Source: Methanothermococcus thermolithotrophicus DSM 2095
GTDB taxonomy: Archaea > AGJL01 > Methanococci > Methanococcales > Methanococcaceae
Assembly (NCBI RefSeq): GCF_946463545.1
Contig: NZ_OX296583.1
Location: 434,001-498,000, forward strand
Direction: 5' to 3'
Length of the DNA stretch: 64,000 bases
The translations under genes were made by a program, and so were the position numbers. The notes below the pieces were generated by a model. It was not told the DNA's origin. It ran no database searches and saw only the letters and a list, made by a program, of their open reading frames with translations. This document shows, in pieces, positions 1-64,000 of this stretch. How positions within the stretch are numbered: position 1 is the stretch's first letter; every line of letters starts with the position of its first letter.

Positions 1-1555
1 TTCCACCTACAACAGGTATGTTGAAAAATTCTGCCCCATCTGCCAATCCTTTTACAGATTCTTTTAACTGCCAGAACCTTTCTGGTTTCTCCGGGTTTCC
101 AAAGTTCAAGTTGTCAAGCATTCCTATAGGTTTTGCCCCAACTGTTGCCAAATTCCTGACGCTTTCACATACTGTGTTTAAGCTTCCTTCGTAAGGATTT
201 AATTTACAGTACGTGGAGTTGCAGTCTGTTGTTATGGCTATTCCTTTAGGGTAACCATCTATTAACCTTAAAACTGCTGCATCTTTTCCTGGTTTTACCA
301 CAGTTCTCAACTGAACTTCGTGGTCGTACTGCTGGTATATCCATTCTTTTGAGTTAATATTTGGACTCTTCAACAACTTCAAAAGAACTTCGTTTAAGTC
401 TTCAGGCATTTTTATTTCGTCTTTGTTGTCAGGGGTTTCTTTTAAATCTTCTTTTTCTTCCCTATCCAATAAAGTAGCTTCACAGAGAAGTTCAAGAGGT
501 AAATCTACAACGGTTTCTCCATTCATCTTTGCAACTAGTTTTTTTGTATCAGTAGTTTTACCGATTACAGATGCTGGGAGCTCGTATTTTTCAAATATTT
601 TAATTACTTCTTCCTCACTTCCTTCTTCAACAGCTACAAGCATTCTCTCCTGACTTTCTGAAACCATTATTTCATAAGGAGTCATTCCTTCTTCTCTTAA
701 AATTACATTTTCTAAATAGAGCTCTGCCCCAACTCCTCCACTGTAACACATTTCAGAACATGATGAAGTTATACCTGCTGCCCCTAAATCCTTCATAGCT
801 TTTATTTTTCCTGTTTTACATGCTTCTAATGTAGCATCTATCAAACATTTTTCAGTGAATGCGTCCCCAATTTGAACACTTGGTCTGTCTTCTTCACTTT
901 CGCTTGTAAGGTCTTTTGAAGCAAAGGAAGCTCCTCCTATACCGTCTCTTCCAGTACTTCCAACCAATATTAAGGATAATCCTGGTTCTTTTGCACTTCC
1001 AGTTATTATCTCATCTTCGTTTACAAGTCCAATACATACAACGTTTACAAGGTTGTTGTAGTCGTAGGATTTATCAAATTCACATTCTCCACCAACTGTT
1101 GGGACCCCTATTCTGTTTCCGTAGTCCCCGATTCCCTTAACTACACCTTCAATTAACCATCTAACTTTGTCCTTTTCTTCACCTTCAATATCTCCAAATC
1201 TCAAAGCGTCCATTAATGCTATAGGTTTTGCATTCATTGAAATTATATCCCTAACAATTCCACCAACACCTGTAGCTGCACCGTTGTATGGGTCTATGTA
1301 TGATGGGTGGTTGTGGCTTTCCATCGCCATTGCAATACATGTTTTACCATCTACTTTGATTATTGCAGCGTCGTCTCCTGGACCTACTACAATGTTTTGA
1401 TTTTCCTTGATGGTTTTTCCAAACATTCTTAAAAGTTTTTTAGAGCTCCTATATGCACAGTGTTCACTCCAGAGGTTCTCAAACATTCCAACTTCAACAT
1501 CATTTGGTTTTCTACCTAATTTTTCCTCAATATACTTTAAATCGTTTAGATCCAT
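1..1555 (-). CDS. purL: Phosphoribosylformylglycinamidine synthase subunit PurL (partial, 3' end outside window)
   Basis: Large subunit of FGAM synthase, which turns FGAR into FGAM with ATP and ammonia delivered by PurQ; step four of purine synthesis, cytoplasmic. The frame stays open from an ATG at 1555 to base 1, about 518 codons, whereas stand-alone PurL proteins run a little over 700 residues, so the C-terminal third is off the left edge. Reading the minus strand I see the PurL signature ESHNHPS followed by the glycine-rich [13 protein letters not shown], then [15 protein letters not shown], as expected for the AIRS-like ATP-binding half. A GGAGG sits six bases before the ATG. It is read in the same direction as the radical SAM gene upstream of it, with 78 bases between. 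purD of the same pathway is at 22331-23668. Confidence 0.95.
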
Positions 1556-1633
1556 AGTGTTCCTCCAAAAATTTAAAATGATATTTGAATAATAACTTAT
1601 GCATATTTAAATTTAATCAATATATTTAATGTG

Positions 1634-3088
1634 TTATTGCTTGGAAAGGCTACCTACTATAACATTGTCCTTTGTTCTCAGGATTCTAACTTTAACCGTT
1701 TTTCCTATAAGTTTATTTTCATTCTTATGGATAAAACCTTCGGTTTTGATACCTCCCTTTGGAGGACTTATTATCTGTATCAATCTATCTTTTGCAACCC
1801 CTATTACTTCTCCCTGGATTCTTCCGCCCATAACAACCTTTGCATTCACAACTTCGTTTATTTTAAATGGACATGGTAGTTTTTTTCTTCTATGGCTTCC
1901 AAAATCTTCAGATAATGAAACCCTGAGCTTAACGTTAATTCCTTTTTTCTCATATTCGTTTTCATAGGTTTTAAGTAAATCATAAAATTTTTTAAACTCC
2001 CAAATCCTCATTTTCTTTACTCGCCTTCCAAACTGGTATGTTAAACACAATTGAACCCCTAGGATAGGATTTTTCTTTTTTGTTAGCGGATTTATGATAT
2101 TTTGAGGATTTTTACATTCTAAATCAACTGCATAATCAATTACTTTTTTAAATTCCCCATCGTTTACATTTGGCAGGAGTAATGGAGCTATTAAAAGATG
2201 GATTTTTGAATTCTTTATATATTCAGCCAATTCCAAGATTTTTTCGATTTTATAATCTCTTTTACCAGATAGCATCTTTGACATTCTCTCATCTAATGCA
2301 TTGATGGATAGATTTATTCTATGCAATCCTGCCTCTTCTAATTCATCCACCAATTTATACGATAAATCCACACCATTGGATTGCATGGTCACGATTCCAT
2401 TTCCCTCTTTGTTTATTTCATTTAAATCTTGAACTAAATCTGGTAACGGATGGTATAATGTAGGTTCTCCTTGACCGTCCAGGTGAGCTTCTATGTGTTT
2501 GTTGCCCTTGAACTCAACAATTTTTTTGTACTCTTCAACTAAATAATCTTTATCAACATAATAGTCGTTTTTTCGTGTTTTAGAATGTTTTCCTTCATCA
2601 ACAGAACAGAATGGACAGTTTATGTTACATCCACTTAACCCTCTAACCTGTATAACGTTCGTACCCCTATCAATCAAACCAAAGGCAGTATGTCCTATTA
2701 ATGGGATAGGTTGGAATATATAGTATGTTTTTCTACCTGTGGTTTTATTAACCAAATTTTGAGCTAGATTTAAAGAAATCGAATTCAATATACCTGACTT
2801 TATAGATTCAGCCTTTATTTTGGAGGGTTCAGAAATATTGCCCCCACTGAGCTCGTCATCAAACTCTTTTAGAATGATTTTTTCATCCAATAATTCCACA
2901 TCATAGTTTAGGGGCACCTTACAGCAATAATTTTTATTTATTTCTAGCAATAACTCATTTTCAAGGGTATCAATATCGATACCTGTAATCATCTTAAACT
3001 GACTTAAATCCAGTGAAATATCTTGAAGATATGAACTATCCTTATGCCTATTTTCGTTTTTCATTTTTTTAGTTCTGTGTTTTTTCAT
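1634..3088 (-). CDS. Radical SAM protein with C-terminal TRAM domain
   Basis: 484 residues. The radical SAM cluster motif CNINCPFC (Cys154, 158, 161) binds a [4Fe-4S] cluster used to cleave S-adenosylmethionine. It is followed by a barrel with recognisable glycine/acidic elements (HLDGQGEPTLY, TMQSNGVDL). Residues from about 410 to the end look like a TRAM domain (GGRIQGEVIGV ... GKTVKVRILRTKDNVIVGSL), an RNA-binding beta-barrel found on tRNA-modifying enzymes, which suggests an RNA or tRNA substrate. The protein lacks the N-terminal UPF0004 domain of methylthiotransferases, so it is not MiaB/MtaB. The first 120 residues are unassigned. The ATG at 3088 has GGTGG nine bases upstream. Substrate and reaction are unknown; a family of this architecture is typical of methanogens. 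Confidence 0.8.
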   Translation of the reverse strand: MKKHRTKKMKNENRHKDSSYLQDISLDLSQFKMITGIDIDTLENELLLEINKNYCCKVPLNYDVELLDEKIILKEFDDELSGGNISEPSKIKAESIKSGILNSISLNLAQNLVNKTTGRKTYYIFQPIPLIGHTAFGLIDRGTNVIQVRGLSGCNINCPFCSVDEGKHSKTRKNDYYVDKDYLVEEYKKIVEFKGNKHIEAHLDGQGEPTLYHPLPDLVQDLNEINKEGNGIVTMQSNGVDLSYKLVDELEEAGLHRINLSINALDERMSKMLSGKRDYKIEKILELAEYIKNSKIHLLIAPLLLPNVNDGEFKKVIDYAVDLECKNPQNIINPLTKKKNPILGVQLCLTYQFGRRVKKMRIWEFKKFYDLLKTYENEYEKKGINVKLRVSLSEDFGSHRRKKLPCPFKINEVVNAKVVMGGRIQGEVIGVAKDRLIQIISPPKGGIKTEGFIHKNENKLIGKTVKVRILRTKDNVIVGSLSKQ

Positions 3089-3221
3089 GATAACCCACCA
3101 TATGTGTATATATGTTTTATCAAACCATTATCAAAACTATGATAGTCAAATATTAATTATCAAACAACTATATTGTTTTACTGGTTATTGAACAGGTGAT
3201 TGAACAAATTCCTATGAATTA

Positions 3222-3345
3222 GTTGAATAATCATAGGTTATTCAACTCTCAACAAAAACAAATGTTTTTGTGAGTCAGCAAATTCCTTTGGAATTTGCTT
3301 CGATCCCTGTAGCTTCGCTACAGTGGATGTAGCTCACCTTCGATT
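3222..3345. repeat. Array of four palindromic hairpin elements
   Basis: Four consecutive hairpins fill the 5' region of nob1: GTTGAATAA/TTATTCAAC (3222-3246), ACAAAAAC/GTTTTTGT (3252-3271), GCAAATTCC-ttt-GGAATTTGC (3278-3298) and CTGTAGC-ttc-GCTACAG with an outer ATCC/GGAT pair (3303-3328). The array ends with GTAGCTCACCTTCGATT, a variant of the tail GTAGCTCTCCGATT seen after other hairpins in this window. It stops about 10 bases before the GGTGAT ribosome binding site of nob1. The rest of the gap 3089-3221 is plain AT-rich DNA. Confidence 0.8.
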
Positions 3346-3360
3346 CTCTCAGGTGATTTA

Positions 3361-3882
3361 ATGATAAAGGTTTTAGATGCTTCAGCTCTTATTCACGATT
3401 ATAATCCAATAATTGAAGATGGTGAACACTACACTACAAACGGCATAATACAAGAGGTTGAATCAAAGAAAGATGTTGTTGCTTTAGCTTTAGAGTACGG
3501 AAAGTTAAAAGTACGTGAACCCCTTAATGAAAGTGTCGAAAAAGTAAGAGAAACTGCCGTAAAAACAGGAGATACTATATCCATACGTGATATTGAAGTA
3601 CTTGCACTCACAATGGATCTAGGAGGTACACTTTATACTGATGACTATGGTATCCAAAATGTAGCTAAAAAATTACGTATTCCAACTAAACCTGTGATTA
3701 CTGAAGGTATAAAGGGAAAGTTTGTCTGGAGAAAAATTTGCAAAGGCTGTAAAAAAATGTACCTAATAGACCATGACGAAGATATATGTGAAGTATGCGG
3801 CAGTGTTTTGGAAAGAAAAATGGTTAAAAATAGGTTAAATAACGTGAAAAATAACAAAGGTAAAAAGAAAGGTAAGAGGTAA
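3361..3882 (+). CDS. nob1: Ribosome maturation endonuclease Nob1 (PIN domain plus zinc ribbon)
   Basis: Endonuclease that in archaea and eukaryotes makes the final 3' cut of small-subunit rRNA. The 173 residues begin with a PIN domain (MIKVLDASAL, acidic Asp6; further acidic residues around Glu32, Asp77 and Asp94/95) that would bind the catalytic metal ions. A zinc ribbon follows, with CKGC (Cys127, Cys130) and CEVC (Cys143, Cys146), and the protein ends in a lysine-rich tail. Domain order and length match archaeal Nob1. The start ATG has GGTGAT just upstream. It converges on the small acidic gene that ends one base away on the other strand. The leader is packed with palindromic elements (3222-3345). 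Confidence 0.92.
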   Translation: MIKVLDASALIHDYNPIIEDGEHYTTNGIIQEVESKKDVVALALEYGKLKVREPLNESVEKVRETAVKTGDTISIRDIEVLALTMDLGGTLYTDDYGIQNVAKKLRIPTKPVITEGIKGKFVWRKICKGCKKMYLIDHDEDICEVCGSVLERKMVKNRLNNVKNNKGKKKGKR

Positions 3883-3883
3883 T

Positions 3884-4162
3884 CTAAGCAGTTATTGTTT
3901 CATTTTCTCTTTCTTTTTCCTTTTCGACTTTTTTCTCTTCTTCGGTTATAGTTTGTTCTTCAATTTCAACTTTTTCAGCTTTTTCAGGAGATTCGATAGA
4001 TTTTTTTTCTTCATTTATTCTTCTAAAACTAATTCCCAACTCCCCTTCCAATTCAATAGATCCAACTTTAAATTTTACTATTTTTAAGTATTGTTTCAAA
4101 TCCACCCTGATTATAAGCTCTTTATCGCTTAATGCGTTGATCATGCTTTCCAAATCGTCCAT
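3884..4162 (-). CDS. Small acidic protein of unknown function
   Basis: 92 residues. The first half (MDDLESMINALSDKELIIRV ... GELGISFRRI) looks like a compact beta-rich domain. The second half is a highly charged, glutamate/lysine-rich tail, probably disordered or helical. AGGGGT before the ATG supports the start. No cysteines, membrane segment or recognisable motif. It ends one base from the nob1 stop codon on the opposite strand, so the two transcripts converge. I do not recognise a family and assign no function. Confidence 0.65.
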   Translation of the reverse strand: MDDLESMINALSDKELIIRVDLKQYLKIVKFKVGSIELEGELGISFRRINEEKKSIESPEKAEKVEIEEQTITEEEKKVEKEKERENETITA

Positions 4163-4287
4163 ATTTTACCCCTAAACAGTTTTAAAATTCTATTTATTCT
4201 AATTTAATGTATGCATCCAATATTATTTATATTTTTTTGACAGTCAATTAAAAAATTAATATACATAATAGTTATTTAAATAATAAT

Positions 4288-4300
4288 TTATAAATATTAT
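4288..4300 (+). promoter_or_regulatory. Candidate TATA element of mtd
   Basis: TTTATAAATATTAT lies about 50 bases before the mtd start codon, in a long AT-only stretch (4183-4340). It fits an archaeal box A. The surrounding DNA is so AT-rich that the exact element is uncertain. Confidence 0.4.
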
Positions 4301-4346
4301 ATCAAAATTAAGATATATAATGAGATATTAAATATTTGGTGATACG

Positions 4347-5180
4347 ATGGTTGTGAAAGTAGGAATTATCAAGTGTGGGAATATCGGGATGTCTCCAATT
4401 GTGGACTTAGCATTGGATGAGAGGGCAGATAGAAAAGATATAGATGTTATAGTTTTAAGCAGTGGGGCAAAGATGGGGCCAGAGCAAGTGGAAGAAGTAA
4501 CTACAAAAATGGTAAATGAAGTAAAACCAGATTTTATAGTTTACATAGGACCAAACCCAGCTGCACCAGGTCCAAAAAAAGCAAGAGAAATTTTAAGTAG
4601 CTCAGATATTCCTGCAGTAATTATCGGTGATGCTCCAGGTTTAAAGGCAAAGGACGAAATTGCTGAACAAGGGCTGGGGTATATCATTATAAAATGCGAC
4701 CCAATGATTGGTGCAAGAAGACAGTTTTTAGACCCTGTTGAAATGGCAATGTTTAACGCAGATGTAATAAGAGTGTTGGCAGGTACCGGAGCTCTAAGGG
4801 TTGTACAAAACGCAATTGATGATATGATTAATGCTGTTAAGGAAGAAAAAGAAATTGAATTACCAAAAATAGTTATCAACGAGCAAAAAGCTGTTGAAGC
4901 TATGGAATTTACCAACCCTTACGCAAAGGCAAAGGCAATGGCCGCATTTGTTATGGCTGAAAAAGTTGGAGATGTTGACGTTAAAGGATGCTTCATGACA
5001 AAAGAGATGGAAAAATACATCCCAATTGTAGCATCTGCCCATGAAATGATAAGATATGCTGCTAAATTAGTGGATGAAGCAAGAGAGTTAGAAAAATCAA
5101 CAGATGGTGTAAGTAGAAAACCACACCATCCAGAAGGACAAATATTAAGTAAAAAAGAGTTAATGGAAAAACCAGAATAA
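4347..5180 (+). CDS. mtd: F420-dependent methylenetetrahydromethanopterin dehydrogenase
   Basis: Reversible F420-dependent oxidation of methylene-H4MPT to methenyl-H4MPT, a core step of CO2 reduction to methane, in the cytoplasm. The 277 residues match the family in length and in conserved stretches such as KVGIIKCGNIGMSP at the N-terminus, DFIVYIGPNPAAPGP, VIIGDAPG and the C-terminal PHHPEGQILSKKELMEKPE. GGTGATACG precedes the ATG with ideal spacing. The gene appears monocistronic: an AT-rich promoter region precedes it, and a palindromic element and a MITE-like repeat separate it from the next gene. Confidence 0.97.
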   Translation: MVVKVGIIKCGNIGMSPIVDLALDERADRKDIDVIVLSSGAKMGPEQVEEVTTKMVNEVKPDFIVYIGPNPAAPGPKKAREILSSSDIPAVIIGDAPGLKAKDEIAEQGLGYIIIKCDPMIGARRQFLDPVEMAMFNADVIRVLAGTGALRVVQNAIDDMINAVKEEKEIELPKIVINEQKAVEAMEFTNPYAKAKAMAAFVMAEKVGDVDVKGCFMTKEMEKYIPIVASAHEMIRYAAKLVDEARELEKSTDGVSRKPHHPEGQILSKKELMEKPE

Positions 5181-5220
5181 TTTCTTTTAGTTTTTGACTT
5201 ATTTTTAGTATATTTTATTT

Positions 5221-5277
5221 AATCGGAGCGAACGAAGTGAGCGAAGAGCTACAAAAACCGTTAGGTTTTTGTTTAAT
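5221..5277. repeat. Palindromic element downstream of mtd
   Basis: Begins AATCGGAGC, the reverse complement of the usual tail GCTCCGATT, continues with GCGAACGAAGTGAGCGAAGAGCT and ends in the perfect hairpin ACAAAAACC-gtta-GGTTTTTGT (5251-5272). It is 40 bases past the mtd stop, so it could also serve as an RNA 3'-end structure. Confidence 0.7.
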
Positions 5278-5297
5278 CTCTTTTTATTTCTTTTTTT

Positions 5298-5441
5298 TCG
5301 TTCTACCAGTTATTCGATAATTTATATAATATTATATTCAATTAAACTTAAATTAAATTTTATTTAAAAAATTCATTAAAATGGTAGAACTGATTAAATA
5401 TAATATAGCATACTATCACATAAAATTGCAGAACGACTATA
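5298..5441. mobile_element. MITE-like inverted-repeat element, copy A
   Basis: Left end TCGTTCTACCAGTTATTCG, right end TTGCAGAACGACTATA; the ends share the inverted core TCGTTCT/AGAACGA. An inner copy of the left arm in inverted form (ATGGTAGAACTG, 5381-5392) makes this copy longer than the others (144 bp). The interior is AT-rich and non-coding. It sits immediately before the ribosome binding site of the activase gene. Confidence 0.6.
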
Positions 5442-5455
5442 TTTATGGTGAGATT

Positions 5456-6187
5456 GTGATTTTGGGAATAGATATCGGTTCAACAACTACAAAAATGGTT
5501 TTAATGGACGATAAAAACATAGTTGATTATATTGTAAGAAATATCGGGGTTATCGTGGAAGAAGAGGATGTTTTAAAAATGGTTGAGGAATTCAATGAAA
5601 AATACGATATAGATAAAATAGTTGCCACAGGATATGGGAGGCATAAAATATCCTTTGCAGATAAAATAGTTCCAGAAGTTATAGCCTTAGGAAAAGGGGC
5701 AAATTACTTTTTTAAAGAAGCTGAAGGAGTTATAGATATTGGTGGGCAGGATAGCAAGGTTATAAAGATGGACCACGATGGAAATGTGATTGATTTCATA
5801 CTTTCAGACAAATGTGCCGCTGGAACTGGTAAATTTTTAGAAAAATGTATTGATATACTTAAAATAGACGACGATTTAAACAAATATAAATCAGATGATA
5901 TTGCAAAAATCTCGTCCATGTGTGCAGTCTTTGCAGAAAGTGAGATAATATCTTTGTTATCTAAAAAAACACCAAAAGAGGATATTTTAATGGGTGTTTA
6001 TGAGAGCATATCCAATAGGATTGTTCCGATGGCAAACAAGATGAAGATGAATAATATAGTTTTTAGTGGAGGGGTTGCCAAAAATTCTGTTTTGATAGAG
6101 GTTTTAGAAAATAAGTTAAATAAAAAATTACTGGTTCCAGAAGAACCCCAAATAGTATGCTGTGTTGGAGCTTGTTTGATGATTTAA
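5456..6187 (+). CDS. 2-hydroxyacyl-CoA dehydratase activase-like ATPase (HgdC/BadF family)
   Basis: ASKHA-fold ATPase carrying one [4Fe-4S] cluster at its dimer interface; in this family it injects a high-energy electron into a partner iron-sulfur protein at the cost of ATP. Visible are the phosphate loop GIDIGSTTTK, the second nucleotide loop DIGGQDSK, and the two cluster cysteines in DKCAAGTGKF (Cys120) and SSMCAVFAESE (Cys156). I start at the GTG at 5456, which follows GGTGAG at ideal distance and gives 243 residues beginning VILGIDIGS; the frame is open further upstream, but only through the MITE-like element. The likely partner is encoded next (6393-7514), 205 bases downstream. Confidence 0.85.
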   Translation: MILGIDIGSTTTKMVLMDDKNIVDYIVRNIGVIVEEEDVLKMVEEFNEKYDIDKIVATGYGRHKISFADKIVPEVIALGKGANYFFKEAEGVIDIGGQDSKVIKMDHDGNVIDFILSDKCAAGTGKFLEKCIDILKIDDDLNKYKSDDIAKISSMCAVFAESEIISLLSKKTPKEDILMGVYESISNRIVPMANKMKMNNIVFSGGVAKNSVLIEVLENKLNKKLLVPEEPQIVCCVGACLMI

Positions 6188-6268
6188 TTATATTTAACCA
6201 TTGAATGAAAAGGAAAAAGAAGGAAAAACACATTAAAATTTATTTATTTTTTTATTAACCGTATTGTC

Positions 6269-6364
6269 ATTAAAAAATCTAATAAAAACATTTATATTTT
6301 ATAAATAACGGTATATAAATTAGTTTTTAAGTATAATTAATCAGAATATTAAAAAATCTAATAA
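6269..6364. promoter_or_regulatory. Direct repeats in the leader of the dehydratase-like gene
   Basis: The 17-base sequence ATTAAAAAATCTAATAA occurs twice (6269-6285 and 6348-6364), 79 bases apart, with ACGGTATATAAATTAG between them, a plausible TATA region. The pair could be regulatory sites flanking the promoter. AT-richness makes chance similarity possible, although 17 identical bases is long. Confidence 0.3.
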
Positions 6365-6392
6365 CAAAGTGCTTATTAAGTATGGTGAAACG

Positions 6393-7514
6393 ATGAGTGA
6401 CCTGAACGCTATAAATGAATTAAACGAAGCATTTGCAAATAGAAAAGACCAGCTCTACAAACAAAAAGAAGAAGGAAGAAAAGTATTTGGTCTTTTTTGC
6501 TCATTTGTGCCAACTGAATTAATTTTAGCCGCCAATGGAATCCCTGTAGGATTATGCGGAGGTAAAGACACAACAATTCCTGCTGCAGAAGAGGATTTAC
6601 CAAGAAATATCTGCCCGTTAATAAAATCATCCTATGGATTCAAAAAAACAAAATCCTGTCCATACTTTGAAGCTGCAGATGTTGTTATTGGAGAAACCAC
6701 CTGTGATGGAAAAAAGAAAATGTTCGAGCTCATGGAAAAAATGGTTCCAATGCATATAATGCAACTACCACACTTCAGAGATGAAAGATCAGCTAAACTT
6801 TGGTTAAACGAAGTTGAAGATCTTAAAAAAATGATTGAAGAAACCACAGGAAACGAAATTACCGAAGAAAAACTTAAGGAAGCAATAGACAAAGTAAATG
6901 AAATGAGAAAATTACTCTACAAGACCTATGAACTAAGGGCTAAAACACCAACACCAATTAAAGGTACCGAAGCATTAAAATTATTCCAATTGGCATACTT
7001 ACTCGATATCGATACTTTAATACCTATCTTTGAGAAGTTGGTAAAAGAGTTGGAAGAAAAAGTTGAGAAAGGGGAAGGTTACGAAGGAAAAAGAATTTTG
7101 ATATCTGGCTGCCCAATGGTTGCAGGTAACACAAAAATTGTTGATTTAATAGAGGAAGTTGGCGGAGTTGTTGTAGGCGAAGAAAGCTGTACTGGAACAA
7201 GACAGTTTGAAAACTTAGTTGAAGGCTACGATTTAGAAAAATTGGCTGAAAGATACTTTAAAATACCATGTGCATGTGTATTCAAAAACGATGATAGAAT
7301 TAAAAGAATAAAAGAGCTCGTAAAAGAGCAGAACGCCGATGGTGTAGTTTACTACACATTACAATACTGCCACACATTTAACGTGGAAGGGGCAAGAGTT
7401 GAAGAAGAACTTAAAAAAGAAGGTATTCCAATCATTAGGATTGAAACCGATTATTCAGAAAACGATAAGGAACAGTTAAAAACAAGATTAGAAGCATTTA
7501 TTGAAATGATTTAA
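6393..7514 (+). CDS. 2-hydroxyacyl-CoA dehydratase subunit-like iron-sulfur protein (HgdB/double-cubane family)
   Basis: 373 residues. Five cysteines in the first 110 residues ([31 protein letters not shown] at about 36, 55, 74, 89 and 104) and more in the second half (SGCPM, EESCTG, IPCACV, QYCHTF) match the HgdB/FldB family. Members receive electrons from an HgdC-type activase, here the gene at 5456-6187. True dehydratases need two different large subunits; only one is present, so this more closely resembles the stand-alone double-cubane-cluster proteins, whose physiological substrate is not known. The ATG at 6393 follows GGTGAAACG; a GTG 24 bases earlier has no ribosome binding site. Confidence 0.82.
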
Positions 7515-7569
7515 TTCTCTTTATTTTATTTTTTTATCATATTTTTTATTTTACAAAAAAGGCGATATT

Positions 7570-8287
7570 GTGAAAAAAATTAGTGTATTTACCGGAATAT
7601 TAATTGTATGTTCCATGCTACTTCTAAGTGGTTGTGTGGGAACATCAGCTGACCAGAATGCCGATAATAACAAAATAACAATAAGTATGGCTGGAGGGAC
7701 TGGTTGATATAGGAATGGCTGGAAGGGATTTAAAATCCGAAGAAAAGGAAAAATATCCTGATTTAATTGTTTATAAAATCGGCATTGACGGTGTGGCAAT
7801 TGTAGTCAATCCGTCAAATCCATTAAACGATTTATCAAAAGATCAGTTAAAAAAGATATTTGCAGGGGAAATTACTAACTGGAAGGATGTCGGAGGAAAT
7901 GATGCTCCAATAAATATATACACAAGGGATGAAATGAGTGGAACAAGAGATACTTTTTGGAAACAGGCTCTTGATAAGGGAACTATTACCGATAAATCTG
8001 TTGTAGTTGCATCAAATGGGGAAATGAAAACAAAAATTTCCACAGATGAAAATGGAATTGGTTATATATCTATAGGATATGTGGATAAATCAGTTAAAGC
8101 CATTAAACTGGATGGAATAGAACCAAGTCAAGAAAATGTCAAAAAAGGTATCTATACAGTATATCGACCTTTGAATTTAATAACCAATGGGGAACCAGAT
8201 GGAATTGTTAAAGAATACATTAACTATATATTAAGCCCTGATGGTCAAAAAATCGTTAAAGATAAAGGATTTCTACCTGTAAGATAA
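7570..8287 (+). pseudogene. pstS: Phosphate-binding lipoprotein PstS, broken by internal deletion and frameshift
   Basis: A GTG at 7570 starts a typical lipoprotein signal (SVFTGILIVCSMLLLSGC, lipobox LSGC) followed by ITIS, the usual start of mature PstS, but the frame stops at TGA 7705-7707. The coding sequence resumes in another frame (VDIGMAGRDLKSEE from about 7703) and runs as a good PstS C-terminal domain to 8287 with the phosphate motif SGTRDTFW. The region that normally lies between (roughly 40 residues with the first phosphate-binding loop) is missing. The junction lies within two copies of ATGGCTGGA-(A)GGG 30 bases apart. No pstCAB genes follow. A functional protein is unlikely; a short internal product from ATG 7715 would lack export signals. 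Confidence 0.8.
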
Positions 8288-8399
8288 GTATTTTCTTTTT
8301 TATATTTTAATTATTATATATTGTTAACATATCTATTTTAAAAATATATTATATCATATCCATATTATGATTTTTTATTTCTTTTTATAAGGTGAAACT

Positions 8400-9068
8400 G
8401 TGAAAATAGCTTCATTATATTCTGGTGGTAAAGATTCTGCCTATGCACTTCTATGGGCTTTAAATCAAGGTTGGGATGTTGAATATATTGTTAATGTAGT
8501 TTCAAAGAACAAAGAAAGCTATATGTTCCATATCCCAAATGTGGAACTAACCGATTTAGTTTCTGAAAGTGCAGGAATTCCAATGGTTAAAGTAATTACA
8601 AAAGGAGAAAAAGAAAAAGAGATATTGGATTTGAAAAAAGCCTTAGAAAAATTAGATATTGACGGGGTTGTAAGCGGAGCTCTGGCAAGTGAGTACCAGA
8701 GAACAAGGATAGATCACATCTGTGAAGAAATTGGTATAAAATCCTTTGCCCCACTTTGGCATAAAGATCAGGAGTTAATATTGCGAGATTCTTCAAAATT
8801 CTTTGATTTTAGAGTTGTAAGTGTGGCAGCTTACGGTTTAGGTAAAGAATGGTTAGGCAAGAGAATCACCGAAGAAAATATAGAAAAACTCCTTAAAATA
8901 ATGGAAAAATATAGGATAAATAGAGCATTTGAAGGCGGAGAAGCTGAAACCTTCGTATTTGATGCCCCATTCTTTAGAGAAAAAATTGAAGTTTTAGATT
9001 ATGAAGTAATTTGGGATGGATTAAGTGGATTTTACATAGTTAAGGATGCTCAGTTGGTTCCCAAATAA
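8400..9068 (+). CDS. dph6: Diphthine--ammonia ligase
   Basis: ATP-dependent last step of diphthamide synthesis on elongation factor 2. The 222 residues start with the PP-loop SGGKDS (residues 8-13) of N-type ATP pyrophosphatases and include the Dph6-specific [13 protein letters not shown] near the C-terminus and [14 protein letters not shown] in the middle. GGTGAAACT precedes a GTG start. The gene stands alone; a hairpin at 9149-9179 lies between its stop and the convergent LamG gene. Confidence 0.92.
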
Positions 9069-9148
9069 TACATTAAACTATTTTGTTTATATTTCTTTAA
9101 AAAAATAATATTTAGATTACTTAATGAAATCCAAGGCTTTCATAAGTC

Positions 9149-9179
9149 AACAAATCTCTTTTTCTCAAAAGAGATTGTT
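9149..9179. repeat. Palindromic element between convergent genes
   Basis: AACAAATCTCTTTT-tctc-AAAAGAGATTGTT is a near-perfect hairpin followed by TCGATT, a short version of the element tail. It ends at the stop codon of the LamG gene and could form the RNA 3' end of both converging transcripts. Confidence 0.65.
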
Positions 9180-9184
9180 TCGAT

Positions 9185-10246
9185 TTAAGTTATGCCATTT
9201 TTAACAACTATATTTCCATACTGTCCAGCCAATGTTACATTGTTGGTAGTTTTAGCATAATCTGCCAAGATCTCTTCATCAGTTAATGCCCTATCGTATA
9301 TCTTCAAGTCATCCATAATTCCATTGAAATAACTGTAATTGTAATAACTACCTGCCCAGGTTACATTTACAGCAGGATCTAAATTCCCTGCGATATTGTA
9401 TGTTGCATTCAGAGCTCCGTCTATGTATATTTTCATAGATGCTCCATCATAAGTGGCAGCTATTTGAACCCAGCTATCAACAGGAATTGTTTTTTCAGTT
9501 GTAAGATTATAAACTACTCCATCAATAGGAAGTGTAAACAGTACGGTATCAATGGAGTAATCTGTACCATTATAATTTGGATCTACTATTCCCAAGTATC
9601 TATTATTATGGCCGTTCAATATTATACACTGAGTATAGTTGTACCTTGTATCGGGGTTTTCTGGTTTTAAAGACTCCCCACTCCAATTTATCCAAACTAA
9701 GTATGTAACTTCATTAGTTGTATTAACCACCTTTGAAGTGTTGGAGGTAGTAGTATTTCCATCATATTTTACACCGTATCCATACCTACCAGCGGTCCAA
9801 GTTGTGTTGTACAAATTTAAGTTGTTCTCATTCCCCGATAGATCGTAGGCTATATCACCACTACCTTCTTCAAATGGAAGCCATAGCTTTAAGGTATTAT
9901 CAAATGGAGCCAGTTGAACATATATTGTAATATTGTTTAAAGGTGTTAAATATATATTCTGAGGAGTGAATTTTTTGTATTGATTGTTGGCAAAAGCCGA
10001 CCATTTGGAGATATCCTCTACTACTGTACCATTATTTTTAACATTTAAAGATATGTATCCATTTCCACTTTGGGCGTTGATTATTTCCAAATTTTCTTTC
10101 GAACTATACCACATTAATCTGTAGTGGTCGTCCTTCTTATCCATCCAATTATTCAAATTAGAATCTACAGATTCATATAAAATAGAAACCGATAGTAACA
10201 ACACAACTGAAAGTACAGTTATGCCAAAAACCTCTGCAAATCCCAT
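9185..10246 (-). CDS. Surface protein: archaellum/pilin-like membrane anchor plus LamG-type domain
   Basis: Starting from the ATG at 10246 (GTGAGG upstream; residues MGFAEVFG) the protein has 353 residues. Residues 1-25 form one hydrophobic helix in the manner of archaellum accessory proteins ArlF/ArlG and type IV pilins, followed by an Ig-like beta region to about 110. A concanavalin/laminin-G-like domain follows (LWLPFEEGSGDIAYDLSG ... GIMDDLKIYDRALTDEEI), a fold used for sugar or surface binding. Many N-x-S/T sites suggest N-glycosylation outside the cell. An ATG 33 bases upstream is open but lacks a ribosome binding site. Likely a cell-surface adhesin or S-layer-associated protein; the ligand is unknown. 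Confidence 0.7.
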   Translation of the reverse strand: MGFAEVFGITVLSVVLLLSVSILYESVDSNLNNWMDKKDDHYRLMWYSSKENLEIINAQSGNGYISLNVKNNGTVVEDISKWSAFANNQYKKFTPQNIYLTPLNNITIYVQLAPFDNTLKLWLPFEEGSGDIAYDLSGNENNLNLYNTTWTAGRYGYGVKYDGNTTTSNTSKVVNTTNEVTYLVWINWSGESLKPENPDTRYNYTQCIILNGHNNRYLGIVDPNYNGTDYSIDTVLFTLPIDGVVYNLTTEKTIPVDSWVQIAATYDGASMKIYIDGALNATYNIAGNLDPAVNVTWAGSYYNYSYFNGIMDDLKIYDRALTDEEILADYAKTTNNVTLAGQYGNIVVKNGIT

Positions 10247-10376
10247 AGGCCTCACTGTTCTGTTTTTAAAAATTATCATTAAATATTCTATTGTTATAAT
10301 TTTAATACTTTTTATGTATATAATTATATTTAAATATAAAAATATTAATTCATAAAAAATGTTGATCCAAAATATT

Positions 10377-10560
10377 ACTAAAAACAGCTAAAATATGCCA
10401 TAATAGACAATATAATGAGCCCTAAAAAAAGAATGGTGGGTTCGGGGAGATTCCCACACAAAACTTTAAAAAAGTTTTGATACAAAATACATGCGCTCCT
10501 TTTAGAAAAAATGGTGGGTTCGTAGAAATCAGAACCCAACCTTTAGAAAAGGTTGGATCC
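10377..10560 (-). repeat. Degenerate duplications of the tRNA-Val 3' end and flank, carrying two hairpins
   Basis: Bases 10377-10453 repeat, with few changes, bases 10568-10644: the last 22 bases of tRNA-Val plus about 55 bases beyond it. A shorter third trace (AATGGTGGGTTCG, 10510-10522) lies between. Two perfect palindromes with 9-bp stems and 3-base loops separate them: CAAAACTTT-aaa-AAAGTTTTG (10459-10479) and CCAACCTTT-aga-AAAGGTTGG (10536-10556). Repeated tRNA 3' ends are what repeated integration at a tRNA attachment site leaves, but tandem duplication is an alternative. Nothing else is visible in 10247-10621. Confidence 0.75.
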
Positions 10561-10621
10561 AAATGTCAACTAAAAATAACTAAAATATGTAAATAGACAA
10601 TATATAAATCCTAAAAAAGAA

Positions 10622-10698
10622 TGGTGGGTTCGGGGAGATTCGAACTCCCGACCACCGCCGTGTCAGGGCGGTATCATAGCCATCTAGACCACGAACCC
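10622..10698 (-). tRNA. tRNA-Val (GAC)
   Basis: 77 bases including an encoded CCA. Acceptor arms GGGTTCG/CGAACCC, T-arm GGGAG-TTCGAAT-CTCCC, anticodon arm CCGCC-CTGACAC-GGCGG. The loop reads GAC at positions 34-36, hence valine, although a quick look could mistake it for tRNA-Asp. A BRE/TATA (CGAAAACTATATATAC on the minus strand) lies about 40 bases upstream. Confidence 0.95.
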
Positions 10699-10732
10699 AA
10701 TGTTTGTTTCCTATCTAAAAATAAATAAAGTA

Positions 10733-10748
10733 GTATATATAGTTTTCG
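10733..10748 (-). promoter_or_regulatory. BRE/TATA promoter of tRNA-Val
   Basis: Minus-strand CGAAAACTATATATAC: purine-rich BRE followed by an 8-base TATA box, about 37-50 bases before the tRNA 5' end. Confidence 0.65.
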
Positions 10749-10769
10749 ATTTGATTTATTAGCACACAA

Positions 10770-12296
10770 CTAGTCCATGTCATCGTTGGAGTATTTCTTA
10801 TCATATTTTGCATTGTTACGACTTGCAAGACTTGTAATGTATGCGTTCAATCCACCAGCTAAAGCTACAATTTTTTTATCATCGTGGAATATCTTATCGC
10901 TAAATCTCTTTTCTTCATCCCTAGCTTCTACAGCATATTTAAGTATAGCTTTTTTTAAGAGCTCGGAGTGGTCTTCCACATAGTGCGTGGAAATATTACC
11001 TTTAATAAAATTCTCTTCTTCCATTACTGCCCTATGGAATGGAATGTTTGTAACAATACCTAATATGATGTATTCAGATAACGCCCTTCTCATTCTAGCA
11101 ATAGCTTCTTCCCTATCCCTACCATATGTTATAAGTTTAGCCACAAGTGAGTCGTAGTACGGCGGAATTTCAGCCCCTCCAAAGACACCACTATCGATCC
11201 TTACACCTGGACCTCCCGGAGATCTGTAGTGTTTTATTTTGCCAGGTGATGGTACAAAATCATTTATAGCATCCTCGGCGTTTATCCTACACTCTATAGC
11301 ATGACCTCTAAATTCTATATCTTCCTGTTTAAATGGAAGTTTTTCTCCAGCTGCTATTTTTATTTGTTCTTTTACAATATCTACTCCGGTTATTATCTCA
11401 GTAATTGGATGTTCAACTTGAACCCTTGTGTTCATCTCCAAGAAGTAGAACTCACCTTTGCTATATAAGAATTCAACAGTTCCCACGCTGTAGTAGTTGA
11501 TAGCTCTTGCAGCCGTTACTGCAGCTTCACCCATTTTTTTCCTTAACTCTTCAGTCATTATTGGTGAAGGAGCCTCTTCTATTAGCTTTTGATGTCTTCT
11601 TTGAACTGAACATTCCCTGTCTCCTAGGTGAACTATATTACCGTATTTGTCTGCTACAATCTGGATTTCTATATGTCTTGGTTTTTCCAGATATTTTTCA
11701 ATAAATATCGTTGAATCTCCAAATGCACTTTTTGCTATTGATCTAGTTGAGTCTATGGTGTCTATTAACTCTTCTTTGTTGTAGGCTACACTCATTCCCA
11801 TACCTCCACCACCGGCGGAGGCTTTTATAATAACTGGGTAACCAATTTCTTCTGCAACTTCAACAGCTTCTTCGACGGTTTCTATAGGTTCCTCCCTTCC
11901 AGGTAAAACAGGAACTCCTGCCTTTTTCATAGTTCTTTTTGCATTTATCTTACTACCCATTAACTCTATGGCTTCCACTGGAGGGCCTATAAATTCAATT
12001 CCTCTTTTTTTACATTCTTCAGCAAATTTTGAATTTTCTGATAAAAATCCATAACCAGGATGTATAGCATCTACACCGGTTTTTTCAGCAACTTTTAAGA
12101 TTCTCTCAATGTTTAAGTAACTCTTTAAAGCTGGAGGCTCCCCTATAGAATAGCATTCATCTGCGAGGGTAGTATATAGGGAATGCTCGTCAGCTTCAGA
12201 ATAAACTGCCACGGTTTTTATACCGAGCTCTTTACAGGCCCTGATAATTCTAACCGCGATCTCTCCCCTATTGGCTATCAACACTTTCTCGAACAT
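10770..12296 (-). CDS. pycA: Pyruvate carboxylase subunit A (biotin carboxylase)
   Basis: ATP-dependent carboxylation of the biotin on PycB; with PycB it makes oxaloacetate from pyruvate, the entry to the incomplete reductive TCA pathway of methanogens. The 508 residues begin [20 protein letters not shown], contain the ATP-grasp glycine loop [13 protein letters not shown] and the biotin-site [23 protein letters not shown] region (positions 205-235), and end in a charged tail. GAGGG precedes the ATG. pycB is encoded 65 bases upstream on the same strand and the two probably share a transcript. Confidence 0.96.
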
Positions 12297-12361
12297 ATTT
12301 TCCCTCTTAAATTAAATAAAAATTAGACTAAAAACAAATAAATAATAGTGGTGGTTTCTTT

Positions 12362-14065
12362 TTATTTGATTATCATTAAAATATCTCCCACGCTTACAGA
12401 GTGCCCTTCATTGACGACTATTTTTTCTACTCTTCCATCAACAGGGCTTTCTACAGGGTTTTCCATTTTCATGGCCTCTAACACCATTATAACGTCTCCT
12501 TTTTTGACGGTGTCCCCTTCTTTAACTTTGATTTTGGTTACCATACCTCTAAATGGTGAAGTTACTGCACCTTCTGTTTCTGCAGTATAAGTTTCCTTCT
12601 TTTTCTTCATTTCAGTACCATATATTGGTTCAACTTTAACGTTGTACACTTCCCCATTGACCTCAATTGCGTATTCTGTTGGAATTTCCATGAATTTGGA
12701 TACTTCTTTTTCTTCAGGTATTGCTTCTGCTTTTAATTCTCCTCTCAAGAATTTAACTGCAATTTGTGGGTAAAGTGCATAGGTTAATATATCCTCTTCC
12801 TGGGATACTATACCTTTCTCCATAGCTTCTTTTTTTCTTAATTCATATTCTGGTTCCAATAGGTCTGCAGGTCTGCAGGTTATTGGTTTTTCACCGTCTT
12901 GGAGTACTCTTTTCATGAGCTCCTTGTTAATCGGTGCAGGAGATTTTCCATAGTATCCTTTTACATAGTTTGCAACTTCGTTTGTAATTATCTTGTACCT
13001 TTCCTCTGTTAAAACATTCATAACAGCTTGAGTACCTACTATCTGGGAAGATGGCGTCACAAGTGGTGGATATCCTAAGTCTTTTCTAACTTCTGGAATT
13101 TCCTTAAGTACTTCTTCAAATTTATCTAGAGCTCCCTGTTCCTTCAACTGAGAGACTAAGTTTGAAAGCATCCCTCCAGGTACCTGGTATAAAAGAATTC
13201 TTGTATCGACTCTTTCGGAGATAGGATTTATTAAGTATTTGTACTTTTCCCTGATTTCGCTGAAGTAATCCCTTATTTCATTTAATAATTCCATATCAAG
13301 TTTTGTATCATATTTTGTCCCTTTTAATGCCGCCACAATACTTTCAACTGGCGGTTGGGAGGTTCCCATTGACAACGGTGATATTGCACAATTTACTACA
13401 TCCACACCAGCTTCAATAGCTGTCATGTATGTTAAAGGAGCTATACCGCTTGTACAATGACTATGGAGGTCTATTGGAACTGAAACTTCTTCTTTTAACC
13501 TTTTTATAAGTTCTTTAGCATCGTAAGGTCTTAAAAGACCAGCCATATCCTTAATAGATATAGAGTCACATTCCATCTCTTCAAATTTCTTTGCAAGTTC
13601 TACAAACTGATCAATTGTGTGAACAGGGCTTGTTGTATAACAAATAGCTCCCTGTACATGAGCTCCACATTTTTTTGCAGTTTTCATTGCAACTTCTAAA
13701 TTTCTAACATCATTTAATGCATCGAATATTCTAATAATATCAATTCCGTTTTCAACGGATTTTTGCACGAATTTTTCCACAATATCATCAGGATAGTGCC
13801 TGTAGCCAACTAAATTTTGTCCCCTTAAAAGCATCTGTAAGGGAGTATTTTGTATCCTCTTTTTCAACGCCCTTAATCTTTCCCATGGATCTTCATTTAA
13901 GTACCTAATACACGCATCAAATGTGGCGCCTCCCCACACTTCCATTGAAAAAAAGCCCACTTCATCCATCTTTTCTGCAATAGGTATCATATCCTCGGTT
14001 CTCAACCTTGTAGCCATTAAAGATTGATGTGCATCCCTAAAAGTAGTATCGGTTATTTTTACCAT
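12362..14065 (-). CDS. pycB: Pyruvate carboxylase subunit B (carboxyltransferase with biotin domain)
   Basis: Transfers CO2 from biotin to pyruvate. The ATG at 14065 follows GAGGGATATT and gives 567 residues starting MVKITDTTFRDAHQS; the open frame continues 16 codons upstream without a ribosome binding site. Residues 1-300 are the DRE-TIM barrel with metal-binding TTFRDAHQSL and DLHSHCTSG. A conserved carboxyltransferase region and a Pro/Ala-rich linker follow, then a C-terminal biotinyl domain with VLEAMKMEN, biotin lysine at about 533, 34 residues from the end. First gene of the pycB-pycA pair. Confidence 0.96.
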   Translation of the reverse strand: MVKITDTTFRDAHQSLMATRLRTEDMIPIAEKMDEVGFFSMEVWGGATFDACIRYLNEDPWERLRALKKRIQNTPLQMLLRGQNLVGYRHYPDDIVEKFVQKSVENGIDIIRIFDALNDVRNLEVAMKTAKKCGAHVQGAICYTTSPVHTIDQFVELAKKFEEMECDSISIKDMAGLLRPYDAKELIKRLKEEVSVPIDLHSHCTSGIAPLTYMTAIEAGVDVVNCAISPLSMGTSQPPVESIVAALKGTKYDTKLDMELLNEIRDYFSEIREKYKYLINPISERVDTRILLYQVPGGMLSNLVSQLKEQGALDKFEEVLKEIPEVRKDLGYPPLVTPSSQIVGTQAVMNVLTEERYKIITNEVANYVKGYYGKSPAPINKELMKRVLQDGEKPITCRPADLLEPEYELRKKEAMEKGIVSQEEDILTYALYPQIAVKFLRGELKAEAIPEEKEVSKFMEIPTEYAIEVNGEVYNVKVEPIYGTEMKKKKETYTAETEGAVTSPFRGMVTKIKVKEGDTVKKGDVIMVLEAMKMENPVESPVDGRVEKIVVNEGHSVSVGDILMIIK

Positions 14066-14216
14066 AATATCCCTCGTGAATTTATAAAAAAGCCTAATGG
14101 ATATTAAATCCAAAATAGAAATAAAGTCATCCGGATAGCTTTAATTTGATATAGTCCATCCCTAGGCGGTATATTCATTAAATTAAGCAAATTCTGAAGA
14201 GATTTACAACATTCAT

Positions 14217-14315
14217 GAGCTTTGCTCACTCCAATTGACAAACTCTTCGAGTTTGTAGCCCTACCGATTTAAGAGTTATGAAACCATAAGGCTTTCATAA
14301 CACTCACTTCGTGAG
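14217..14315. repeat. Array of palindromic elements between pycB and tRNA-Glu
   Basis: Hairpins: GAGC-ttt-GCTC (14217-14227), ACAAACTC-ttc-GAGTTTGT followed by AGCCCTACCGATTT (14238-14270), GTTATGAAACC-ataa-GGCTTTCATAAC (14275-14301) and CTCAC-ttc-GTGAG followed by CTCCGAT (14303-14321). Two of the four carry the family tail. The remainder of the 445-base gap 14066-14510 is AT-rich with nothing else recognisable. Confidence 0.75.
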
Positions 14316-14510
14316 CTCCGATCATTAAATAATTTAAATTAATTGAAGTAACATTAAATTTATTAAAATATATTTTTTAGTATTTGGATTTACGGGATGA
14401 ACCATAGTTCCTCTAATGGATATAGCAAAATTCATATTTATATTTTATTAAAGATTGACAATATTTATCATACATTTAAATACATAAATCAATGTGTTTA
14501 TAAAAATAAG

Positions 14511-14585
14511 TGCTCCGGCCGGGATTTGAACCCGAGTCGCGGGCTCGAAAGGCCCGCATGATTGGCCGGACTACACCACCGGAGC
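14511..14585 (-). tRNA. tRNA-Glu (TTC)
   Basis: 75 bases, CCA not encoded. Acceptor arms GCTCCGG/CCGGAGC, discriminator A, anticodon arm CGGGC-CTTTCGA-GCCCG with TTC at 34-36, T-arm TCGGG-TTCAAAT-CCCGG. Lies 24 bases downstream of tRNA-Arg and is probably co-transcribed with it. Confidence 0.95.
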
Positions 14586-14609
14586 GTGTGCATAGATATA
14601 AAGGGTTAA

Positions 14610-14687
14610 TGGCGGACCCGGAGGGATTCGAACCCCCGATCCCCGGCTTAGAAGGCCGGTGCCGTATCCAGACTAGGCCACGGGCCC
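14610..14687 (-). tRNA. tRNA-Arg (TCT)
   Basis: 78 bases with encoded CCA. Acceptor arms GGGCCCG/CGGGTCC with one G-T pair, discriminator G, anticodon arm CCGGC-CTTCTAA-GCCGG with TCT at 34-36, T-arm GGGGG-TTCGAAT-CCCTC. First gene of the tRNA-Arg/tRNA-Glu pair. Confidence 0.95.
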
Positions 14688-14730
14688 CCTTCTTGTTTAC
14701 CTTTCAGAGCATACAATACGATAGATATTC

Positions 14731-14748
14731 TACTATATAAACTTTTCG
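14731..14748 (-). promoter_or_regulatory. BRE/TATA promoter of the tRNA-Arg/tRNA-Glu pair
   Basis: Minus-strand CGAAAAGTTTATATAGTA, 44 bases upstream of the tRNA-Arg 5' end; same BRE (CGAAAA) as the tRNA-Val promoter. Confidence 0.65.
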
Positions 14749-14830
14749 TTTTAGAATTTTGAACGATTATCCGTTGAGTATATATATCATAAAATAAATA
14801 TAAAACTGTAGCTGTTTTATATTTTAAAAA

Positions 14831-14844
14831 TTGTTTATATACTC
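14831..14844 (+). promoter_or_regulatory. Candidate TATA element of the rpoE1 cluster
   Basis: TTGTTTATATACTC, about 55 bases before the rpoE1 start, divergent from the tRNA promoter. Confidence 0.45.
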
Positions 14845-14899
14845 TATCGTACTAATCTGCTACTGTTTTATGAACCTTAATAAATCATGAGGTGATTAT

Positions 14900-15457
14900 T
14901 TGTATAAAATTTTAACAATCTCAGATACTGTTAGAGTACCTCCGCACATGTTTGGAAGGCCCATAAAAGAAAACATCCACAGGATACTAATGGAAAAATA
15001 TGAAGGTATTTTGGATAAAGATATGGGTTTCATTTTATCAATTGTAGATGTAAATGAAATTGGAGAAGGTAAGGTAATCTATGGGGACGGGGCGGCATAC
15101 CACCCAACTGTATTTGATGTTTTAACCTATGTTCCAGGACTTCATGAAGTCATAGAAGGTGAAATCGTCGATATTGTAGAATTTGGTGCCTTTGTAAGGT
15201 TAGGACCTCTCGATGGTTTAATCCACATCTCCCAGATTATGGATGACTATGTAAGCTACGATCCTAAGAGAGAAGCAATAATCGGAAAAGAAACAGGAAA
15301 AGTCCTTGAAAAAGGAGATAGAGTAAGAGCTAGGATAGTAGCAGTCAGTTTGAGAGAAGAGAAGAAAAGAGGAAGTAAGATAGCATTAACAATGAGACAG
15401 CCAGGATTAGGAAAATTAGAATGGATTGAAGAGGAGAAGAAGAAAAACAAGGCATAA
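14900..15457 (+). CDS. rpoE1: DNA-directed RNA polymerase subunit E' (Rpo7)
   Basis: Stalk subunit of archaeal RNA polymerase, homologous to eukaryotic Rpb7; binds Rpo4 and emerging RNA. 185 residues: N-terminal RNP-like domain (VPPHMFG, then [25 protein letters not shown]) and an S1/OB domain from about residue 82 ([27 protein letters not shown]). The start is TTG at 14900, placed by GGTGAT at correct spacing and by the family N-terminus YKI. It leads a conserved euryarchaeal cluster with spt4, DUF359, rps24e and rps27ae. Confidence 0.95.
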
Positions 15458-15559
15458 TTAATATTTTATTATACTTAGCTCTCCAATCTTGGATATATAC
15501 AAAACACGTATTTTATTTGCCAGATATATTATTTTTAATTTATTTTGAGGTGAATTTTC

Positions 15560-15736
15560 ATGAGAGCTTGTTTAAAGTGTAAATATATAACAAAAGAGGA
15601 TAAATGCCCACTTTGTGAGGGTGAAACATCGGAAAACTGGAGGGGACTCTTAATAATTTTGGATCCTGTAAATTCAGAAGTGGCTAAAAAAGCCAAAATA
15701 GATTGTAAAGGTAAGTATGCATTAAGTGTAAAATAA
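15560..15736 (+). CDS. spt4: Transcription elongation factor Spt4 (RpoE'')
   Basis: 58-residue zinc protein that pairs with Spt5 to make RNA polymerase processive. Two CxxC knuckles, Cys4/Cys7 (ACLKC) and Cys16/Cys19 (KCPLC), hold the zinc. The core SENWRGLLIILDPVNSEVAKKA and the end GKYALSVK match archaeal Spt4. GAGGTGAATTTTC precedes the ATG. It sits between rpoE1 and the DUF359 gene, its usual place. Confidence 0.93.
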   Translation: MRACLKCKYITKEDKCPLCEGETSENWRGLLIILDPVNSEVAKKAKIDCKGKYALSVK

Positions 15737-15788
15737 GTGCAATTAAAATTCACATCGAGAAAATAATACGTGACAAGATAGTGACAAA

Positions 15789-16268
15789 ATGTATGTGCTA
15801 AATGAAGATGTAAAGGACATACTTAAAAAGCCCTTTGGAAAAGTATATAAAGAACTACCGCCCATAAAAGGAAGAGTTGTTTCTATAGGTGATGTAACTA
15901 CAAAAAACCTTTTATCAAAGAATATAGTACCTAATTTATCAATTTTTGATTTAAAAACTAAAAGAACTATTAATGTTAACATAACCCATAATTTTAAAAG
16001 AGTCTTTGAAGTTAACAATCCTCCCGGATGTATAACTGATGAAGCCATCGAAAAAATTAAATACCTTTCCACTATAAATGATAAGGATATTGCTTTGATA
16101 GTAAAGGGAGAAGAGGATTTACTTACCATTCCTGTTATTAAATATTTTCCCGAAAATACTATGGTCCTTTATGGACAGCCTGATGAAGGCGTAGTAATAT
16201 TGAAAATCACAAAAGACCTGAAACATAAAATAGACGAAATACTTAAAATGATGGAAACGATTGAGTGA
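15789..16268 (+). CDS. GTP-dependent dephospho-CoA kinase (DUF359)
   Basis: Last step of archaeal coenzyme A synthesis, phosphorylating dephospho-CoA with GTP. The 159 residues contain family blocks GDVTTKNLL, the [11 protein letters not shown] acidic motif and [13 protein letters not shown] lies upstream of the ATG. The final codons (ATT GAG TGA) belong to a palindromic element: the stop codon lies in the left arm of the hairpin GTGAAAACC-ttc-GGTTTTCAC (16265-16285), so the element sets the protein's C-terminus. Confidence 0.88.
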
Positions 16269-16373
16269 AAACCTTCGGTTTTCACAGCTCTCCGTTTCAC
16301 TACGATTGAGTGAAAATTCCTTTGGAATTTTCCGACTATTTGATTGATGTTACGAAACCTTTAAAAAGGTTTC
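16265..16373. repeat. Three palindromic elements inside the rpoE1-rps27ae cluster
   Basis: Hairpins GTGAAAACC-ttc-GGTTTTCAC (16265-16285, followed by AGCTCTCCG), GAAAATTCC-ttt-GGAATTTTC (16312-16332) and GAAACCTT-taaa-AAGGTTTC (16354-16373). The first two are each preceded by ACGATTGAGTGAAAA, so they look like tandem units. They separate the DUF359 gene from rps24e in an otherwise compact operon. Confidence 0.8.
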
Positions 16374-16431
16374 ATCCACATTATATTCATTAAGATGGAT
16401 AAAGATTTTAAAAGTTTTATGGTGATATTGA

Positions 16432-16743
16432 ATGGAAATAAAGATTGTTTCAGAGAGAGAAAATCCATTATTGGATAGAAAAGAAATAAAATTTACAGTA
16501 TCATTTGAAGGAGCTACCCCTTCAATCAAAGACGTAAAAATGAAACTTGTTGCAATATTAAATGCAGACAAAAATATGCTCGTAGTTGACAAACTTGACC
16601 AAGAATTTGGTAAAATGGAAGTGAACGGATACGCAAAAATATACAACAACGAAAAAATGATGAACTTAATCGAAAAGAAGTCAGTTTTAGAAAAAAACAA
16701 AATTGAAGAAGAAGTGGCAGAACAAGTTGAGGAGGGACAATAA
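16432..16743 (+). CDS. rps24e: 30S ribosomal protein S24e
   Basis: Archaeal/eukaryotic small-subunit protein, 103 residues. The N-terminal block [18 protein letters not shown] and the central [19 protein letters not shown] are typical, and the acidic C-terminal tail is usual in archaea. GGTGATATTGA precedes the ATG. Its stop codon overlaps the start of rps27ae by one base (TAATG), implying translational coupling. Confidence 0.95.
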
Positions 16744-16922
16744 TGGCTAAAACACAAAAATACCAATACTATAAAGTTGAAGGGGACAAAGTAGAAAGAT
16801 TAAAAAAGACCTGTCCTAAATGTGGCCCTGGAGTTTTCATGGCTGAACACCTAAACAGGTTTGCATGTGGAAAGTGCGGATACACAGAATGGAAAAAGAG
16901 CGAAAAAGTTGAAGAAGAATAA
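16743..16922 (+). CDS. rps27ae: 30S ribosomal protein S27ae
   Basis: 59-residue zinc-ribbon ribosomal protein. Cysteines at 24, 27, 42 and 45 ([18 protein letters not shown]) bind zinc; the start [16 protein letters not shown] is family-typical. It follows rps24e with a one-base overlap, ends the cluster and is followed by a T-rich stretch that could terminate transcription. Confidence 0.95.
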
Positions 16923-16976
16923 ATAAAAAATATAAAAATATGTTATTATTTTTTTAATTTTGATTATACCATTATC

Positions 16977-17981
16977 TTATTGACTGTTTTTTAGTCCAAG
17001 AATTTTTAACGTTCTCACAAGATCTGTTTTTGATATTATTCCCTCTAACTCGCCGTTGTCCATTACGTAAACTCTATCTGCACTATCCATTGTGTATAGT
17101 AGCTCACTAATATCGGAATCTTTGGAAATTATAACCGGAGGTTTCATAAGGTTTTCTATTTTTTCATTTTTATCTGCATTTGTAATATCTGCAAAGGTTA
17201 TGGTTCCTAGAATTTTACCATTTTTAATTACTGGATACCCCATGTACCTGTAGTTTATCAATGTGTTTATAAATTCTTCGACAGTCATATCTGGAGAAAC
17301 ATGAACCACATCTTTTGACATTATGTCTTTAGCTTTTATATTACGGAACATTTCATCCATAAGAAGTACCCTATATTCTTGTGAAGCTCCATAGTATATG
17401 AAAAGAGCAATTAAAACCAATATAACATTTAAGCTCAGTAAACCTAGAACTAAAAGCATCAATGAAAGAAATTGACCTACGGTAGATGCTATTTTTGTAG
17501 CTTTTAGATAACTGTACTTTTTTGACATCAGAGCTCTGAATACTCTACCGCCATCCATTGGGAAAGCCGGCAGTAAATTAAATATCCCTAACATTATATT
17601 CAGTACTCCAACTGTCTGAAACAATGGATAGTTACCCATGTTTATATCCATAAAGCTTGAGAGTATTAAGAATAATCCTCCCAAAGTAAGACTTACCAGA
17701 GGACCTGCAATAGCTATTTTAAACTCCCCCTCCTTGGAGATCTGGCCCATCATAGCCACTCCACCAATAGGAAGTAACAGTATTTTTTCTATAGTTATTC
17801 CGTATTTTTTAGCAACATATGAGTGTCCTAACTCGTGTAATACTACAGATGTAAATAGAAAAATATACAATATGAGCCCTTCAACACCCCAAAAATAAAA
17901 AACTACCAACAGTAGTAAAACGAATGTTATATGTAGTTCAATGGGTATTCCCATAACTTTTGCTACTCTAAAAGACTGCAA
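16977..17981 (-). CDS. Site-2-type membrane metalloprotease (M50) with two CBS domains
   Basis: Intramembrane zinc protease of 334 residues. About five hydrophobic segments fill residues 12-200. Zinc ligands are His49 and His53 in HELGH and Asp143 in FPMDGGR. Two CBS domains follow (about 215-270 and 275-330; KDIMSKDVVHVSPD, NLMKPPVIISKDS), which usually sense adenine nucleotides. The start is a TTG at 17981 with GGAGGGG upstream; the N-terminus RVAKVMGIPIELH fits the family. Substrate not predictable; the divergent neighbour encodes another membrane-protein processing enzyme, signal peptidase I. Confidence 0.9.
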   Translation of the reverse strand: MQSFRVAKVMGIPIELHITFVLLLLVVFYFWGVEGLILYIFLFTSVVLHELGHSYVAKKYGITIEKILLLPIGGVAMMGQISKEGEFKIAIAGPLVSLTLGGLFLILSSFMDINMGNYPLFQTVGVLNIMLGIFNLLPAFPMDGGRVFRALMSKKYSYLKATKIASTVGQFLSLMLLVLGLLSLNVILVLIALFIYYGASQEYRVLLMDEMFRNIKAKDIMSKDVVHVSPDMTVEEFINTLINYRYMGYPVIKNGKILGTITFADITNADKNEKIENLMKPPVIISKDSDISELLYTMDSADRVYVMDNGELEGIISKTDLVRTLKILGLKNSQ

Positions 17982-18124
17982 ATTTTCCCCTCCAAGTAAG
18001 TATATGCAAAATATATATTAATAGATATAAAACCTTTTACATTGTCCAATAGATTTAAACCATATAATTTCTATAATTAATATAAATTTATCAAATATTT
18101 GGAAAACATTAATAATATTATTAT

Positions 18125-18151
18125 AATATGGTGGTGTGCCTTACTTATTAA
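18125..18151. repeat. Isolated terminal repeat similar to the inverted-repeat element at 53207-53352
   Basis: AATATGGTGGTGTGCCTTACTT matches, with one change over the first 18 bases, the right end of the element at 53207-53352 read on the minus strand (TATGGTGGTGTGCATTACT). No second end is visible nearby, so this may be a remnant. It lies in the divergent promoter region between the protease and signal peptidase. Confidence 0.4.
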
Positions 18152-18208
18152 GCCACTATATAAACCACTATAATTCCATAAAACTGAAACGAAATCTAAG
18201 GTGGTATA

Positions 18209-18787
18209 ATCAATAAAAAGGACGTAGTTGAATGGATAATTTTTATATCGATATTACTCATTGTTTGGAGCCACGTTAATGTGGTGGTATCAGACAGTAT
18301 GTATCCGATAATGGAAAGAGGAGATTTTGTAATTGTAGAAAATGCAAAGTATGAATTCAATCCTAATGATTTAAAAGTTGGCGACATTGTAGTTTACAGA
18401 GCTCACTGGCCAGACTATAAACAAAATTATGCCAAATATGTAGTTAAGATAAACAATAAATCTTTAGTTGTTTTTGAGGGAGACGCTACAAAACCAGTAA
18501 TACATAGAATTATCGAAAAAGTGGAACTAGATGGTAAAACATACTACATAACAAAAGGAGACAACAACCCAACTTATGACCCTGAACTAATCTCGCAGGA
18601 TCAAATAAAACAGAAAATAATCGAGATAGGAGGAAATCCATTAATCATACCGTATTTAGGATATATTAGTATTATACTAAAAGAGAATTTATTCTTGGTC
18701 CTGTTACTGGTTGGTTTATGGTATGCATATGACTATTTAAAAAATAAAAGACGACAGAAGGAAAAAAATAACATGGTGGATGATTAA
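18209..18787 (+). CDS. Signal peptidase I (archaeal S26B type), non-canonical start codon
   Basis: Removes signal peptides from secreted proteins at the outer face of the membrane. Catalytic serine in VSDSMYP, histidine in KPVIHRI and aspartate in KGDNNPT give the archaeal Ser-His-Asp arrangement; a second hydrophobic helix (LFLVLLLVGLWYAYDYL) and a basic tail close the protein. The N-terminal anchor (KKDVVEWIIFISILLIVWSHV) is encoded in the same frame upstream of the first GTG (18281), but after the in-frame stop at 18197 there is no ATG, GTG or TTG before it. GGTGGT at 18200 places initiation at ATC 18209 (or ATA 18206). Starting at 18281 would remove the anchor. Confidence 0.85.
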   Translation: MNKKDVVEWIIFISILLIVWSHVNVVVSDSMYPIMERGDFVIVENAKYEFNPNDLKVGDIVVYRAHWPDYKQNYAKYVVKINNKSLVVFEGDATKPVIHRIIEKVELDGKTYYITKGDNNPTYDPELISQDQIKQKIIEIGGNPLIIPYLGYISIILKENLFLVLLLVGLWYAYDYLKNKRRQKEKNNMVDD

Positions 18788-18794
18788 ATCAGAT

Positions 18795-19967
18795 TTAAAT
18801 CAAATCTTTAAAGTACTTCAAAAGTGATGGAGACTTCTTTATTATTTTAACTGCTATTTTTTTCAAATCTATATCTTCTAAATCTCCATCAATGGCATCT
18901 GCAATAGCATTTAATTCATCCTCATTTAATTTTTGAAGAATGTTTTTATACTTCAGATCCTTCATCAGATTCTTATAGTGCTTCTCCTTCCACCTGTTTT
19001 CATACTTCATAAGACATTCTTCTGAAAACTCGTTCTTTTTAACACATTCTGCCGCAACTTCACCGGCTATTGAACCACAGTCCATTGATAGGTAGATTCC
19101 CCCGCCTGTCAAAGGACTTATGTGACCTGCTGCATCTCCAACAACCATTAAATTATCTTTTACCGTTTTTTTGATAGGCCCTCCAACTGGAGCTCCACCA
19201 CATTTAAATTCAACTGGTGTGGCTTTGTCCAATCTACCTTCCAAAATAGGATTCTCTAAAAATTCATTTAAATAATCAATGGCTTTCTTTTTAGAATCAA
19301 TAACTCCTAATCCCACATTTACAGTATCTCCTTTTGGGAATAACCAAACATAACCCTTTGGAGATACATCTCCAAAATAGAATTCCATCATGTTTTTATC
19401 GAGTAACTTGGCATTTACCATTTCATACTCTGCACATGAACATATTTCTTTAGGATTCTTTTTAGTCTTTAATCCTGCCATTTCAGCAACTGAGCTCTCC
19501 ACACCATCGGCAGCGATTACAACTTTAGCCTTTACAACATACTCTTCATCGAGATGCTTAATAATAACATCATAGCCTTCCCCATTATGGTCTAGACCTA
19601 TTACTCTACTTTTGACTGCAATATTTGTCCCCACTCTTGCACTCCTTATGGCAAGATACTTATCAAATATTTTTCTTTCAACAATATAGCCGTCTGTTTT
19701 TCCTCCTTTAACAACAATTCTTTTGCCGTTTGGAGCTATTAAATAACCTCCTTTAATATAGTTCCTTACAAATGATGAATCTGTAGCTATCCCAAAGTTT
19801 TCTAATCTTGGTACTGCTTCTGCACACCTTACTGGTTCCCCTATTTCTTGAGATTTTTCAACCAATAGTGTCTTTGCACCATTCTTTGATGCATAATAGG
19901 AAGCCATACTTCCTGCAGGTCCAGCACCAACTACTACCACATCATAACTATACGTTAGCTCCCTCAT
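18795..19967 (-). CDS. Geranylgeranyl reductase (digeranylgeranylglycerophospholipid reductase)
   Basis: FAD enzyme that saturates the isoprenoid chains of archaeal membrane lipids. 390 residues with the N-terminal dinucleotide fold [16 protein letters not shown], the family motif [25 protein letters not shown] and the second FAD site [21 protein letters not shown]. The preceding gene encodes a ferredoxin ending one base before this ATG; in Methanosarcina a similarly placed ferredoxin is the electron donor to this enzyme, so the pair probably works together. Confidence 0.93.
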
Positions 19968-19968
19968 G

Positions 19969-20133
19969 CTATTCCTCCAAAGCGTTTAACGGACATACTA
20001 TCGCACACAATTTACAGTTTTTACATTTTTCATCATCAATGATAATCGTATTTTCTACCAATTCTATGGCCATATTTCTACATACACCGACACAGGCTCC
20101 ACAGTATCCACATTTCTCATGATTCACTTTCAT
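19969..20133 (-). CDS. 2[4Fe-4S] ferredoxin, partner of geranylgeranyl reductase
   Basis: 54 residues starting at the ATG 20133 (GTGATACC upstream; an open extension of 11 codons has no ribosome binding site). Two CxxCxxCxxxC motifs, [11 protein letters not shown] and [11 protein letters not shown], the second followed by P, bind two [4Fe-4S] clusters. Its stop TAG is one base from the reductase ATG, so the genes are co-translated. Likely electron donor for lipid saturation. Confidence 0.92.
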
Positions 20134-20184
20134 GGTATCACTTTGAACTTTTTGAAAATAGTACATCCTCCAAAGAGGGCTATA

Positions 20185-20200
20185 AAATCCATCAGGATTT
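20185..20200. repeat. Short hairpin upstream of the ferredoxin gene
   Basis: AAATCC-atca-GGATTT, a small member or remnant of the palindromic family, in the leader of the ferredoxin/reductase pair. Confidence 0.4.
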
Positions 20201-20281
20201 CACCATATATTAATTACCATATAAACTTATAAAAAATAGTATTATTCAAAAATCCCATATTTAAATATTATTTTACTTATT

Positions 20282-20971
20282 TTAAAAATCAAGTTTTACA
20301 TTTCTGGTCATTCTAGGTATCATGGCCATTATAACCGCATCCCTGCACAAGTCTATCCTTTTTATGTTATCATCTGTTAAATATCCAATTACTCCGTTTT
20401 TCTGTCCTATATTTTCTATTCCATATATTTTTTCTGCAACAGAACTACACTCGGTTCCTTTTTTCATCTCCTTTACTAATTCCTTAGGAAGTTGAAAACC
20501 TTGGGACGTTCCGACGGTAAAATCTAATCCATCATAAACTACACAGACATGAATATCCATATACTTCCCTTCCTGAAGAGAACCTACTTCGGTGTCAGAA
20601 CAGAGCTCTACTAAACCAGCCTCTATACCAATACTATAAAGCGCAGGGTTTTTTTCCATTGCATTTTTTGCCCTATTTATTGCACCTCTACAGGTTTCTT
20701 TAAAGCCTATTGGTTGTTCTGAAACTCCACTTTCAACATCAACACCTACAACAAGTACATTACCAATTGTTTTCAACATGGCCTCTTCAACTGCTTTGAT
20801 TTTAACAGGGTTTTTACTTCCTACAGAAACCACCCTTAACTTATGACCTGCAGGACCTCCCCTTAGCATTCTAGCCTTCTCCATACACTCATTATCATCA
20901 CAGAGAAAGCTTCCAAATAAATAAGTCTTAGCGGGTTTTCCACATATTTCGCACACTTTAGAATCGAACAT
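20282..20971 (-). CDS. Inosine/xanthosine triphosphatase (DUF84) with N-terminal zinc-knuckle extension
   Basis: House-cleaning NTPase that removes non-canonical purine triphosphates. Residues from about 45 form the DUF84 domain (VVSVGSKNPVKIKAVEEA, DVESGVSEQPIGFKETCRGAINRA, SIGIEAGLVE). The first 40 residues hold two cysteine pairs (VCEICGKP and LCDDNEC), a small zinc module often found at archaeal protein N-termini. 229 residues; the bare enzyme is about 170-180, so the extension is real. Monocistronic by spacing. Confidence 0.85.
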   Translation of the reverse strand: MFDSKVCEICGKPAKTYLFGSFLCDDNECMEKARMLRGGPAGHKLRVVSVGSKNPVKIKAVEEAMLKTIGNVLVVGVDVESGVSEQPIGFKETCRGAINRAKNAMEKNPALYSIGIEAGLVELCSDTEVGSLQEGKYMDIHVCVVYDGLDFTVGTSQGFQLPKELVKEMKKGTECSSVAEKIYGIENIGQKNGVIGYLTDDNIKRIDLCRDAVIMAMIPRMTRNVKLDF

Positions 20972-21059
20972 TTTTCCACCAGGATTCTAATGAATATTAT
21001 CCAAAAAAGTGAAGGAAAAAAGAAATTATTTTAGCTAATGTAAGCTCAGCTAACTTTAT

Positions 21060-22208
21060 TTATTTCATTAAAACTTCTTTTGCAGCTTCAACTCCACTAT
21101 CAACCTTAACTCCTAATTCCTTGAATGTCATTTCAACTGCAGCCAAGGTTCCAAGTACGTGGTATTCTCTAGCTTCACCCATGTGACCTAATCTGAATAT
21201 TTTTCCACTTAGGTGTGCCTGACCACCGGCAACGAGTATTTTGTATTTTTCAGCAAGTAACTTTCTAAACTTAGAATCCTCTACTCCTTCTGGGTATTTT
21301 GCAGAAGTTACAGTAACTGACCTTGCCCTTTCTGTTGCAAATAATTCAATTCCCATAGCTTCTAAACCAGCTCTTGTAGCTTTAGCAAGTCTTTCATGTC
21401 TTTTGAATCTATTTTCTAAACCTTCCTCTAAAACTACCTCAAGAGCTTCGTTCATTGCATAGGTTAATGAAACTGATGGGGTGTAAGGTGTTTCTTTCTT
21501 GGTTTCCCATCTCTTTTTATATGTTTTAATGTCGAGATAGAATGATTTTGTTTCGGTTTTATCTATAACTTCCCATGCTTTTTCACTTACTGAAATAGCA
21601 GCCATTCCTGGAGGTGCAGCAATACATTTTTGTGATCCTGTAACACAGAGGTCTATGTTGAACTTGTCAACATCAACATAATCTCCCCCCAATGAAGAAA
21701 CAGTATCTACAACGTATAAAGCGTTGTAGTCTTTTACTACTTTTCCTATTTCTTCAATTGGGTTTTTAGCACCTGTTGAAGTTTCGTTGTGAACTATGGT
21801 AACGACTTTTATGTCTTCGTTTTCTTCTAACACTTCCTTAACTTTTTCAGGTTCAGCCATGTCGCCCCATTCATTTTCTAATTTAATTACATCCCCTTTG
21901 TAAACTGAGGCTATTTTATAGAATCTATCCCCAAAGTTACCATTTACAATTGTTAAAACTTTATCTCCTTTGTCAACGGTGTTTGAAATAGCCATATCCA
22001 TTGCTGACGTTCCTGAGCCAGTGATTAAAAATACGTCATTTTCTGTTTGAAAGACTTTTTTCATTTTTTCTACAGTATCTTCAAGTAATTCCCCATGATC
22101 TTTTGTTCTATGGCCTATTATCGGTAGAGCCATTGAATTTAAAACCTTGGTTGAAACCATTGTAGGTCCCGGAATCATAAGTAATTTTTCCATGTCCAAT
22201 TTTTTCAT
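21060..22208 (-). CDS. Class V aminotransferase (broad-specificity; phosphoserine-forming type)
   Basis: PLP enzyme of 382 residues. The PLP lysine lies in VTGSQKCIAAPPG and the cofactor aspartate in VVDTVSSLGGD; the N-terminus LLMIPGPTMVSTKVL and SGTSAMDMAI are typical of the alanine-glyoxylate/serine-pyruvate group. In Methanococcales the single member of this group was characterised as an aspartate-dependent aminotransferase that makes phosphoserine from phosphohydroxypyruvate, needed for Ser and Sep-tRNA-derived Cys. Of two ATGs six bases apart, I choose the second (22208), which has GAGGG at proper distance. Confidence 0.88.
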   Translation of the reverse strand: MKKLDMEKLLMIPGPTMVSTKVLNSMALPIIGHRTKDHGELLEDTVEKMKKVFQTENDVFLITGSGTSAMDMAISNTVDKGDKVLTIVNGNFGDRFYKIASVYKGDVIKLENEWGDMAEPEKVKEVLEENEDIKVVTIVHNETSTGAKNPIEEIGKVVKDYNALYVVDTVSSLGGDYVDVDKFNIDLCVTGSQKCIAAPPGMAAISVSEKAWEVIDKTETKSFYLDIKTYKKRWETKKETPYTPSVSLTYAMNEALEVVLEEGLENRFKRHERLAKATRAGLEAMGIELFATERARSVTVTSAKYPEGVEDSKFRKLLAEKYKILVAGGQAHLSGKIFRLGHMGEAREYHVLGTLAAVEMTFKELGVKVDSGVEAAKEVLMK

Positions 22209-22330
22209 GTACATCCCTCTAAACTACGATTTTTTAAGGGTTTATACTATCGCAATTAATTATAATTGTAACAAAACTTATGGTTCAATACTATTTATAA
22301 ATATTCCCTTAACTGAATTATAATTGGTTT

Positions 22331-23668
22331 TTATTTATTTCTAAGTTTATTCATCTTTTCAACTTTCTTTTTTATTAAATTGGTTCTTCCAATATCTTTT
22401 CTGTAAAATACTTCACCACTAATATTTTGAATGGCATTTTCAGCTATTTTTTCAGCTTCCTCAATATCATCTGCAATACCTACCACAGCGGCACTTCTGG
22501 ATCCAGTTATGTAAAGTTTTCCATCCTCTTCGTTAACTGAAGCATAGAACAGCACAGCCCCAGCTTCTTTTATTTTGTCTTCATTTACGGTTATTTCTTT
22601 GTTTTTAACTGGATTCACTGGATAGCCGTTTGGAACTACATACTTACATACTGTAGCTTTATTTTCAAACTCAACATCAATTTTATCTAGATTACCTTCA
22701 GTTATTGCCTTACAAACTTCCAAAAAGTCTGTTTTTAATATTGGTAAAAGGTTCATAGCTTCAGGATCTCCAAATCTTGCATTGTACTCTATTATTTTAG
22801 GTCCATCTACGGTAAGCATGAACTGACCATATAAAAAGCCGTGGTAAGGTCCAACTTCTTTTTTAATTGCTTTTACGGTGTTTTTCATTATTTCCTTGGC
22901 TTCTTCTAAATCTTCTTCAGTTAAAAATGGTAGGCTGTGGTTTGGACAGGAGTAAGAACCCATTCCACCAGTTATTGGTCCTTCATCGTCTTCATAGGCA
23001 TGTGGGTGATCTTGAACAGGCGGCATAAAAACAATATTATTTCCATCTACAAATCCATGAAGTGTAAATTCCACACCAACCAATTTTTCTTCAACTATTA
23101 TTTTTCCTCCGCCTATACTCTTCTCGAAAACTTCCTTGGCATATTCTTTTGCCTCTTCATTGTCCTTTAACTGCTCTCCAACAACTTTAACTCCCTTACC
23201 GCCTGTTAAACCTACTGGCTTAACTACAACGTCTTTGCCTATTTGAGTCATTTCGTCTATAAATTCCTCTAACTCACTGCAGTAGCTATCAAATGCCTTG
23301 TACTTTAAAGAACCTTTGATATCGTATTTTTCAAATAGGTTTCTCATGAATTCTTTGCTTGTCTCTATTTGAGCTGGAAGCCTTTTTGGACCTACAGTAG
23401 GGATATCCATTTCCCCGAGTAAATCAGCAGCTCCAACACCTAGTGGTGCCTCTGGACCAATTACTGCCAAATCAGGATTAACTTCTTTTACAAACTCCTT
23501 TATTGCATTTAAATCTGTTTCACTATTTATTGATACTTTTTCTGAGATTTTTGCAATTCCGGGATTTTTATTTTTCATTAATGTGTATAACTTAACGTCT
23601 TTGTTTCTTTTTAATGCATCTGCAATAGCATGTTCCCTTGCTCCGCCTCCAATAAGCAAAACCTTCAC
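22331..23668 (-). CDS. purD: Phosphoribosylamine--glycine ligase
   Basis: ATP-grasp enzyme, second step of purine synthesis: phosphoribosylamine plus glycine to GAR. 445 residues; [18 protein letters not shown] at the start, [16 protein letters not shown] as the ATP-grasp loop, [23 protein letters not shown] and [12 protein letters not shown] near the active site. GTG start with GGTGATAAA. Stand-alone gene; a cluster of small AT-rich bases with no clear element separates it from the phosphodiesterase. Confidence 0.96.
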
Positions 23669-23797
23669 TTTATCACCTTAAAAACTCTCTAATAAAAACA
23701 TCAACATAGTATATTATGGTATATTTATAATGTTTGGTTGTTCAATAGAATATAAATGTAAAACAAAAAACAACTAATAAAATATAAAAATTATCAA

Positions 23798-24310
23798 TTA
23801 AAATTCTAATGATTCTAAGTCAATTTCCTGATATTCTCTTGACTCGGTGCTTAAAATACCTACAGTAGAATATCCTGTTAAATAACCACAACATTCCCCA
23901 GGATTTATAACTAAAACACCATCAATCTCTTCAAATACCCTGTCGTGGGTATGCCCATAAATAACAACGTCATATTTTTTAGACTCGATAATTAAATCCA
24001 GAATTTCCTTATTAGTTCCGTGTAATACGAAGAATTTAAGCCCATCGGCTTCAAAAGAAAGATAATCTTCCAATTCATTATCTTCATCTAGTTCTTTTAA
24101 CCATTCTCTTAATTTTACCCTTTCACCATCATTGTTCCCATACGTTGCAATGATTCTTGAGTTTAATTTTTCAAATTCTTTTATAACAAACAAACTTACA
24201 AAATCACCACAATGAACAACTAAATCAACTTTTTCACGATTAAAAAGTTCAATGGCTTTTCTTATATTTGGTAGATGGTCGTGAGTATCAGACAATATCC
24301 CTATCTTCAT
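23798..24310 (-). CDS. YfcE/MJ0936-type metallophosphodiesterase
   Basis: Calcineurin-like phosphoesterase of 170 residues. All five metal motifs are visible: SDTHDH, HCGDFVS, YGNNDGE, LHGT and YGHTHD. Archaeal relatives hydrolyse phosphodiester model substrates; the natural substrate is unknown. The ATG at 24310 follows GGTGGTATT; an upstream ATG ten codons earlier lacks a site. It follows hemD on the same strand with 64 bases between. Confidence 0.88.
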   Translation of the reverse strand: MKIGILSDTHDHLPNIRKAIELFNREKVDLVVHCGDFVSLFVIKEFEKLNSRIIATYGNNDGERVKLREWLKELDEDNELEDYLSFEADGLKFFVLHGTNKEILDLIIESKKYDVVIYGHTHDRVFEEIDGVLVINPGECCGYLTGYSTVGILSTESREYQEIDLESLEF

Positions 24311-24374
24311 AATACCACCATTTGGAATACATATTGTCATATTTTGGCCATTTTACTATTTTTACTTATCCTTG

Positions 24375-25112
24375 TTATTCACTTAGTTTTTTAATCACAT
24401 TCAACATTCCATTAATAGTATATTCATCCGAAGGTATTAACGAATCAAAACCATATTTATCAACGTTCTTTTTAGTTATTGGACCTATGGAAACCACATA
24501 CTGGTCTTTTAACAAGTTTAAAAGTTCCTCATCTGAATTCTTAAAGAAATTCTTTGCAGTTAATCCACTTGTAAATGTTAAAACTATCTTTTTACCATTT
24601 TCTTTTTCTTCCCTTACAATTTCTTTTAACTTTTCAAGCTTTTCTTTTATATCTTTAGGTTCTTCAGAAGAATACACAAAAACCAAATCAACGTTAGGGA
24701 GATTTTTCTTTAAAACATCTCTTGTTGAGGGGGTTGTGGGAATTAATATCTTTTCATCTTCCTTTACTACCTTTTGCAAGGCTTCCAATAGATTTTCTGC
24801 AGTGTATTTTTCAGGGACCACATCTACATCTTTATTGAAAATTTTTTTAAACTCTTTGGCAGTTTCCACACCTATGGCCCCTATTTTTTTATCCTTTATC
24901 TTTTTTAAATCATCTTCTTTTAAAATTCTAAAGAGACCTTCAGCACCCCTTGGACTCGTAAAAACTATCCAGTCGTATTTATCCAAATCCACTTCAACAT
25001 CTTTAAAAACGAGATCCAATGTAGGGATTAATATGGGCTCAAAGCCTTCTCTATCCAATAGCTTAGCAAAATAAATTCCTTTTTCTTCAGGTCTTGTAAC
25101 TACCACTTTCAT
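24375..25112 (-). CDS. hemD: Uroporphyrinogen-III synthase
   Basis: Closes hydroxymethylbilane to uroporphyrinogen III, precursor of F430, cobalamin and siroheme. 245 residues with the two-lobed HemD pattern: VVVTRPEEKG at the start, YDWIVFTSPRGAEGLF in lobe 1, and LTFTSGLTAKNFF plus VVSIGPITKKNVDKYGF in lobe 2. The family is weakly conserved, but these anchor points are clear. GTGATACT precedes the ATG. Confidence 0.9.
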   Translation of the reverse strand: MKVVVTRPEEKGIYFAKLLDREGFEPILIPTLDLVFKDVEVDLDKYDWIVFTSPRGAEGLFRILKEDDLKKIKDKKIGAIGVETAKEFKKIFNKDVDVVPEKYTAENLLEALQKVVKEDEKILIPTTPSTRDVLKKNLPNVDLVFVYSSEEPKDIKEKLEKLKEIVREEKENGKKIVLTFTSGLTAKNFFKNSDEELLNLLKDQYVVSIGPITKKNVDKYGFDSLIPSDEYTINGMLNVIKKLSE

Positions 25113-25190
25113 AGTATCACTTAAACATAATCAACTAACATAAAGATATTATAAAAAATTAAGAGTTTAAAAATCGTTAAACAACGAAAA

Positions 25191-25472
25191 TTATAAACTC
25201 ATCATATTTATGTCTCTCAGATAAGACCTTACCTTTTTCAGGTTTTCCTCGAGCTCCTTCATACTATCTAAATCCAACCTAACATCCTCCCCATGTACAA
25301 AACCTTCAGAAATCTTAAACTCTAACTCCTTGCTACTTTTGACATCGTATTTATCATATAACTTCCTTAATTCTTGTTCCATTTCGTCCAGTTCTTCCCT
25401 AAATACCTTTTTCATAGATTTTATGATTATTTTATCATCTACTTCCATCAAATTATTATATTCTTTCAACAT
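25191..25472 (-). CDS. Small helical protein of unknown function
   Basis: About 93 residues, strongly charged and predicted mostly helical (FREELDEMEQELRKLYDKYD; MKELEENLKKVRSYLRDI), so a coiled-coil or helical-bundle protein. No cysteines or membrane segment. A GGGGGAT run lies directly before ATG 25472; a TTG three bases later is an equally good start. Not recognised; no function assigned. Confidence 0.55.
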   Translation of the reverse strand: MLKEYNNLMEVDDKIIIKSMKKVFREELDEMEQELRKLYDKYDVKSSKELEFKISEGFVHGEDVRLDLDSMKELEENLKKVRSYLRDINMMSL

Positions 25473-25533
25473 ATCCCCCAAACAACTTTAAGATATATAA
25501 AGATTGATTTTTAAATTATAAATAACTACCTAA

Positions 25534-25649
25534 ATCAAAAACCTTCGATTTTTAATATGGTTTTTATACTTTAAACTACTTTTATTTATAAGGCATATCC
25601 AAGAGGCGAAGGATGATCTAAATATAATAAAAACCTTCGGTTTTCATCC
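25534..25649. repeat. Two palindromic elements upstream of enolase
   Basis: A decayed hairpin AAAAACC-ttc-GATTTTT (25538-25554) and an intact one AAAACC-ttc-GGTTTT (25630-25644) enclosed by GGATGA/TCATCC (25611-25649). Both have the TTC loop typical of the family. Confidence 0.6.
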
Positions 25650-25745
25650 ATTCAAGTGCATAACTCAATTATAAAATTATTAAACCAATATTGGTGTATT
25701 TTTACATTAAAAATAAATATACAGTATTTTTATGGAGGTGAAATT

Positions 25746-27038
25746 TTGTTAAAAAATCTAGATGATTCATTTGACATATACGATATTCACGCAAGAGAAG
25801 TATTGGATTCAAGGGGAAACCCAACAGTTGAAGTTGAAGTATTAACATTTGGAGGAGGATATGGTAAAGCCATAGTCCCTAGTGGAGCTTCAACAGGTAC
25901 CCACGAAGCTGTGGAGTTAAGAGATGGAGAAAACAGATTTGGCGGCAAAGGTGTTTTAAAGGCTGTTGAAAATGTAAATAATATCATAAAGCCGGAGTTA
26001 ATAGGATACGATTCAAGATTACAGAGAGAAATCGACACATTAATGATAGAATTAGATGGAACTGACAACAAAGGTAAATTAGGTGCAAACGCAATATTGG
26101 CTGTTTCATTGGCTGTTGCTAAAGCTGCAGCAGAAACCGCTTCACTACCACTGTACAAGTACATTGGCGGATGCAACTCCTATGTAATGCCTACACCAAT
26201 GATGAATGTTTTAAACGGTGGAGAACATGCTGGAAACGCTTTAGATTTCCAAGAGTTCATGATAATGCCGGTTGGTGCAGATAGTATTGCAGAAGCCATA
26301 AGAATGTGTGCAGAAACATACCAAACATTGAAAAAAGTTATTTCAGAAAAATATGGAAAAGATGCGGTCAATATTGGGGATGAAGGAGGATTTGCACCAC
26401 CAATTAATGACATAAGAGAAGCTTTAGATTTACTATCTAACAGCGTTAAAAAGGCAGGTTATGAAAACGAAATAGTATTTGCACTTGACTGTGCAGCAAG
26501 TGAATTCTACAGTGAAAAAGATGGGGCATACATAATAAACGGGGAAAAAGTACCTCAAGAAAAATTAATCGAGCTCTACAAGGAATTAATAGATGAATAT
26601 CCAATAGTTTCAATTGAAGACCCACTTTATGAGGAAGATTTTGAAGGATTTGCAACAATTACAAAGGAATTAAAAGGTATTCAGATTGTTGGTGACGATT
26701 TATTTGTTACAAACACCGAAAGATTAAGAAAAGGTATTGAAGTTGGGGCAGGTAACGCATTATTGTTAAAGGTAAATCAGATAGGAACACTTTCAGAATC
26801 AATTGATGCTGCAAACCTTGCATCTAGAAACGGCTATGGGGTTGTAGTTTCACACAGAAGTGGTGAATCAGAAGATGCAACAATAGCTGATTTAGCTGTT
26901 GCATTGAATGCTGGACAGATAAAAACAGGAGCTCCTGCAAGGGGAGAAAGAACTGCAAAATATAACCAATTAATTAGGATAGAAGAAGAGCTCGGATATC
27001 CTAAATACGCTGGAAAGAACTTCAGATGTCCATTTTAA
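25746..27038 (+). CDS. eno: Enolase
   Basis: 2-phosphoglycerate to phosphoenolpyruvate, glycolysis/gluconeogenesis. I start at TTG 25746, preceded by GGAGGTGAAATT, giving 430 residues; the open frame extends 30 codons upstream without a site. Visible landmarks: [80 protein letters not shown] and the C-terminus [11 protein letters not shown]. Metal ligands in [15 protein letters not shown] and GDDLFVT are intact. Its last 110 bases recur, decayed, at 27727-27836. Confidence 0.97.
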
Positions 27039-27151
27039 ATAAATAATTCTATTTTTTTACTTTTTTATTCTATTTTTACAAGGTTAATTATCAAGAAAGT
27101 TAATTCGGAGCTCACCGCCATAATAAACACTATATCGAATAAGTTATATAA

Positions 27152-27163
27152 TCATCATGATGA
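27152..27163. promoter_or_regulatory. Perfect palindrome next to the TATA box of the acylphosphatase-like gene
   Basis: TCATCATGATGA directly follows AAGTTATATAA (27141-27151), a likely TATA box, about 36 bases before the start codon. Its position over the expected transcription start fits a repressor site; no regulator is identified. Confidence 0.3.
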
Positions 27164-27198
27164 CATAATAACCATAATAAGAACTAAATGGTGGTGTT

Positions 27199-27693
27199 AT
27201 GGCTACAACCTATGAGTTAAAAATATGCGGAATTGAACAAAATCCTTCGGATTTTGTAGCCCGAAGCAAAGCTCCGGAAGTTCAACACGTTGGGTTCAGG
27301 GATAGGATAGAAGACATAGGGAGAGGTTTGGGCGTTGATGGAGTGGTTTATAACTACGAGGATGGAACTGTTAGAATATTGGCAAACTTTGATGATGAGG
27401 AACTAAAAGAATTTTTTAAAAAAAGTATAAAGTTTTTGGAAAAAAAAGATAATTTAATTAAAATAGAGGAGATTGAAGAAAAAGAGCTAAATACATTTAT
27501 TGAGTTTCCAAGTGGAATAAATAGGATTTCAGCAGATGACTTAATAGAATTAAACAAAAAATTAGATGAAGGAGTTAAATACATTAAAATGATTTTTGGA
27601 GTTTTGGAAGAGGTTAAAAAAGGACAGGATGCAATAATAAAAGGGCAAGATGAAATAAAAGAAATTCTTAAAAAGATTGAACAAAAACTTTAA
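27199..27693 (+). CDS. Acylphosphatase-domain protein with palindromic-element insertion and C-terminal coiled coil
   Basis: Residues 1-100 match the acylphosphatase fold: YELKICG, then [21 protein letters not shown] with the phosphate-binding arginine Arg34, and [10 protein letters not shown]. In the family GxVQGVGFR is contiguous; here about 15 residues (Glu13-Glu27) intervene, encoded by a palindromic element (27235-27279). The C-terminal third ([20 protein letters not shown] ... [10 protein letters not shown]) is a coiled coil not found in plain acylphosphatases. GGTGGTGTT precedes the ATG. The gene lies between the intact enolase end and its decayed copy, so it appears inserted. Whether the loop insertion leaves activity is unknown. 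Confidence 0.8.
27235..27279 (+). repeat. Palindromic element inserted in frame in the acylphosphatase-like gene
   Basis: Perfect hairpin ACAAAATCC-ttc-GGATTTTGT (27237-27257), then AGC, then a second imperfect hairpin CCGAAGC-aaa-GCTCCGG (27261-27277), all enclosed by TTGAAC/GTTCAA (27233-27285). It adds 15 codons, reading [15 protein letters not shown], without breaking the frame. Confidence 0.85.
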
Positions 27694-27726
27694 TGTCTGA
27701 TATGGTCATCTAAAAAATAGAAAATC

Positions 27727-27836
27727 GGAGCTCCTGCAAGGGGGAGGAATGAACCACAAAATACAGTCAAACTTATAAAATTGAGGGGAGCTCGGATATC
27801 CAAAATACATGAAAGAACTTCAGATGTCTGTTTTAG
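27727..27836 (+). pseudogene. Decayed second copy of the enolase 3' end
   Basis: Aligns over its whole length with the last 110 bases of eno (26928-27038): shared GGAGCTCCTGCAAGGGG at the start, GAGCTCGGATATCC in the middle and GAAAGAACTTCAGATGTC near the stop, with indels that destroy the frame. Overall identity looks like 70-80 percent by eye. With the intact end at 27038 it brackets the acylphosphatase-like gene as a direct repeat. Confidence 0.85.
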
Positions 27837-27871
27837 ATAGTTGATACTTTTTTTATGATTTGGGGGGAATT

Positions 27872-30800
27872 ATGGAGAATGTTAAAATTATTTACAACGA
27901 TAAAAATAAAAAAGACGAAGATTTTTATGAAGAGTTTATTAACGCATTGAAGAGTGAGGAAAAAGTTTTTAATTTAAATGATTGTGTTATCGATGGTAGC
28001 GTTTCTATTGTTGATATTTACAATAAAATTATCAAAGAAGAAGAAAATTTAAAAAATAGATTAATAAAAGAAAAAAATGGGGATATTTGCATTGATATTG
28101 ATATTAAAATTGATTTTACAAATGTTGAATTTAAAGGGCATGTTAATTTTTATACTGGAGCGTATAGTAAGAGAACAATCCCGGGATATAATTACAATGG
28201 AAAATTAACTTTTTCAAAGCCATTTATATTTGTGAATTGTAAAGTTGTTGGGGATTTTAAAGCTATGAATTGTAAATTTGAATCTGAAGCCAATTTTTCA
28301 AGTTCTATTTTTGTAAGAGATGCTGATTTTAGAAATTCTGAATTTCATGAAATGGTAAGATTCAACAACACGGTATTTAGCGAATATATGAAAGATTATG
28401 ATGGAAGTAGCAATTTTAAGAATGTTGATTTTTCAGGGGTTACATTCAAACATTTATGTTTTTTTGATGAAGCAGAGCTTTATGGAAAAGCTGAATTTTC
28501 AGGATTATTATTTAAATCTGAAAATGATGAAGTTGGTTTTAAATATTCTAATTTTTCACATGGAGTTTCTTTCAAAAAAGTTAAATTTTTTGGAGAAGTT
28601 CATTTTGGTTCATATTTTAGCAATAATAATTCAATAAATGCTATTGAAAATGTTAGTTTTGAAGAATCCGAATTCCATGGTAAAACATCATTCTATAACT
28701 CTGAATTTGATGCACAGGCATATTTTGAAAAATGTAAGTTCAAAGGAGAAACTTATTTCCAAAGTATGGTATTTAAAAATATTGTTAGTTTTGATAAATC
28801 AGTATTTGACAACCATACAGAATTTGCATGTAGTTTTGAAAGTATAATATCATTTAAAGAAACAGAATTTAATCATAGTGTTAATTTCATCTCGACAAAA
28901 TTCAGTTCGAGTGATGAAAAAATTAAATCTCTTTTTAGTAAAAATTTCAATGAGGAAGACCTAAATAATACTGCATATACTAATTTTATCGGAACAAAAT
29001 TTAACAACGCTTCATTTATATATTCCAATTTCAATACTGGCGTATTATTTCGTGGAGTTGAGTTTAAAAATGTGGATTTTTATGGTACTAAATTTAAAAG
29101 CGTATCATTTGAATTTTGCATATGTGATGGCGATTTTGTATTTTCTAATGAATATCCCAATATCAAAACAGAAGATATGGAAACGGTATTTAAAGGGGAT
29201 GTATATATTAAATCTTGTTCTTTTAATTACATAGTTATATTTGATGGAATTAGATTTGAAAAGAATGTTGAAGTTATTGGATGTGAGTTTAAAAGAAAAT
29301 TTAAATTAACAAATAGCTATGTTATTGGGAATATTACCATACAATCTTCAGAATTTAACAATATATTATTATCTGATTCTGAATTTATGGAGTATGTCAA
29401 TTTTATAGATTTGTATTTTGAAAAGTATGCTAAATTCTCAAATTTAACATTTGAAAAATCCACAAAATTTTCAGAAACTATATTCAAATTAGTAGAGTTT
29501 CTGGACATATCATTCAAGATGGCAGTATTCTCAGAAATTATCTTTGAAGACATTATTTCATTTAAAAATAAAAATAATGAGTGTAATGCAGGAATTTTAA
29601 TTTTTAACTCAGTTAGTTTTAAAAATTCTGCAACTTTTTTTAATATCCCATTGTCAAGAACTTCATTCTTACTAACAGATACAAAAAACGCAACGATTAT
29701 TACAAACAATAACGATAATAGAACGATTATTACAAACAATAACGATAATAGAACTTTGGACGATTTATTATTGAAGTTAGTTAAAGAAGACATGAGTGAG
29801 ATAAAAGAAAATTATCATAAAATAAAAAAGTTAGAAAGAGAACTAAAATTAATTAAAGAAAATAAAGAAAAAATTATAGAAATAATGGAAAATAATGAAA
29901 TTAAAACACTTACCTACAGTATTGAAAAAGTAAATGAAGAAATAAAAAAAGTAAATGAAGAAATAAATGAACTAAAATACTCAATTAAAAATAACAAAGA
30001 AAAAATCAAAGATAGTATAGAATATGATAAAGAAGTTAAAAAGCTTAAAGAATTAGAAAATGAACTAAAAGAAAAACGGAAAGAATTAGAAAATGAACTA
30101 AAAGAAAAACGGAAAGAATCAGAAAAATTAATTAATAGAATGAAGCCAAAAATAAAAAATATTATTAATTGTGAAGATGATGAGGCCCATACATTATTCT
30201 TAGAAATTTTTATAGAAACTCTTTTACCATATTTGAGGGAAGAGACAGTTGTAAAAGAATATCGGGACATAAGAATGTCATTTGAAAATAATAGAACTTA
30301 TGTTGAAGCGTCTGAATTATTTATTTATGAAATGGATTTAATAAGAGAAAGCACTATGCCACATTATGAAAAATTTAGAAACTATATGATAAATCAAGAT
30401 ATTCCTATAATTTCAATGTGTTTAATAATGTTATCTATAGTTGGATTATTATTGGGTGCGTATCCACTAATTATATTCGTATTATTTTTAACAATAGTGA
30501 TAACATCCATAATATTGTATAACGCTCGAAACAACATCTTAAAGTATTTAAAACATTCAAAAGAAATTTTAGAAGGAATTGCATTTGACATATATAAGAC
30601 AACTTCAAATTATGGAGAATCTATGGCAAAACCTTTGGTAATTTCTTTAATTTTTGTGTTGTTTGCATTCCCTATTTTATTACCAAACATTAATTTGGAA
30701 GTTATTATTAAACCAATTGGTTTATCCATTTATAATGGTGCGCCAGAACCATTAAAAACTACAATTTTACATTATGATGAATTACTTGGGCAAACATTAA

Positions 30801-30973
30801 GGGCATTTTTCCAATTAGGAATTGATAATAATATTATAAATTCAACAAATAGCACAATACAAAAAGAGCAGTTAAAAACATTGGCAAGTTATGAGTGGGC
30901 TATAAGAGTTATTTCACTAATTTTAATAGGTAGCATACTAATAGCAATCAAAAGAAGATTAGAAAGAAGATAA
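27872..30973 (+). CDS. Giant pentapeptide-repeat protein with coiled coil and C-terminal membrane domain
   Basis: 1033 residues from ATG 27872 (GGGGGGAATT upstream). Residues about 90-620 repeat with phenylalanine every fifth position (NFSSSIF, DADFRNSEF, AYFEKCKFKGETYF), the right-handed quadrilateral beta-helix of pentapeptide repeats. A lysine/glutamate coiled coil follows (about 640-760) containing two internal DNA-level duplications, then at least three hydrophobic segments (IISMCLIMLSIVGLLLGAYP, PLVISLIFVLFAFPILLP, WAIRVISLILIGSILIAI). Some pentapeptide proteins are fused to ion channels, but I see no TVGYG-type selectivity filter here. Probably a membrane-anchored intracellular scaffold; function unknown. 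Gene-island context suggests it is accessory. Confidence 0.8.
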   Translation: MENVKIIYNDKNKKDEDFYEEFINALKSEEKVFNLNDCVIDGSVSIVDIYNKIIKEEENLKNRLIKEKNGDICIDIDIKIDFTNVEFKGHVNFYTGAYSKRTIPGYNYNGKLTFSKPFIFVNCKVVGDFKAMNCKFESEANFSSSIFVRDADFRNSEFHEMVRFNNTVFSEYMKDYDGSSNFKNVDFSGVTFKHLCFFDEAELYGKAEFSGLLFKSENDEVGFKYSNFSHGVSFKKVKFFGEVHFGSYFSNNNSINAIENVSFEESEFHGKTSFYNSEFDAQAYFEKCKFKGETYFQSMVFKNIVSFDKSVFDNHTEFACSFESIISFKETEFNHSVNFISTKFSSSDEKIKSLFSKNFNEEDLNNTAYTNFIGTKFNNASFIYSNFNTGVLFRGVEFKNVDFYGTKFKSVSFEFCICDGDFVFSNEYPNIKTEDMETVFKGDVYIKSCSFNYIVIFDGIRFEKNVEVIGCEFKRKFKLTNSYVIGNITIQSSEFNNILLSDSEFMEYVNFIDLYFEKYAKFSNLTFEKSTKFSETIFKLVEFLDISFKMAVFSEIIFEDIISFKNKNNECNAGILIFNSVSFKNSATFFNIPLSRTSFLLTDTKNATIITNNNDNRTIITNNNDNRTLDDLLLKLVKEDMSEIKENYHKIKKLERELKLIKENKEKIIEIMENNEIKTLTYSIEKVNEEIKKVNEEINELKYSIKNNKEKIKDSIEYDKEVKKLKELENELKEKRKELENELKEKRKESEKLINRMKPKIKNIINCEDDEAHTLFLEIFIETLLPYLREETVVKEYRDIRMSFENNRTYVEASELFIYEMDLIRESTMPHYEKFRNYMINQDIPIISMCLIMLSIVGLLLGAYPLIIFVLFLTIVITSIILYNARNNILKYLKHSKEILEGIAFDIYKTTSNYGESMAKPLVISLIFVLFAFPILLPNINLEVIIKPIGLSIYNGAPEPLKTTILHYDELLGQTLRAFFQLGIDNNIINSTNSTIQKEQLKTLASYEWAIRVISLILIGSILIAIKRRLERR
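29693..29754 (+). repeat. 30-bp in-frame tandem duplication in the pentapeptide gene
   Basis: Two adjacent copies of a 30-base unit encoding TIITNNNDNR, at the junction between beta-helix and coiled coil; base-for-base identical, so recent. Confidence 0.85.
30048..30116 (+). repeat. 33-bp in-frame tandem duplication in the pentapeptide gene
   Basis: Two identical 33-base units encoding KELENELKEKR in the coiled coil. The heptad spacing is kept approximately (11 residues, hendecad). Confidence 0.8.
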
Positions 30974-31017
30974 GCAAGTTAAAACAAGTTAATAATTATA
31001 AATATTTTCTATTTTCC

Positions 31018-31075
31018 TTAACTTAAAGTTTATGCAACGAAAAATTTTTAAACATGCACCATAAACTTAAGTTAA
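31018..31075. promoter_or_regulatory. 16-bp inverted repeat flanking the alaS core promoter
   Basis: TTAACTTAAAGTTTATG (31018-31034) and CATAAACTTAAGTTAA (31060-31075) are inverted copies differing by one extra A. Between them lies CGAAAAATTTTTAAAC (31038-31053), a BRE/TATA. The right arm covers the expected start of transcription, 25 bases before the start codon. Either a pair of regulator-binding sites or a leader hairpin. Confidence 0.5.
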
Positions 31076-31099
31076 ATTTAAATTTATCTGGTGGTCACT

Positions 31100-33820
31100 G
31101 TGGAAATAAAACATGATTATAGAGTTAAGCTCTTTGATGAAATGGGATTCATGAGAAAAAAATGTAAGGAATGCGGACAGTACTTCTGGACATTGGACCC
31201 AGATAGAGAAACCTGCGGGGACAGTCCTTGTGATAAGTATTCATTTATCGGAAATCCAATAACAAAGAAAAAATACACCTACAACGAAATGGTTAAAGAA
31301 TACATTAAGTTCTTTGAAGAAAATGGGCACACACCAATAAAAAGGTCTCCAGTAATTGCAAGAAGATGGAGAGACGATATCCTTTTAACTATTGCATCTA
31401 TTGCAGTATTTCAGCCTTGGGTAACTAAAGGAATAGTTGAACCTGTTGCAAATCCACTTGTAATTGCCCAACCATGTATAAGATTAAACGATATAGACAA
31501 TGTTGGAAGAACAGGTAGACACATGACCTGCTTTACCATGGCAGCTCACCACGCATTCAACAAGGAAGACGATTTCAAATACTGGACAGATAAAACCGTG
31601 GAGCTCTGTTTCAACTTCATGAAGAGACTTGGAATAGATGAAAAATCAATTACATTTATTGAGAGCTGGTGGGAAGGTGGAGGAAACGCAGGACCTTGTT
31701 ATGAAGTTATAACCCATGGTGTTGAGCTCGCCACATTAGTTTTCATGCAGTATGAAAAAATAGGCGACTCCTACAAAGAAATTCCATTAAAAATAGTGGA
31801 TACTGGTTACGGTATTGAGAGATTTGTATGGGCTTCACAAGGCACTCCTACAGCTTACGATGCTGTCTTTGGCAACATAGTTAAAAAATTAAAGGAAAAT
31901 GCAGGTATAGATAAAATATTTGAAAGCCAGGATTCAAGTTCCATTGCTAGCGCTCAGGATGTTGAAAGAATTTTGGCAGAAAGTGCCACACTTGCAGGAT
32001 TGATGGATATTGAAAACGTTGGAGATTTAAGAGTCCTAAGAAAAAAAGTAGCTGAAAAAATCGGAATGGATGTAAATGAGCTCGATAAGATATTGAGCCC
32101 ATTGGAGTACATCTATGCTATTGCAGACCATACAAGATGTCTTTCATTTATGTTTGGAGATGGAATCGTTCCTTCAAACGTAAGGGAAGGATATTTGGCA
32201 AGATTGGTTTTAAGAAAAACTTTAAGGTACATGGATAAAGTTGGAATCTCCATACCTCTCAAAGAAATAATATGCATGCAGCTCGAGGATTTAAAGGACC
32301 TTTATCCAGAACTAATGGAAATGAAAGATTATATAATGGACGTTGTAGATGCTGAAGAGAAAAAATATATCCAAACCATCAACAGAGGAAGAGGAATTGT
32401 CGAAAGAATGGTTAAATCAAAAACCGAAATATCATTGGATGACTTAATCGAGCTCTACGACAGTAATGGACTACCTCCAGAGGTTGTGCAGGATATCGTT
32501 GAAGAAATAAATAAGAAGGGCAAGAAGGAAATAAAAGTAACAGTCCCAGACAACTTCTATACAATAGTCGCAGAGAGACACGAAGAAGAGGGTGTAGAAG
32601 AACCTAAAGCCAAAAAACAAGAATTACCTGACGTTGATGCACCGGAAACCGAACTTTTATTCTACAAGAATCCTAAACAAAAAGAATTTGAAGGAAAAGT
32701 ATTGAGAACAGTTGGAGACTATGTTATACTGGATAAAACAATATTCTACCCAGAAGGTGGAGGTCAAAAGTACGACATAGGATATTTAAACGATATAAAA
32801 GTTTTAGAAGTTCAAAAGAAAAACGGAATAGTTTATCACAAGGTCCCAGAAGTAAGTAGATTTAAAGAAGGAGACATAGTAAAAGGAACAATAGATTGGA
32901 TAAACAGAGAAAAACTCATGAGAAACCACACTGCAACCCACATAATAAACGCAGCAGCTCAGAAGGTTTTAGGAAAACACGTTTGGCAGACAGGTTCAAA
33001 TGTAGATACTGAAAAAGGAAGGTTGGACATTACCCACTATGAAAGAATTACAAGAGAACAGCTAAAAGAAATTGAAAAAATAGCAAATGATATAGTCCTA
33101 AAGGGAATAAACGTAAAATCTTCATTTATGAGCAGAAACGAAGCAGAACAAAAGTATGGGTTTAGAATATACCAAGGTGGGGTTGTACCCGGCAACACAC
33201 TCAGAATAATTGAAATTGAAGGTACTGATGTGGAAGCCTGTGGTGGTACACACTGTGAAAATACAAGTGAAGTAGGATTCATAAAAATACTTAAAACCGA
33301 AAGAATCCAAGACGGTGTTGAAAGGCTGGAATACACAAGTGGAACAAACTCAGTTGAAGAAGTTCAAAAAATTGAAGATTTCTTAATTGAATCTGCAGAT
33401 ATACTGGGAGTTCCAACAACTCAGCTCCCAAAAACAGTTAAAAGATTCTTCGAAGAATGGAAGGAACAGAAGAAAACTATCGAGGAGCTCCAAAAGAAAA
33501 TTGGAGAATTTAAAAAATACGAGCTCGCAAACAAATTTGAAAAAGTCGGAGAGTATGATGTTCTAGTGGAATTAGTAACCGGAACACAGAAGGAATTAAT
33601 GTCAATTGCAGACAACATTACAGGAGAAAACTCAATTGTCGTACTCCTAAATGAAAATAACTATATCCTCTGTAAGAGAGGTAAAAACGTTAACTTAAGT
33701 ATGAAAGAATTAATAAGAACAATAGCCAAAGGTGGAGGTAAGGACGACCTTGCCCAAGGAAAGTATTCTGATGATATCGAATCAATAAAGGCAAAAGTTA
33801 TAGGAGCTCTCCAGTCTTAA
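31100..33820 (+). CDS. alaS: Alanyl-tRNA synthetase (archaeal type)
   Basis: Charges tRNA-Ala; class II. GTG 31100 follows GGTGGTCACT and gives 906 residues; the frame opens three codons earlier within the ribosome binding site. N-terminal archaeal zinc module (CKECGQYF ... CGDSPC), catalytic region [20 protein letters not shown] and [16 protein letters not shown], tRNA-binding middle, then the editing domain with HTATH and CGGTHCENT zinc ligands, and a C-terminal DHHA1 domain ([15 protein letters not shown]). Confidence 0.97.
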
Positions 33821-33973
33821 ATTGGATATATCATAAATTGAGTTTTATCCAAATTTAATATAAATTCACCTCTTTTTTCAGTTGTAGTCTTCACATAACT
33901 GCCAATATTGGCGTTAAGAGGTCTCAAAAAGTCATTAAATCATAACTTTTTGATCAAACTTCAATGTTCTTGA

Positions 33974-34092
33974 ATAGTCATTCTACAAACTATACATATA
34001 AGATTTTAAAAAATTCAAATTACAATAATTCTGTATTAGTTATAATTGAAATTTAAAGAATATTGAGTATAAATATTGTAGAACGATTATAT
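33974..34092. mobile_element. MITE-like inverted-repeat element, copy B
   Basis: Left ATAGTCATTCTACAA, right TTGTAGAACGATTATAT, a 12-15 base terminal inverted repeat; 119 bp, AT-rich. Shares AATTGAAATTTAAAG with copy C internally. It sits about 40 bases before the pantoate kinase ribosome binding site. The remainder of the gap 33821-33973 holds only an imperfect hairpin (CAAAAAGT/AACTTTTTG). Confidence 0.65.
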
Positions 34093-34140
34093 GTGCAAAA
34101 AGTTTGACTACCATATTCAAAAGAATTTTCAGGTGCTGAC

Positions 34141-35025
34141 ATGTTTATTCCGGGTCATATCACGGGTTTTTTCAAAATATGTAAAAATAAAGACGATATA
34201 TTAAAAACAGGCTCTACAGGGGCAGGCATAAATTTAAACAAAGGTACATACACCGAACTGGTTGAAGGAAAGGGAGGTATATATTTTAATGGTGAAAAGA
34301 TAGATTTATGTCCAGTTAAAGAAGTAATTAAAAATTACAAAGAATATTATAATTTAGATGAATTTGATTACAATATTATTCATAAATCTGATTTCCCACT
34401 TGGGTGTGGGTTAGGAACCTCTGGAAGTTGTACACTGGGAGCTGCATATGGGTTGAGCGAAATATATAAGTTTATAAATAATCATCAAGATAATAGATAT
34501 AACCATAAAAATAAAGATAATTATGAAATCGAAAATCCAATTGTAAAGTTGGCCCATATATCAGAAGTACAGTGTAGTACAGGTCTAGGTGATGTTATTG
34601 CACAATATACCAAAGGTTTTGTAATAAGAAAAAAACCAGGTTTTCCAATATCTGTTGAAAAAATTCATATTGAAGATATAGAAAACTACCATGTAGTAGT
34701 TGAGATACTCGGAAAAAAAGAAACTGACTCAATTATAAACAACCCCAACTGGATAGATAAAATCAATAAGACCTCCGACGAGCTACTTGGGAAACTTTTG
34801 AAAAAGCCAACTTTAAAAAACTTCATGGATCTTTCTCTTTATTTTGCTAAAAATACCGGACTTGCAAATGACAAAATACTCGAAATATGTGATGACTTAA
34901 AATTTACACTCGGAGCTTCTCAGGCGATGCTTGGAAATACGATATTCTGCATCTGCGAAAAAAATCAGCTGGATGATGTTCTGTCAATATTGAAAAATCC
35001 AATGGTTTGTAAAATATATCAGTAA
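34141..35025 (+). CDS. Pantoate kinase
   Basis: Archaeal route to coenzyme A: phosphorylates pantoate before condensation with beta-alanine. GHMP kinase of 294 residues beginning FIPGHITGFFKI, with the ATP loop PLGCGLGTSGSCTLGAAYGLS and the second motif ISEVQCSTGLGDVIAQYTKG, both specific to this subfamily. A lysine/asparagine-rich stretch near residue 120 (NNHQDNRYNHKNKDN) is a low-complexity insertion. GGTGCTGAC precedes the ATG. The gene lies between two MITE-like copies (B and C). The other archaeal CoA gene in the window is the DUF359 kinase at 15789. Confidence 0.9.
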   Translation: MFIPGHITGFFKICKNKDDILKTGSTGAGINLNKGTYTELVEGKGGIYFNGEKIDLCPVKEVIKNYKEYYNLDEFDYNIIHKSDFPLGCGLGTSGSCTLGAAYGLSEIYKFINNHQDNRYNHKNKDNYEIENPIVKLAHISEVQCSTGLGDVIAQYTKGFVIRKKPGFPISVEKIHIEDIENYHVVVEILGKKETDSIINNPNWIDKINKTSDELLGKLLKKPTLKNFMDLSLYFAKNTGLANDKILEICDDLKFTLGASQAMLGNTIFCICEKNQLDDVLSILKNPMVCKIYQ

Positions 35026-35142
35026 TATAGTCGTTCTACGAATACATTCCATAAATATTTCTTTAAATTGAAATTTAAAGCATATTTAATACTATTTAAA
35101 ATTTAAGTATGTTAAATGAAATCTAATTGCAGAACGACCATA
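35026..35142. mobile_element. MITE-like inverted-repeat element, copy C
   Basis: Begins one base after the pantoate kinase stop codon with TATAGTCGTTCTACGAA and ends TTGCAGAACGACCATA; 117 bp. The left end is identical over 17 bases to the partial copy at 63981. It lies 46 bases upstream of htpX. Confidence 0.7.
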
Positions 35143-35187
35143 AAAATAATAAGAATAAAAAATAACAAAAAATAGGAACGTGAGAAA

Positions 35188-36045
35188 ATGATGGCCACAC
35201 TAAAAGTCATTTTACTTATGGGAGTTTTAACAGGTTTACTTTATGGAGCATTTATGTTGCTCAACATCCATCCGGTGCTGGCAATAATGTTCGCATTGGT
35301 GCCAAACTTAATAGCTTACTTCTACAGCGATAAATTAGTTTTAATGAGCTACGGTGCAAAAATAGTAGATGAACATGAATTCCCTACACTCCACAGGATA
35401 GTTGAAAAAATCGCCAATAAGGCAGGGATTCCAAAACCGAAGATAGCCATAGTTGATACTCCAACGCCAAATGCCTTTGCAACAGGAAGAAGTCCAAAGA
35501 ATGCAGTTGTAGCGGTTACTACGGGAATTTTAAGTCTTCTATCAAAAGAAGAACTCGAAGGAGTGATAGCTCACGAGATTAGCCACATTAAACATAGGGA
35601 CATACTTGTAAGTACAATTGTTGCTACAATGGCTGGAGCTATTGTCTATATTGCAAACTGGCTCCAGTGGGGGATGTTCTTTGGATTTGGGCAGGATGAT
35701 GAAGATAACCCAGTACACCTGATAGGTACCTTGTTATTTATATTTTTAGCCCCAATTGCAGCAACACTTGTGCAGTTTGCCATTTCACGGCAGAGGGAAT
35801 ATTTTGCAGACGAAGACGGGGCGAAACTATCCAACCCATACTATTTGGCAAATGCCCTTTCAAAACTTGAAAAAGGGGTTAGATACCACCCAATGGAAAA
35901 AGGAAATCCTGCAACAGAGCATATGTTCATAGTAAACCCATTTAAAGGAGATACTTTAATTAAATTATTCTCAACGCACCCTCCAACAGAAGAGAGGATA
36001 AGGCGATTAATGGAAATGGCAAGAAATCCAAGATATTTAGGGTAA
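35188..36045 (+). CDS. htpX: HtpX-type membrane metalloprotease
   Basis: M48 zinc protease for membrane protein quality control. 285 residues: two N-terminal helices (ILLMGVLTGLLYGAFMLL; VLAIMFALVPNLIAYFY), zinc motif HEISH (His129, Glu130, His133), two further helices, and the third ligand region SRQREYFADEDGA. The C-terminus STHPPTEERIRRL is family-typical. Two ATGs are adjacent at the start; either could be used. Confidence 0.94.
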   Translation: MMATLKVILLMGVLTGLLYGAFMLLNIHPVLAIMFALVPNLIAYFYSDKLVLMSYGAKIVDEHEFPTLHRIVEKIANKAGIPKPKIAIVDTPTPNAFATGRSPKNAVVAVTTGILSLLSKEELEGVIAHEISHIKHRDILVSTIVATMAGAIVYIANWLQWGMFFGFGQDDEDNPVHLIGTLLFIFLAPIAATLVQFAISRQREYFADEDGAKLSNPYYLANALSKLEKGVRYHPMEKGNPATEHMFIVNPFKGDTLIKLFSTHPPTEERIRRLMEMARNPRYLG

Positions 36046-36145
36046 TTTATGAATATCAAAAGGTTTTCAAAACCCTTAACAAGTTATGGAAATCAATATT
36101 TTCAACATCCTTAACGGGAAAACCAGACAATAATTGAGGATAACT

Positions 36146-36874
36146 ATGGAGATAAACAACACCTACAAACAGGATAAAGAACCGCACATGGGATTTGAAA
36201 AGGAGCTCTACTCCCTTCATGATGAGATTGGTTTAACGGTGGTTGCGGATAATAGAATAGGGGTCCTACATAAACTGACTGGAATTATCTCAAAGTTAAA
36301 TGGAAATATACTATACACCCAGCAGTTTATAAAAAACAAAGATAAGGGATTAATTTATATGGAAATTGAAGGAATAGACAACGAAAAAAAACTTATAGAA
36401 AATATAAGAAGCTTGGACTGCGTACTCGATGTTGAGATACACAATAGTCTTAAAAAAATATTTGGTAAAAGAGTGATAATAGTAGGCGGAGGAGCTCAGG
36501 TGTCTCAAGTAGCCATAGGTGCAATAAGCGAAGCAGATAGACACAACATAAGGGGGGAAAGAATCAGTGTGGATACCATGCCAGTAGTTGGGGAAGAAAA
36601 CTTAGCTGATGCAGTTTTAGCTGTTGAAAAACTACCAAGAGTGGGAGTTTTAGTACTTGCTGGCTCTTTAATGGGGGGAAAAATAACTGAAGCCATAAAA
36701 AGACTTAAGGAAAAAACAGACGTTCATGTAATATCCTTAAACATGTTTGGAAGTGCTCCAAAAGTTGCAGATCTGGTGATTACCGACCCTGTTCAGGCGG
36801 GAGTAGTAGCAGTTATGGCTGTCGCATATACTGCAAAGTTTGATATCAATAAGGTAAAGGGCAAAATTATCTAA
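36146..36874 (+). CDS. ACT-domain protein (DUF5612)
   Basis: 242 residues from ATG 36146, which has GAGGATAACT upstream. Residues about 20-95 form an ACT domain ([26 protein letters not shown]), usually a small-molecule (often amino acid) sensor. The rest is a conserved methanogen-type domain with glycine loops ([37 protein letters not shown]) reminiscent of a nucleotide-binding fold. Probably regulatory; ligand unknown. Confidence 0.75.
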
Positions 36875-37007
36875 TTTTAAAAATTTATTATTACTATTTT
36901 ATTTTCTTCCCATGAATCAAAAACTATGTACTTACTACAAAAATTAGTATACAGGACTTAGCACAAAACTTCGATTTTCTAATTTCATGGCTATCATAGG
37001 TGTTGTT

Positions 37008-38729
37008 ATGATAATTTTAAAAAATGGGAATATTGTAGATATATACACAGGGGAAATAGTAAAAGGGAATATTGGAATACAAAATGGCAAAATAGCTTTT
37101 GTAGATTTAAATGACCAAATTTCTAACGAATTTCATAATTCATCAATTGGCTACAAAGTGGATAAAGTTATTGATTTAAAGGGAAAGTATGTTTCCCCGA
37201 CTTTTATAGACTCCCACATCCATATAGAATCTTCACACCAAATACCCTCTGAATTTGAAAAATATGCGCTTTTAAACGGAGTTACAAAGGTCGTAATAGA
37301 TCCCCACGAAATTGCAAATGTTCTGGGAATTGATGGAATAAAATTTATGCTGAACGATGCTAAAATCCTCAACGTTTTTTTAATGGTTCCATCCTGTGTT
37401 CCAGCTACAGCCTTGGAAACTAACGGAGCTGAAATTACTGCAAAAGATATTGAGAAACTATTTAAATATAATAATCGGATTCTTGGCCTTGGGGAGGTTA
37501 TGAACTACATAGGCGTTATAAATGGAGATAAAGAAGTTTTAGAAAAAATCGAAGTTGCCAAAAGATATAACAAACTGATAGATGGCCACTGCCCACAGCT
37601 AACTGGATTGGAGCTCTGTAAGTATATTGAAAAGGGAATAATGTCTGATCATGAATGTGTAGAACCTGAAGAGACTCTTGAAAAGCTTAGACTTGGATTA
37701 AAAATAATGGTTAGGGAAGGTTCTGCGTCAAAGAATATAGATATTTTAAAAATAAGGGAAAAAATTAACGACATGAGAAACTTGATGTTGGTTAGTGATG
37801 ACATCTCTGCAAAGGATTTAAAAAACGGATATATGCTAAATATACTAAAAAAAGCCACTAAATATGTCTCACCTGTTGAAGCCATACAGATGGTAACTAT
37901 CAATCCAGGTAATTATTTTGGTTTTGATGTAGGGATAAAACCATCAAATGAAGCTAATTTGATAATTTTTGATGATTTAAATGAATTTAAAGTTAGTAAA
38001 ATAATGGTAAATGGGAAATTCTTAGATGAGCTCTTAAACAATAACAACTACAATAACCATGATTTAAATCAAAAGAACAAAAGTATCAAAAAACTAAACA
38101 CGATACATTATGACTACAAAAATGAAGAAGATTTTTTAATAAACGGTATTGATAGTTTATATCATCAGTATCGGCATAGTGATTTTAAAATAAGAAGGTG
38201 TAGGGCAATAAAACCAATAAATAACTCATTAATAACCAAAGAGAAAATTATAAAGTTGGATGATGCAAAAGAGAAACTAAACGATAGAGAATTAAACAGA
38301 ATAGCCGTTGTTGAAAGGCACAAAAACACAAATAGAATTGGAAAAGGCCTTGTTGTGGATTTTCTAAAAAGAGGTACCTTGGCATCGTCATACTCTCATG
38401 ACAGTCATAATGTTGTTGTGGTTGGAAACGATCCTGCAGATATGGCAGTTGCAGTTAATTTTTTAAAGGATATTGGCGGCGGATTTGTGGCCGTTGAGAA
38501 TGGAAAAGTTGTTGAATATGTAATGCTAAACGTTGCAGGAATTATGGGGGATGATGGGGAGTACATTTTGAGAAAGACTGAATCTCTGGAAGAAAAAACA
38601 AAAGATTGGAGTGATTTTGAAAATATATTTTTATCAATGTCGTTTTTGACACTTCCTGTAATTCCAGAACTTAAAATAACCGATATGGGTCTTGTTAAGA
38701 ATATGGAGATTGTAGATCTGTTAATTTAA
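37008..38729 (+). CDS. ade: Adenine deaminase
   Basis: Adenine to hypoxanthine plus ammonia; amidohydrolase fold. 573 residues from ATG 37008 (AGGTGTTGTT upstream). Metal site DSHIHIESS, then [18 protein letters not shown] and [10 protein letters not shown]; the C-terminal domain has [13 protein letters not shown] and [15 protein letters not shown]. An asparagine/lysine-rich stretch at about 345-370 ([17 protein letters not shown]) between the two domains is a low-complexity insertion. Confidence 0.93.
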
Positions 38730-38784
38730 TAGAATATAACTATAATAACTATAATTTTACAATATACACTATACGGTGATCTTT

Positions 38785-39765
38785 ATGATAAAAACAGTGG
38801 TTGGAAGTTATCCAGTAGTTACAAAGGAACCAGAAGGGTTAATCGAGAAAATTAAGGACAAAATCGGCATGTATGATAAATACAGTTATGCCATAGAAAA
38901 AGCAGTTATTGACCAGTTGAATGCAGGTATCGATGTAGTAAGTGACGGCCAAGTAAGAGGCGACATGGTAGAAATATTTATAAACAGCATGTATGGATTT
39001 GAAGGAAAAAAGGTTGTTGGCAAAATAGAACATGTGAAGCCCATAACATTAAAGGATATAAAATACAGCTTAAACATCCTAAAAACTAAAACAAAAGGGG
39101 AACGTCATGGAAATAAAAGATCTTCAATACCTTTAACAGGTAAGGGAGTAAAGGGCATAATTACCGGACCCTGCACTATTGCATCATCCATAAGGGTTGA
39201 AAATTATTATTCAGACAATAAGGATGAAAACTTAATATATGACTTGTCTATTGCACTAAAAAAAGAAGCTGAATCAATTCAAAATTATGTTAAGATGATT
39301 CAAATAGACGAACCTATCCTCTCAACAGGACTCTATGACTTAGAAACTGCCAGAAGAGCTATCAATAAAATAACTGAGAATTTAAAAGTACCTGTTGTTA
39401 TGCACGTTTGTGGAAACGTGGTTGACATATTTGAAGATTTAAACAAGTTTAATGTAGATATACTGGACCATGAATTTGCTTCAAATAAAAAGAATTTAGA
39501 AATACTTGAATTCATTGAAAAGAAAGTAGGTTTTGGATGTATCAACACCAAATTAAAAACTGTCGAAGATGTAAGTGAAATAGAAGATTTAATAAATGAA
39601 GGAATAGAGATATTAAAGAATAATGATAATTTGAAAAATAATTTAAAGGATTCTATAATTATAGATCCCGATTGTGGTATGAGACTCCTGCCTTTGGATG
39701 TTGCCTACAATAAACTTAAAAATATGGTTCGGGCATCAGAAGCTGTTGAAAAAGAACTTCTATAG
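38785..39765 (+). CDS. metE: Archaeal methionine synthase (MetE C-terminal homologue)
   Basis: Zinc enzyme transferring a methyl group to homocysteine; archaeal versions are half the size of bacterial MetE and use a corrinoid methyl donor instead of folate. 326 residues from ATG 38785 (GGTGATCTTT). Visible: TVVGSYPVV, VSDGQVRGDMV, ITGPCTIASS, IQIDEPILS, the zinc ligands HVCGNV and later DPDCGMRLLP, and DHEFASN. It directly follows ade with 55 bases between. Confidence 0.9.
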   Translation: MIKTVVGSYPVVTKEPEGLIEKIKDKIGMYDKYSYAIEKAVIDQLNAGIDVVSDGQVRGDMVEIFINSMYGFEGKKVVGKIEHVKPITLKDIKYSLNILKTKTKGERHGNKRSSIPLTGKGVKGIITGPCTIASSIRVENYYSDNKDENLIYDLSIALKKEAESIQNYVKMIQIDEPILSTGLYDLETARRAINKITENLKVPVVMHVCGNVVDIFEDLNKFNVDILDHEFASNKKNLEILEFIEKKVGFGCINTKLKTVEDVSEIEDLINEGIEILKNNDNLKNNLKDSIIIDPDCGMRLLPLDVAYNKLKNMVRASEAVEKELL

Positions 39766-39816
39766 TTGCATTAAAAATGCAGCAAAATGCACCTTAAAAA
39801 TTTTGAGGAGAATAAA

Positions 39817-41190
39817 ATGCACCTTAAAAGGAAATTATGGGGATTTTTGATATTGATCTTCTTTCTCGGTTCTTTGAATTTTAGTAATGCCATTGTATTC
39901 GAAGACTACAACGTCGTATGTGAAATAGATCAAAATAACAAGATCCACGAAACCATAATTCTGAAGATATACAATGATGACTCTGAGGAAATTAAAGACA
40001 TAACATATATTGTTCCCCAGGAAATTAGTGATTTGGTTATCGAGTCAGATAAAGGTGTCAAATCTTACTCATCGGTTTCCAACGATGGCTCAACAGAAAT
40101 TACTATTGTACTAGAACAACCAATAAAAAAAGGGGAAAGGGGAGTAATAAAAATCGAATTTAATAGTGATATAGTATGGGATAAACTGGGAAAGAAATTA
40201 CTATCCATGAGTGTCCCAGCAGTTCCTTCAAATTTCTCGATGTCTATAAAATTACCACCAGGTGCGGCAGTAGTTTCTCCAGCAGAAGGATTACTTAGTA
40301 TAACTCCTCAAGATTATGTTATTGATACCGATGGAAAGAGAATTTTCATAAAGTGGGAAAGGGAGCTCGATGGTACTGAGAAATACTTTACAACAACAGT
40401 AACTTATGTAGTATTAACTCCGGAAGGCCAAAACCAAAATATACTTTATTTCATAATTGGTGGCTTGGTTTTATTTTCAGGATTTTTAATAATAAGACAC
40501 ATTAGGAATAACAGAAGAAACAAAAAAGAAATTTATGAATTGAACTCCCAAATAGAGCTCCTGCATAAGGAGTTGGAACTATTAAATGTAAATTTAGCCA
40601 ATAAAGAAAAGGAAATTAGAAGACTGGAAGAAATAAATGAGCTCATCGTAGATGAATCAGAAGATCTAAAGAAAAAAATAGATAATTATGAGAGTAAAGT
40701 TGAAAAATTAAATTCCGAAATAGAGGATCTACGAACAAACTGTGAAAAGGAAAGGGAAAAGAACAATGAACTAACCGATAAACTAAAAAAAGAAATTAAG
40801 GAAAAAGAGGAAAAAATAAAAGAATTGATCAACTGTAGAAATTTAATTGAAGAATATCAAAAAGAAATAAAAACATTAAGTGAAAAATTGAAGGAAAAAG
40901 AAGAACAGATAAAGATCTTAAAAAAGAAAATCGAAGATTACGAGAAAAATAGAAGCGAAACACTGATGAATATACTTACAGATGAAGAAAAAATGATAAT
41001 TGGACTAATAAAAGAACATGGTGATATAACACAGAAAGACCTTGTTGAAATAACCGGAATGACCAAGCCAAAAATTTCAAGAATGGTGTCTGACCTTGAA
41101 CAGAGGGGAATAATAAGAAAGGTCAAAATAGGCAGAATAAACAAGATAGTCATATCTGACGACTTCAAAGGTGATTGTTATGGACCATAA
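39817..41190 (+). CDS. Membrane-spanning winged-helix regulator with extracytoplasmic domain
   Basis: 457 residues from ATG 39817 (GAGGAG upstream). A signal peptide (LWGFLILIFFLGSLNFSNA) is followed by a beta-rich outer domain (about 30-210), one transmembrane helix (ILYFIIGGLVLFSGFLII), a 160-residue coiled coil and a C-terminal MarR-like winged helix (DEEKMIIGLIKEHGDITQKDLVEITGMTKPKISRMVSDLEQ). This layout suggests a one-piece sensor that reads a signal outside and binds DNA from the membrane. The upstream ATG at 39787 belongs to a duplicated AAAATGCACCTTAAAA. The next gene starts inside this one. Confidence 0.75.
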   Translation: MHLKRKLWGFLILIFFLGSLNFSNAIVFEDYNVVCEIDQNNKIHETIILKIYNDDSEEIKDITYIVPQEISDLVIESDKGVKSYSSVSNDGSTEITIVLEQPIKKGERGVIKIEFNSDIVWDKLGKKLLSMSVPAVPSNFSMSIKLPPGAAVVSPAEGLLSITPQDYVIDTDGKRIFIKWERELDGTEKYFTTTVTYVVLTPEGQNQNILYFIIGGLVLFSGFLIIRHIRNNRRNKKEIYELNSQIELLHKELELLNVNLANKEKEIRRLEEINELIVDESEDLKKKIDNYESKVEKLNSEIEDLRTNCEKEREKNNELTDKLKKEIKEKEEKIKELINCRNLIEEYQKEIKTLSEKLKEKEEQIKILKKKIEDYEKNRSETLMNILTDEEKMIIGLIKEHGDITQKDLVEITGMTKPKISRMVSDLEQRGIIRKVKIGRINKIVISDDFKGDCYGP

Positions 41191-42202
41191 GAATATTTTA
41201 TTAATTATTTTTTTGATTTTTTTATCCAGTTTAACCCCCAATACTGCTATCAAAATAGGCGAAAAGCCTTCATTGTCGAATGTTGTTATTATCACTAATG
41301 AAAACTGGCCAGATTATATAACTGCAGTTGACTATGCCCATATTTCGGGAGGAATTATACTTCAAACGGATGGAGACCGATTAAATCCTGACGTGGAAAA
41401 TATAATAAAATCCGTGAATCCTGAAAAAATAGTTATTGTGGGCGGCCACTTGGCTGTTTCAGAAGATGTTGAAAATGATTTAATGCAATATGGAAATGTA
41501 ATAAGAGTTTGGGGAACTGATAGAATAAAAACCAATGAACAACTACTAAAAACATACATAAATGATCCAAATGACTCTGAAAGGTTATGTATTGTTAACG
41601 GATATAAATTTAATGAAGTTGTAACGGTTTCAAATGATTATGTTCCAGTCTATGGACTTATATTGGTTTTAGATCCTGGAAATACCATTAGAGTTTATGA
41701 AAATGACCGCGTTAAAATATACACTTCAAATAGATACTATGGAAAAAAATATTTTGGCACATATAGAAAAAATCAAATTCGAGAAATTCCTGGCAAAATA
41801 GTGATATTGGAAAAAGCTGATGTGAATTCAAAATACTGCTATAATCCCGATATATGTGAATTTGGATATACCAAGGCCAACATAAGCACTAGCACAGATG
41901 AAGGAATTCTAATAACTAAAAATACTCCAGCGGCATTATTACTGTCAAAGTACTTAGATATACCAGTTATTACCGCTGGAAAAACTGTAATCTACCTTGA
42001 GGATGATCCAATTAAAAGTAGTATAACTGTTGCAGTGGATATTTTAGTCCTTAAAAAAACTAAAGAGCTCTACAGAATAAATGGCGGGGATTTTGATCAG
42101 GCATTAGATGAGGCAAAAACTCAGTTATGGTCTAAACAAATACCTGTTGAAAAATATAATATTCCCTATAGATACGCTAAAAAGTATGTAGAAAATAATT
42201 AA
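41180..42202 (+). CDS. Secreted protein with cell-wall-binding-repeat-2-like domain
   Basis: 340 residues from ATG 41180 (GGTGATTGTT), overlapping the regulator gene by 11 bases. An N-terminal signal peptide (ILLIIFLIFLSSLTPNTA) precedes a CWB2-like unit: KIVIVGGHLAVSEDVENDL, GNVIRVWGTDRIKTNEQLL; the pattern partly recurs later (PAALLLSKYLDIPVITAG). In bacteria such repeats attach proteins to the wall; here the likely target is the S-layer or glycans. Coupled expression with the regulator suggests it supplies or modifies the signal. Confidence 0.7.
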   Translation: MDHKNILLIIFLIFLSSLTPNTAIKIGEKPSLSNVVIITNENWPDYITAVDYAHISGGIILQTDGDRLNPDVENIIKSVNPEKIVIVGGHLAVSEDVENDLMQYGNVIRVWGTDRIKTNEQLLKTYINDPNDSERLCIVNGYKFNEVVTVSNDYVPVYGLILVLDPGNTIRVYENDRVKIYTSNRYYGKKYFGTYRKNQIREIPGKIVILEKADVNSKYCYNPDICEFGYTKANISTSTDEGILITKNTPAALLLSKYLDIPVITAGKTVIYLEDDPIKSSITVAVDILVLKKTKELYRINGGDFDQALDEAKTQLWSKQIPVEKYNIPYRYAKKYVENN

Positions 42203-42230
42203 ATTATTATATTCCAATTCAGGTGATTCT

Positions 42231-43016
42231 ATGCCTTATTTAGTATTAATCAGACATGGCGAAAGTATATGGAACAAATTAAATCTTTTCACAGGGTGGG
42301 TGGATGTTCCATTAAGTGAAAATGGACTAAATGAAGCTATAAAAGCCGGGGAGCTCCTAAAAAATTATAAATTTGATATCGCACATACCTCGGAATTGAT
42401 AAGGGCTATGCAGACGCTTATGATAGTGATGTCAAAAAACATAGCTTCAGGATTTCCTAAAATTGAACACGAAAGCGGCAAGATGAAAGATTGGGGGAAA
42501 ATATATGATAATCTAGACAAAATTCGAGAAATTTCAGACTCACAAATCGAAGATTCATCGGAAAATGGAAAAAATTATCTCCCAGTCTATAAGTCGTGGC
42601 GATTAAATGAACGGTATTATGGAAAACTCCAAGGTATAAACAAGGATGAAGCTAGTAAGATTTACGGAAAGGAAAAAGTCTTTTTATGGAGGAGAAGTTA
42701 CGATATTGCCCCTCCCGGTGGAGAATCCCTTAAAGATACCTCTAAAAGAACCGTACCATACTTTAAAGAAAACATAATACCTGAGCTCCAAAAGGATAAA
42801 AACATAATAGTTTCGGCTCATGGGAATAGTTTAAGATCCATAGTATCATATATCGAAAACTTAAGTACTGAAGAGATCCCAAAACTTAACATTCCTACAG
42901 GAGTACCTCTTTTTTACAAGTATGACGTTCAAGAAGAGAAACTTGAAAGGATAGGCTATTTAATTAAAAAAGACAGTTTTATAAATGACTTAGATTACGA
43001 ATCTCATACAATATAA
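42231..43016 (+). CDS. 2,3-bisphosphoglycerate-dependent phosphoglycerate mutase-like protein
   Basis: Histidine-phosphatase fold, 261 residues. The phosphohistidine is His9 in [38 protein letters not shown] and [16 protein letters not shown] are dPGM hallmarks, and SAHGNSLRS holds the second histidine. An extra segment of about 25 residues precedes [10 protein letters not shown]. Methanogens normally use the unrelated ApgM enzyme, so this may be a laterally acquired or specialised enzyme. AGGTGATTCT precedes the ATG. Confidence 0.85.
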
Positions 43017-43029
43017 TGTGGTGAACCCT

Positions 43030-44139
43030 ATGAAAATACTGATTTCGGTGTGTGGCGAAGGGTTTGGTCACACGACAAGATGCATTGCAATAGGGGAGGA
43101 ATTATCAAAAGAACACGACGTAAAATTCATAGCTTACGGCAAAAGTAAGAACTTCATAGAGATGTCTAATTATGAAGTTTTTGAAACCTATCCTGAGATA
43201 AAACTAACAGGGAATAATGGAAAGTTCGATATTAAAAAGAGTATATTTAATAAAGATTATAACCCTGCAAAAGCCGTAAAAAGAGAGGTAGAAATAATAA
43301 AAACCTACGATCCAGATGTGATTATATCGGACTGTAAATATAGTACAGTTATGGCATCGAAATTTTTAAAAAAACCGTACTATATTATAACAAATCAAAA
43401 TTACACTAAAACTAATAAAAAAGAGAGAATTATTATTTATCCGGTTATGGAACTGTTAAATATTATAAATAAATCTGCTGAAAGGGTTATTATTCCAGAT
43501 TTACCTTTACCCTATACCATATGCGAATATAATTTAAAAGCAATTGATAATTTAGTATTCGTTGGTCCCTTAATTAGATATTCCCTGTACGATGAATCTA
43601 ACAAATTTGAGCCCAATAAAAGTAAGAATGACAATTCTAGGGATTATATTCTATGCGTAATAGGCGGTTTTGAGTATAGATTTAGAATACTAGAGCTATT
43701 AAACAAAATAGCAGAAAAGAAAAATTTAAAGGTAAAAATGGTTTGTGGTAGCCATGAGGTCGCAAAAAAACTGAATAAAATAAAATCTAAAAACGTAGAA
43801 ATTATACCTTTAGTTACCGATATGGAGGACTTGATAAAAAACTGCTCTTTTATAGTGTGCCATGGAGGGCATTCTACACTCATGGAAGCCATAAGTTTTG
43901 GAAAACCTATTGTAACTATTCCTGATTTGGATCATCCAGAACAGGAAAATAATGCTAAGAAGATAGATGAATTGAAATGTGGAATAGCATTATCGCATAA
44001 GGATTTGGACAACAAACTTGAAGAAGCCCTGGATGAAATCCAGAACAATAAAATATACTTTAAAAACGCTGAAAAATTGAAAAATCTTTGTAAAAAATAT
44101 AATGGGAGAAAAAATATAAGAAAAGAAATTTGTGTATGA
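43030..44139 (+). CDS. Glycosyltransferase (MurG/UDP-glucuronosyltransferase-like)
   Basis: GT-B fold, 369 residues from ATG 43030 (GGTGAACCCT). N-terminal [21 protein letters not shown] is the glycine-rich acceptor lobe; the C-terminal lobe has the nucleotide-sugar site [26 protein letters not shown] followed by DHPEQENNA. The gene pair glycosyltransferase-cofD is also found in Methanocaldococcus. Sugar and acceptor are unknown. Confidence 0.8.
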
Positions 44140-44289
44140 TGATTTAATCGTTTGGCGAATAATCGATATATTATAATATACTTTCAAAATAAATTAAACA
44201 AAACCATAAATCAACCGATAGTTTTAAGAATTTAATAGAGTTAAGTTTAACCCCTAGTGCAACCAATATAAATATTATAAGGTGTAGTA

Positions 44290-45288
44290 ATGAAAGTAAC
44301 TGTTTTATCTGGAGGAACTGGGACCCCAAAATTAATACAGGGTTTAAAAAACATATTACATGAAGAAGACATTTCGGTAATAGTAAATACTGGAGAAGAT
44401 ACTTGGGTAGGGGACCTATATATTTCTCCCGATGTGGATACTGTTCTCTACACATTTTCAGATCTTATAAATGAGGAAACATGGTATGGAATAAAAAATG
44501 ATACTTTTCACTGCCATGAACAGTTGAAAAAACTGGAGTATGATGAATTTCTTAGAATAGGGGACAGAGATAGAGCTCTTAAAATGCATAAAACCCATCT
44601 CATTAAAAATGGTTATAAGTTATCAGAGATCATAGAGATGGAGAGAAAATTATTAGGTATTAAGGCGAAAATATACCCAATGACAGATGATCATGTAGAA
44701 ACCAAAATCTTAGCATTGGACAAATCCGAAGATAAACAAAAATCACAAAGTGATTTTTGTAGCTCTCCGATTGAACAAAACCTTCAGTTTTGTAGCTCTC
44801 CGATTCTCCTAAAATTTCATGATTTCTGGATTAAAAGAAGAGGTAATGTTAATGTTTTAGATGTTATCTATGAGAATTCAAATTATGCAGGAGTTGTCGA
44901 AGCTGCATTAAATGATATCGAAAATAGTGATTTTGTTTTGATAGGTCCGTCTAATCCCATAACTTCCATAGGACCAATTTTAAGTATTAAAGATATTAAA
45001 AAGGCACTTATGGACAAAACTGTTTTTGTCGTTTCTCCAATAGTTGGGGAAAGTGCCATTAGCGGTCCAGCAGGGATGTTGATGAATGCAAAGGGGTATG
45101 ATGTGGATGTTGTTGGAGTTTATGAATTTTATAAAGACATAGTAGATACTATGATCATAGACAATATCGATAAAAATAAAAAAGATAGAATAGGGTGTGA
45201 AGTCATAACCACAAATACTATTATGAAGGGGTTAAATGATAAAGTAAATTTGGCAAAAGATATTATAAAATGCTTTGATGAAATATAA
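44290..45288 (+). CDS. cofD: 2-phospho-L-lactate transferase with palindromic-element insertion
   Basis: Joins the lactyl-phosphate moiety to Fo in coenzyme F420 synthesis. 332 residues against about 305-311 in relatives. Conserved: VLSGGTGTPKLIQGL, VNTGEDTWVGDLYISPDVDTVLY, RIGDRDRALKMHKT, IYPMTDDHVETKI, HDFWIKRRG, IGPSNPITSIGPIL and SPIVGESAISGPAG. Between VETKI and HDFW lie about 26 extra residues (146-172) that include the peptide FCSSPI twice; they are encoded by two tandem palindromic elements. The catalytic segments on both sides are intact, so the enzyme, needed for methanogenesis, is presumably active. Confidence 0.94.
   Translation: MKVTVLSGGTGTPKLIQGLKNILHEEDISVIVNTGEDTWVGDLYISPDVDTVLYTFSDLINEETWYGIKNDTFHCHEQLKKLEYDEFLRIGDRDRALKMHKTHLIKNGYKLSEIIEMERKLLGIKAKIYPMTDDHVETKILALDKSEDKQKSQSDFCSSPIEQNLQFCSSPILLKFHDFWIKRRGNVNVLDVIYENSNYAGVVEAALNDIENSDFVLIGPSNPITSIGPILSIKDIKKALMDKTVFVVSPIVGESAISGPAGMLMNAKGYDVDVVGVYEFYKDIVDTMIIDNIDKNKKDRIGCEVITTNTIMKGLNDKVNLAKDIIKCFDEI
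44736..44805 (+). repeat. Two tandem palindromic elements in frame inside cofD
   Basis: Unit 1: perfect hairpin ACAAAAATCAC-aaa-GTGATTTTTGT (44736-44760) followed by AGCTCTCCGATTG. Unit 2: ACAAAAC-cttca-GTTTTGT (44775-44793) followed by AGCTCTCCGATT (44794-44805). The shared TTTTGTAGCTCTCCGATT occurs twice. Unit 2 starts with ATTGAACAAAA, read Ile-Glu-Gln-Asn, the same bases and phase as in the acylphosphatase-like gene. Confidence 0.9.
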
Positions 45289-45416
45289 AATTGTGAATAA
45301 GCCATTAGAAAATCAATTATGTTCTAAATTTATTTAAAAAATTATTATTAAATATTTATAGTACTTCAAGAATGATAATGTATGAATCATAATAAAATTA
45401 GACATAACAACCCATA

Positions 45417-45440
45417 GGATGATAGGATGATAGGATGATT
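45417..45440 (+). repeat. Triple short repeat over the arfA ribosome binding site
   Basis: The 8-base unit ATAGGATG occurs three times in a row just before and over the arfA start codon, so three AGG ribosome-binding cores and three ATGs are in reach; only the last ATG (45435) is in the arfA frame. Confidence 0.5.
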
Positions 45441-46235
45441 CAAATAACGGTTATACAGATAGACAACTATGGACCATGGACTGTTACCCCAAAACCAAGA
45501 AGAGAAAGCGATTTACAAGCATTGCAATCAAGATTATACAGTGATTTGAACCTGCAATTTGGTGCCCATAAAGGGCTTGTATTCTATACAAGATTCGACA
45601 ACTTAATTGCAATAACAAATGGCATAGATTTAACAACTCACAAAAGAATTCAAGACAGTATTAAAAATAGATATCCATTTACAGTTAGCATGGTAATAGC
45701 TTCAGCAGAAACTCCGTATGAAGCTCAGAAATTGGCTACTGAAAAACTTCAAGAACATGGTAGTGCTCAAGATGAATATAGAAAAGAGATTTTAGATGTT
45801 GCAAATGAATTTGTGATGAATGGATATGTCCAATTGGCACACGTTGATATTAACAACATCACCAAGACATTAACCGATGTAGAAAATGCCTACGACATAT
45901 ATTTAAATGTTCATGAAGTGCAGTTGAAATTAATAAAGGGATTAAAGAAGTACAACTCAATGGGATTTTTTATCGGTGGAGACAACTTTATGTGCCCATG
46001 TAATGGAATGACTGAGAATGATTTTTTAAATATGTTTGATGATATCGTAGATTCTTGTGGCGTAGAATTGAAAGCTGGAATAGGTATTGGAAAAACCGCC
46101 GAAGATGCTTCAAATCTTGCAGATGTTGGGTTGGAGCTCATAAGGGATGGAAAAACCAAAAGTCCTGTATGTACACTCAAACAAGATGGTGAGAATAGTA
46201 AAAAAACAGCTTACAATTACATGTGTCCAATATAA
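45435..46235 (+). CDS. arfA: GTP cyclohydrolase III
   Basis: Opens GTP to 2-amino-5-formylamino-6-ribosylamino-4-pyrimidinone phosphate, first step of archaeal riboflavin and F420 (Fo) synthesis. 266 residues: two ferredoxin-like lobes, [25 protein letters not shown] at the start and the cyclase-like [12 protein letters not shown] in the second lobe; [10 protein letters not shown] carries metal-binding acidic residues. Followed 54 bases later by the Dus-like gene, an arrangement also seen in Methanocaldococcus. Confidence 0.95.
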
Positions 46236-46289
46236 CATAGAGAGCATTAAACAAGAAAACCTGTATTTATTCAATTTGGCGGGGGTCAT

Positions 46290-47078
46290 ATGGAACAGCA
46301 AGTATTGAATAAAAATAATATAAATAAAATAGTTTTGGCTCCAATGGCCGGAATAACTGACGGGGATTTTTGTAAAAAACTAGGCACTGGTTTATTTGGT
46401 ATCGTCACTATCGGGGCATATAATTTAGATGAGGAAACTTTAGTAGCCAGTGAAAAAATTGCTAAAAGAGGCAGAAAAGAGTTTGTTTATAACTTGAATG
46501 ATTTTGAAGAATTGATTGTATCTGAAATAAAAAAGGCAAAGGAAAGTAGAGCTCTTGTTTCGATAAATATAAGGTTTATAGATATAGATAAAAGTTTGGA
46601 TAGAATAAAAACCATTGGAAAACACGCCGATATAATTGAATTAAACTGCCATTGTAGGCAGAAAGAAATTACAGATTTAGGTATTGGTCAAGAGCTCTTA
46701 AAAAAAGAAAACAATGAAAGATTAAAAAACTTTTTAGTTAAAATATCGGACTTAAATCTAAAAACTCCTATTTTTCTAAAGGTAAGGGCCAACTATGTTA
46801 GTGTCGCTGAACTAATATACAACTTAAACTGCGTGAAAGATTATTTCCATGGGATACACATAGATTGTTTTAATCCTGGCAAAGACTATGCCGATTTGGA
46901 TTATTTAAAAGCCATGCGAAACAACTTTAAAGATAAAATTATTATTGGAAACAACTCAATAAGATCCATTGGAGATGCAAAAAATATGCTTAAATATGCC
47001 GATTTTGTTTCAGTTGCACGATGTGTTTTGAGTGGAAATGTAGAATGGATTAAAGAATTCAATAGAACGCAGATATAA
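46290..47078 (+). CDS. Dihydrouridine synthase-like TIM-barrel flavoprotein
   Basis: 262 residues. N-terminal VLAPMAGITDGDFCKKL, ELNCHCRQKEITDLGIGQELL and IIIGNNSIRSIGDAKNMLKYADFVSVARCVL match the Dus/DHOD-like FMN barrel. It lacks the C-terminal helical tRNA-binding domain of real Dus proteins, so tRNA may not be its substrate. GGGGGTCAT precedes the ATG. Its place after arfA may point to a flavin or pterin link, which is speculative. Confidence 0.75.
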   Translation: MEQQVLNKNNINKIVLAPMAGITDGDFCKKLGTGLFGIVTIGAYNLDEETLVASEKIAKRGRKEFVYNLNDFEELIVSEIKKAKESRALVSINIRFIDIDKSLDRIKTIGKHADIIELNCHCRQKEITDLGIGQELLKKENNERLKNFLVKISDLNLKTPIFLKVRANYVSVAELIYNLNCVKDYFHGIHIDCFNPGKDYADLDYLKAMRNNFKDKIIIGNNSIRSIGDAKNMLKYADFVSVARCVLSGNVEWIKEFNRTQI

Positions 47079-47165
47079 TTTTTTACTCTTTTTAAATATA
47101 TTAGTTTATATACAAATAACCCCAAACTAATTTTAGCTTTTTTAAACATCAGGGGTGGGCATTTA

Positions 47166-48596
47166 ATGAAAAAATTATTAATGGGTGTATTTTTAGTTTT
47201 TGCAGTTGTAGCTTTAACCGGCTGTGTAGATGAATATTTAGGACTATCTTTGGAAGATGTCAATCCAGAAAAATTTATTGTTGAAAAAGGAGAGGTTCAT
47301 TATTACAAATGGGATGTAAATTCAGAGAAAATGCGTTTAAAATTCCAAATAGAGAGCGATGAACCAATCGATATATTTATTGTTCCAACAGACGAAAATT
47401 TGAATAATTTGCAAAATGGGAAAAAGTTCCAATACATTCCAGAATTATCAAGAGAAAAAACATTATCATTTAGTGGAGAAGGAACGACCTTAAATTCATC
47501 CCATTTGGTAATTGTCAATTATGGAAATAAGGATGCAAAGGTATCACTTAAAAGTTTAGTATTAGAATGTTATGAGGGGGAAGAAACATTAAAATCAGAT
47601 ATTCATAATCCCCTAAAATTTATTTCGAAAGAGGTAAGTTTTAACACCTCAACTACTTATTATGGACCATATCCATTAGCATTTTACAATACCCATTATG
47701 AACTTGGAGAGCCGGATATAACATTTAATATAATCAATAATGGAGATAAGCCAGCAACCATAAAACTCACATCTGAATATCAAGGATATAGTAACAAAGC
47801 AGTAACAACAGAAACAATGGATCCAAAAGAAACAAAAGAGATAAATCAAACAATTCCCTTAATAAAAGATAAAATAGAAAAAATAAAGACCAAAACAAAA
47901 TTCAGTTTACATTATACAATTGAGTATGATAACAATGGGGAATGGAAAACTCACGACGAACAAACTGTAATGATTGACGTCTATCCCATGGATACAATGT
48001 TATGGGCAATTAAAGACGATAATGGAAATTATATCCTAATGAATGAATATATTGCGGTCTTTGTAGTTCCAAAAGATGAAAGCATCATGGAAGTGTTAAG
48101 TAAAGCAAAAGAATATCATCCTGAGAGAAGTTTAAGTGGTTATCAATCAGAAGATGTTAATTCACAAGTTAAGGCAATATATGATGCATTAAAGTATGAT
48201 TATAAAGTTAGTTATATAGATGTGTCAAATGCCTATGGAAAAGATGTAGTTCAGAAAGTACGATTACCAAAAGAGTCATTGAAACTTAAATCTACAAACT
48301 GCATTGATGGATCAGTATTATTCGCCTCAGCTATTGAAGCTTTAGGGATGCGTCCATACATTATTATACTTCCCGAACATGCATTTGTTGCATGGGATAT
48401 TGATGAAAACGGAGCATATGGTATTGTAGCATTAGAAACTACTATGGTTGGAAATGCTAACTTCGAAGAAGCTTTAAATGAAGGTAACCGAGAGCTCGAG
48501 GAAAATTGGGATGTATTAATTGATGATGACCCATGGAATGGGCAAATAATCGATATAAAAGAGTGTAGAGAACAAGGAATACTACCAATGGAATAA
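47166..48596 (+). CDS. Lipoprotein with C-terminal transglutaminase-like (papain-fold) domain
   Basis: 476 residues. Signal peptide with lipobox ALTGC (Cys20) anchors it outside. Residues 40-270 look like two beta-sandwich domains; 290-450 resemble a transglutaminase core with Cys379 in TNCIDGSVLFASAIEALGMRPYI, His405 in EHAFVAW and a candidate third residue Glu424 in VALETTMVG. Such archaeal domains are thought to be proteases or cross-linking enzymes at the cell surface. AGGGGTGGGC lies before the ATG. No operon partner. Confidence 0.75.
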   Translation: MKKLLMGVFLVFAVVALTGCVDEYLGLSLEDVNPEKFIVEKGEVHYYKWDVNSEKMRLKFQIESDEPIDIFIVPTDENLNNLQNGKKFQYIPELSREKTLSFSGEGTTLNSSHLVIVNYGNKDAKVSLKSLVLECYEGEETLKSDIHNPLKFISKEVSFNTSTTYYGPYPLAFYNTHYELGEPDITFNIINNGDKPATIKLTSEYQGYSNKAVTTETMDPKETKEINQTIPLIKDKIEKIKTKTKFSLHYTIEYDNNGEWKTHDEQTVMIDVYPMDTMLWAIKDDNGNYILMNEYIAVFVVPKDESIMEVLSKAKEYHPERSLSGYQSEDVNSQVKAIYDALKYDYKVSYIDVSNAYGKDVVQKVRLPKESLKLKSTNCIDGSVLFASAIEALGMRPYIIILPEHAFVAWDIDENGAYGIVALETTMVGNANFEEALNEGNRELEENWDVLIDDDPWNGQIIDIKECREQGILPME

Positions 48597-48614
48597 ACTC
48601 AATATTAATTATAA

Positions 48615-49028
48615 TTATAATGATTTGGAAATTACCCTTATAATATCTCCATCAGAGATTATTCCTACCAATTTTTTTTCTTCATCAGTTACTGGAAGTT
48701 GATTTATTATTTCCTGTCCATTTCCAAACATATCCATCTTTTTTATTGCCTCAACAATTGAATCTTCAGGACTTACCGTAACAACGTTTTTGGTCATTAC
48801 ATCACTAACCCTGGTATCAAGTGTGTATTTATCTATTATTAAATTATAACCTATGTCTGTAGTAGTTATTATTCCAATAACTTTTTTATCGTTATCAACT
48901 ACTGGCAAACAGCTTATCTTATATTTTAGAAGGATTTCAAAAGCTTCAACCACACCTTCTTCTGGTGAAACTGAAACAACATCCTTTGTCATTATGTCTT
49001 TGACTTTTACATCCATAATTTCTTTCAT
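48615..49028 (-). CDS. CBS-domain pair protein
   Basis: 137 residues made entirely of two CBS units ([50 protein letters not shown]), a stand-alone adenine-nucleotide-sensing module whose partner is not evident. GGAGGG precedes the ATG. Convergent with the lipoprotein gene, 18 bases between stops. Confidence 0.9.
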
Positions 49029-49228
49029 TAAATTCCCTCCTGTATGCCATATATTAATCCGAGTTTAATAGTTAACAGTTTGTCCAAAAATGTTTTTAAA
49101 CTAAATGTTCAATTTTATATGGGATTTTAAATTTATTAAATAACCTATTTGGCTTTAAATGAAAAAGTTTATATACCCCTTCCCATAAGGACGTTTGAAA
49201 ATTATTACTAAATTGCAAAAGGGATTTT

Positions 49229-50188
49229 ATGATTAAAAAGGCTAAATTATCCCATGAAAACAAAGTTTCAAGTGGAATCAAGAGATTTAGTGATTTAAAA
49301 ATAGATGACAGAGACTATGACACATTCATATGGACTAAGGAAATTCTTGAACCTGAAGAAATCGATATCTGGAAGAAAACCATTGAAAACGAAATAAAAA
49401 ATGGAAAAAATATATACAATATGGCAAGACTCTACAGAGCTCATGATTTTGCTGAGCTCGTGGAGCTCGCTAAAAAGTATGGAGTAAATGTTTTCGATTG
49501 TTCAGACCCAAACAAATTTGAAAAATTAAAAGATTATGCTGAAATGGGACTAAATGGAATTAATGGAACGGTAATAACAATAATGGGCACAGGCCGGCAG
49601 TGTGGAAAATTCACAACATCAATGGTTTTAAAAAAATGCCTTGAAAAATACTACAACGTAGGAATTGTAGGAACTGAACCTCAGTCAGCCATATGTGGTG
49701 CAGATGAAATGGTAATCCCTCAGGTTATACCTGCCTGTCATGTAGCTTCCACAATATTTGGGGCGATTAAAAAAGTTGATTTGGAAAATAAGGACATTAT
49801 CATAGTTTCAGGACAGACTGGTATTTTTTCAGACCCTTTAGAGGTTGGAACTGGTAGAGGCGGCGGAGTAATTAGTTTATCCATCTTATTAGGTTCAAGA
49901 CCTGATTTTATACTATTGGCATCAAATACTGCAGATTCAAAAGAAATAAAACGTAACATTAACTTAGTGGAAGATTTAACTGGAAAAAAAGTCATCGGCG
50001 TTACATTAAACGGCAAAAATATATCCACCACAATCTCAGATTCTGAAAAACAGGGTTCTTCAAACAACCAAAATCTGGAGGACATTATAAATAAACTAAA
50101 TTTAGAATTAGGAATACCTGTAGCAGAGGTTATAAAAGGCATTAATCTGCAAAATCTCGTAGATGAAATAGTAAAAAATATAAAATAA
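49229..50188 (+). CDS. DUF1611-family P-loop protein
   Basis: 319 residues. An N-terminal Rossmann-like part (to about 110) precedes a P-loop domain with MGTGRQCGKFTTS (about 120-131), GTEPQSAICGAD, IIIVSGQTGIFSDP and GGGVISLSILLGSRPDFILLAS. Bacterial members have been linked to N-acetylation of D-glutamate or related amino-acid metabolism; the archaeal role is not known to me. GGGATTTT precedes the ATG. Confidence 0.75.
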   Translation: MIKKAKLSHENKVSSGIKRFSDLKIDDRDYDTFIWTKEILEPEEIDIWKKTIENEIKNGKNIYNMARLYRAHDFAELVELAKKYGVNVFDCSDPNKFEKLKDYAEMGLNGINGTVITIMGTGRQCGKFTTSMVLKKCLEKYYNVGIVGTEPQSAICGADEMVIPQVIPACHVASTIFGAIKKVDLENKDIIIVSGQTGIFSDPLEVGTGRGGGVISLSILLGSRPDFILLASNTADSKEIKRNINLVEDLTGKKVIGVTLNGKNISTTISDSEKQGSSNNQNLEDIINKLNLELGIPVAEVIKGINLQNLVDEIVKNIK

Positions 50189-50212
50189 TTAAATAGTTAA
50201 ATAAGGATAGTT

Positions 50213-51382
50213 TTATGATTTTATAGTTTTTAGATAATTGGCAAGTTTTTTTCCAATTCCGATTATTGCAAGAATTGGTGGAGCTCCTGGAGCTTCGGAG
50301 AATACAGAAGCATCACACACAAACAGGTTCTCCACCTCTGTCTCAAAGTTTTTATCTACAACCTTTCCAACTGCACAGGTTCCTCCAGGATGGGAGCCCC
50401 TTGGAATTGTAGAGTATATCCTGTCTATCCCAACTTCACTAAGCATGCTGGATACGGTTCCAACTCCTTCAGACATTATTTGAGCATCTTTTTTTGTTAT
50501 AGGTTTCTTTACATAATCTTTTCCAACTTCACCAACACTTTCATCCTTTATCTTCACCATAAACCCGATTATATCTTCTTTATTTACATTCTCGTATTCT
50601 TTGATCCTATCGTAGAGTAACATAGAGTAATGGGTTGCAAGAATAAAATCTTTGTATTTTTTATGTATAGACATAGGAACTTCTTTGTTGAAATTTGCTC
50701 CTTTTAATATTCCACCAACTGTAACAAATGTATCTACAAAGAGATTTTTTCCAAGGTGCTCATTATCCAATATACTGCTCAATATTCTTGGTGAATCTAT
50801 TCCACCTGCTGAAACTATAACTTTTTTGGATTTAAAGATCTTCCTTCTGTTCTCATTTCTATCTATACATTCAACAGAGAAAATATCTCCGTCTTTTTTA
50901 ATGTTAATTACTTCACAATTAATTATTATGTCGGCATTTGATTTTTTTATAAAATCCAGAGGAGTCCATTTTGCATCACATGGCCTATGGGCACACATTC
51001 CGCATTTATTACATTTACTGAAATCTATATATTTTGGAGTCCTTTCAAATCCAAAATCAAAAAATCTTTTTGTGGTATCGTTGATAAATTCCATTGGAAC
51101 TGCACTGACATTCAACTCCTTCTCTATCTCTTCATATATTTCATCTTCAATTTTTATGTCCTTTAATTTTATCCTAATCGCATTTCCTACTGAAAATACC
51201 ACAGCACCACCAAGGGAGTTTGAATACAGTACATCCACACAGTCTTCTTCTATTGCATATTGGGGCATATCTCCCTTTTCAATTAACAGTATTCTTTTAT
51301 CTGGAAAGAATTTACTCAACTCCTTTAAGACAGTACTGCCTCCTACTCCTGAACCTATCACAATAAAGTCATAATTATACAT
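50213..51382 (-). CDS. GMC-type FAD oxidoreductase with a four-cysteine cluster
   Basis: 389 residues. FAD fold DFIVIGSGVGGSTVLKEL at the N-terminus and the GMC-type C-terminus PRGSHPGGTCAVGKVVD ... LFVCDASVFSEAPGAPPILAIIGIGKKLA with the active-site histidines. Between them FSKCNKCGMCAHRPC (Cys124, 127, 130, 135) has ferredoxin-like spacing, suggesting one iron-sulfur cluster that passes electrons to or from FAD. That would suit an anaerobe better than O2 use. Substrate unknown. Confidence 0.78.
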   Translation of the reverse strand: MYNYDFIVIGSGVGGSTVLKELSKFFPDKRILLIEKGDMPQYAIEEDCVDVLYSNSLGGAVVFSVGNAIRIKLKDIKIEDEIYEEIEKELNVSAVPMEFINDTTKRFFDFGFERTPKYIDFSKCNKCGMCAHRPCDAKWTPLDFIKKSNADIIINCEVINIKKDGDIFSVECIDRNENRRKIFKSKKVIVSAGGIDSPRILSSILDNEHLGKNLFVDTFVTVGGILKGANFNKEVPMSIHKKYKDFILATHYSMLLYDRIKEYENVNKEDIIGFMVKIKDESVGEVGKDYVKKPITKKDAQIMSEGVGTVSSMLSEVGIDRIYSTIPRGSHPGGTCAVGKVVDKNFETEVENLFVCDASVFSEAPGAPPILAIIGIGKKLANYLKTIKS

Positions 51383-51436
51383 GTCCTAACCTCACTACAT
51401 ATTGATTATGGATAATAGGGTAAATAAATATATAAA

Positions 51437-51616
51437 GTGAAAATTCTAAAAGAATTTTCACAATATCGAGCTCACGTAGTGAGCGAAGAACTATGAAAAT
51501 CCATTATTGGATTTTCATTTAATCCCTTCACTCACGAATGGAGTAAAGTAAAAATGTAATAGTTGAGTAAAATCTTTACGGTTTCAACCCTCACTTAGGT
51601 GGGTGTTGAAAGAATT
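51437..51616. repeat. Array of palindromic elements upstream of prs
   Basis: GAAAATTCT-aaa-AGAATTTTC (51439-51459), CTCAC-gta-GTGAG (51472-51484), ATGAAAATCC-attatt-GGATTTTCAT (51493-51518), CACTC-acgaat-GGAGTG and a last weaker stem TCAACCCTCAC-ttag-GTGGGTGTTGA. GAGCTC and GAAGAACT linkers recur between stems as in the array at 57221. The array fills most of the 329-base gap 51383-51711; the last 90 bases are an AT-rich promoter region. Confidence 0.75.
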
Positions 51617-51702
51617 TTAAACCAACTTGTTAAAATTAAAATTATTTTTTTAACATATTTAAAATTTTACCATAATGCATTACATATACTAAAAATTTTT
51701 AA

Positions 51703-52572
<870 letters not shown>

Positions 52573-52604
52573 AATTATATTTTAGATTTCCACTACATAA
52601 TATT

Positions 52605-53111
52605 TTAATCATATTCCCAATAAAGTCCATCCAATAAAATAGCTACAGGATATCCCATTGTAGTTGAAAGCTCAGAAGCATAAATAACTAGTTTATAGGC
52701 CTCTTCTGGAGTTTTTGGACAGTAATATGGAATTTCAACAGTTTCAAGTAATTTCTTAGTCCATTGGCCCATAGGTATTTGAGCAGGAATTTTTTCCTTT
52801 AAATCCCCTCGGTGACTGATTATCATAGTTAATGGAATCTGATAAACTTTACAGAGGGAACCTATTGCATTTATTGAATTTCCCAGACCTGAATTCTGCA
52901 TTAATATGGCTGTTTTTTTCCCAGCCAGGTGAGCTCCTGCACACACCCCTATACCTTCTTCTTCTCTTGTTACAGGAATATGAATTAATTCCTTCTCACT
53001 ACACTGATCAACAAGTTTTAAAAGATTACTCAAATTTGCACATGGAACACTAGTTATAAAATCTATTCCTGATTTTTTGATTGCCTTATAAATTGCCTCA
53101 GTTGCATTCAT
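52605..53111 (-). CDS. comD: Sulfopyruvate decarboxylase subunit alpha
   Basis: TPP-dependent decarboxylation of sulfopyruvate to sulfoacetaldehyde in coenzyme M synthesis. 168 residues forming the PYR half of a TPP enzyme: FITSVPCANLSNLL, the activating glutamate in VTREEEGIGVCAGAHLAG, and ILMQNSGLGNSINAIGSL. Its beta partner ComE (PP domain) is not adjacent and must be elsewhere. GGTGAGAGAAT precedes the ATG. Confidence 0.93.
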   Translation of the reverse strand: MNATEAIYKAIKKSGIDFITSVPCANLSNLLKLVDQCSEKELIHIPVTREEEGIGVCAGAHLAGKKTAILMQNSGLGNSINAIGSLCKVYQIPLTMIISHRGDLKEKIPAQIPMGQWTKKLLETVEIPYYCPKTPEEAYKLVIYASELSTTMGYPVAILLDGLYWEYD

Positions 53112-53206
53112 ATTCTCTCACCAACTAACTGTTAAAATAATGATATGATAAGATTGTAAATTATATTATATAAGCTCTTAAAACTTTTAGAAGAAATTTC
53201 ATATTA

Positions 53207-53352
53207 TAATGGTGTGCAATTTAAGTAAATCATTCAATACATTGTAAATGAATACTGTAGTAAATAAGCCCAATTTAATTTAACAATGTATATTTATGTT
53301 TAAATAAAATTTACCTGTATCATTAGTTATGTGAGTAATGCACACCACCATA
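53207..53352. mobile_element. Second-family inverted-repeat element
   Basis: Left TATAATGGTGTGCA, right TGCACACCACCATA: 13-14 base terminal inverted repeats around 146 bp of AT-rich non-coding DNA with an inner inverted pair (ATACATTGTAAA/TTTAACAATGTAT). It lies 38 bases upstream of the methylthiotransferase gene. A related single end occurs at 18125. Nothing else is visible in 53112-53389. Confidence 0.55.
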
Positions 53353-53389
53353 CTTACTAACTTTTTGACTCTAAAATAAGGGAGATATT

Positions 53390-54697
53390 ATGACTGTAAA
53401 AATATATGTTGAAGGATATGGTTGCACTTTAAACTCTGCAGATACCACGATAATAGAAAATTCCATCAAAGAATTTAAAGACTTCCAAATAATAGACAAA
53501 GATGAAGATGCCGACATTGTAGTTATAAACACCTGTATAGTTAGATTGGAAACAGAACATAAAATGATTTCAAGGATAAAGTATCTCAGATCATTGAATA
53601 AAAAAGTTGTTGTAGCAGGTTGTATGGCAAAAGCTCTAAGGGAAAAATTAGAAGGTATTTCAGATATTTTAATAATGCCTAAAGAAGCCCATTTATCTGG
53701 AAAGATGCTCCATAATTTATTCAATGAGCGTATAGAAAAAGAAATCATACCGAAAGACAGAAATAAAAATAAAATAGGTAAAATTGGAATAGATTCCAAT
53801 AACTTAAACGATAAATTGAAATATTTAAAGCCCTCAAAAAATTCAATAATTGTACCTCTTCCAATATGTGAAGGATGTGTTGGAAAATGCTCCTACTGTA
53901 TTGTAAAAGTTGCTAGAGGTAGGTTAATATCTTACGACAGAGAATTTATTGTAAAAAAAGCCGATGAACTAATAAAAAACGGTGCAAAATGCCTATTGGT
54001 TACCGCCCAGGATACTGCATGCTATGGTTTTGATAGAAACGATAATCTTCCAAACCTAATAAACGATTTATGCTCAATAGAAGGGAAATTTGGAATGAGA
54101 ATTGGAATGATGCATGCAAAAAACGCTCTAGAAATTTTAGACGAACTGGTTGAATCTTATAAAAACGACAAGGTTACCAAATTTTTACATCTGCCAATCC
54201 AAAGCGGTGATGACGGAGTTTTAAAGGACATGAAAAGAGAATATACTGTTGATGAATTCATCTCGGTAATAAGTGAATTCAGAAGAAAGATAAAAAACCT
54301 AAACTTCACAACAGATGTTATTGTAGGTTTTCCAACTGAAACAGAGGAAGCATTTGAGAACACCTTAGAGATATTGAAAAAACTAAAGCCAGATTACACT
54401 CATGGGGCAAAATACACCCAAAGAAAATATACCGAAGCTGCAAGACTTAAACAGGTGGATACAAAAATAAGAAAAAGAAGATCTGAGATATTAAACGAAT
54501 TAAGAAGAGAACTGAGCTATGAAAACAATAAAAAACATATTGGAGAGAAATTTGAAATATTGGTTACTGGGAAAAACGAAGGAATAACTGAAAATTGTAA
54601 ACCAGTTAAGTTTAACGAAGATGCTGAGATTGGAACCTTTAGAACCATAAAAATAACTGAAGCTAAAACTTTCGGTTTATTTGGAGAGCTTAAGTAA
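53390..54697 (+). CDS. tRNA N6-threonylcarbamoyladenosine (t6A37) methylthiotransferase, archaeal e-MtaB type
   Basis: Adds a methylthio group to t6A37 of tRNA. 435 residues: N-terminal UPF0004 domain with three cluster cysteines (EGYGC, INTC, AGC), radical SAM motif CVGKCSYC after PLPICEG, and a C-terminal TRAM domain (GEKFEILVTGKN ... GTFRTIKITEAK). Archaeal/eukaryotic CDKAL1 features include MHLP/FLHLPIQSGDDGVLKDMKREY. AGGGAGATATT precedes the ATG. Confidence 0.93.
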   Translation: MTVKIYVEGYGCTLNSADTTIIENSIKEFKDFQIIDKDEDADIVVINTCIVRLETEHKMISRIKYLRSLNKKVVVAGCMAKALREKLEGISDILIMPKEAHLSGKMLHNLFNERIEKEIIPKDRNKNKIGKIGIDSNNLNDKLKYLKPSKNSIIVPLPICEGCVGKCSYCIVKVARGRLISYDREFIVKKADELIKNGAKCLLVTAQDTACYGFDRNDNLPNLINDLCSIEGKFGMRIGMMHAKNALEILDELVESYKNDKVTKFLHLPIQSGDDGVLKDMKREYTVDEFISVISEFRRKIKNLNFTTDVIVGFPTETEEAFENTLEILKKLKPDYTHGAKYTQRKYTEAARLKQVDTKIRKRRSEILNELRRELSYENNKKHIGEKFEILVTGKNEGITENCKPVKFNEDAEIGTFRTIKITEAKTFGLFGELK

Positions 54698-54967
54698 CAT
54701 ATCGCCGAGCTATGATATACTACCCCATCTTTTTTACCATTAAATTATTATAACGTCATTTATAGATAGGCCATAATTATTTTTTTGATTGCCATATTGA
54801 AAATCTTTATAAAGTATATTGTAGTATAATTTTTCACGATTTCTTAAATTGCAATATGTATAATATTTGCATACTGCTTTCATAAGATAATATAAATATA
54901 TATGATATAATGTTATAAATGTATCAATCCCATATGATAAAATGCGTAGTCGGTAAAGGGGGATACA

Positions 54968-57220
54968 ATGAACAAACTAAAAAATGTATCATTGAAAACA
55001 AAATTGATAATCATGACTGCAATGCTGTCTATACTATCTATTACAGTAGCAGGTTTTTATTCATACGATACAGCAAAAAGCAGTTTATTGGATGAAGAGT
55101 TTAACAAACTTGACGCAGTGAAAATCATTAAAAAGAATCAAATTGAAGCATATTTCAATACTAAAAGAAAAGACATTGAAACACTTTCTGAATTACCATC
55201 AATAAGAAAGGCCCTGAGAGACTATACTGAGGCGTATAAAAAAGGAATAAATTCAGTAGAATATAAAGAGAGTGAAAAAAAATGGAATGGTATTTTATCA
55301 ACATATACAAAAAAACATAACTATTACGATTTATTTTTAATAGACAAAAATGGAAACGTAGTATATACAGTATGTAGAGAACCGGATTATGCAACAAACT
55401 TAATAAACGGGCCTTATGCATCAACAGGTTTAGGAATAGCGTTTAAAGAGGCATTAAATGGAAAATTCAAGATAACTGACATTGAACATTACGCACCATC
55501 CAACGACGCACCTGCAATGTTTATGGCGGTGCCAGTTTATGATGATGGGGAATTAATAGGAGTGTTAGCTCTTCAAATACCATTGGATGAGATAAGTAAA
55601 ATAATGAACGAAAGAACTGGACTTGGCGATACTGGTGAAACTTACCTGGTAGGTAAGGATTTATTGATGAGATCTGATTCAAGATTCTCAAATGAACCAA
55701 CAACATTAAAATTGAAAGTAGATACTGAAACAGCAAAATTGGCCATTGAAGGAAAAGAAGGTCATAAAATAATCACCGATTATAGGGGTGTTCCAGTACT
55801 GAGCTCATATGCCCCTGTAACAATATGTGGGCAAATTAAATGGGGAATATTATCTGAAATCGACTTAGCCGAGGCAATGGCACCAGTAGATGACTTGAGA
55901 AATAATATAATAATTGGCTTGATAGTATTGGCATTACTGTCCTCTGCTGCAGCATATTACATCTTAGAGCACTTAATAATAAGATATTTGAGAGAGCTCG
56001 AAAACATTCTGGACGAATTAATAAAAGGCAATTTGGAAATAGAACCAAAAATAAAATTCAACAATGATGAGATAGGTAGGTTGTATGATAAAGTGAGTAC
56101 GTTGGTTGAAAACCTGCAAGAAGAGGCCAAACGACAACTTGAAGATAAAAAAGCACTGGCACAAACATTTAAAGAGCTTACCATGACTATGCAGAAAGTT
56201 GCCGAAGGAGATCTAACAGTGAGAATGGATGAAAGTGGAAAACAGAACAAACTTCAAAAAACCATCAACATGATGATAGACAACATGTCAAACCTAATAA
56301 ATGAACTAAAAGCTCAAATAATCGACTTAAACAAAGAGATAAAAACACTAAGGGAAGAAATTGAAAGGGCAAAGGAAACCTCCGATCAAGTAACAGACGC
56401 AGCTTCACAGGTGGCAACAGCTGCAACAGATCAGGCTAATAAACTACAGGACATTTCACAGGATTTAGAGGGTACCGGAGAAGCTGCTGAGAAAGTCTAC
56501 AATGCAGCTATTGATGCGGTAAATTCAGCAAATGAAATAGAGGAAAACTCAGAAACTGGAGTTAATAAAGTTGAAAATGCAATAGACACAATGCAGAGGA
56601 TCACAAACGTAATAGATGACTTAGGAAGGGCAATTCAAGAGCTCGGAGACGAGAGCAAGAAAATCAACGAAGTTACTGTATTGATTAAAGATATTGCTGA
56701 ACAAACTGGATTACTGGCTTTAAACGCTTCTATTGAAGCTGCAAGAGCTGGAGAAGCTGGAAAAGGATTTGCAGTTGTTGCAAGTGAAATTAAATCACTG
56801 GCAGAAGAGATTGGTAAATCTGTGGATGATATTGCCAAAACCATTTCAGGCATCCAAAGTAGAATCGAAAAAACCATTGATTTGGGATTAACTGGTAAAG
56901 ATGAAGTCGACAAAGGAGTTGTAGCCATAGATGAGGTAAACAGTGCGTTTATGAAAATTAAAGAAAGTGTAGATAAAGCGATGGTAAAAATAAATGCCAT
57001 TAAAGAAGACTCCAAACGGGCATCAGAGAACGTACAGCAGGCATTGAGAAACGTTCAAGATATTGCTTCAATATCTGAGGAATTTGCAGCTACTGCTGAA
57101 GAATTAACAGCAAGTGCAGAAGAACAGAATAGAATCATGGACGAGATAAGCAAAGCTACTGATAAAATAGCAGACGTTTCAGATAGGGTATCTGAATCAG
57201 CTAGTAAATTTAAAGTTTAA
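54968..57220 (+). CDS. Methyl-accepting chemotaxis protein with dCache sensor
   Basis: Transmembrane chemoreceptor, 750 residues. TM1 about 11-30, extracellular double-Cache domain 35-310 ([43 protein letters not shown]), TM2 about 317-340, HAMP modules to 430, then the long antiparallel coiled coil with the signalling tip [21 protein letters not shown] and end [19 protein letters not shown]. It would signal to CheA/CheW and the archaellum. GGGGGATACA precedes the ATG. Its last 290 residues are nearly identical to those of the next two receptors. The 270-base upstream gap is AT-rich promoter DNA without elements. Confidence 0.95.
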
Positions 57221-57476
57221 TCGGAGCTCGAAGGAGCGTTATGAATTAGACAAAAACCGAAGGTTTTTGTTACTCGCTTACTTCGTAAGCGAAATCATAG
57301 ATTTTCAAAACCCTTAAAGGGAAGACTTAAAACCTTCGGTTTCGAAGCGAAGCGAAGAGCTGCAAAATCCACAAGGATTTTGCTTAATTAAGTTTTCCTT
57401 ACTTTCGAAGAACTACGAAAACGAAGGTTTTCGTTCAATCGTTCGGAAATGTTGCAAAACTCGAAAGAGTTTTGTT
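57221..57476. repeat. Large array of seven palindromic elements
   Basis: Starts ATCGGAGCTC right after the receptor stop. Hairpins: ACAAAAACC-gaa-GGTTTTTGT (57250-57270), CGCTTAC-ttc-GTAAGCG, AACCC-ttaaa-GGG, AAACC-ttc-GGTTT (57329-57342), GCAAAATCC-acaa-GGATTTTGC (57362-57383), CGAAAAC-gaag-GTTTTCG, and GCAAAACTC-gaaa-GAGTTTTG (57454-57474). Linkers GAAGAGCT and GAAGAACTACGAAA recur. The densest cluster in the window. Confidence 0.8.
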
Positions 57477-57598
57477 CAATAAATTTTAATCCTTTCTTTT
57501 CTTTTTTAGATTAAATAACAGTAATTTAAGAACATTTGTTTTTACAAAGGATTTCATTTCATTTCTTAAAATTATTTAAATACTATAGTTATTTATCC

Positions 57599-57677
57599 GT
57601 TAATTTTCCCAATATCGTAATTAAAAGTGCTAATTACACAACTACCTACATAAAAATATTATATATTATAGTTACAG
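57599..57677 (+). repeat. Duplicated chemoreceptor promoter block, copy 1
   Basis: 79 bases identical to 59962-60040, including TTATATATTATAG, a likely TATA region. In copy 2 this block lies 72 bases before the start codon; here it is 353 bases before it. Confidence 0.8.
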
Positions 57678-57688
57678 TATACTAAAAT

Positions 57689-57747
57689 GAGCTCTAACCC
57701 GCAGACGGTAACCTCCGGTATGCGAGTACATCCGAAATGCAGCTGGC
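57689..57747. other. GC-rich island of unknown nature
   Basis: About 59 bases with over half G+C in otherwise AT-dominated intergenic DNA. Contains a possible stem CGCA-ga-CGG-taacct-CCG-gta-TGCG (57700-57724). In thermophilic AT-rich archaea such islands often mark structured RNAs, but I match no known RNA family. Confidence 0.35.
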
Positions 57748-57753
57748 AATTAT

Positions 57754-57867
57754 TATAGTCGTTCTGTAATATATGTCAGTTACAATTTTAAAATAAATTT
57801 AGATGTTTGTTAAATTTCAGTTTAACGAAATTTAAGGAAGCATACATCCCATTGCAGAACGACCCAT
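57754..57867. mobile_element. MITE-like inverted-repeat element, copy D
   Basis: Left TATAGTCGTTCTGTAA, right TTGCAGAACGACCCAT; 114 bp, AT-rich. It lies within the 281 extra bases that separate the promoter block of this receptor from its start and that are absent from the duplicate receptor. The stretch 57868-57996 holds no recognisable feature. Confidence 0.7.
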
Positions 57868-58029
57868 GTTTATCTTGTTAAATACTATTGCCACCAGATT
57901 AGTGAAAATCAGCGTACTATAGTCCATATTATAAGTTCCAAACTAGTGATAATTACATATATACGGGCATGTATTGGTGTGGCATATAACTGACATGATA
58001 GCATACAACATAAATAAATCGGGAGGGGT

Positions 58030-59871
58030 GTGAAAGTGCTCAGAAATATATCTGTAAAGACCAAGATTTTATCCACCATAGCAATTTTGGTGCTTATTAT
58101 TATGGGGGTATCCTCAACAGTAATAATGGTTCATAAAAGTATGGAGCATGATGGTCATGTGATCAACCTTGCAGGAAAACAGAGAATGTTAATCCAAAAG
58201 ATGACAAAAGAGGCTTTTGTATATAAGGTTGAGCGTGAAGAAAATGATAGAAAAGATTTAAAAGAAACTTCAGAGCTATTCGACAAAACATTAAATGGCT
58301 TGATATCAGGTAGTGAGGAATTGGGTATCCCTCCTGCTCCCGATAAAGTCAAGCCACAACTTCTTAAAGTAAAGCAACTATGGGATCCATACTATGAGAA
58401 AATAAAAATAATATATTCAAAAAATCCTGATGATCCAGAGGTTGAAGAAGCATTAAACTACCTGGATGAACACGATGCGGAACTATTAACTGAAATGAAC
58501 AAAGCAGTAATGTTGTATAGCAACCTATACGATGAAAAACTTAAATTTGCAAATAATGTAGCAATGGCATCCACGGTATTGGCATTATTGTTCAGTATCG
58601 TCTCAATAATCATTATAAAGAAAACAGTTTTAGATTATATCGATGAGCTCAGAAGGATATTGGCCGAATTAGCCAACAAGAACTATGATGTAAAACCTGA
58701 AATGGAATTTAACAAGGATGAAATTGGAGAACTATTCAACAATGTCAAACAGATAATCAACAACTTAAATGAAGATATGAGAAAACAGGAAGAGGATAAA
58801 AAAGCATTGGCTAAAACATTTAAAGAACTTACCATAACTATGCAGAAAGTTGCCGAAGGAGATCTAACAGTGAGAATGGATGAAAGTGGAAAACAGAACA
58901 GACTCCAAAAAACCATTAATAAAACATTAGACAACATGTCAAACCTAATAAATGAACTAAAAGCTCAAATAATCGACTTAAACAAAGAGATAAAAACACT
59001 AAGGGAAGAAATTGAAAGGGCAAAAGAAACCTCAGATCAGGTTGCAGATGCAGCTTCACAGGTTGCCACAGCTGCAACAGATCAGGCAAACAAACTACAG
59101 GACATTTCGCAGGACTTGGAGAACACCGGAGAAGTTGTTAATGATACATACAACGCAGCTATTGATGCGGTAAATTCAGCTGAAGAGATAGAAGAAAACT
59201 CAAAAACTGGTGTACAGAAGGTTGAAAATGCAATAGACACAATGCAGAGAATCACAAACGTAATAGATGACTTAGGAAGGGCAATTCAAGAGCTCGGAGA
59301 CGAGAGCAAGAAAATCAACGAAGTTACTGTATTGATTAAAGATATTGCTGAACAAACTGGATTACTGGCTTTAAACGCTTCTATTGAAGCTGCAAGAGCT
59401 GGAGAAGCTGGAAAAGGATTTGCAGTTGTTGCAAGTGAAATTAAATCACTGGCAGAAGAGATTGGTAAATCTGTGGATGATATTGCCAAAACCATTACAG
59501 GAATACATAAAAGAGTTGAAAAAACAATCGACCTCGGCCTTACAGGTAAGGACGAAGTGGATAAAGGAGTCGTGGCAATAGATGAGGTAAATAATGCATT
59601 TATGAAAATCAAAGAAAGTGTAGATAAAGCAATGATAAAAATAAATGCTATTAAAGAAGACTCACAGCAAGCTTCAGAGAACGTACAGCAGGCATTAAGC
59701 AATGTTCAAGATATTGCTTCAATATCTGAGGAATTTGCAGCTACTGCGGAAGAACTAACCGCTAGTGCTGAAGAACAGAATAGAATCATGGACGAGATAA
59801 GCAAAGCTACTGATAAAATAGCAGACGTTTCAGATAGAGTATCTGAATCAGCCGATAGATTTAACGTTTAA
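58030..59871 (+). CDS. Methyl-accepting chemotaxis protein with PilJ-like sensor (paralogue 1)
   Basis: 613 residues. TM1 about 9-32, extracellular four-helix PilJ/NarX-type sensor 35-178 with the signature [21 protein letters not shown]2 about 180-200, HAMP modules and the signalling coiled coil with [21 protein letters not shown] start after GGAGGGGT. Residues 1-190 and 310-613 are almost identical to the next receptor, while 190-310 differ and instead resemble the dCache receptor ([33 protein letters not shown]), a mosaic pointing to gene conversion. Confidence 0.94.
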
Positions 59872-59960
59872 TACATTTTATTCTTTTTTCTTTTTTAGGT
59901 TAAATAACGGTAATTTAAGAACACCTATTTTTACAAAGGCAATTTCGTTTCATTTTTCAT

Positions 59961-60040
59961 CGTTAATTTTCCCAATATCGTAATTAAAAGTGCTAATTAC
60001 ACAACTACCTACATAAAAATATTATATATTATAGTTACAG
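59961..60040 (+). repeat. Duplicated chemoreceptor promoter block, copy 2
   Basis: Same block as 57599-57677, here at a normal distance (72 bases) from the start codon. The sequence around the ribosome binding site (from ATACAACATAAATAAATCGG on) is also shared with copy 1. Confidence 0.8.
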
Positions 60041-60111
60041 AAACATAATTAGTTACAATTATATACTGGCATGTGTTGGATGGCATACAACATAAATAAA
60101 TCGGGAGGGGT

Positions 60112-61953
60112 GTGAAAGTGCTCAGAAATATATCTGTAAAGACCAAGATTTTATCCACCATAGCAATTTTGGTGCTTATTATTATGGGGGTATCCTCAAC
60201 AGTAATAATAGTTCATGACAGCATGAAAGATGATGGACAGGTAATTAATCTTGCAGGAAAACAGAGAATGTTAATCCAAAAGATGACAAAAGAGGCTTTT
60301 GTATATAAGGTTGAGCGTGAAGAAAATGATAGAAAAGATTTAAAAGAAACTTCAGAGCTATTCGACAAAACATTAAATGGCTTGATATCAGGTAGTGAGG
60401 AATTGGGTATCCCTCCTGCTCCCGATAAAGTCAAGCCACAACTTCTTAAAGTAAAGCAACTATGGGATCCATACTATGAGAAAATAAAAATAATATATTC
60501 AAAAAATCCTGATGATCCAGAGGTTGAAGAAGCATTAAACTACCTGGATGAACACGATGCGGAACTATTAACTGAAATGAACAAAGCAGTAATGTTGTAT
60601 AGCAACCTATACGATGAAAAACTTAAATTTGCAAATAATGTAGCAATGGCATCCACGGTATTGGCATTATTGGTCGGAATTGTTTCAATGATTTTTATAA
60701 AAAGAACTGTTTTAGACCAACTTAAAGACCTTGAAAGAATGTCAAGCGAGTTTGCCAATGGAAATTATAATATAAAACGAAAAGTAAACTTCAACGACGA
60801 TGAAATTGGGAAAATATTTTCCAGTATCAAAAAAATATACCATAACTTTAAGGAAGATATGGAGAAACAAGAAGAGAATAACAAATTATTGGGAAAAACA
60901 TTTACCGAGATCTTTGATGTCATGAATAAAGTCGCTGAAGGGGACTTTACTGTTAGATTGGATGAAAGTGGAGAACGAAACAGGCTTCAAAAAACCATCA
61001 ACAAAACCATAGATAACATCAATAACTTAATAAAAGACCTAAAATCTCAAATAATCGACTTAAACAAAGAGATAAAAACACTAAGGGAAGAAATTGAAAG
61101 GGCAAAAGAAACCTCAGATCAGGTTGCAGATGCAGCTTCACAGGTTGCCACAGCTGCAACAGATCAGGCAAACAAACTACAGGACATTTCGCAGGACTTG
61201 GAGAACACTGGAGAGGTTGTTGAGGGTACGTACAATGCAGCTATTGATGCAGTAAATTCAGCAAATGAGATTGAAGAAAACTCAGGAATTGGTGTACAGA
61301 AGGTTGAAAATGCAATAGACACAATGCAGAGAATCACTAACGTAATAGACGACTTAGGAAAAGCTATTCAAGAGCTCGGAGACGAGAGCAAGAAAATCAA
61401 CGAAGTTACAGTTTTAATTAAGGATATTGCTGAACAAACTGGATTACTGGCTTTAAACGCTTCTATTGAAGCTGCAAGAGCTGGAGAAGCTGGAAAAGGA
61501 TTTGCAGTTGTTGCAAGTGAAATTAAATCACTGGCAGAAGAGATTGGTAAATCTGTGGATGATATTGCCAAAACCATTACAGGAATACAGGGCAAAGTTG
61601 AAAAAACTATTGATTTGGGGTTAACTGGTAAAGATGAAGTCGACAAAGGAGTTATAGCCATAGATGAGGTAAACAACGCGTTTATGAAAATTAAAGAAAG
61701 TGTAGATAAGGCCGCTGAAAAGATAAATGCAATAAAAGAAGGTGCAAAACAGGCGTCAGAGAACGTACAACAGGCATTAAATAACGTTCAAGATATTGCT
61801 TCAATATCTGAAGAGTTTGCTGCAACTGCTGAAGAACTAACCGCTAGTGCAGAAGAACAGAATAGAATCATGGATGAAATAAGCAAAGCTACCGAGGAAA
61901 TAGCAAAAGTTTCAGATAGGGTGGCTAAATCAGCCAGTAGATTTAAAGTTTAA
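60112..61953 (+). CDS. Methyl-accepting chemotaxis protein with PilJ-like sensor (paralogue 2)
   Basis: 613 residues, same architecture as the preceding receptor: TM1, PilJ-like sensor, TM2, HAMP, signalling domain. The sensor differs at only a few residues near 40-47, so both probably detect the same or very similar ligands. The HAMP region ([20 protein letters not shown] ... [20 protein letters not shown]) is the divergent part and may tune output. GTG start after GGAGGGGT. Tandem duplication with its own copy of the promoter. Confidence 0.94.
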
Positions 61954-62029
61954 TGAATTAATTATTTTTTTCTTTTTAGATTTAAAAAAGTATTTAAAAT
62001 AGTATTTTATGTGTTTCGTGATTGCATCA

Positions 62030-63910
62030 TTATCTAAATATTGGCTGTACTGAGCATTTTAATGGTAATGGTAATGGCTTATATGGACAGCCTGCAGTTT
62101 CTTCTTTTATTCTTTCAATCAACTGTTCAACTGTCATTTTTTCTTTTAATGGTTTCTTTAAGGTTGATTCTTCCCTTATTGTTATGGTTAAAATATTATT
62201 TTTAACCTCTTCATCTCCAACAACCACAACGTAAGGAACCCAATCCTTACCTGCATTTCTTATCTTCTTACCTACGCTTTCGTCTCTGTCTTCAAAGTCA
62301 GCTCTTATCCCATTTTCTCTAAGTTTTTTTGCAACTTCTAATGCATATTCCTCGTGTGAGTCAGAAACTGGTATTACTCTTACCTGTATAGGTGAAAGCC
62401 ATACTGGCAACATAGGAGCTCTTCCTTTTTGCGAGTCTAAATATGCTCCCTCTAACAACCCACACATAACTCTTTCAATACTTCCAGTTGGTGAGCAGTG
62501 GAGTATTATTGGATTTATTTTTTTATCTCCGTCGTGAACAACGATTCCAAATCTTTTTGAGCTCTCAACATCTATTTGAACTGTTGGGTTTTCAATAGGT
62601 CTTCCAAAGCTGTCTATTACTGCCATGTCAACTTTTCCTACCCAGTAATGATGCCTTCCAGGTAACAATTCCAATATAACATCTTTTCCATATTTTTCTT
62701 TGTATTCCTTCGCTATTTTAAAGAACCAGTCTTTGTTTTCTTCAAAGAAATCCTTGGTATATCTGAATATAACTGAGTATGGTGTTTTTAAATCGTCCCC
62801 AGTTTTTAAACACATCCAGAACTGATTTTCGAATTCATCTATGGCCTGCTTAATATCCATACATACGGTATGCATATCAGGCATTGTAAAGCATCTTAAT
62901 CTCTTTAAACCTACCAATTCCCCTCTTTGTTCGTATCTGAAGCTGTAAGTTGAAAGTTCATAGAGTTTTAACGGCAAGTGTTTTGGTAATAGGTACATGT
63001 CCTTTTTCATCATGAACTGACCAAAGCATGCCGCAAATCTTAACATTAAATCTTTGTTTCCTTGTTTGAATCTGTACTGTCTTTCTCCAAACTTATCCGC
63101 ATGTTCTTTTATTGCATTGTTTCCTAAATCATACATTACTGGAGTTTCGACAGCCATAGCTCCATTTTCCACAACTAAATTATAAACGTATTCTGACAAT
63201 AAGTCCCTTATCAATTTACCTTTTGGATACCATCTGAAGTGACCTGCATCTGAGCTCGGCTCATAGTCACAGATTTCTTTTTCTTTTATATATTTAACAT
63301 GAGGAGGTTCTGACTCTTTGTTTTCGTTTTTTTCTTCTTTGATTCCAAGTTCGTGTTTTGCCAAAGCTTTTAATTCTTCGTCTTCAATAACATCTATATT
63401 TTCTTCGGTTAATTCTATCATTTCCTTTGTATCTGGTTTTAATAGGTAGAATTGAGTTTTTGAAGAAGTTTTTTCTTTATCTTCTTTTTCTTCCCTAGGG
63501 GTTATTTTTCTTGAGAGCTCACTTAATGGGTGACCTTTACAACTTATTTTAAATGCCTTATACCATCCAAACGGAGCTCTTAGTACATCAAAACCTTTAT
63601 TGACTAATTCAGCTTCAATGCCTTTTAAAACTTCTTTTGCAACTTCTGGAGAAGATAACTCATTGGACAAATGAGCGTATGGATAGACCACTACATTTTT
63701 TACCTTTAAGGTTTCGGTGGTTTTTATTATCTCGTCCACGGCACTTTTGATTATTCCTTCAGGATTATCTTCATCTTCCTTTTCAACTGCTATGAATACA
63801 GTTAAACATTCATCCATTTTTCCAGCTAATACTTCGGTATCTTCTGCTATTTTGGTTTTCTTTTTTGCTTCAAATTCTAGATAATCAGAGTGTATCAATA
63901 AGGTTTTCAT
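62030..63910 (-). CDS. thrS: Threonyl-tRNA synthetase (archaeal type)
   Basis: Charges tRNA-Thr; class II. 626 residues. The N-terminal 150 residues form the archaeal editing domain related to D-aminoacyl-tRNA deacylase (LLIHSDYLEFEAKKKT; NVVVYPYAHLSNEL; RAPFGWYKAFKISCKGHPLSE). The catalytic domain carries the zinc cysteine in RFAACFGQF, motif 2 RYEQRGELVGLKRLRCFTM and motif 3 HCSPTGSIERVMCGLLE; the anticodon domain follows (LPVWLSPIQVRVIPV). GAGGGATAATA precedes the ATG. Confidence 0.96.
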   Translation of the reverse strand: MKTLLIHSDYLEFEAKKKTKIAEDTEVLAGKMDECLTVFIAVEKEDEDNPEGIIKSAVDEIIKTTETLKVKNVVVYPYAHLSNELSSPEVAKEVLKGIEAELVNKGFDVLRAPFGWYKAFKISCKGHPLSELSRKITPREEKEDKEKTSSKTQFYLLKPDTKEMIELTEENIDVIEDEELKALAKHELGIKEEKNENKESEPPHVKYIKEKEICDYEPSSDAGHFRWYPKGKLIRDLLSEYVYNLVVENGAMAVETPVMYDLGNNAIKEHADKFGERQYRFKQGNKDLMLRFAACFGQFMMKKDMYLLPKHLPLKLYELSTYSFRYEQRGELVGLKRLRCFTMPDMHTVCMDIKQAIDEFENQFWMCLKTGDDLKTPYSVIFRYTKDFFEENKDWFFKIAKEYKEKYGKDVILELLPGRHHYWVGKVDMAVIDSFGRPIENPTVQIDVESSKRFGIVVHDGDKKINPIILHCSPTGSIERVMCGLLEGAYLDSQKGRAPMLPVWLSPIQVRVIPVSDSHEEYALEVAKKLRENGIRADFEDRDESVGKKIRNAGKDWVPYVVVVGDEEVKNNILTITIREESTLKKPLKEKMTVEQLIERIKEETAGCPYKPLPLPLKCSVQPIFR

Positions 63911-63980
63911 TATTATCCCTCAAATTTTTAAGTTTTATAGGTTTATTAACAAATTTAATTTAACTTTGAGATAGCTTATT

Positions 63981-64000
63981 TATAGTCGTTCTACGAAGGT
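63981..64000. mobile_element. MITE-like inverted-repeat element, copy E (cut by window edge)
   Basis: TATAGTCGTTCTACGAA is identical to the left end of copy C. It lies 70 bases upstream of thrS; the rest is outside the window. Confidence 0.55.

Follow-up and report, generated by a model that had tools for sequence, protein, structure and literature searches.

The single-copy cofD gene of Methanothermococcus thermolithotrophicus carries, in frame, two tandem palindromic units belonging to a repeat family dispersed through the genome. Very probably, this is a mostly intergenic repeat, similar to the Rickettsia palindromic elements and the bacterial REPs, which survives in genes only where the reading frame and the protein fold tolerate it and is then translated. 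The window, i.e., the whole stretch of 64,000 nucleotides that was analysed, corresponds to positions 434001-498000 of the single-contig genome of 1,706,496 bases, whose McrA is identical to chain A of 5N1Q from M. thermolithotrophicus over 553 residues; the features of the window are collected in Table 1.

Table 1. Repeat units, family copies and carrier genes in the window (positions are those of the window).
Feature	Position	Strand	Basis
cofD, 2-phospho-L-lactate transferase, 332 aa	44290..45288	+	TIGR01819, 384 bits; both units in frame
Palindromic unit 1: hairpin 44736-44760 + tail AGCTCTCCGATT	44736..44772	+	inverted repeat, fold, model R1 match
Unit 1 arms ACAAAAATCAC / GTGATTTTTGT	44736-44746 / 44750-44760		11 bp, 3-nt loop
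Unit 1 tail AGCTCTCCGATT	44761-44772
Palindromic unit 2: GA + hairpin 44775-44793 + tail AGCTCTCCGATT	44773..44805	+	direct repeat; model R1, 41 bits
Unit 2 arms ACAAAAC / GTTTTGT	44775-44781 / 44787-44793		7 bp, 5-nt loop
Unit 2 tail AGCTCTCCGATT	44794-44805
Coding segment of the cofD insert, residues 150-172, QKSQSDFCSSPIEQNLQFCSSPI	44737..44805	+	protein alignments: orthologues without the segment
Family copy in acylphosphatase-like gene (27199-27693)	27231..27279	+	R1, 37.5 bits; PF00708; orthologues without it
Full-length family copy, intergenic	5221..5278	-	R1, 66.1 bits
Full-length family copy, intergenic, touching the 3' end of ORF 15789-16268	16259..16307	+	R1, 59.9 bits
Partial family copy, intergenic	51481..51524	-	R1, 29.6 bits
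Four-copy family cluster, intergenic (57244-57288 +, 57340-57389 -, 57405-57440 -, 57441-57481 -)	57244..57481	both strands	covariance model R1 search

From our analysis of cofD, the original prediction of two tandem palindromic elements within the open frame, with the peptide FCSSPI repeated, was borne out. Each unit is a hairpin followed by the same 12-nt tail, the two are arranged head-to-tail at a spacing of 33 nt (11 codons) and read QKSQSDFCSSPI-EQNLQFCSSPI in frame, and the ORF runs without interruption across the whole insert. The match of the protein to TIGR01819 lies above the cut-off of 257 bits and is split into two stretches flanking the insert. As single-stranded DNA the segment folds at -15.4 kcal/mol against -4.8 kcal/mol in shuffles (z -5.9), and as RNA it also folds better than shuffles (z -3.5). 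The tail AGCTCTCCGATT has three occurrences in the 1.7-Mb genome and none in a reversed control, while TTTTGTAGCTCTCCGATT, with up to 3 mismatches, has 29 against one in the control; thus, the cofD units are not a product of chance. A second intact cofD had been named as a finding that would speak against the prediction, and none was found in the genome. The description of cofD as essential, however, calls for caution, given that Methanobrevibacter ruminantium reportedly survives the knock-out of cofD, with about half the biomass and about 2% of wild-type methane (PMC8163928).

In CofD alignments with 29 relatives in one and six contigs in another (same family and order), the loop between VETKIL and LLKFHDFW is shorter in the aligned relatives, and the M. 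thermolithotrophicus protein is longer by the element. The extra residues had been put at about 26; the element codes for 23 (150-172), and the net gain over relatives is about 19-24. M. mazei CofD (3C3D), which is without the insert, aligns on both sides of it, the gap falling between residues 138 and 144 of the M. mazei protein. The AlphaFold model of CofD (mean pLDDT 89) has the same fold as 3C3D (TM 0.95), and its residues 147-168, flanked by strand 137-143 and strand 172-175, fall below pLDDT 50. By this confident fold prediction, the insert is a disordered loop joining two strands, in the place between the VETK and HDFW segments that had been anticipated for it. Two g3 relatives (L045, L046) have longer CofD loops of a sequence unrelated to the element, and therefore the site tolerates length change. 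In a HemC model from four sequences, of low confidence at a mean pLDDT of 62, the insert again lies between two strands. Searches of the PDB for element-bearing chains and for element peptides returned none, the short-peptide search being a weak one. Very probably, transcription and translation turn the cofD units into a disordered loop between strands, with the enzyme core unaltered; the peptide is presumably present in mature CofD, and CofD with the insert is probably active.

The covariance model R1, built from 28 copies, detected 95 copies of the repeat at E<0.001 in the whole genome, with individual matches spanning 33-95 nt. The unit of about 49 nt comprises a hairpin and a tail (consensus about ATTAAACAAAATCCTTCGGATTTTGTAGCTCTTCGCTTCGCTCCGATT) and has the ends ATTRAAC and CTCCGATT; in the cofD copies the tail is shortened. 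Tails fall into the classes CTCCGA (44), CACC (29) and others, and tandem pairs are recurrent. In alignment A3, 98.1% of the stem cells are paired against 78.3% in shuffled sequences, and stem changes are two-sided in 165 cells and one-sided in 7, with almost no G-U; these covariation counts are per sequence, from an alignment fitted to the model, and are a lead rather than proof. Because one-sided and G-U states are so scarce, the counts point to a palindrome that is maintained at the DNA level, and the two-sided changes suggest arm-to-arm copying. Most likely, we are dealing with a short palindromic repeat that is, or once was, mobile and would have spread through the M. thermolithotrophicus genome and, to a lesser extent, through several relatives, mainly between genes.

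The copies are mostly intergenic, with about 16 of 103 examined copies inside genes where 83% of the window is coding, which is a strong depletion. At least 14 genes hold an in-frame copy, the sole cofD included, and the intragenic copies use both orientations and several frames. For 11 genes, orthologues (from up to three relatives) are without just the element, and the length of the net insert is divisible by 3 in every case; these genes are bioF, ygiQ, hemC, cobN, tfrB, an MBL-fold gene and the acylphosphatase, together with the AcsV/RACo-like gene (in tandem), a polyferredoxin gene, a methyltransferase gene and cofD, which carry two copies each. One copy each is also found in hel308, hef and the intein in a secretion-type ATPase, where the alignment is less clean, and CofG may carry a copy in an N-terminal extension whose start is uncertain. 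In the acylphosphatase-like gene, the net insertion of 15 aa lies between G and VQHVGFR, at the start of the expected phosphate-binding loop; relative G006 has several acylphosphatase paralogues without the element. A HepT-like ribonuclease gene (L019:1605-2069) has an in-frame copy between R and N of the apparent R-N-x-x-x-H catalytic motif and, judging from the sequence, its product may be inactive. As these two insertions are at or beside catalytic motifs, some carriers may be impaired.

Relatives carry up to 35 (G006), 28 (G015) and 23 (G004) family copies; genomes of family f2 have 0-10, and the seven g3 genomes have none. Relatives with in-frame copies are G006 (a carbamoyltransferase and a DUF447 protein), G009 (a glycosyltransferase) and G028 (a Hel308 intein). 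The hel308 gene with the same copy in the same place is found in G004, which belongs to a different genus, at 97% DNA identity over 1867 bases (L085, L215). Since CofD is merely about 61-72% identical to that of G004, the comparison of sequences indicates a recent transfer of the element-bearing hel308 between M. thermolithotrophicus and G004. Inteins were noted in the secretion-type ATPase and Hel308 (L014, L085, L201), with the palindromic copy inside the intein itself in L014 and in L201 of a relative.

The maintenance of an element-bearing hel308 in two genera, as well as the identical tail and FCSSPI in both cofD units, might be read as adaptive use, with the inserted peptides or hairpins kept for regulation, interaction, mRNA structure or stability. 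We consider this very improbable: copies are read in both orientations and in several frames, so that the peptide varies by gene, the segment is predicted to be disordered, and relatives manage without it.

Under the rule that at least 70 codons be open on each side of a copy, all 10 copies that qualified read through in frame (10/10 strict preservation), where about one third would be expected if insertion were frame-independent. Apparent broken genes at 958038 and 176257 are actually junctions of neighbouring genes, and another at 239246 is an antisense reading; this test, which is blind to genes decayed beyond 70 open codons, revealed no gene disrupted by a copy. Copy lengths are distributed evenly modulo 3 (34/39/30), and the idea that the repeat is built stop-free was rejected, since on average 2.67 of 6 frames are open and shuffles have 2.77; frame preservation therefore reflects selection on the host genes. 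Genic copies would persist only if the frame is kept and the fold accommodates the added residues. The earlier claim that important proteins can accommodate such elements in frame holds, for a single cofD with an intact frame and a predicted loop site, and generalises to 10 further genes.

Translation of the insert has to be weighed against its absence from the product through mRNA splicing, ribosome skipping or protein cutting. Ribosome skipping has a precedent in the byp hairpins found in the mitochondria of some yeasts, and stable RNA hairpins (z -3.5) and the recurrence of similar inserts across many genes would suit removal. We regard it as highly improbable, however, because a segment taken out before or during translation would be under less demand to keep the frame and to lack stops, and the intragenic copies do both although lengths in the family are even modulo 3. 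This strict preservation argues against ribosomal bypass as well as excision from the mRNA, which the original prediction had listed as counter-evidence to itself; as for an intein, the insert is far too short. Equally improbable is local growth of the cofD loop by slippage or template switching at a hairpin, for although the loop is length-variable (longer in L045 and L046) and two-sided stem changes without one-sided intermediates suggest copying of one arm onto the other, it cannot produce the shared consensus of the same sequence found about 100 times at unrelated sites, so that the dispersed family largely refutes it, even if it may explain the unit doubling within cofD.

The translated, dispersed repeat thus preferred invites comparison with the Rickettsia palindromic elements and Wolbachia palindromic repeats (Ogata et al. 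2000, 2005, as described in PMC10969869 and PMC3733652). As in Rickettsia, a palindromic repeat lies in frame in many unrelated, apparently functional genes (here 11) as well as between genes. The Rickettsia elements, however, are bacterial and about 150 bp long, whereas the archaeal unit is about 49 nt and is used in both orientations and several frames; their CGTC end tag (PMC3733652) is absent from the archaeal consensus, and sequence kinship between the two is not established. GTAG-tagged REPs are mobilised by RAYT (Y1) transposases, and some are inside bacterial genes (PMC3733652). The archaeal repeat shares with them a short hairpin in tandem and dispersed copies, mostly intergenic and some intragenic, with a foot that is often GTAG; it differs in a conserved tail past the hairpin and in a covarying foot pair, owing to which just 41 of 95 copies have GTAG. 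Moreover, no Y1 transposase (PF01797) was found in the M. thermolithotrophicus genome, with matches in 5 of 14 control genomes, and Y1 was set aside as the mobiliser, its loss being possible. Like the MITEs of archaea and bacteria (PMC10969869), the repeat is short, dispersed and without an enzyme of its own, but it has no terminal inverted repeats, its inverted repeat being internal, and no clear target-site duplication (flank agreement z <=2.6 over all shifts). No parent insertion sequence was identified; spread by a trans-acting enzyme that recognises the DNA hairpin appears plausible. In essence, outcome and anatomy match the Rickettsia elements and intragenic bacterial REPs, but the defining sequence features tested do not.

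In the open-access literature searched, mostly without subscription papers, we found no account of in-frame palindromic elements in archaea. A bolder and tentative reading, to which we give somewhat less than an even chance, is that of archaeal protein-coding palindromes, a Methanococcales hairpin repeat spread by non-Y1 means that in either orientation and several frames provides disordered segments for metabolic enzymes, with stems renewed by arm copying. In-frame palindromic repeats in functional genes were the earlier puzzle of Rickettsia; that a much shorter repeat, apparently unrelated to theirs, has the same outcome in a thermophilic archaeon which is free-living and can be cultivated points to a recurrent route from repeated DNA to protein segments. 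As M. thermolithotrophicus proteins have already been crystallised (McrA, 5N1Q), the fate of the residues is directly testable on CofD, TfrB, BioF and HemC.

Two further observations concern gene ends and neighbouring genes. The genes gatD, geranylgeranylglyceryl phosphate synthase and fdhD take their final 9-10 codons from copies at their 3' ends (L022, L026, L068). In the window, 58030-59871 and 60112-61953 are adjacent 613-aa ORFs with near-identical N-termini, apparently a tandem duplication.
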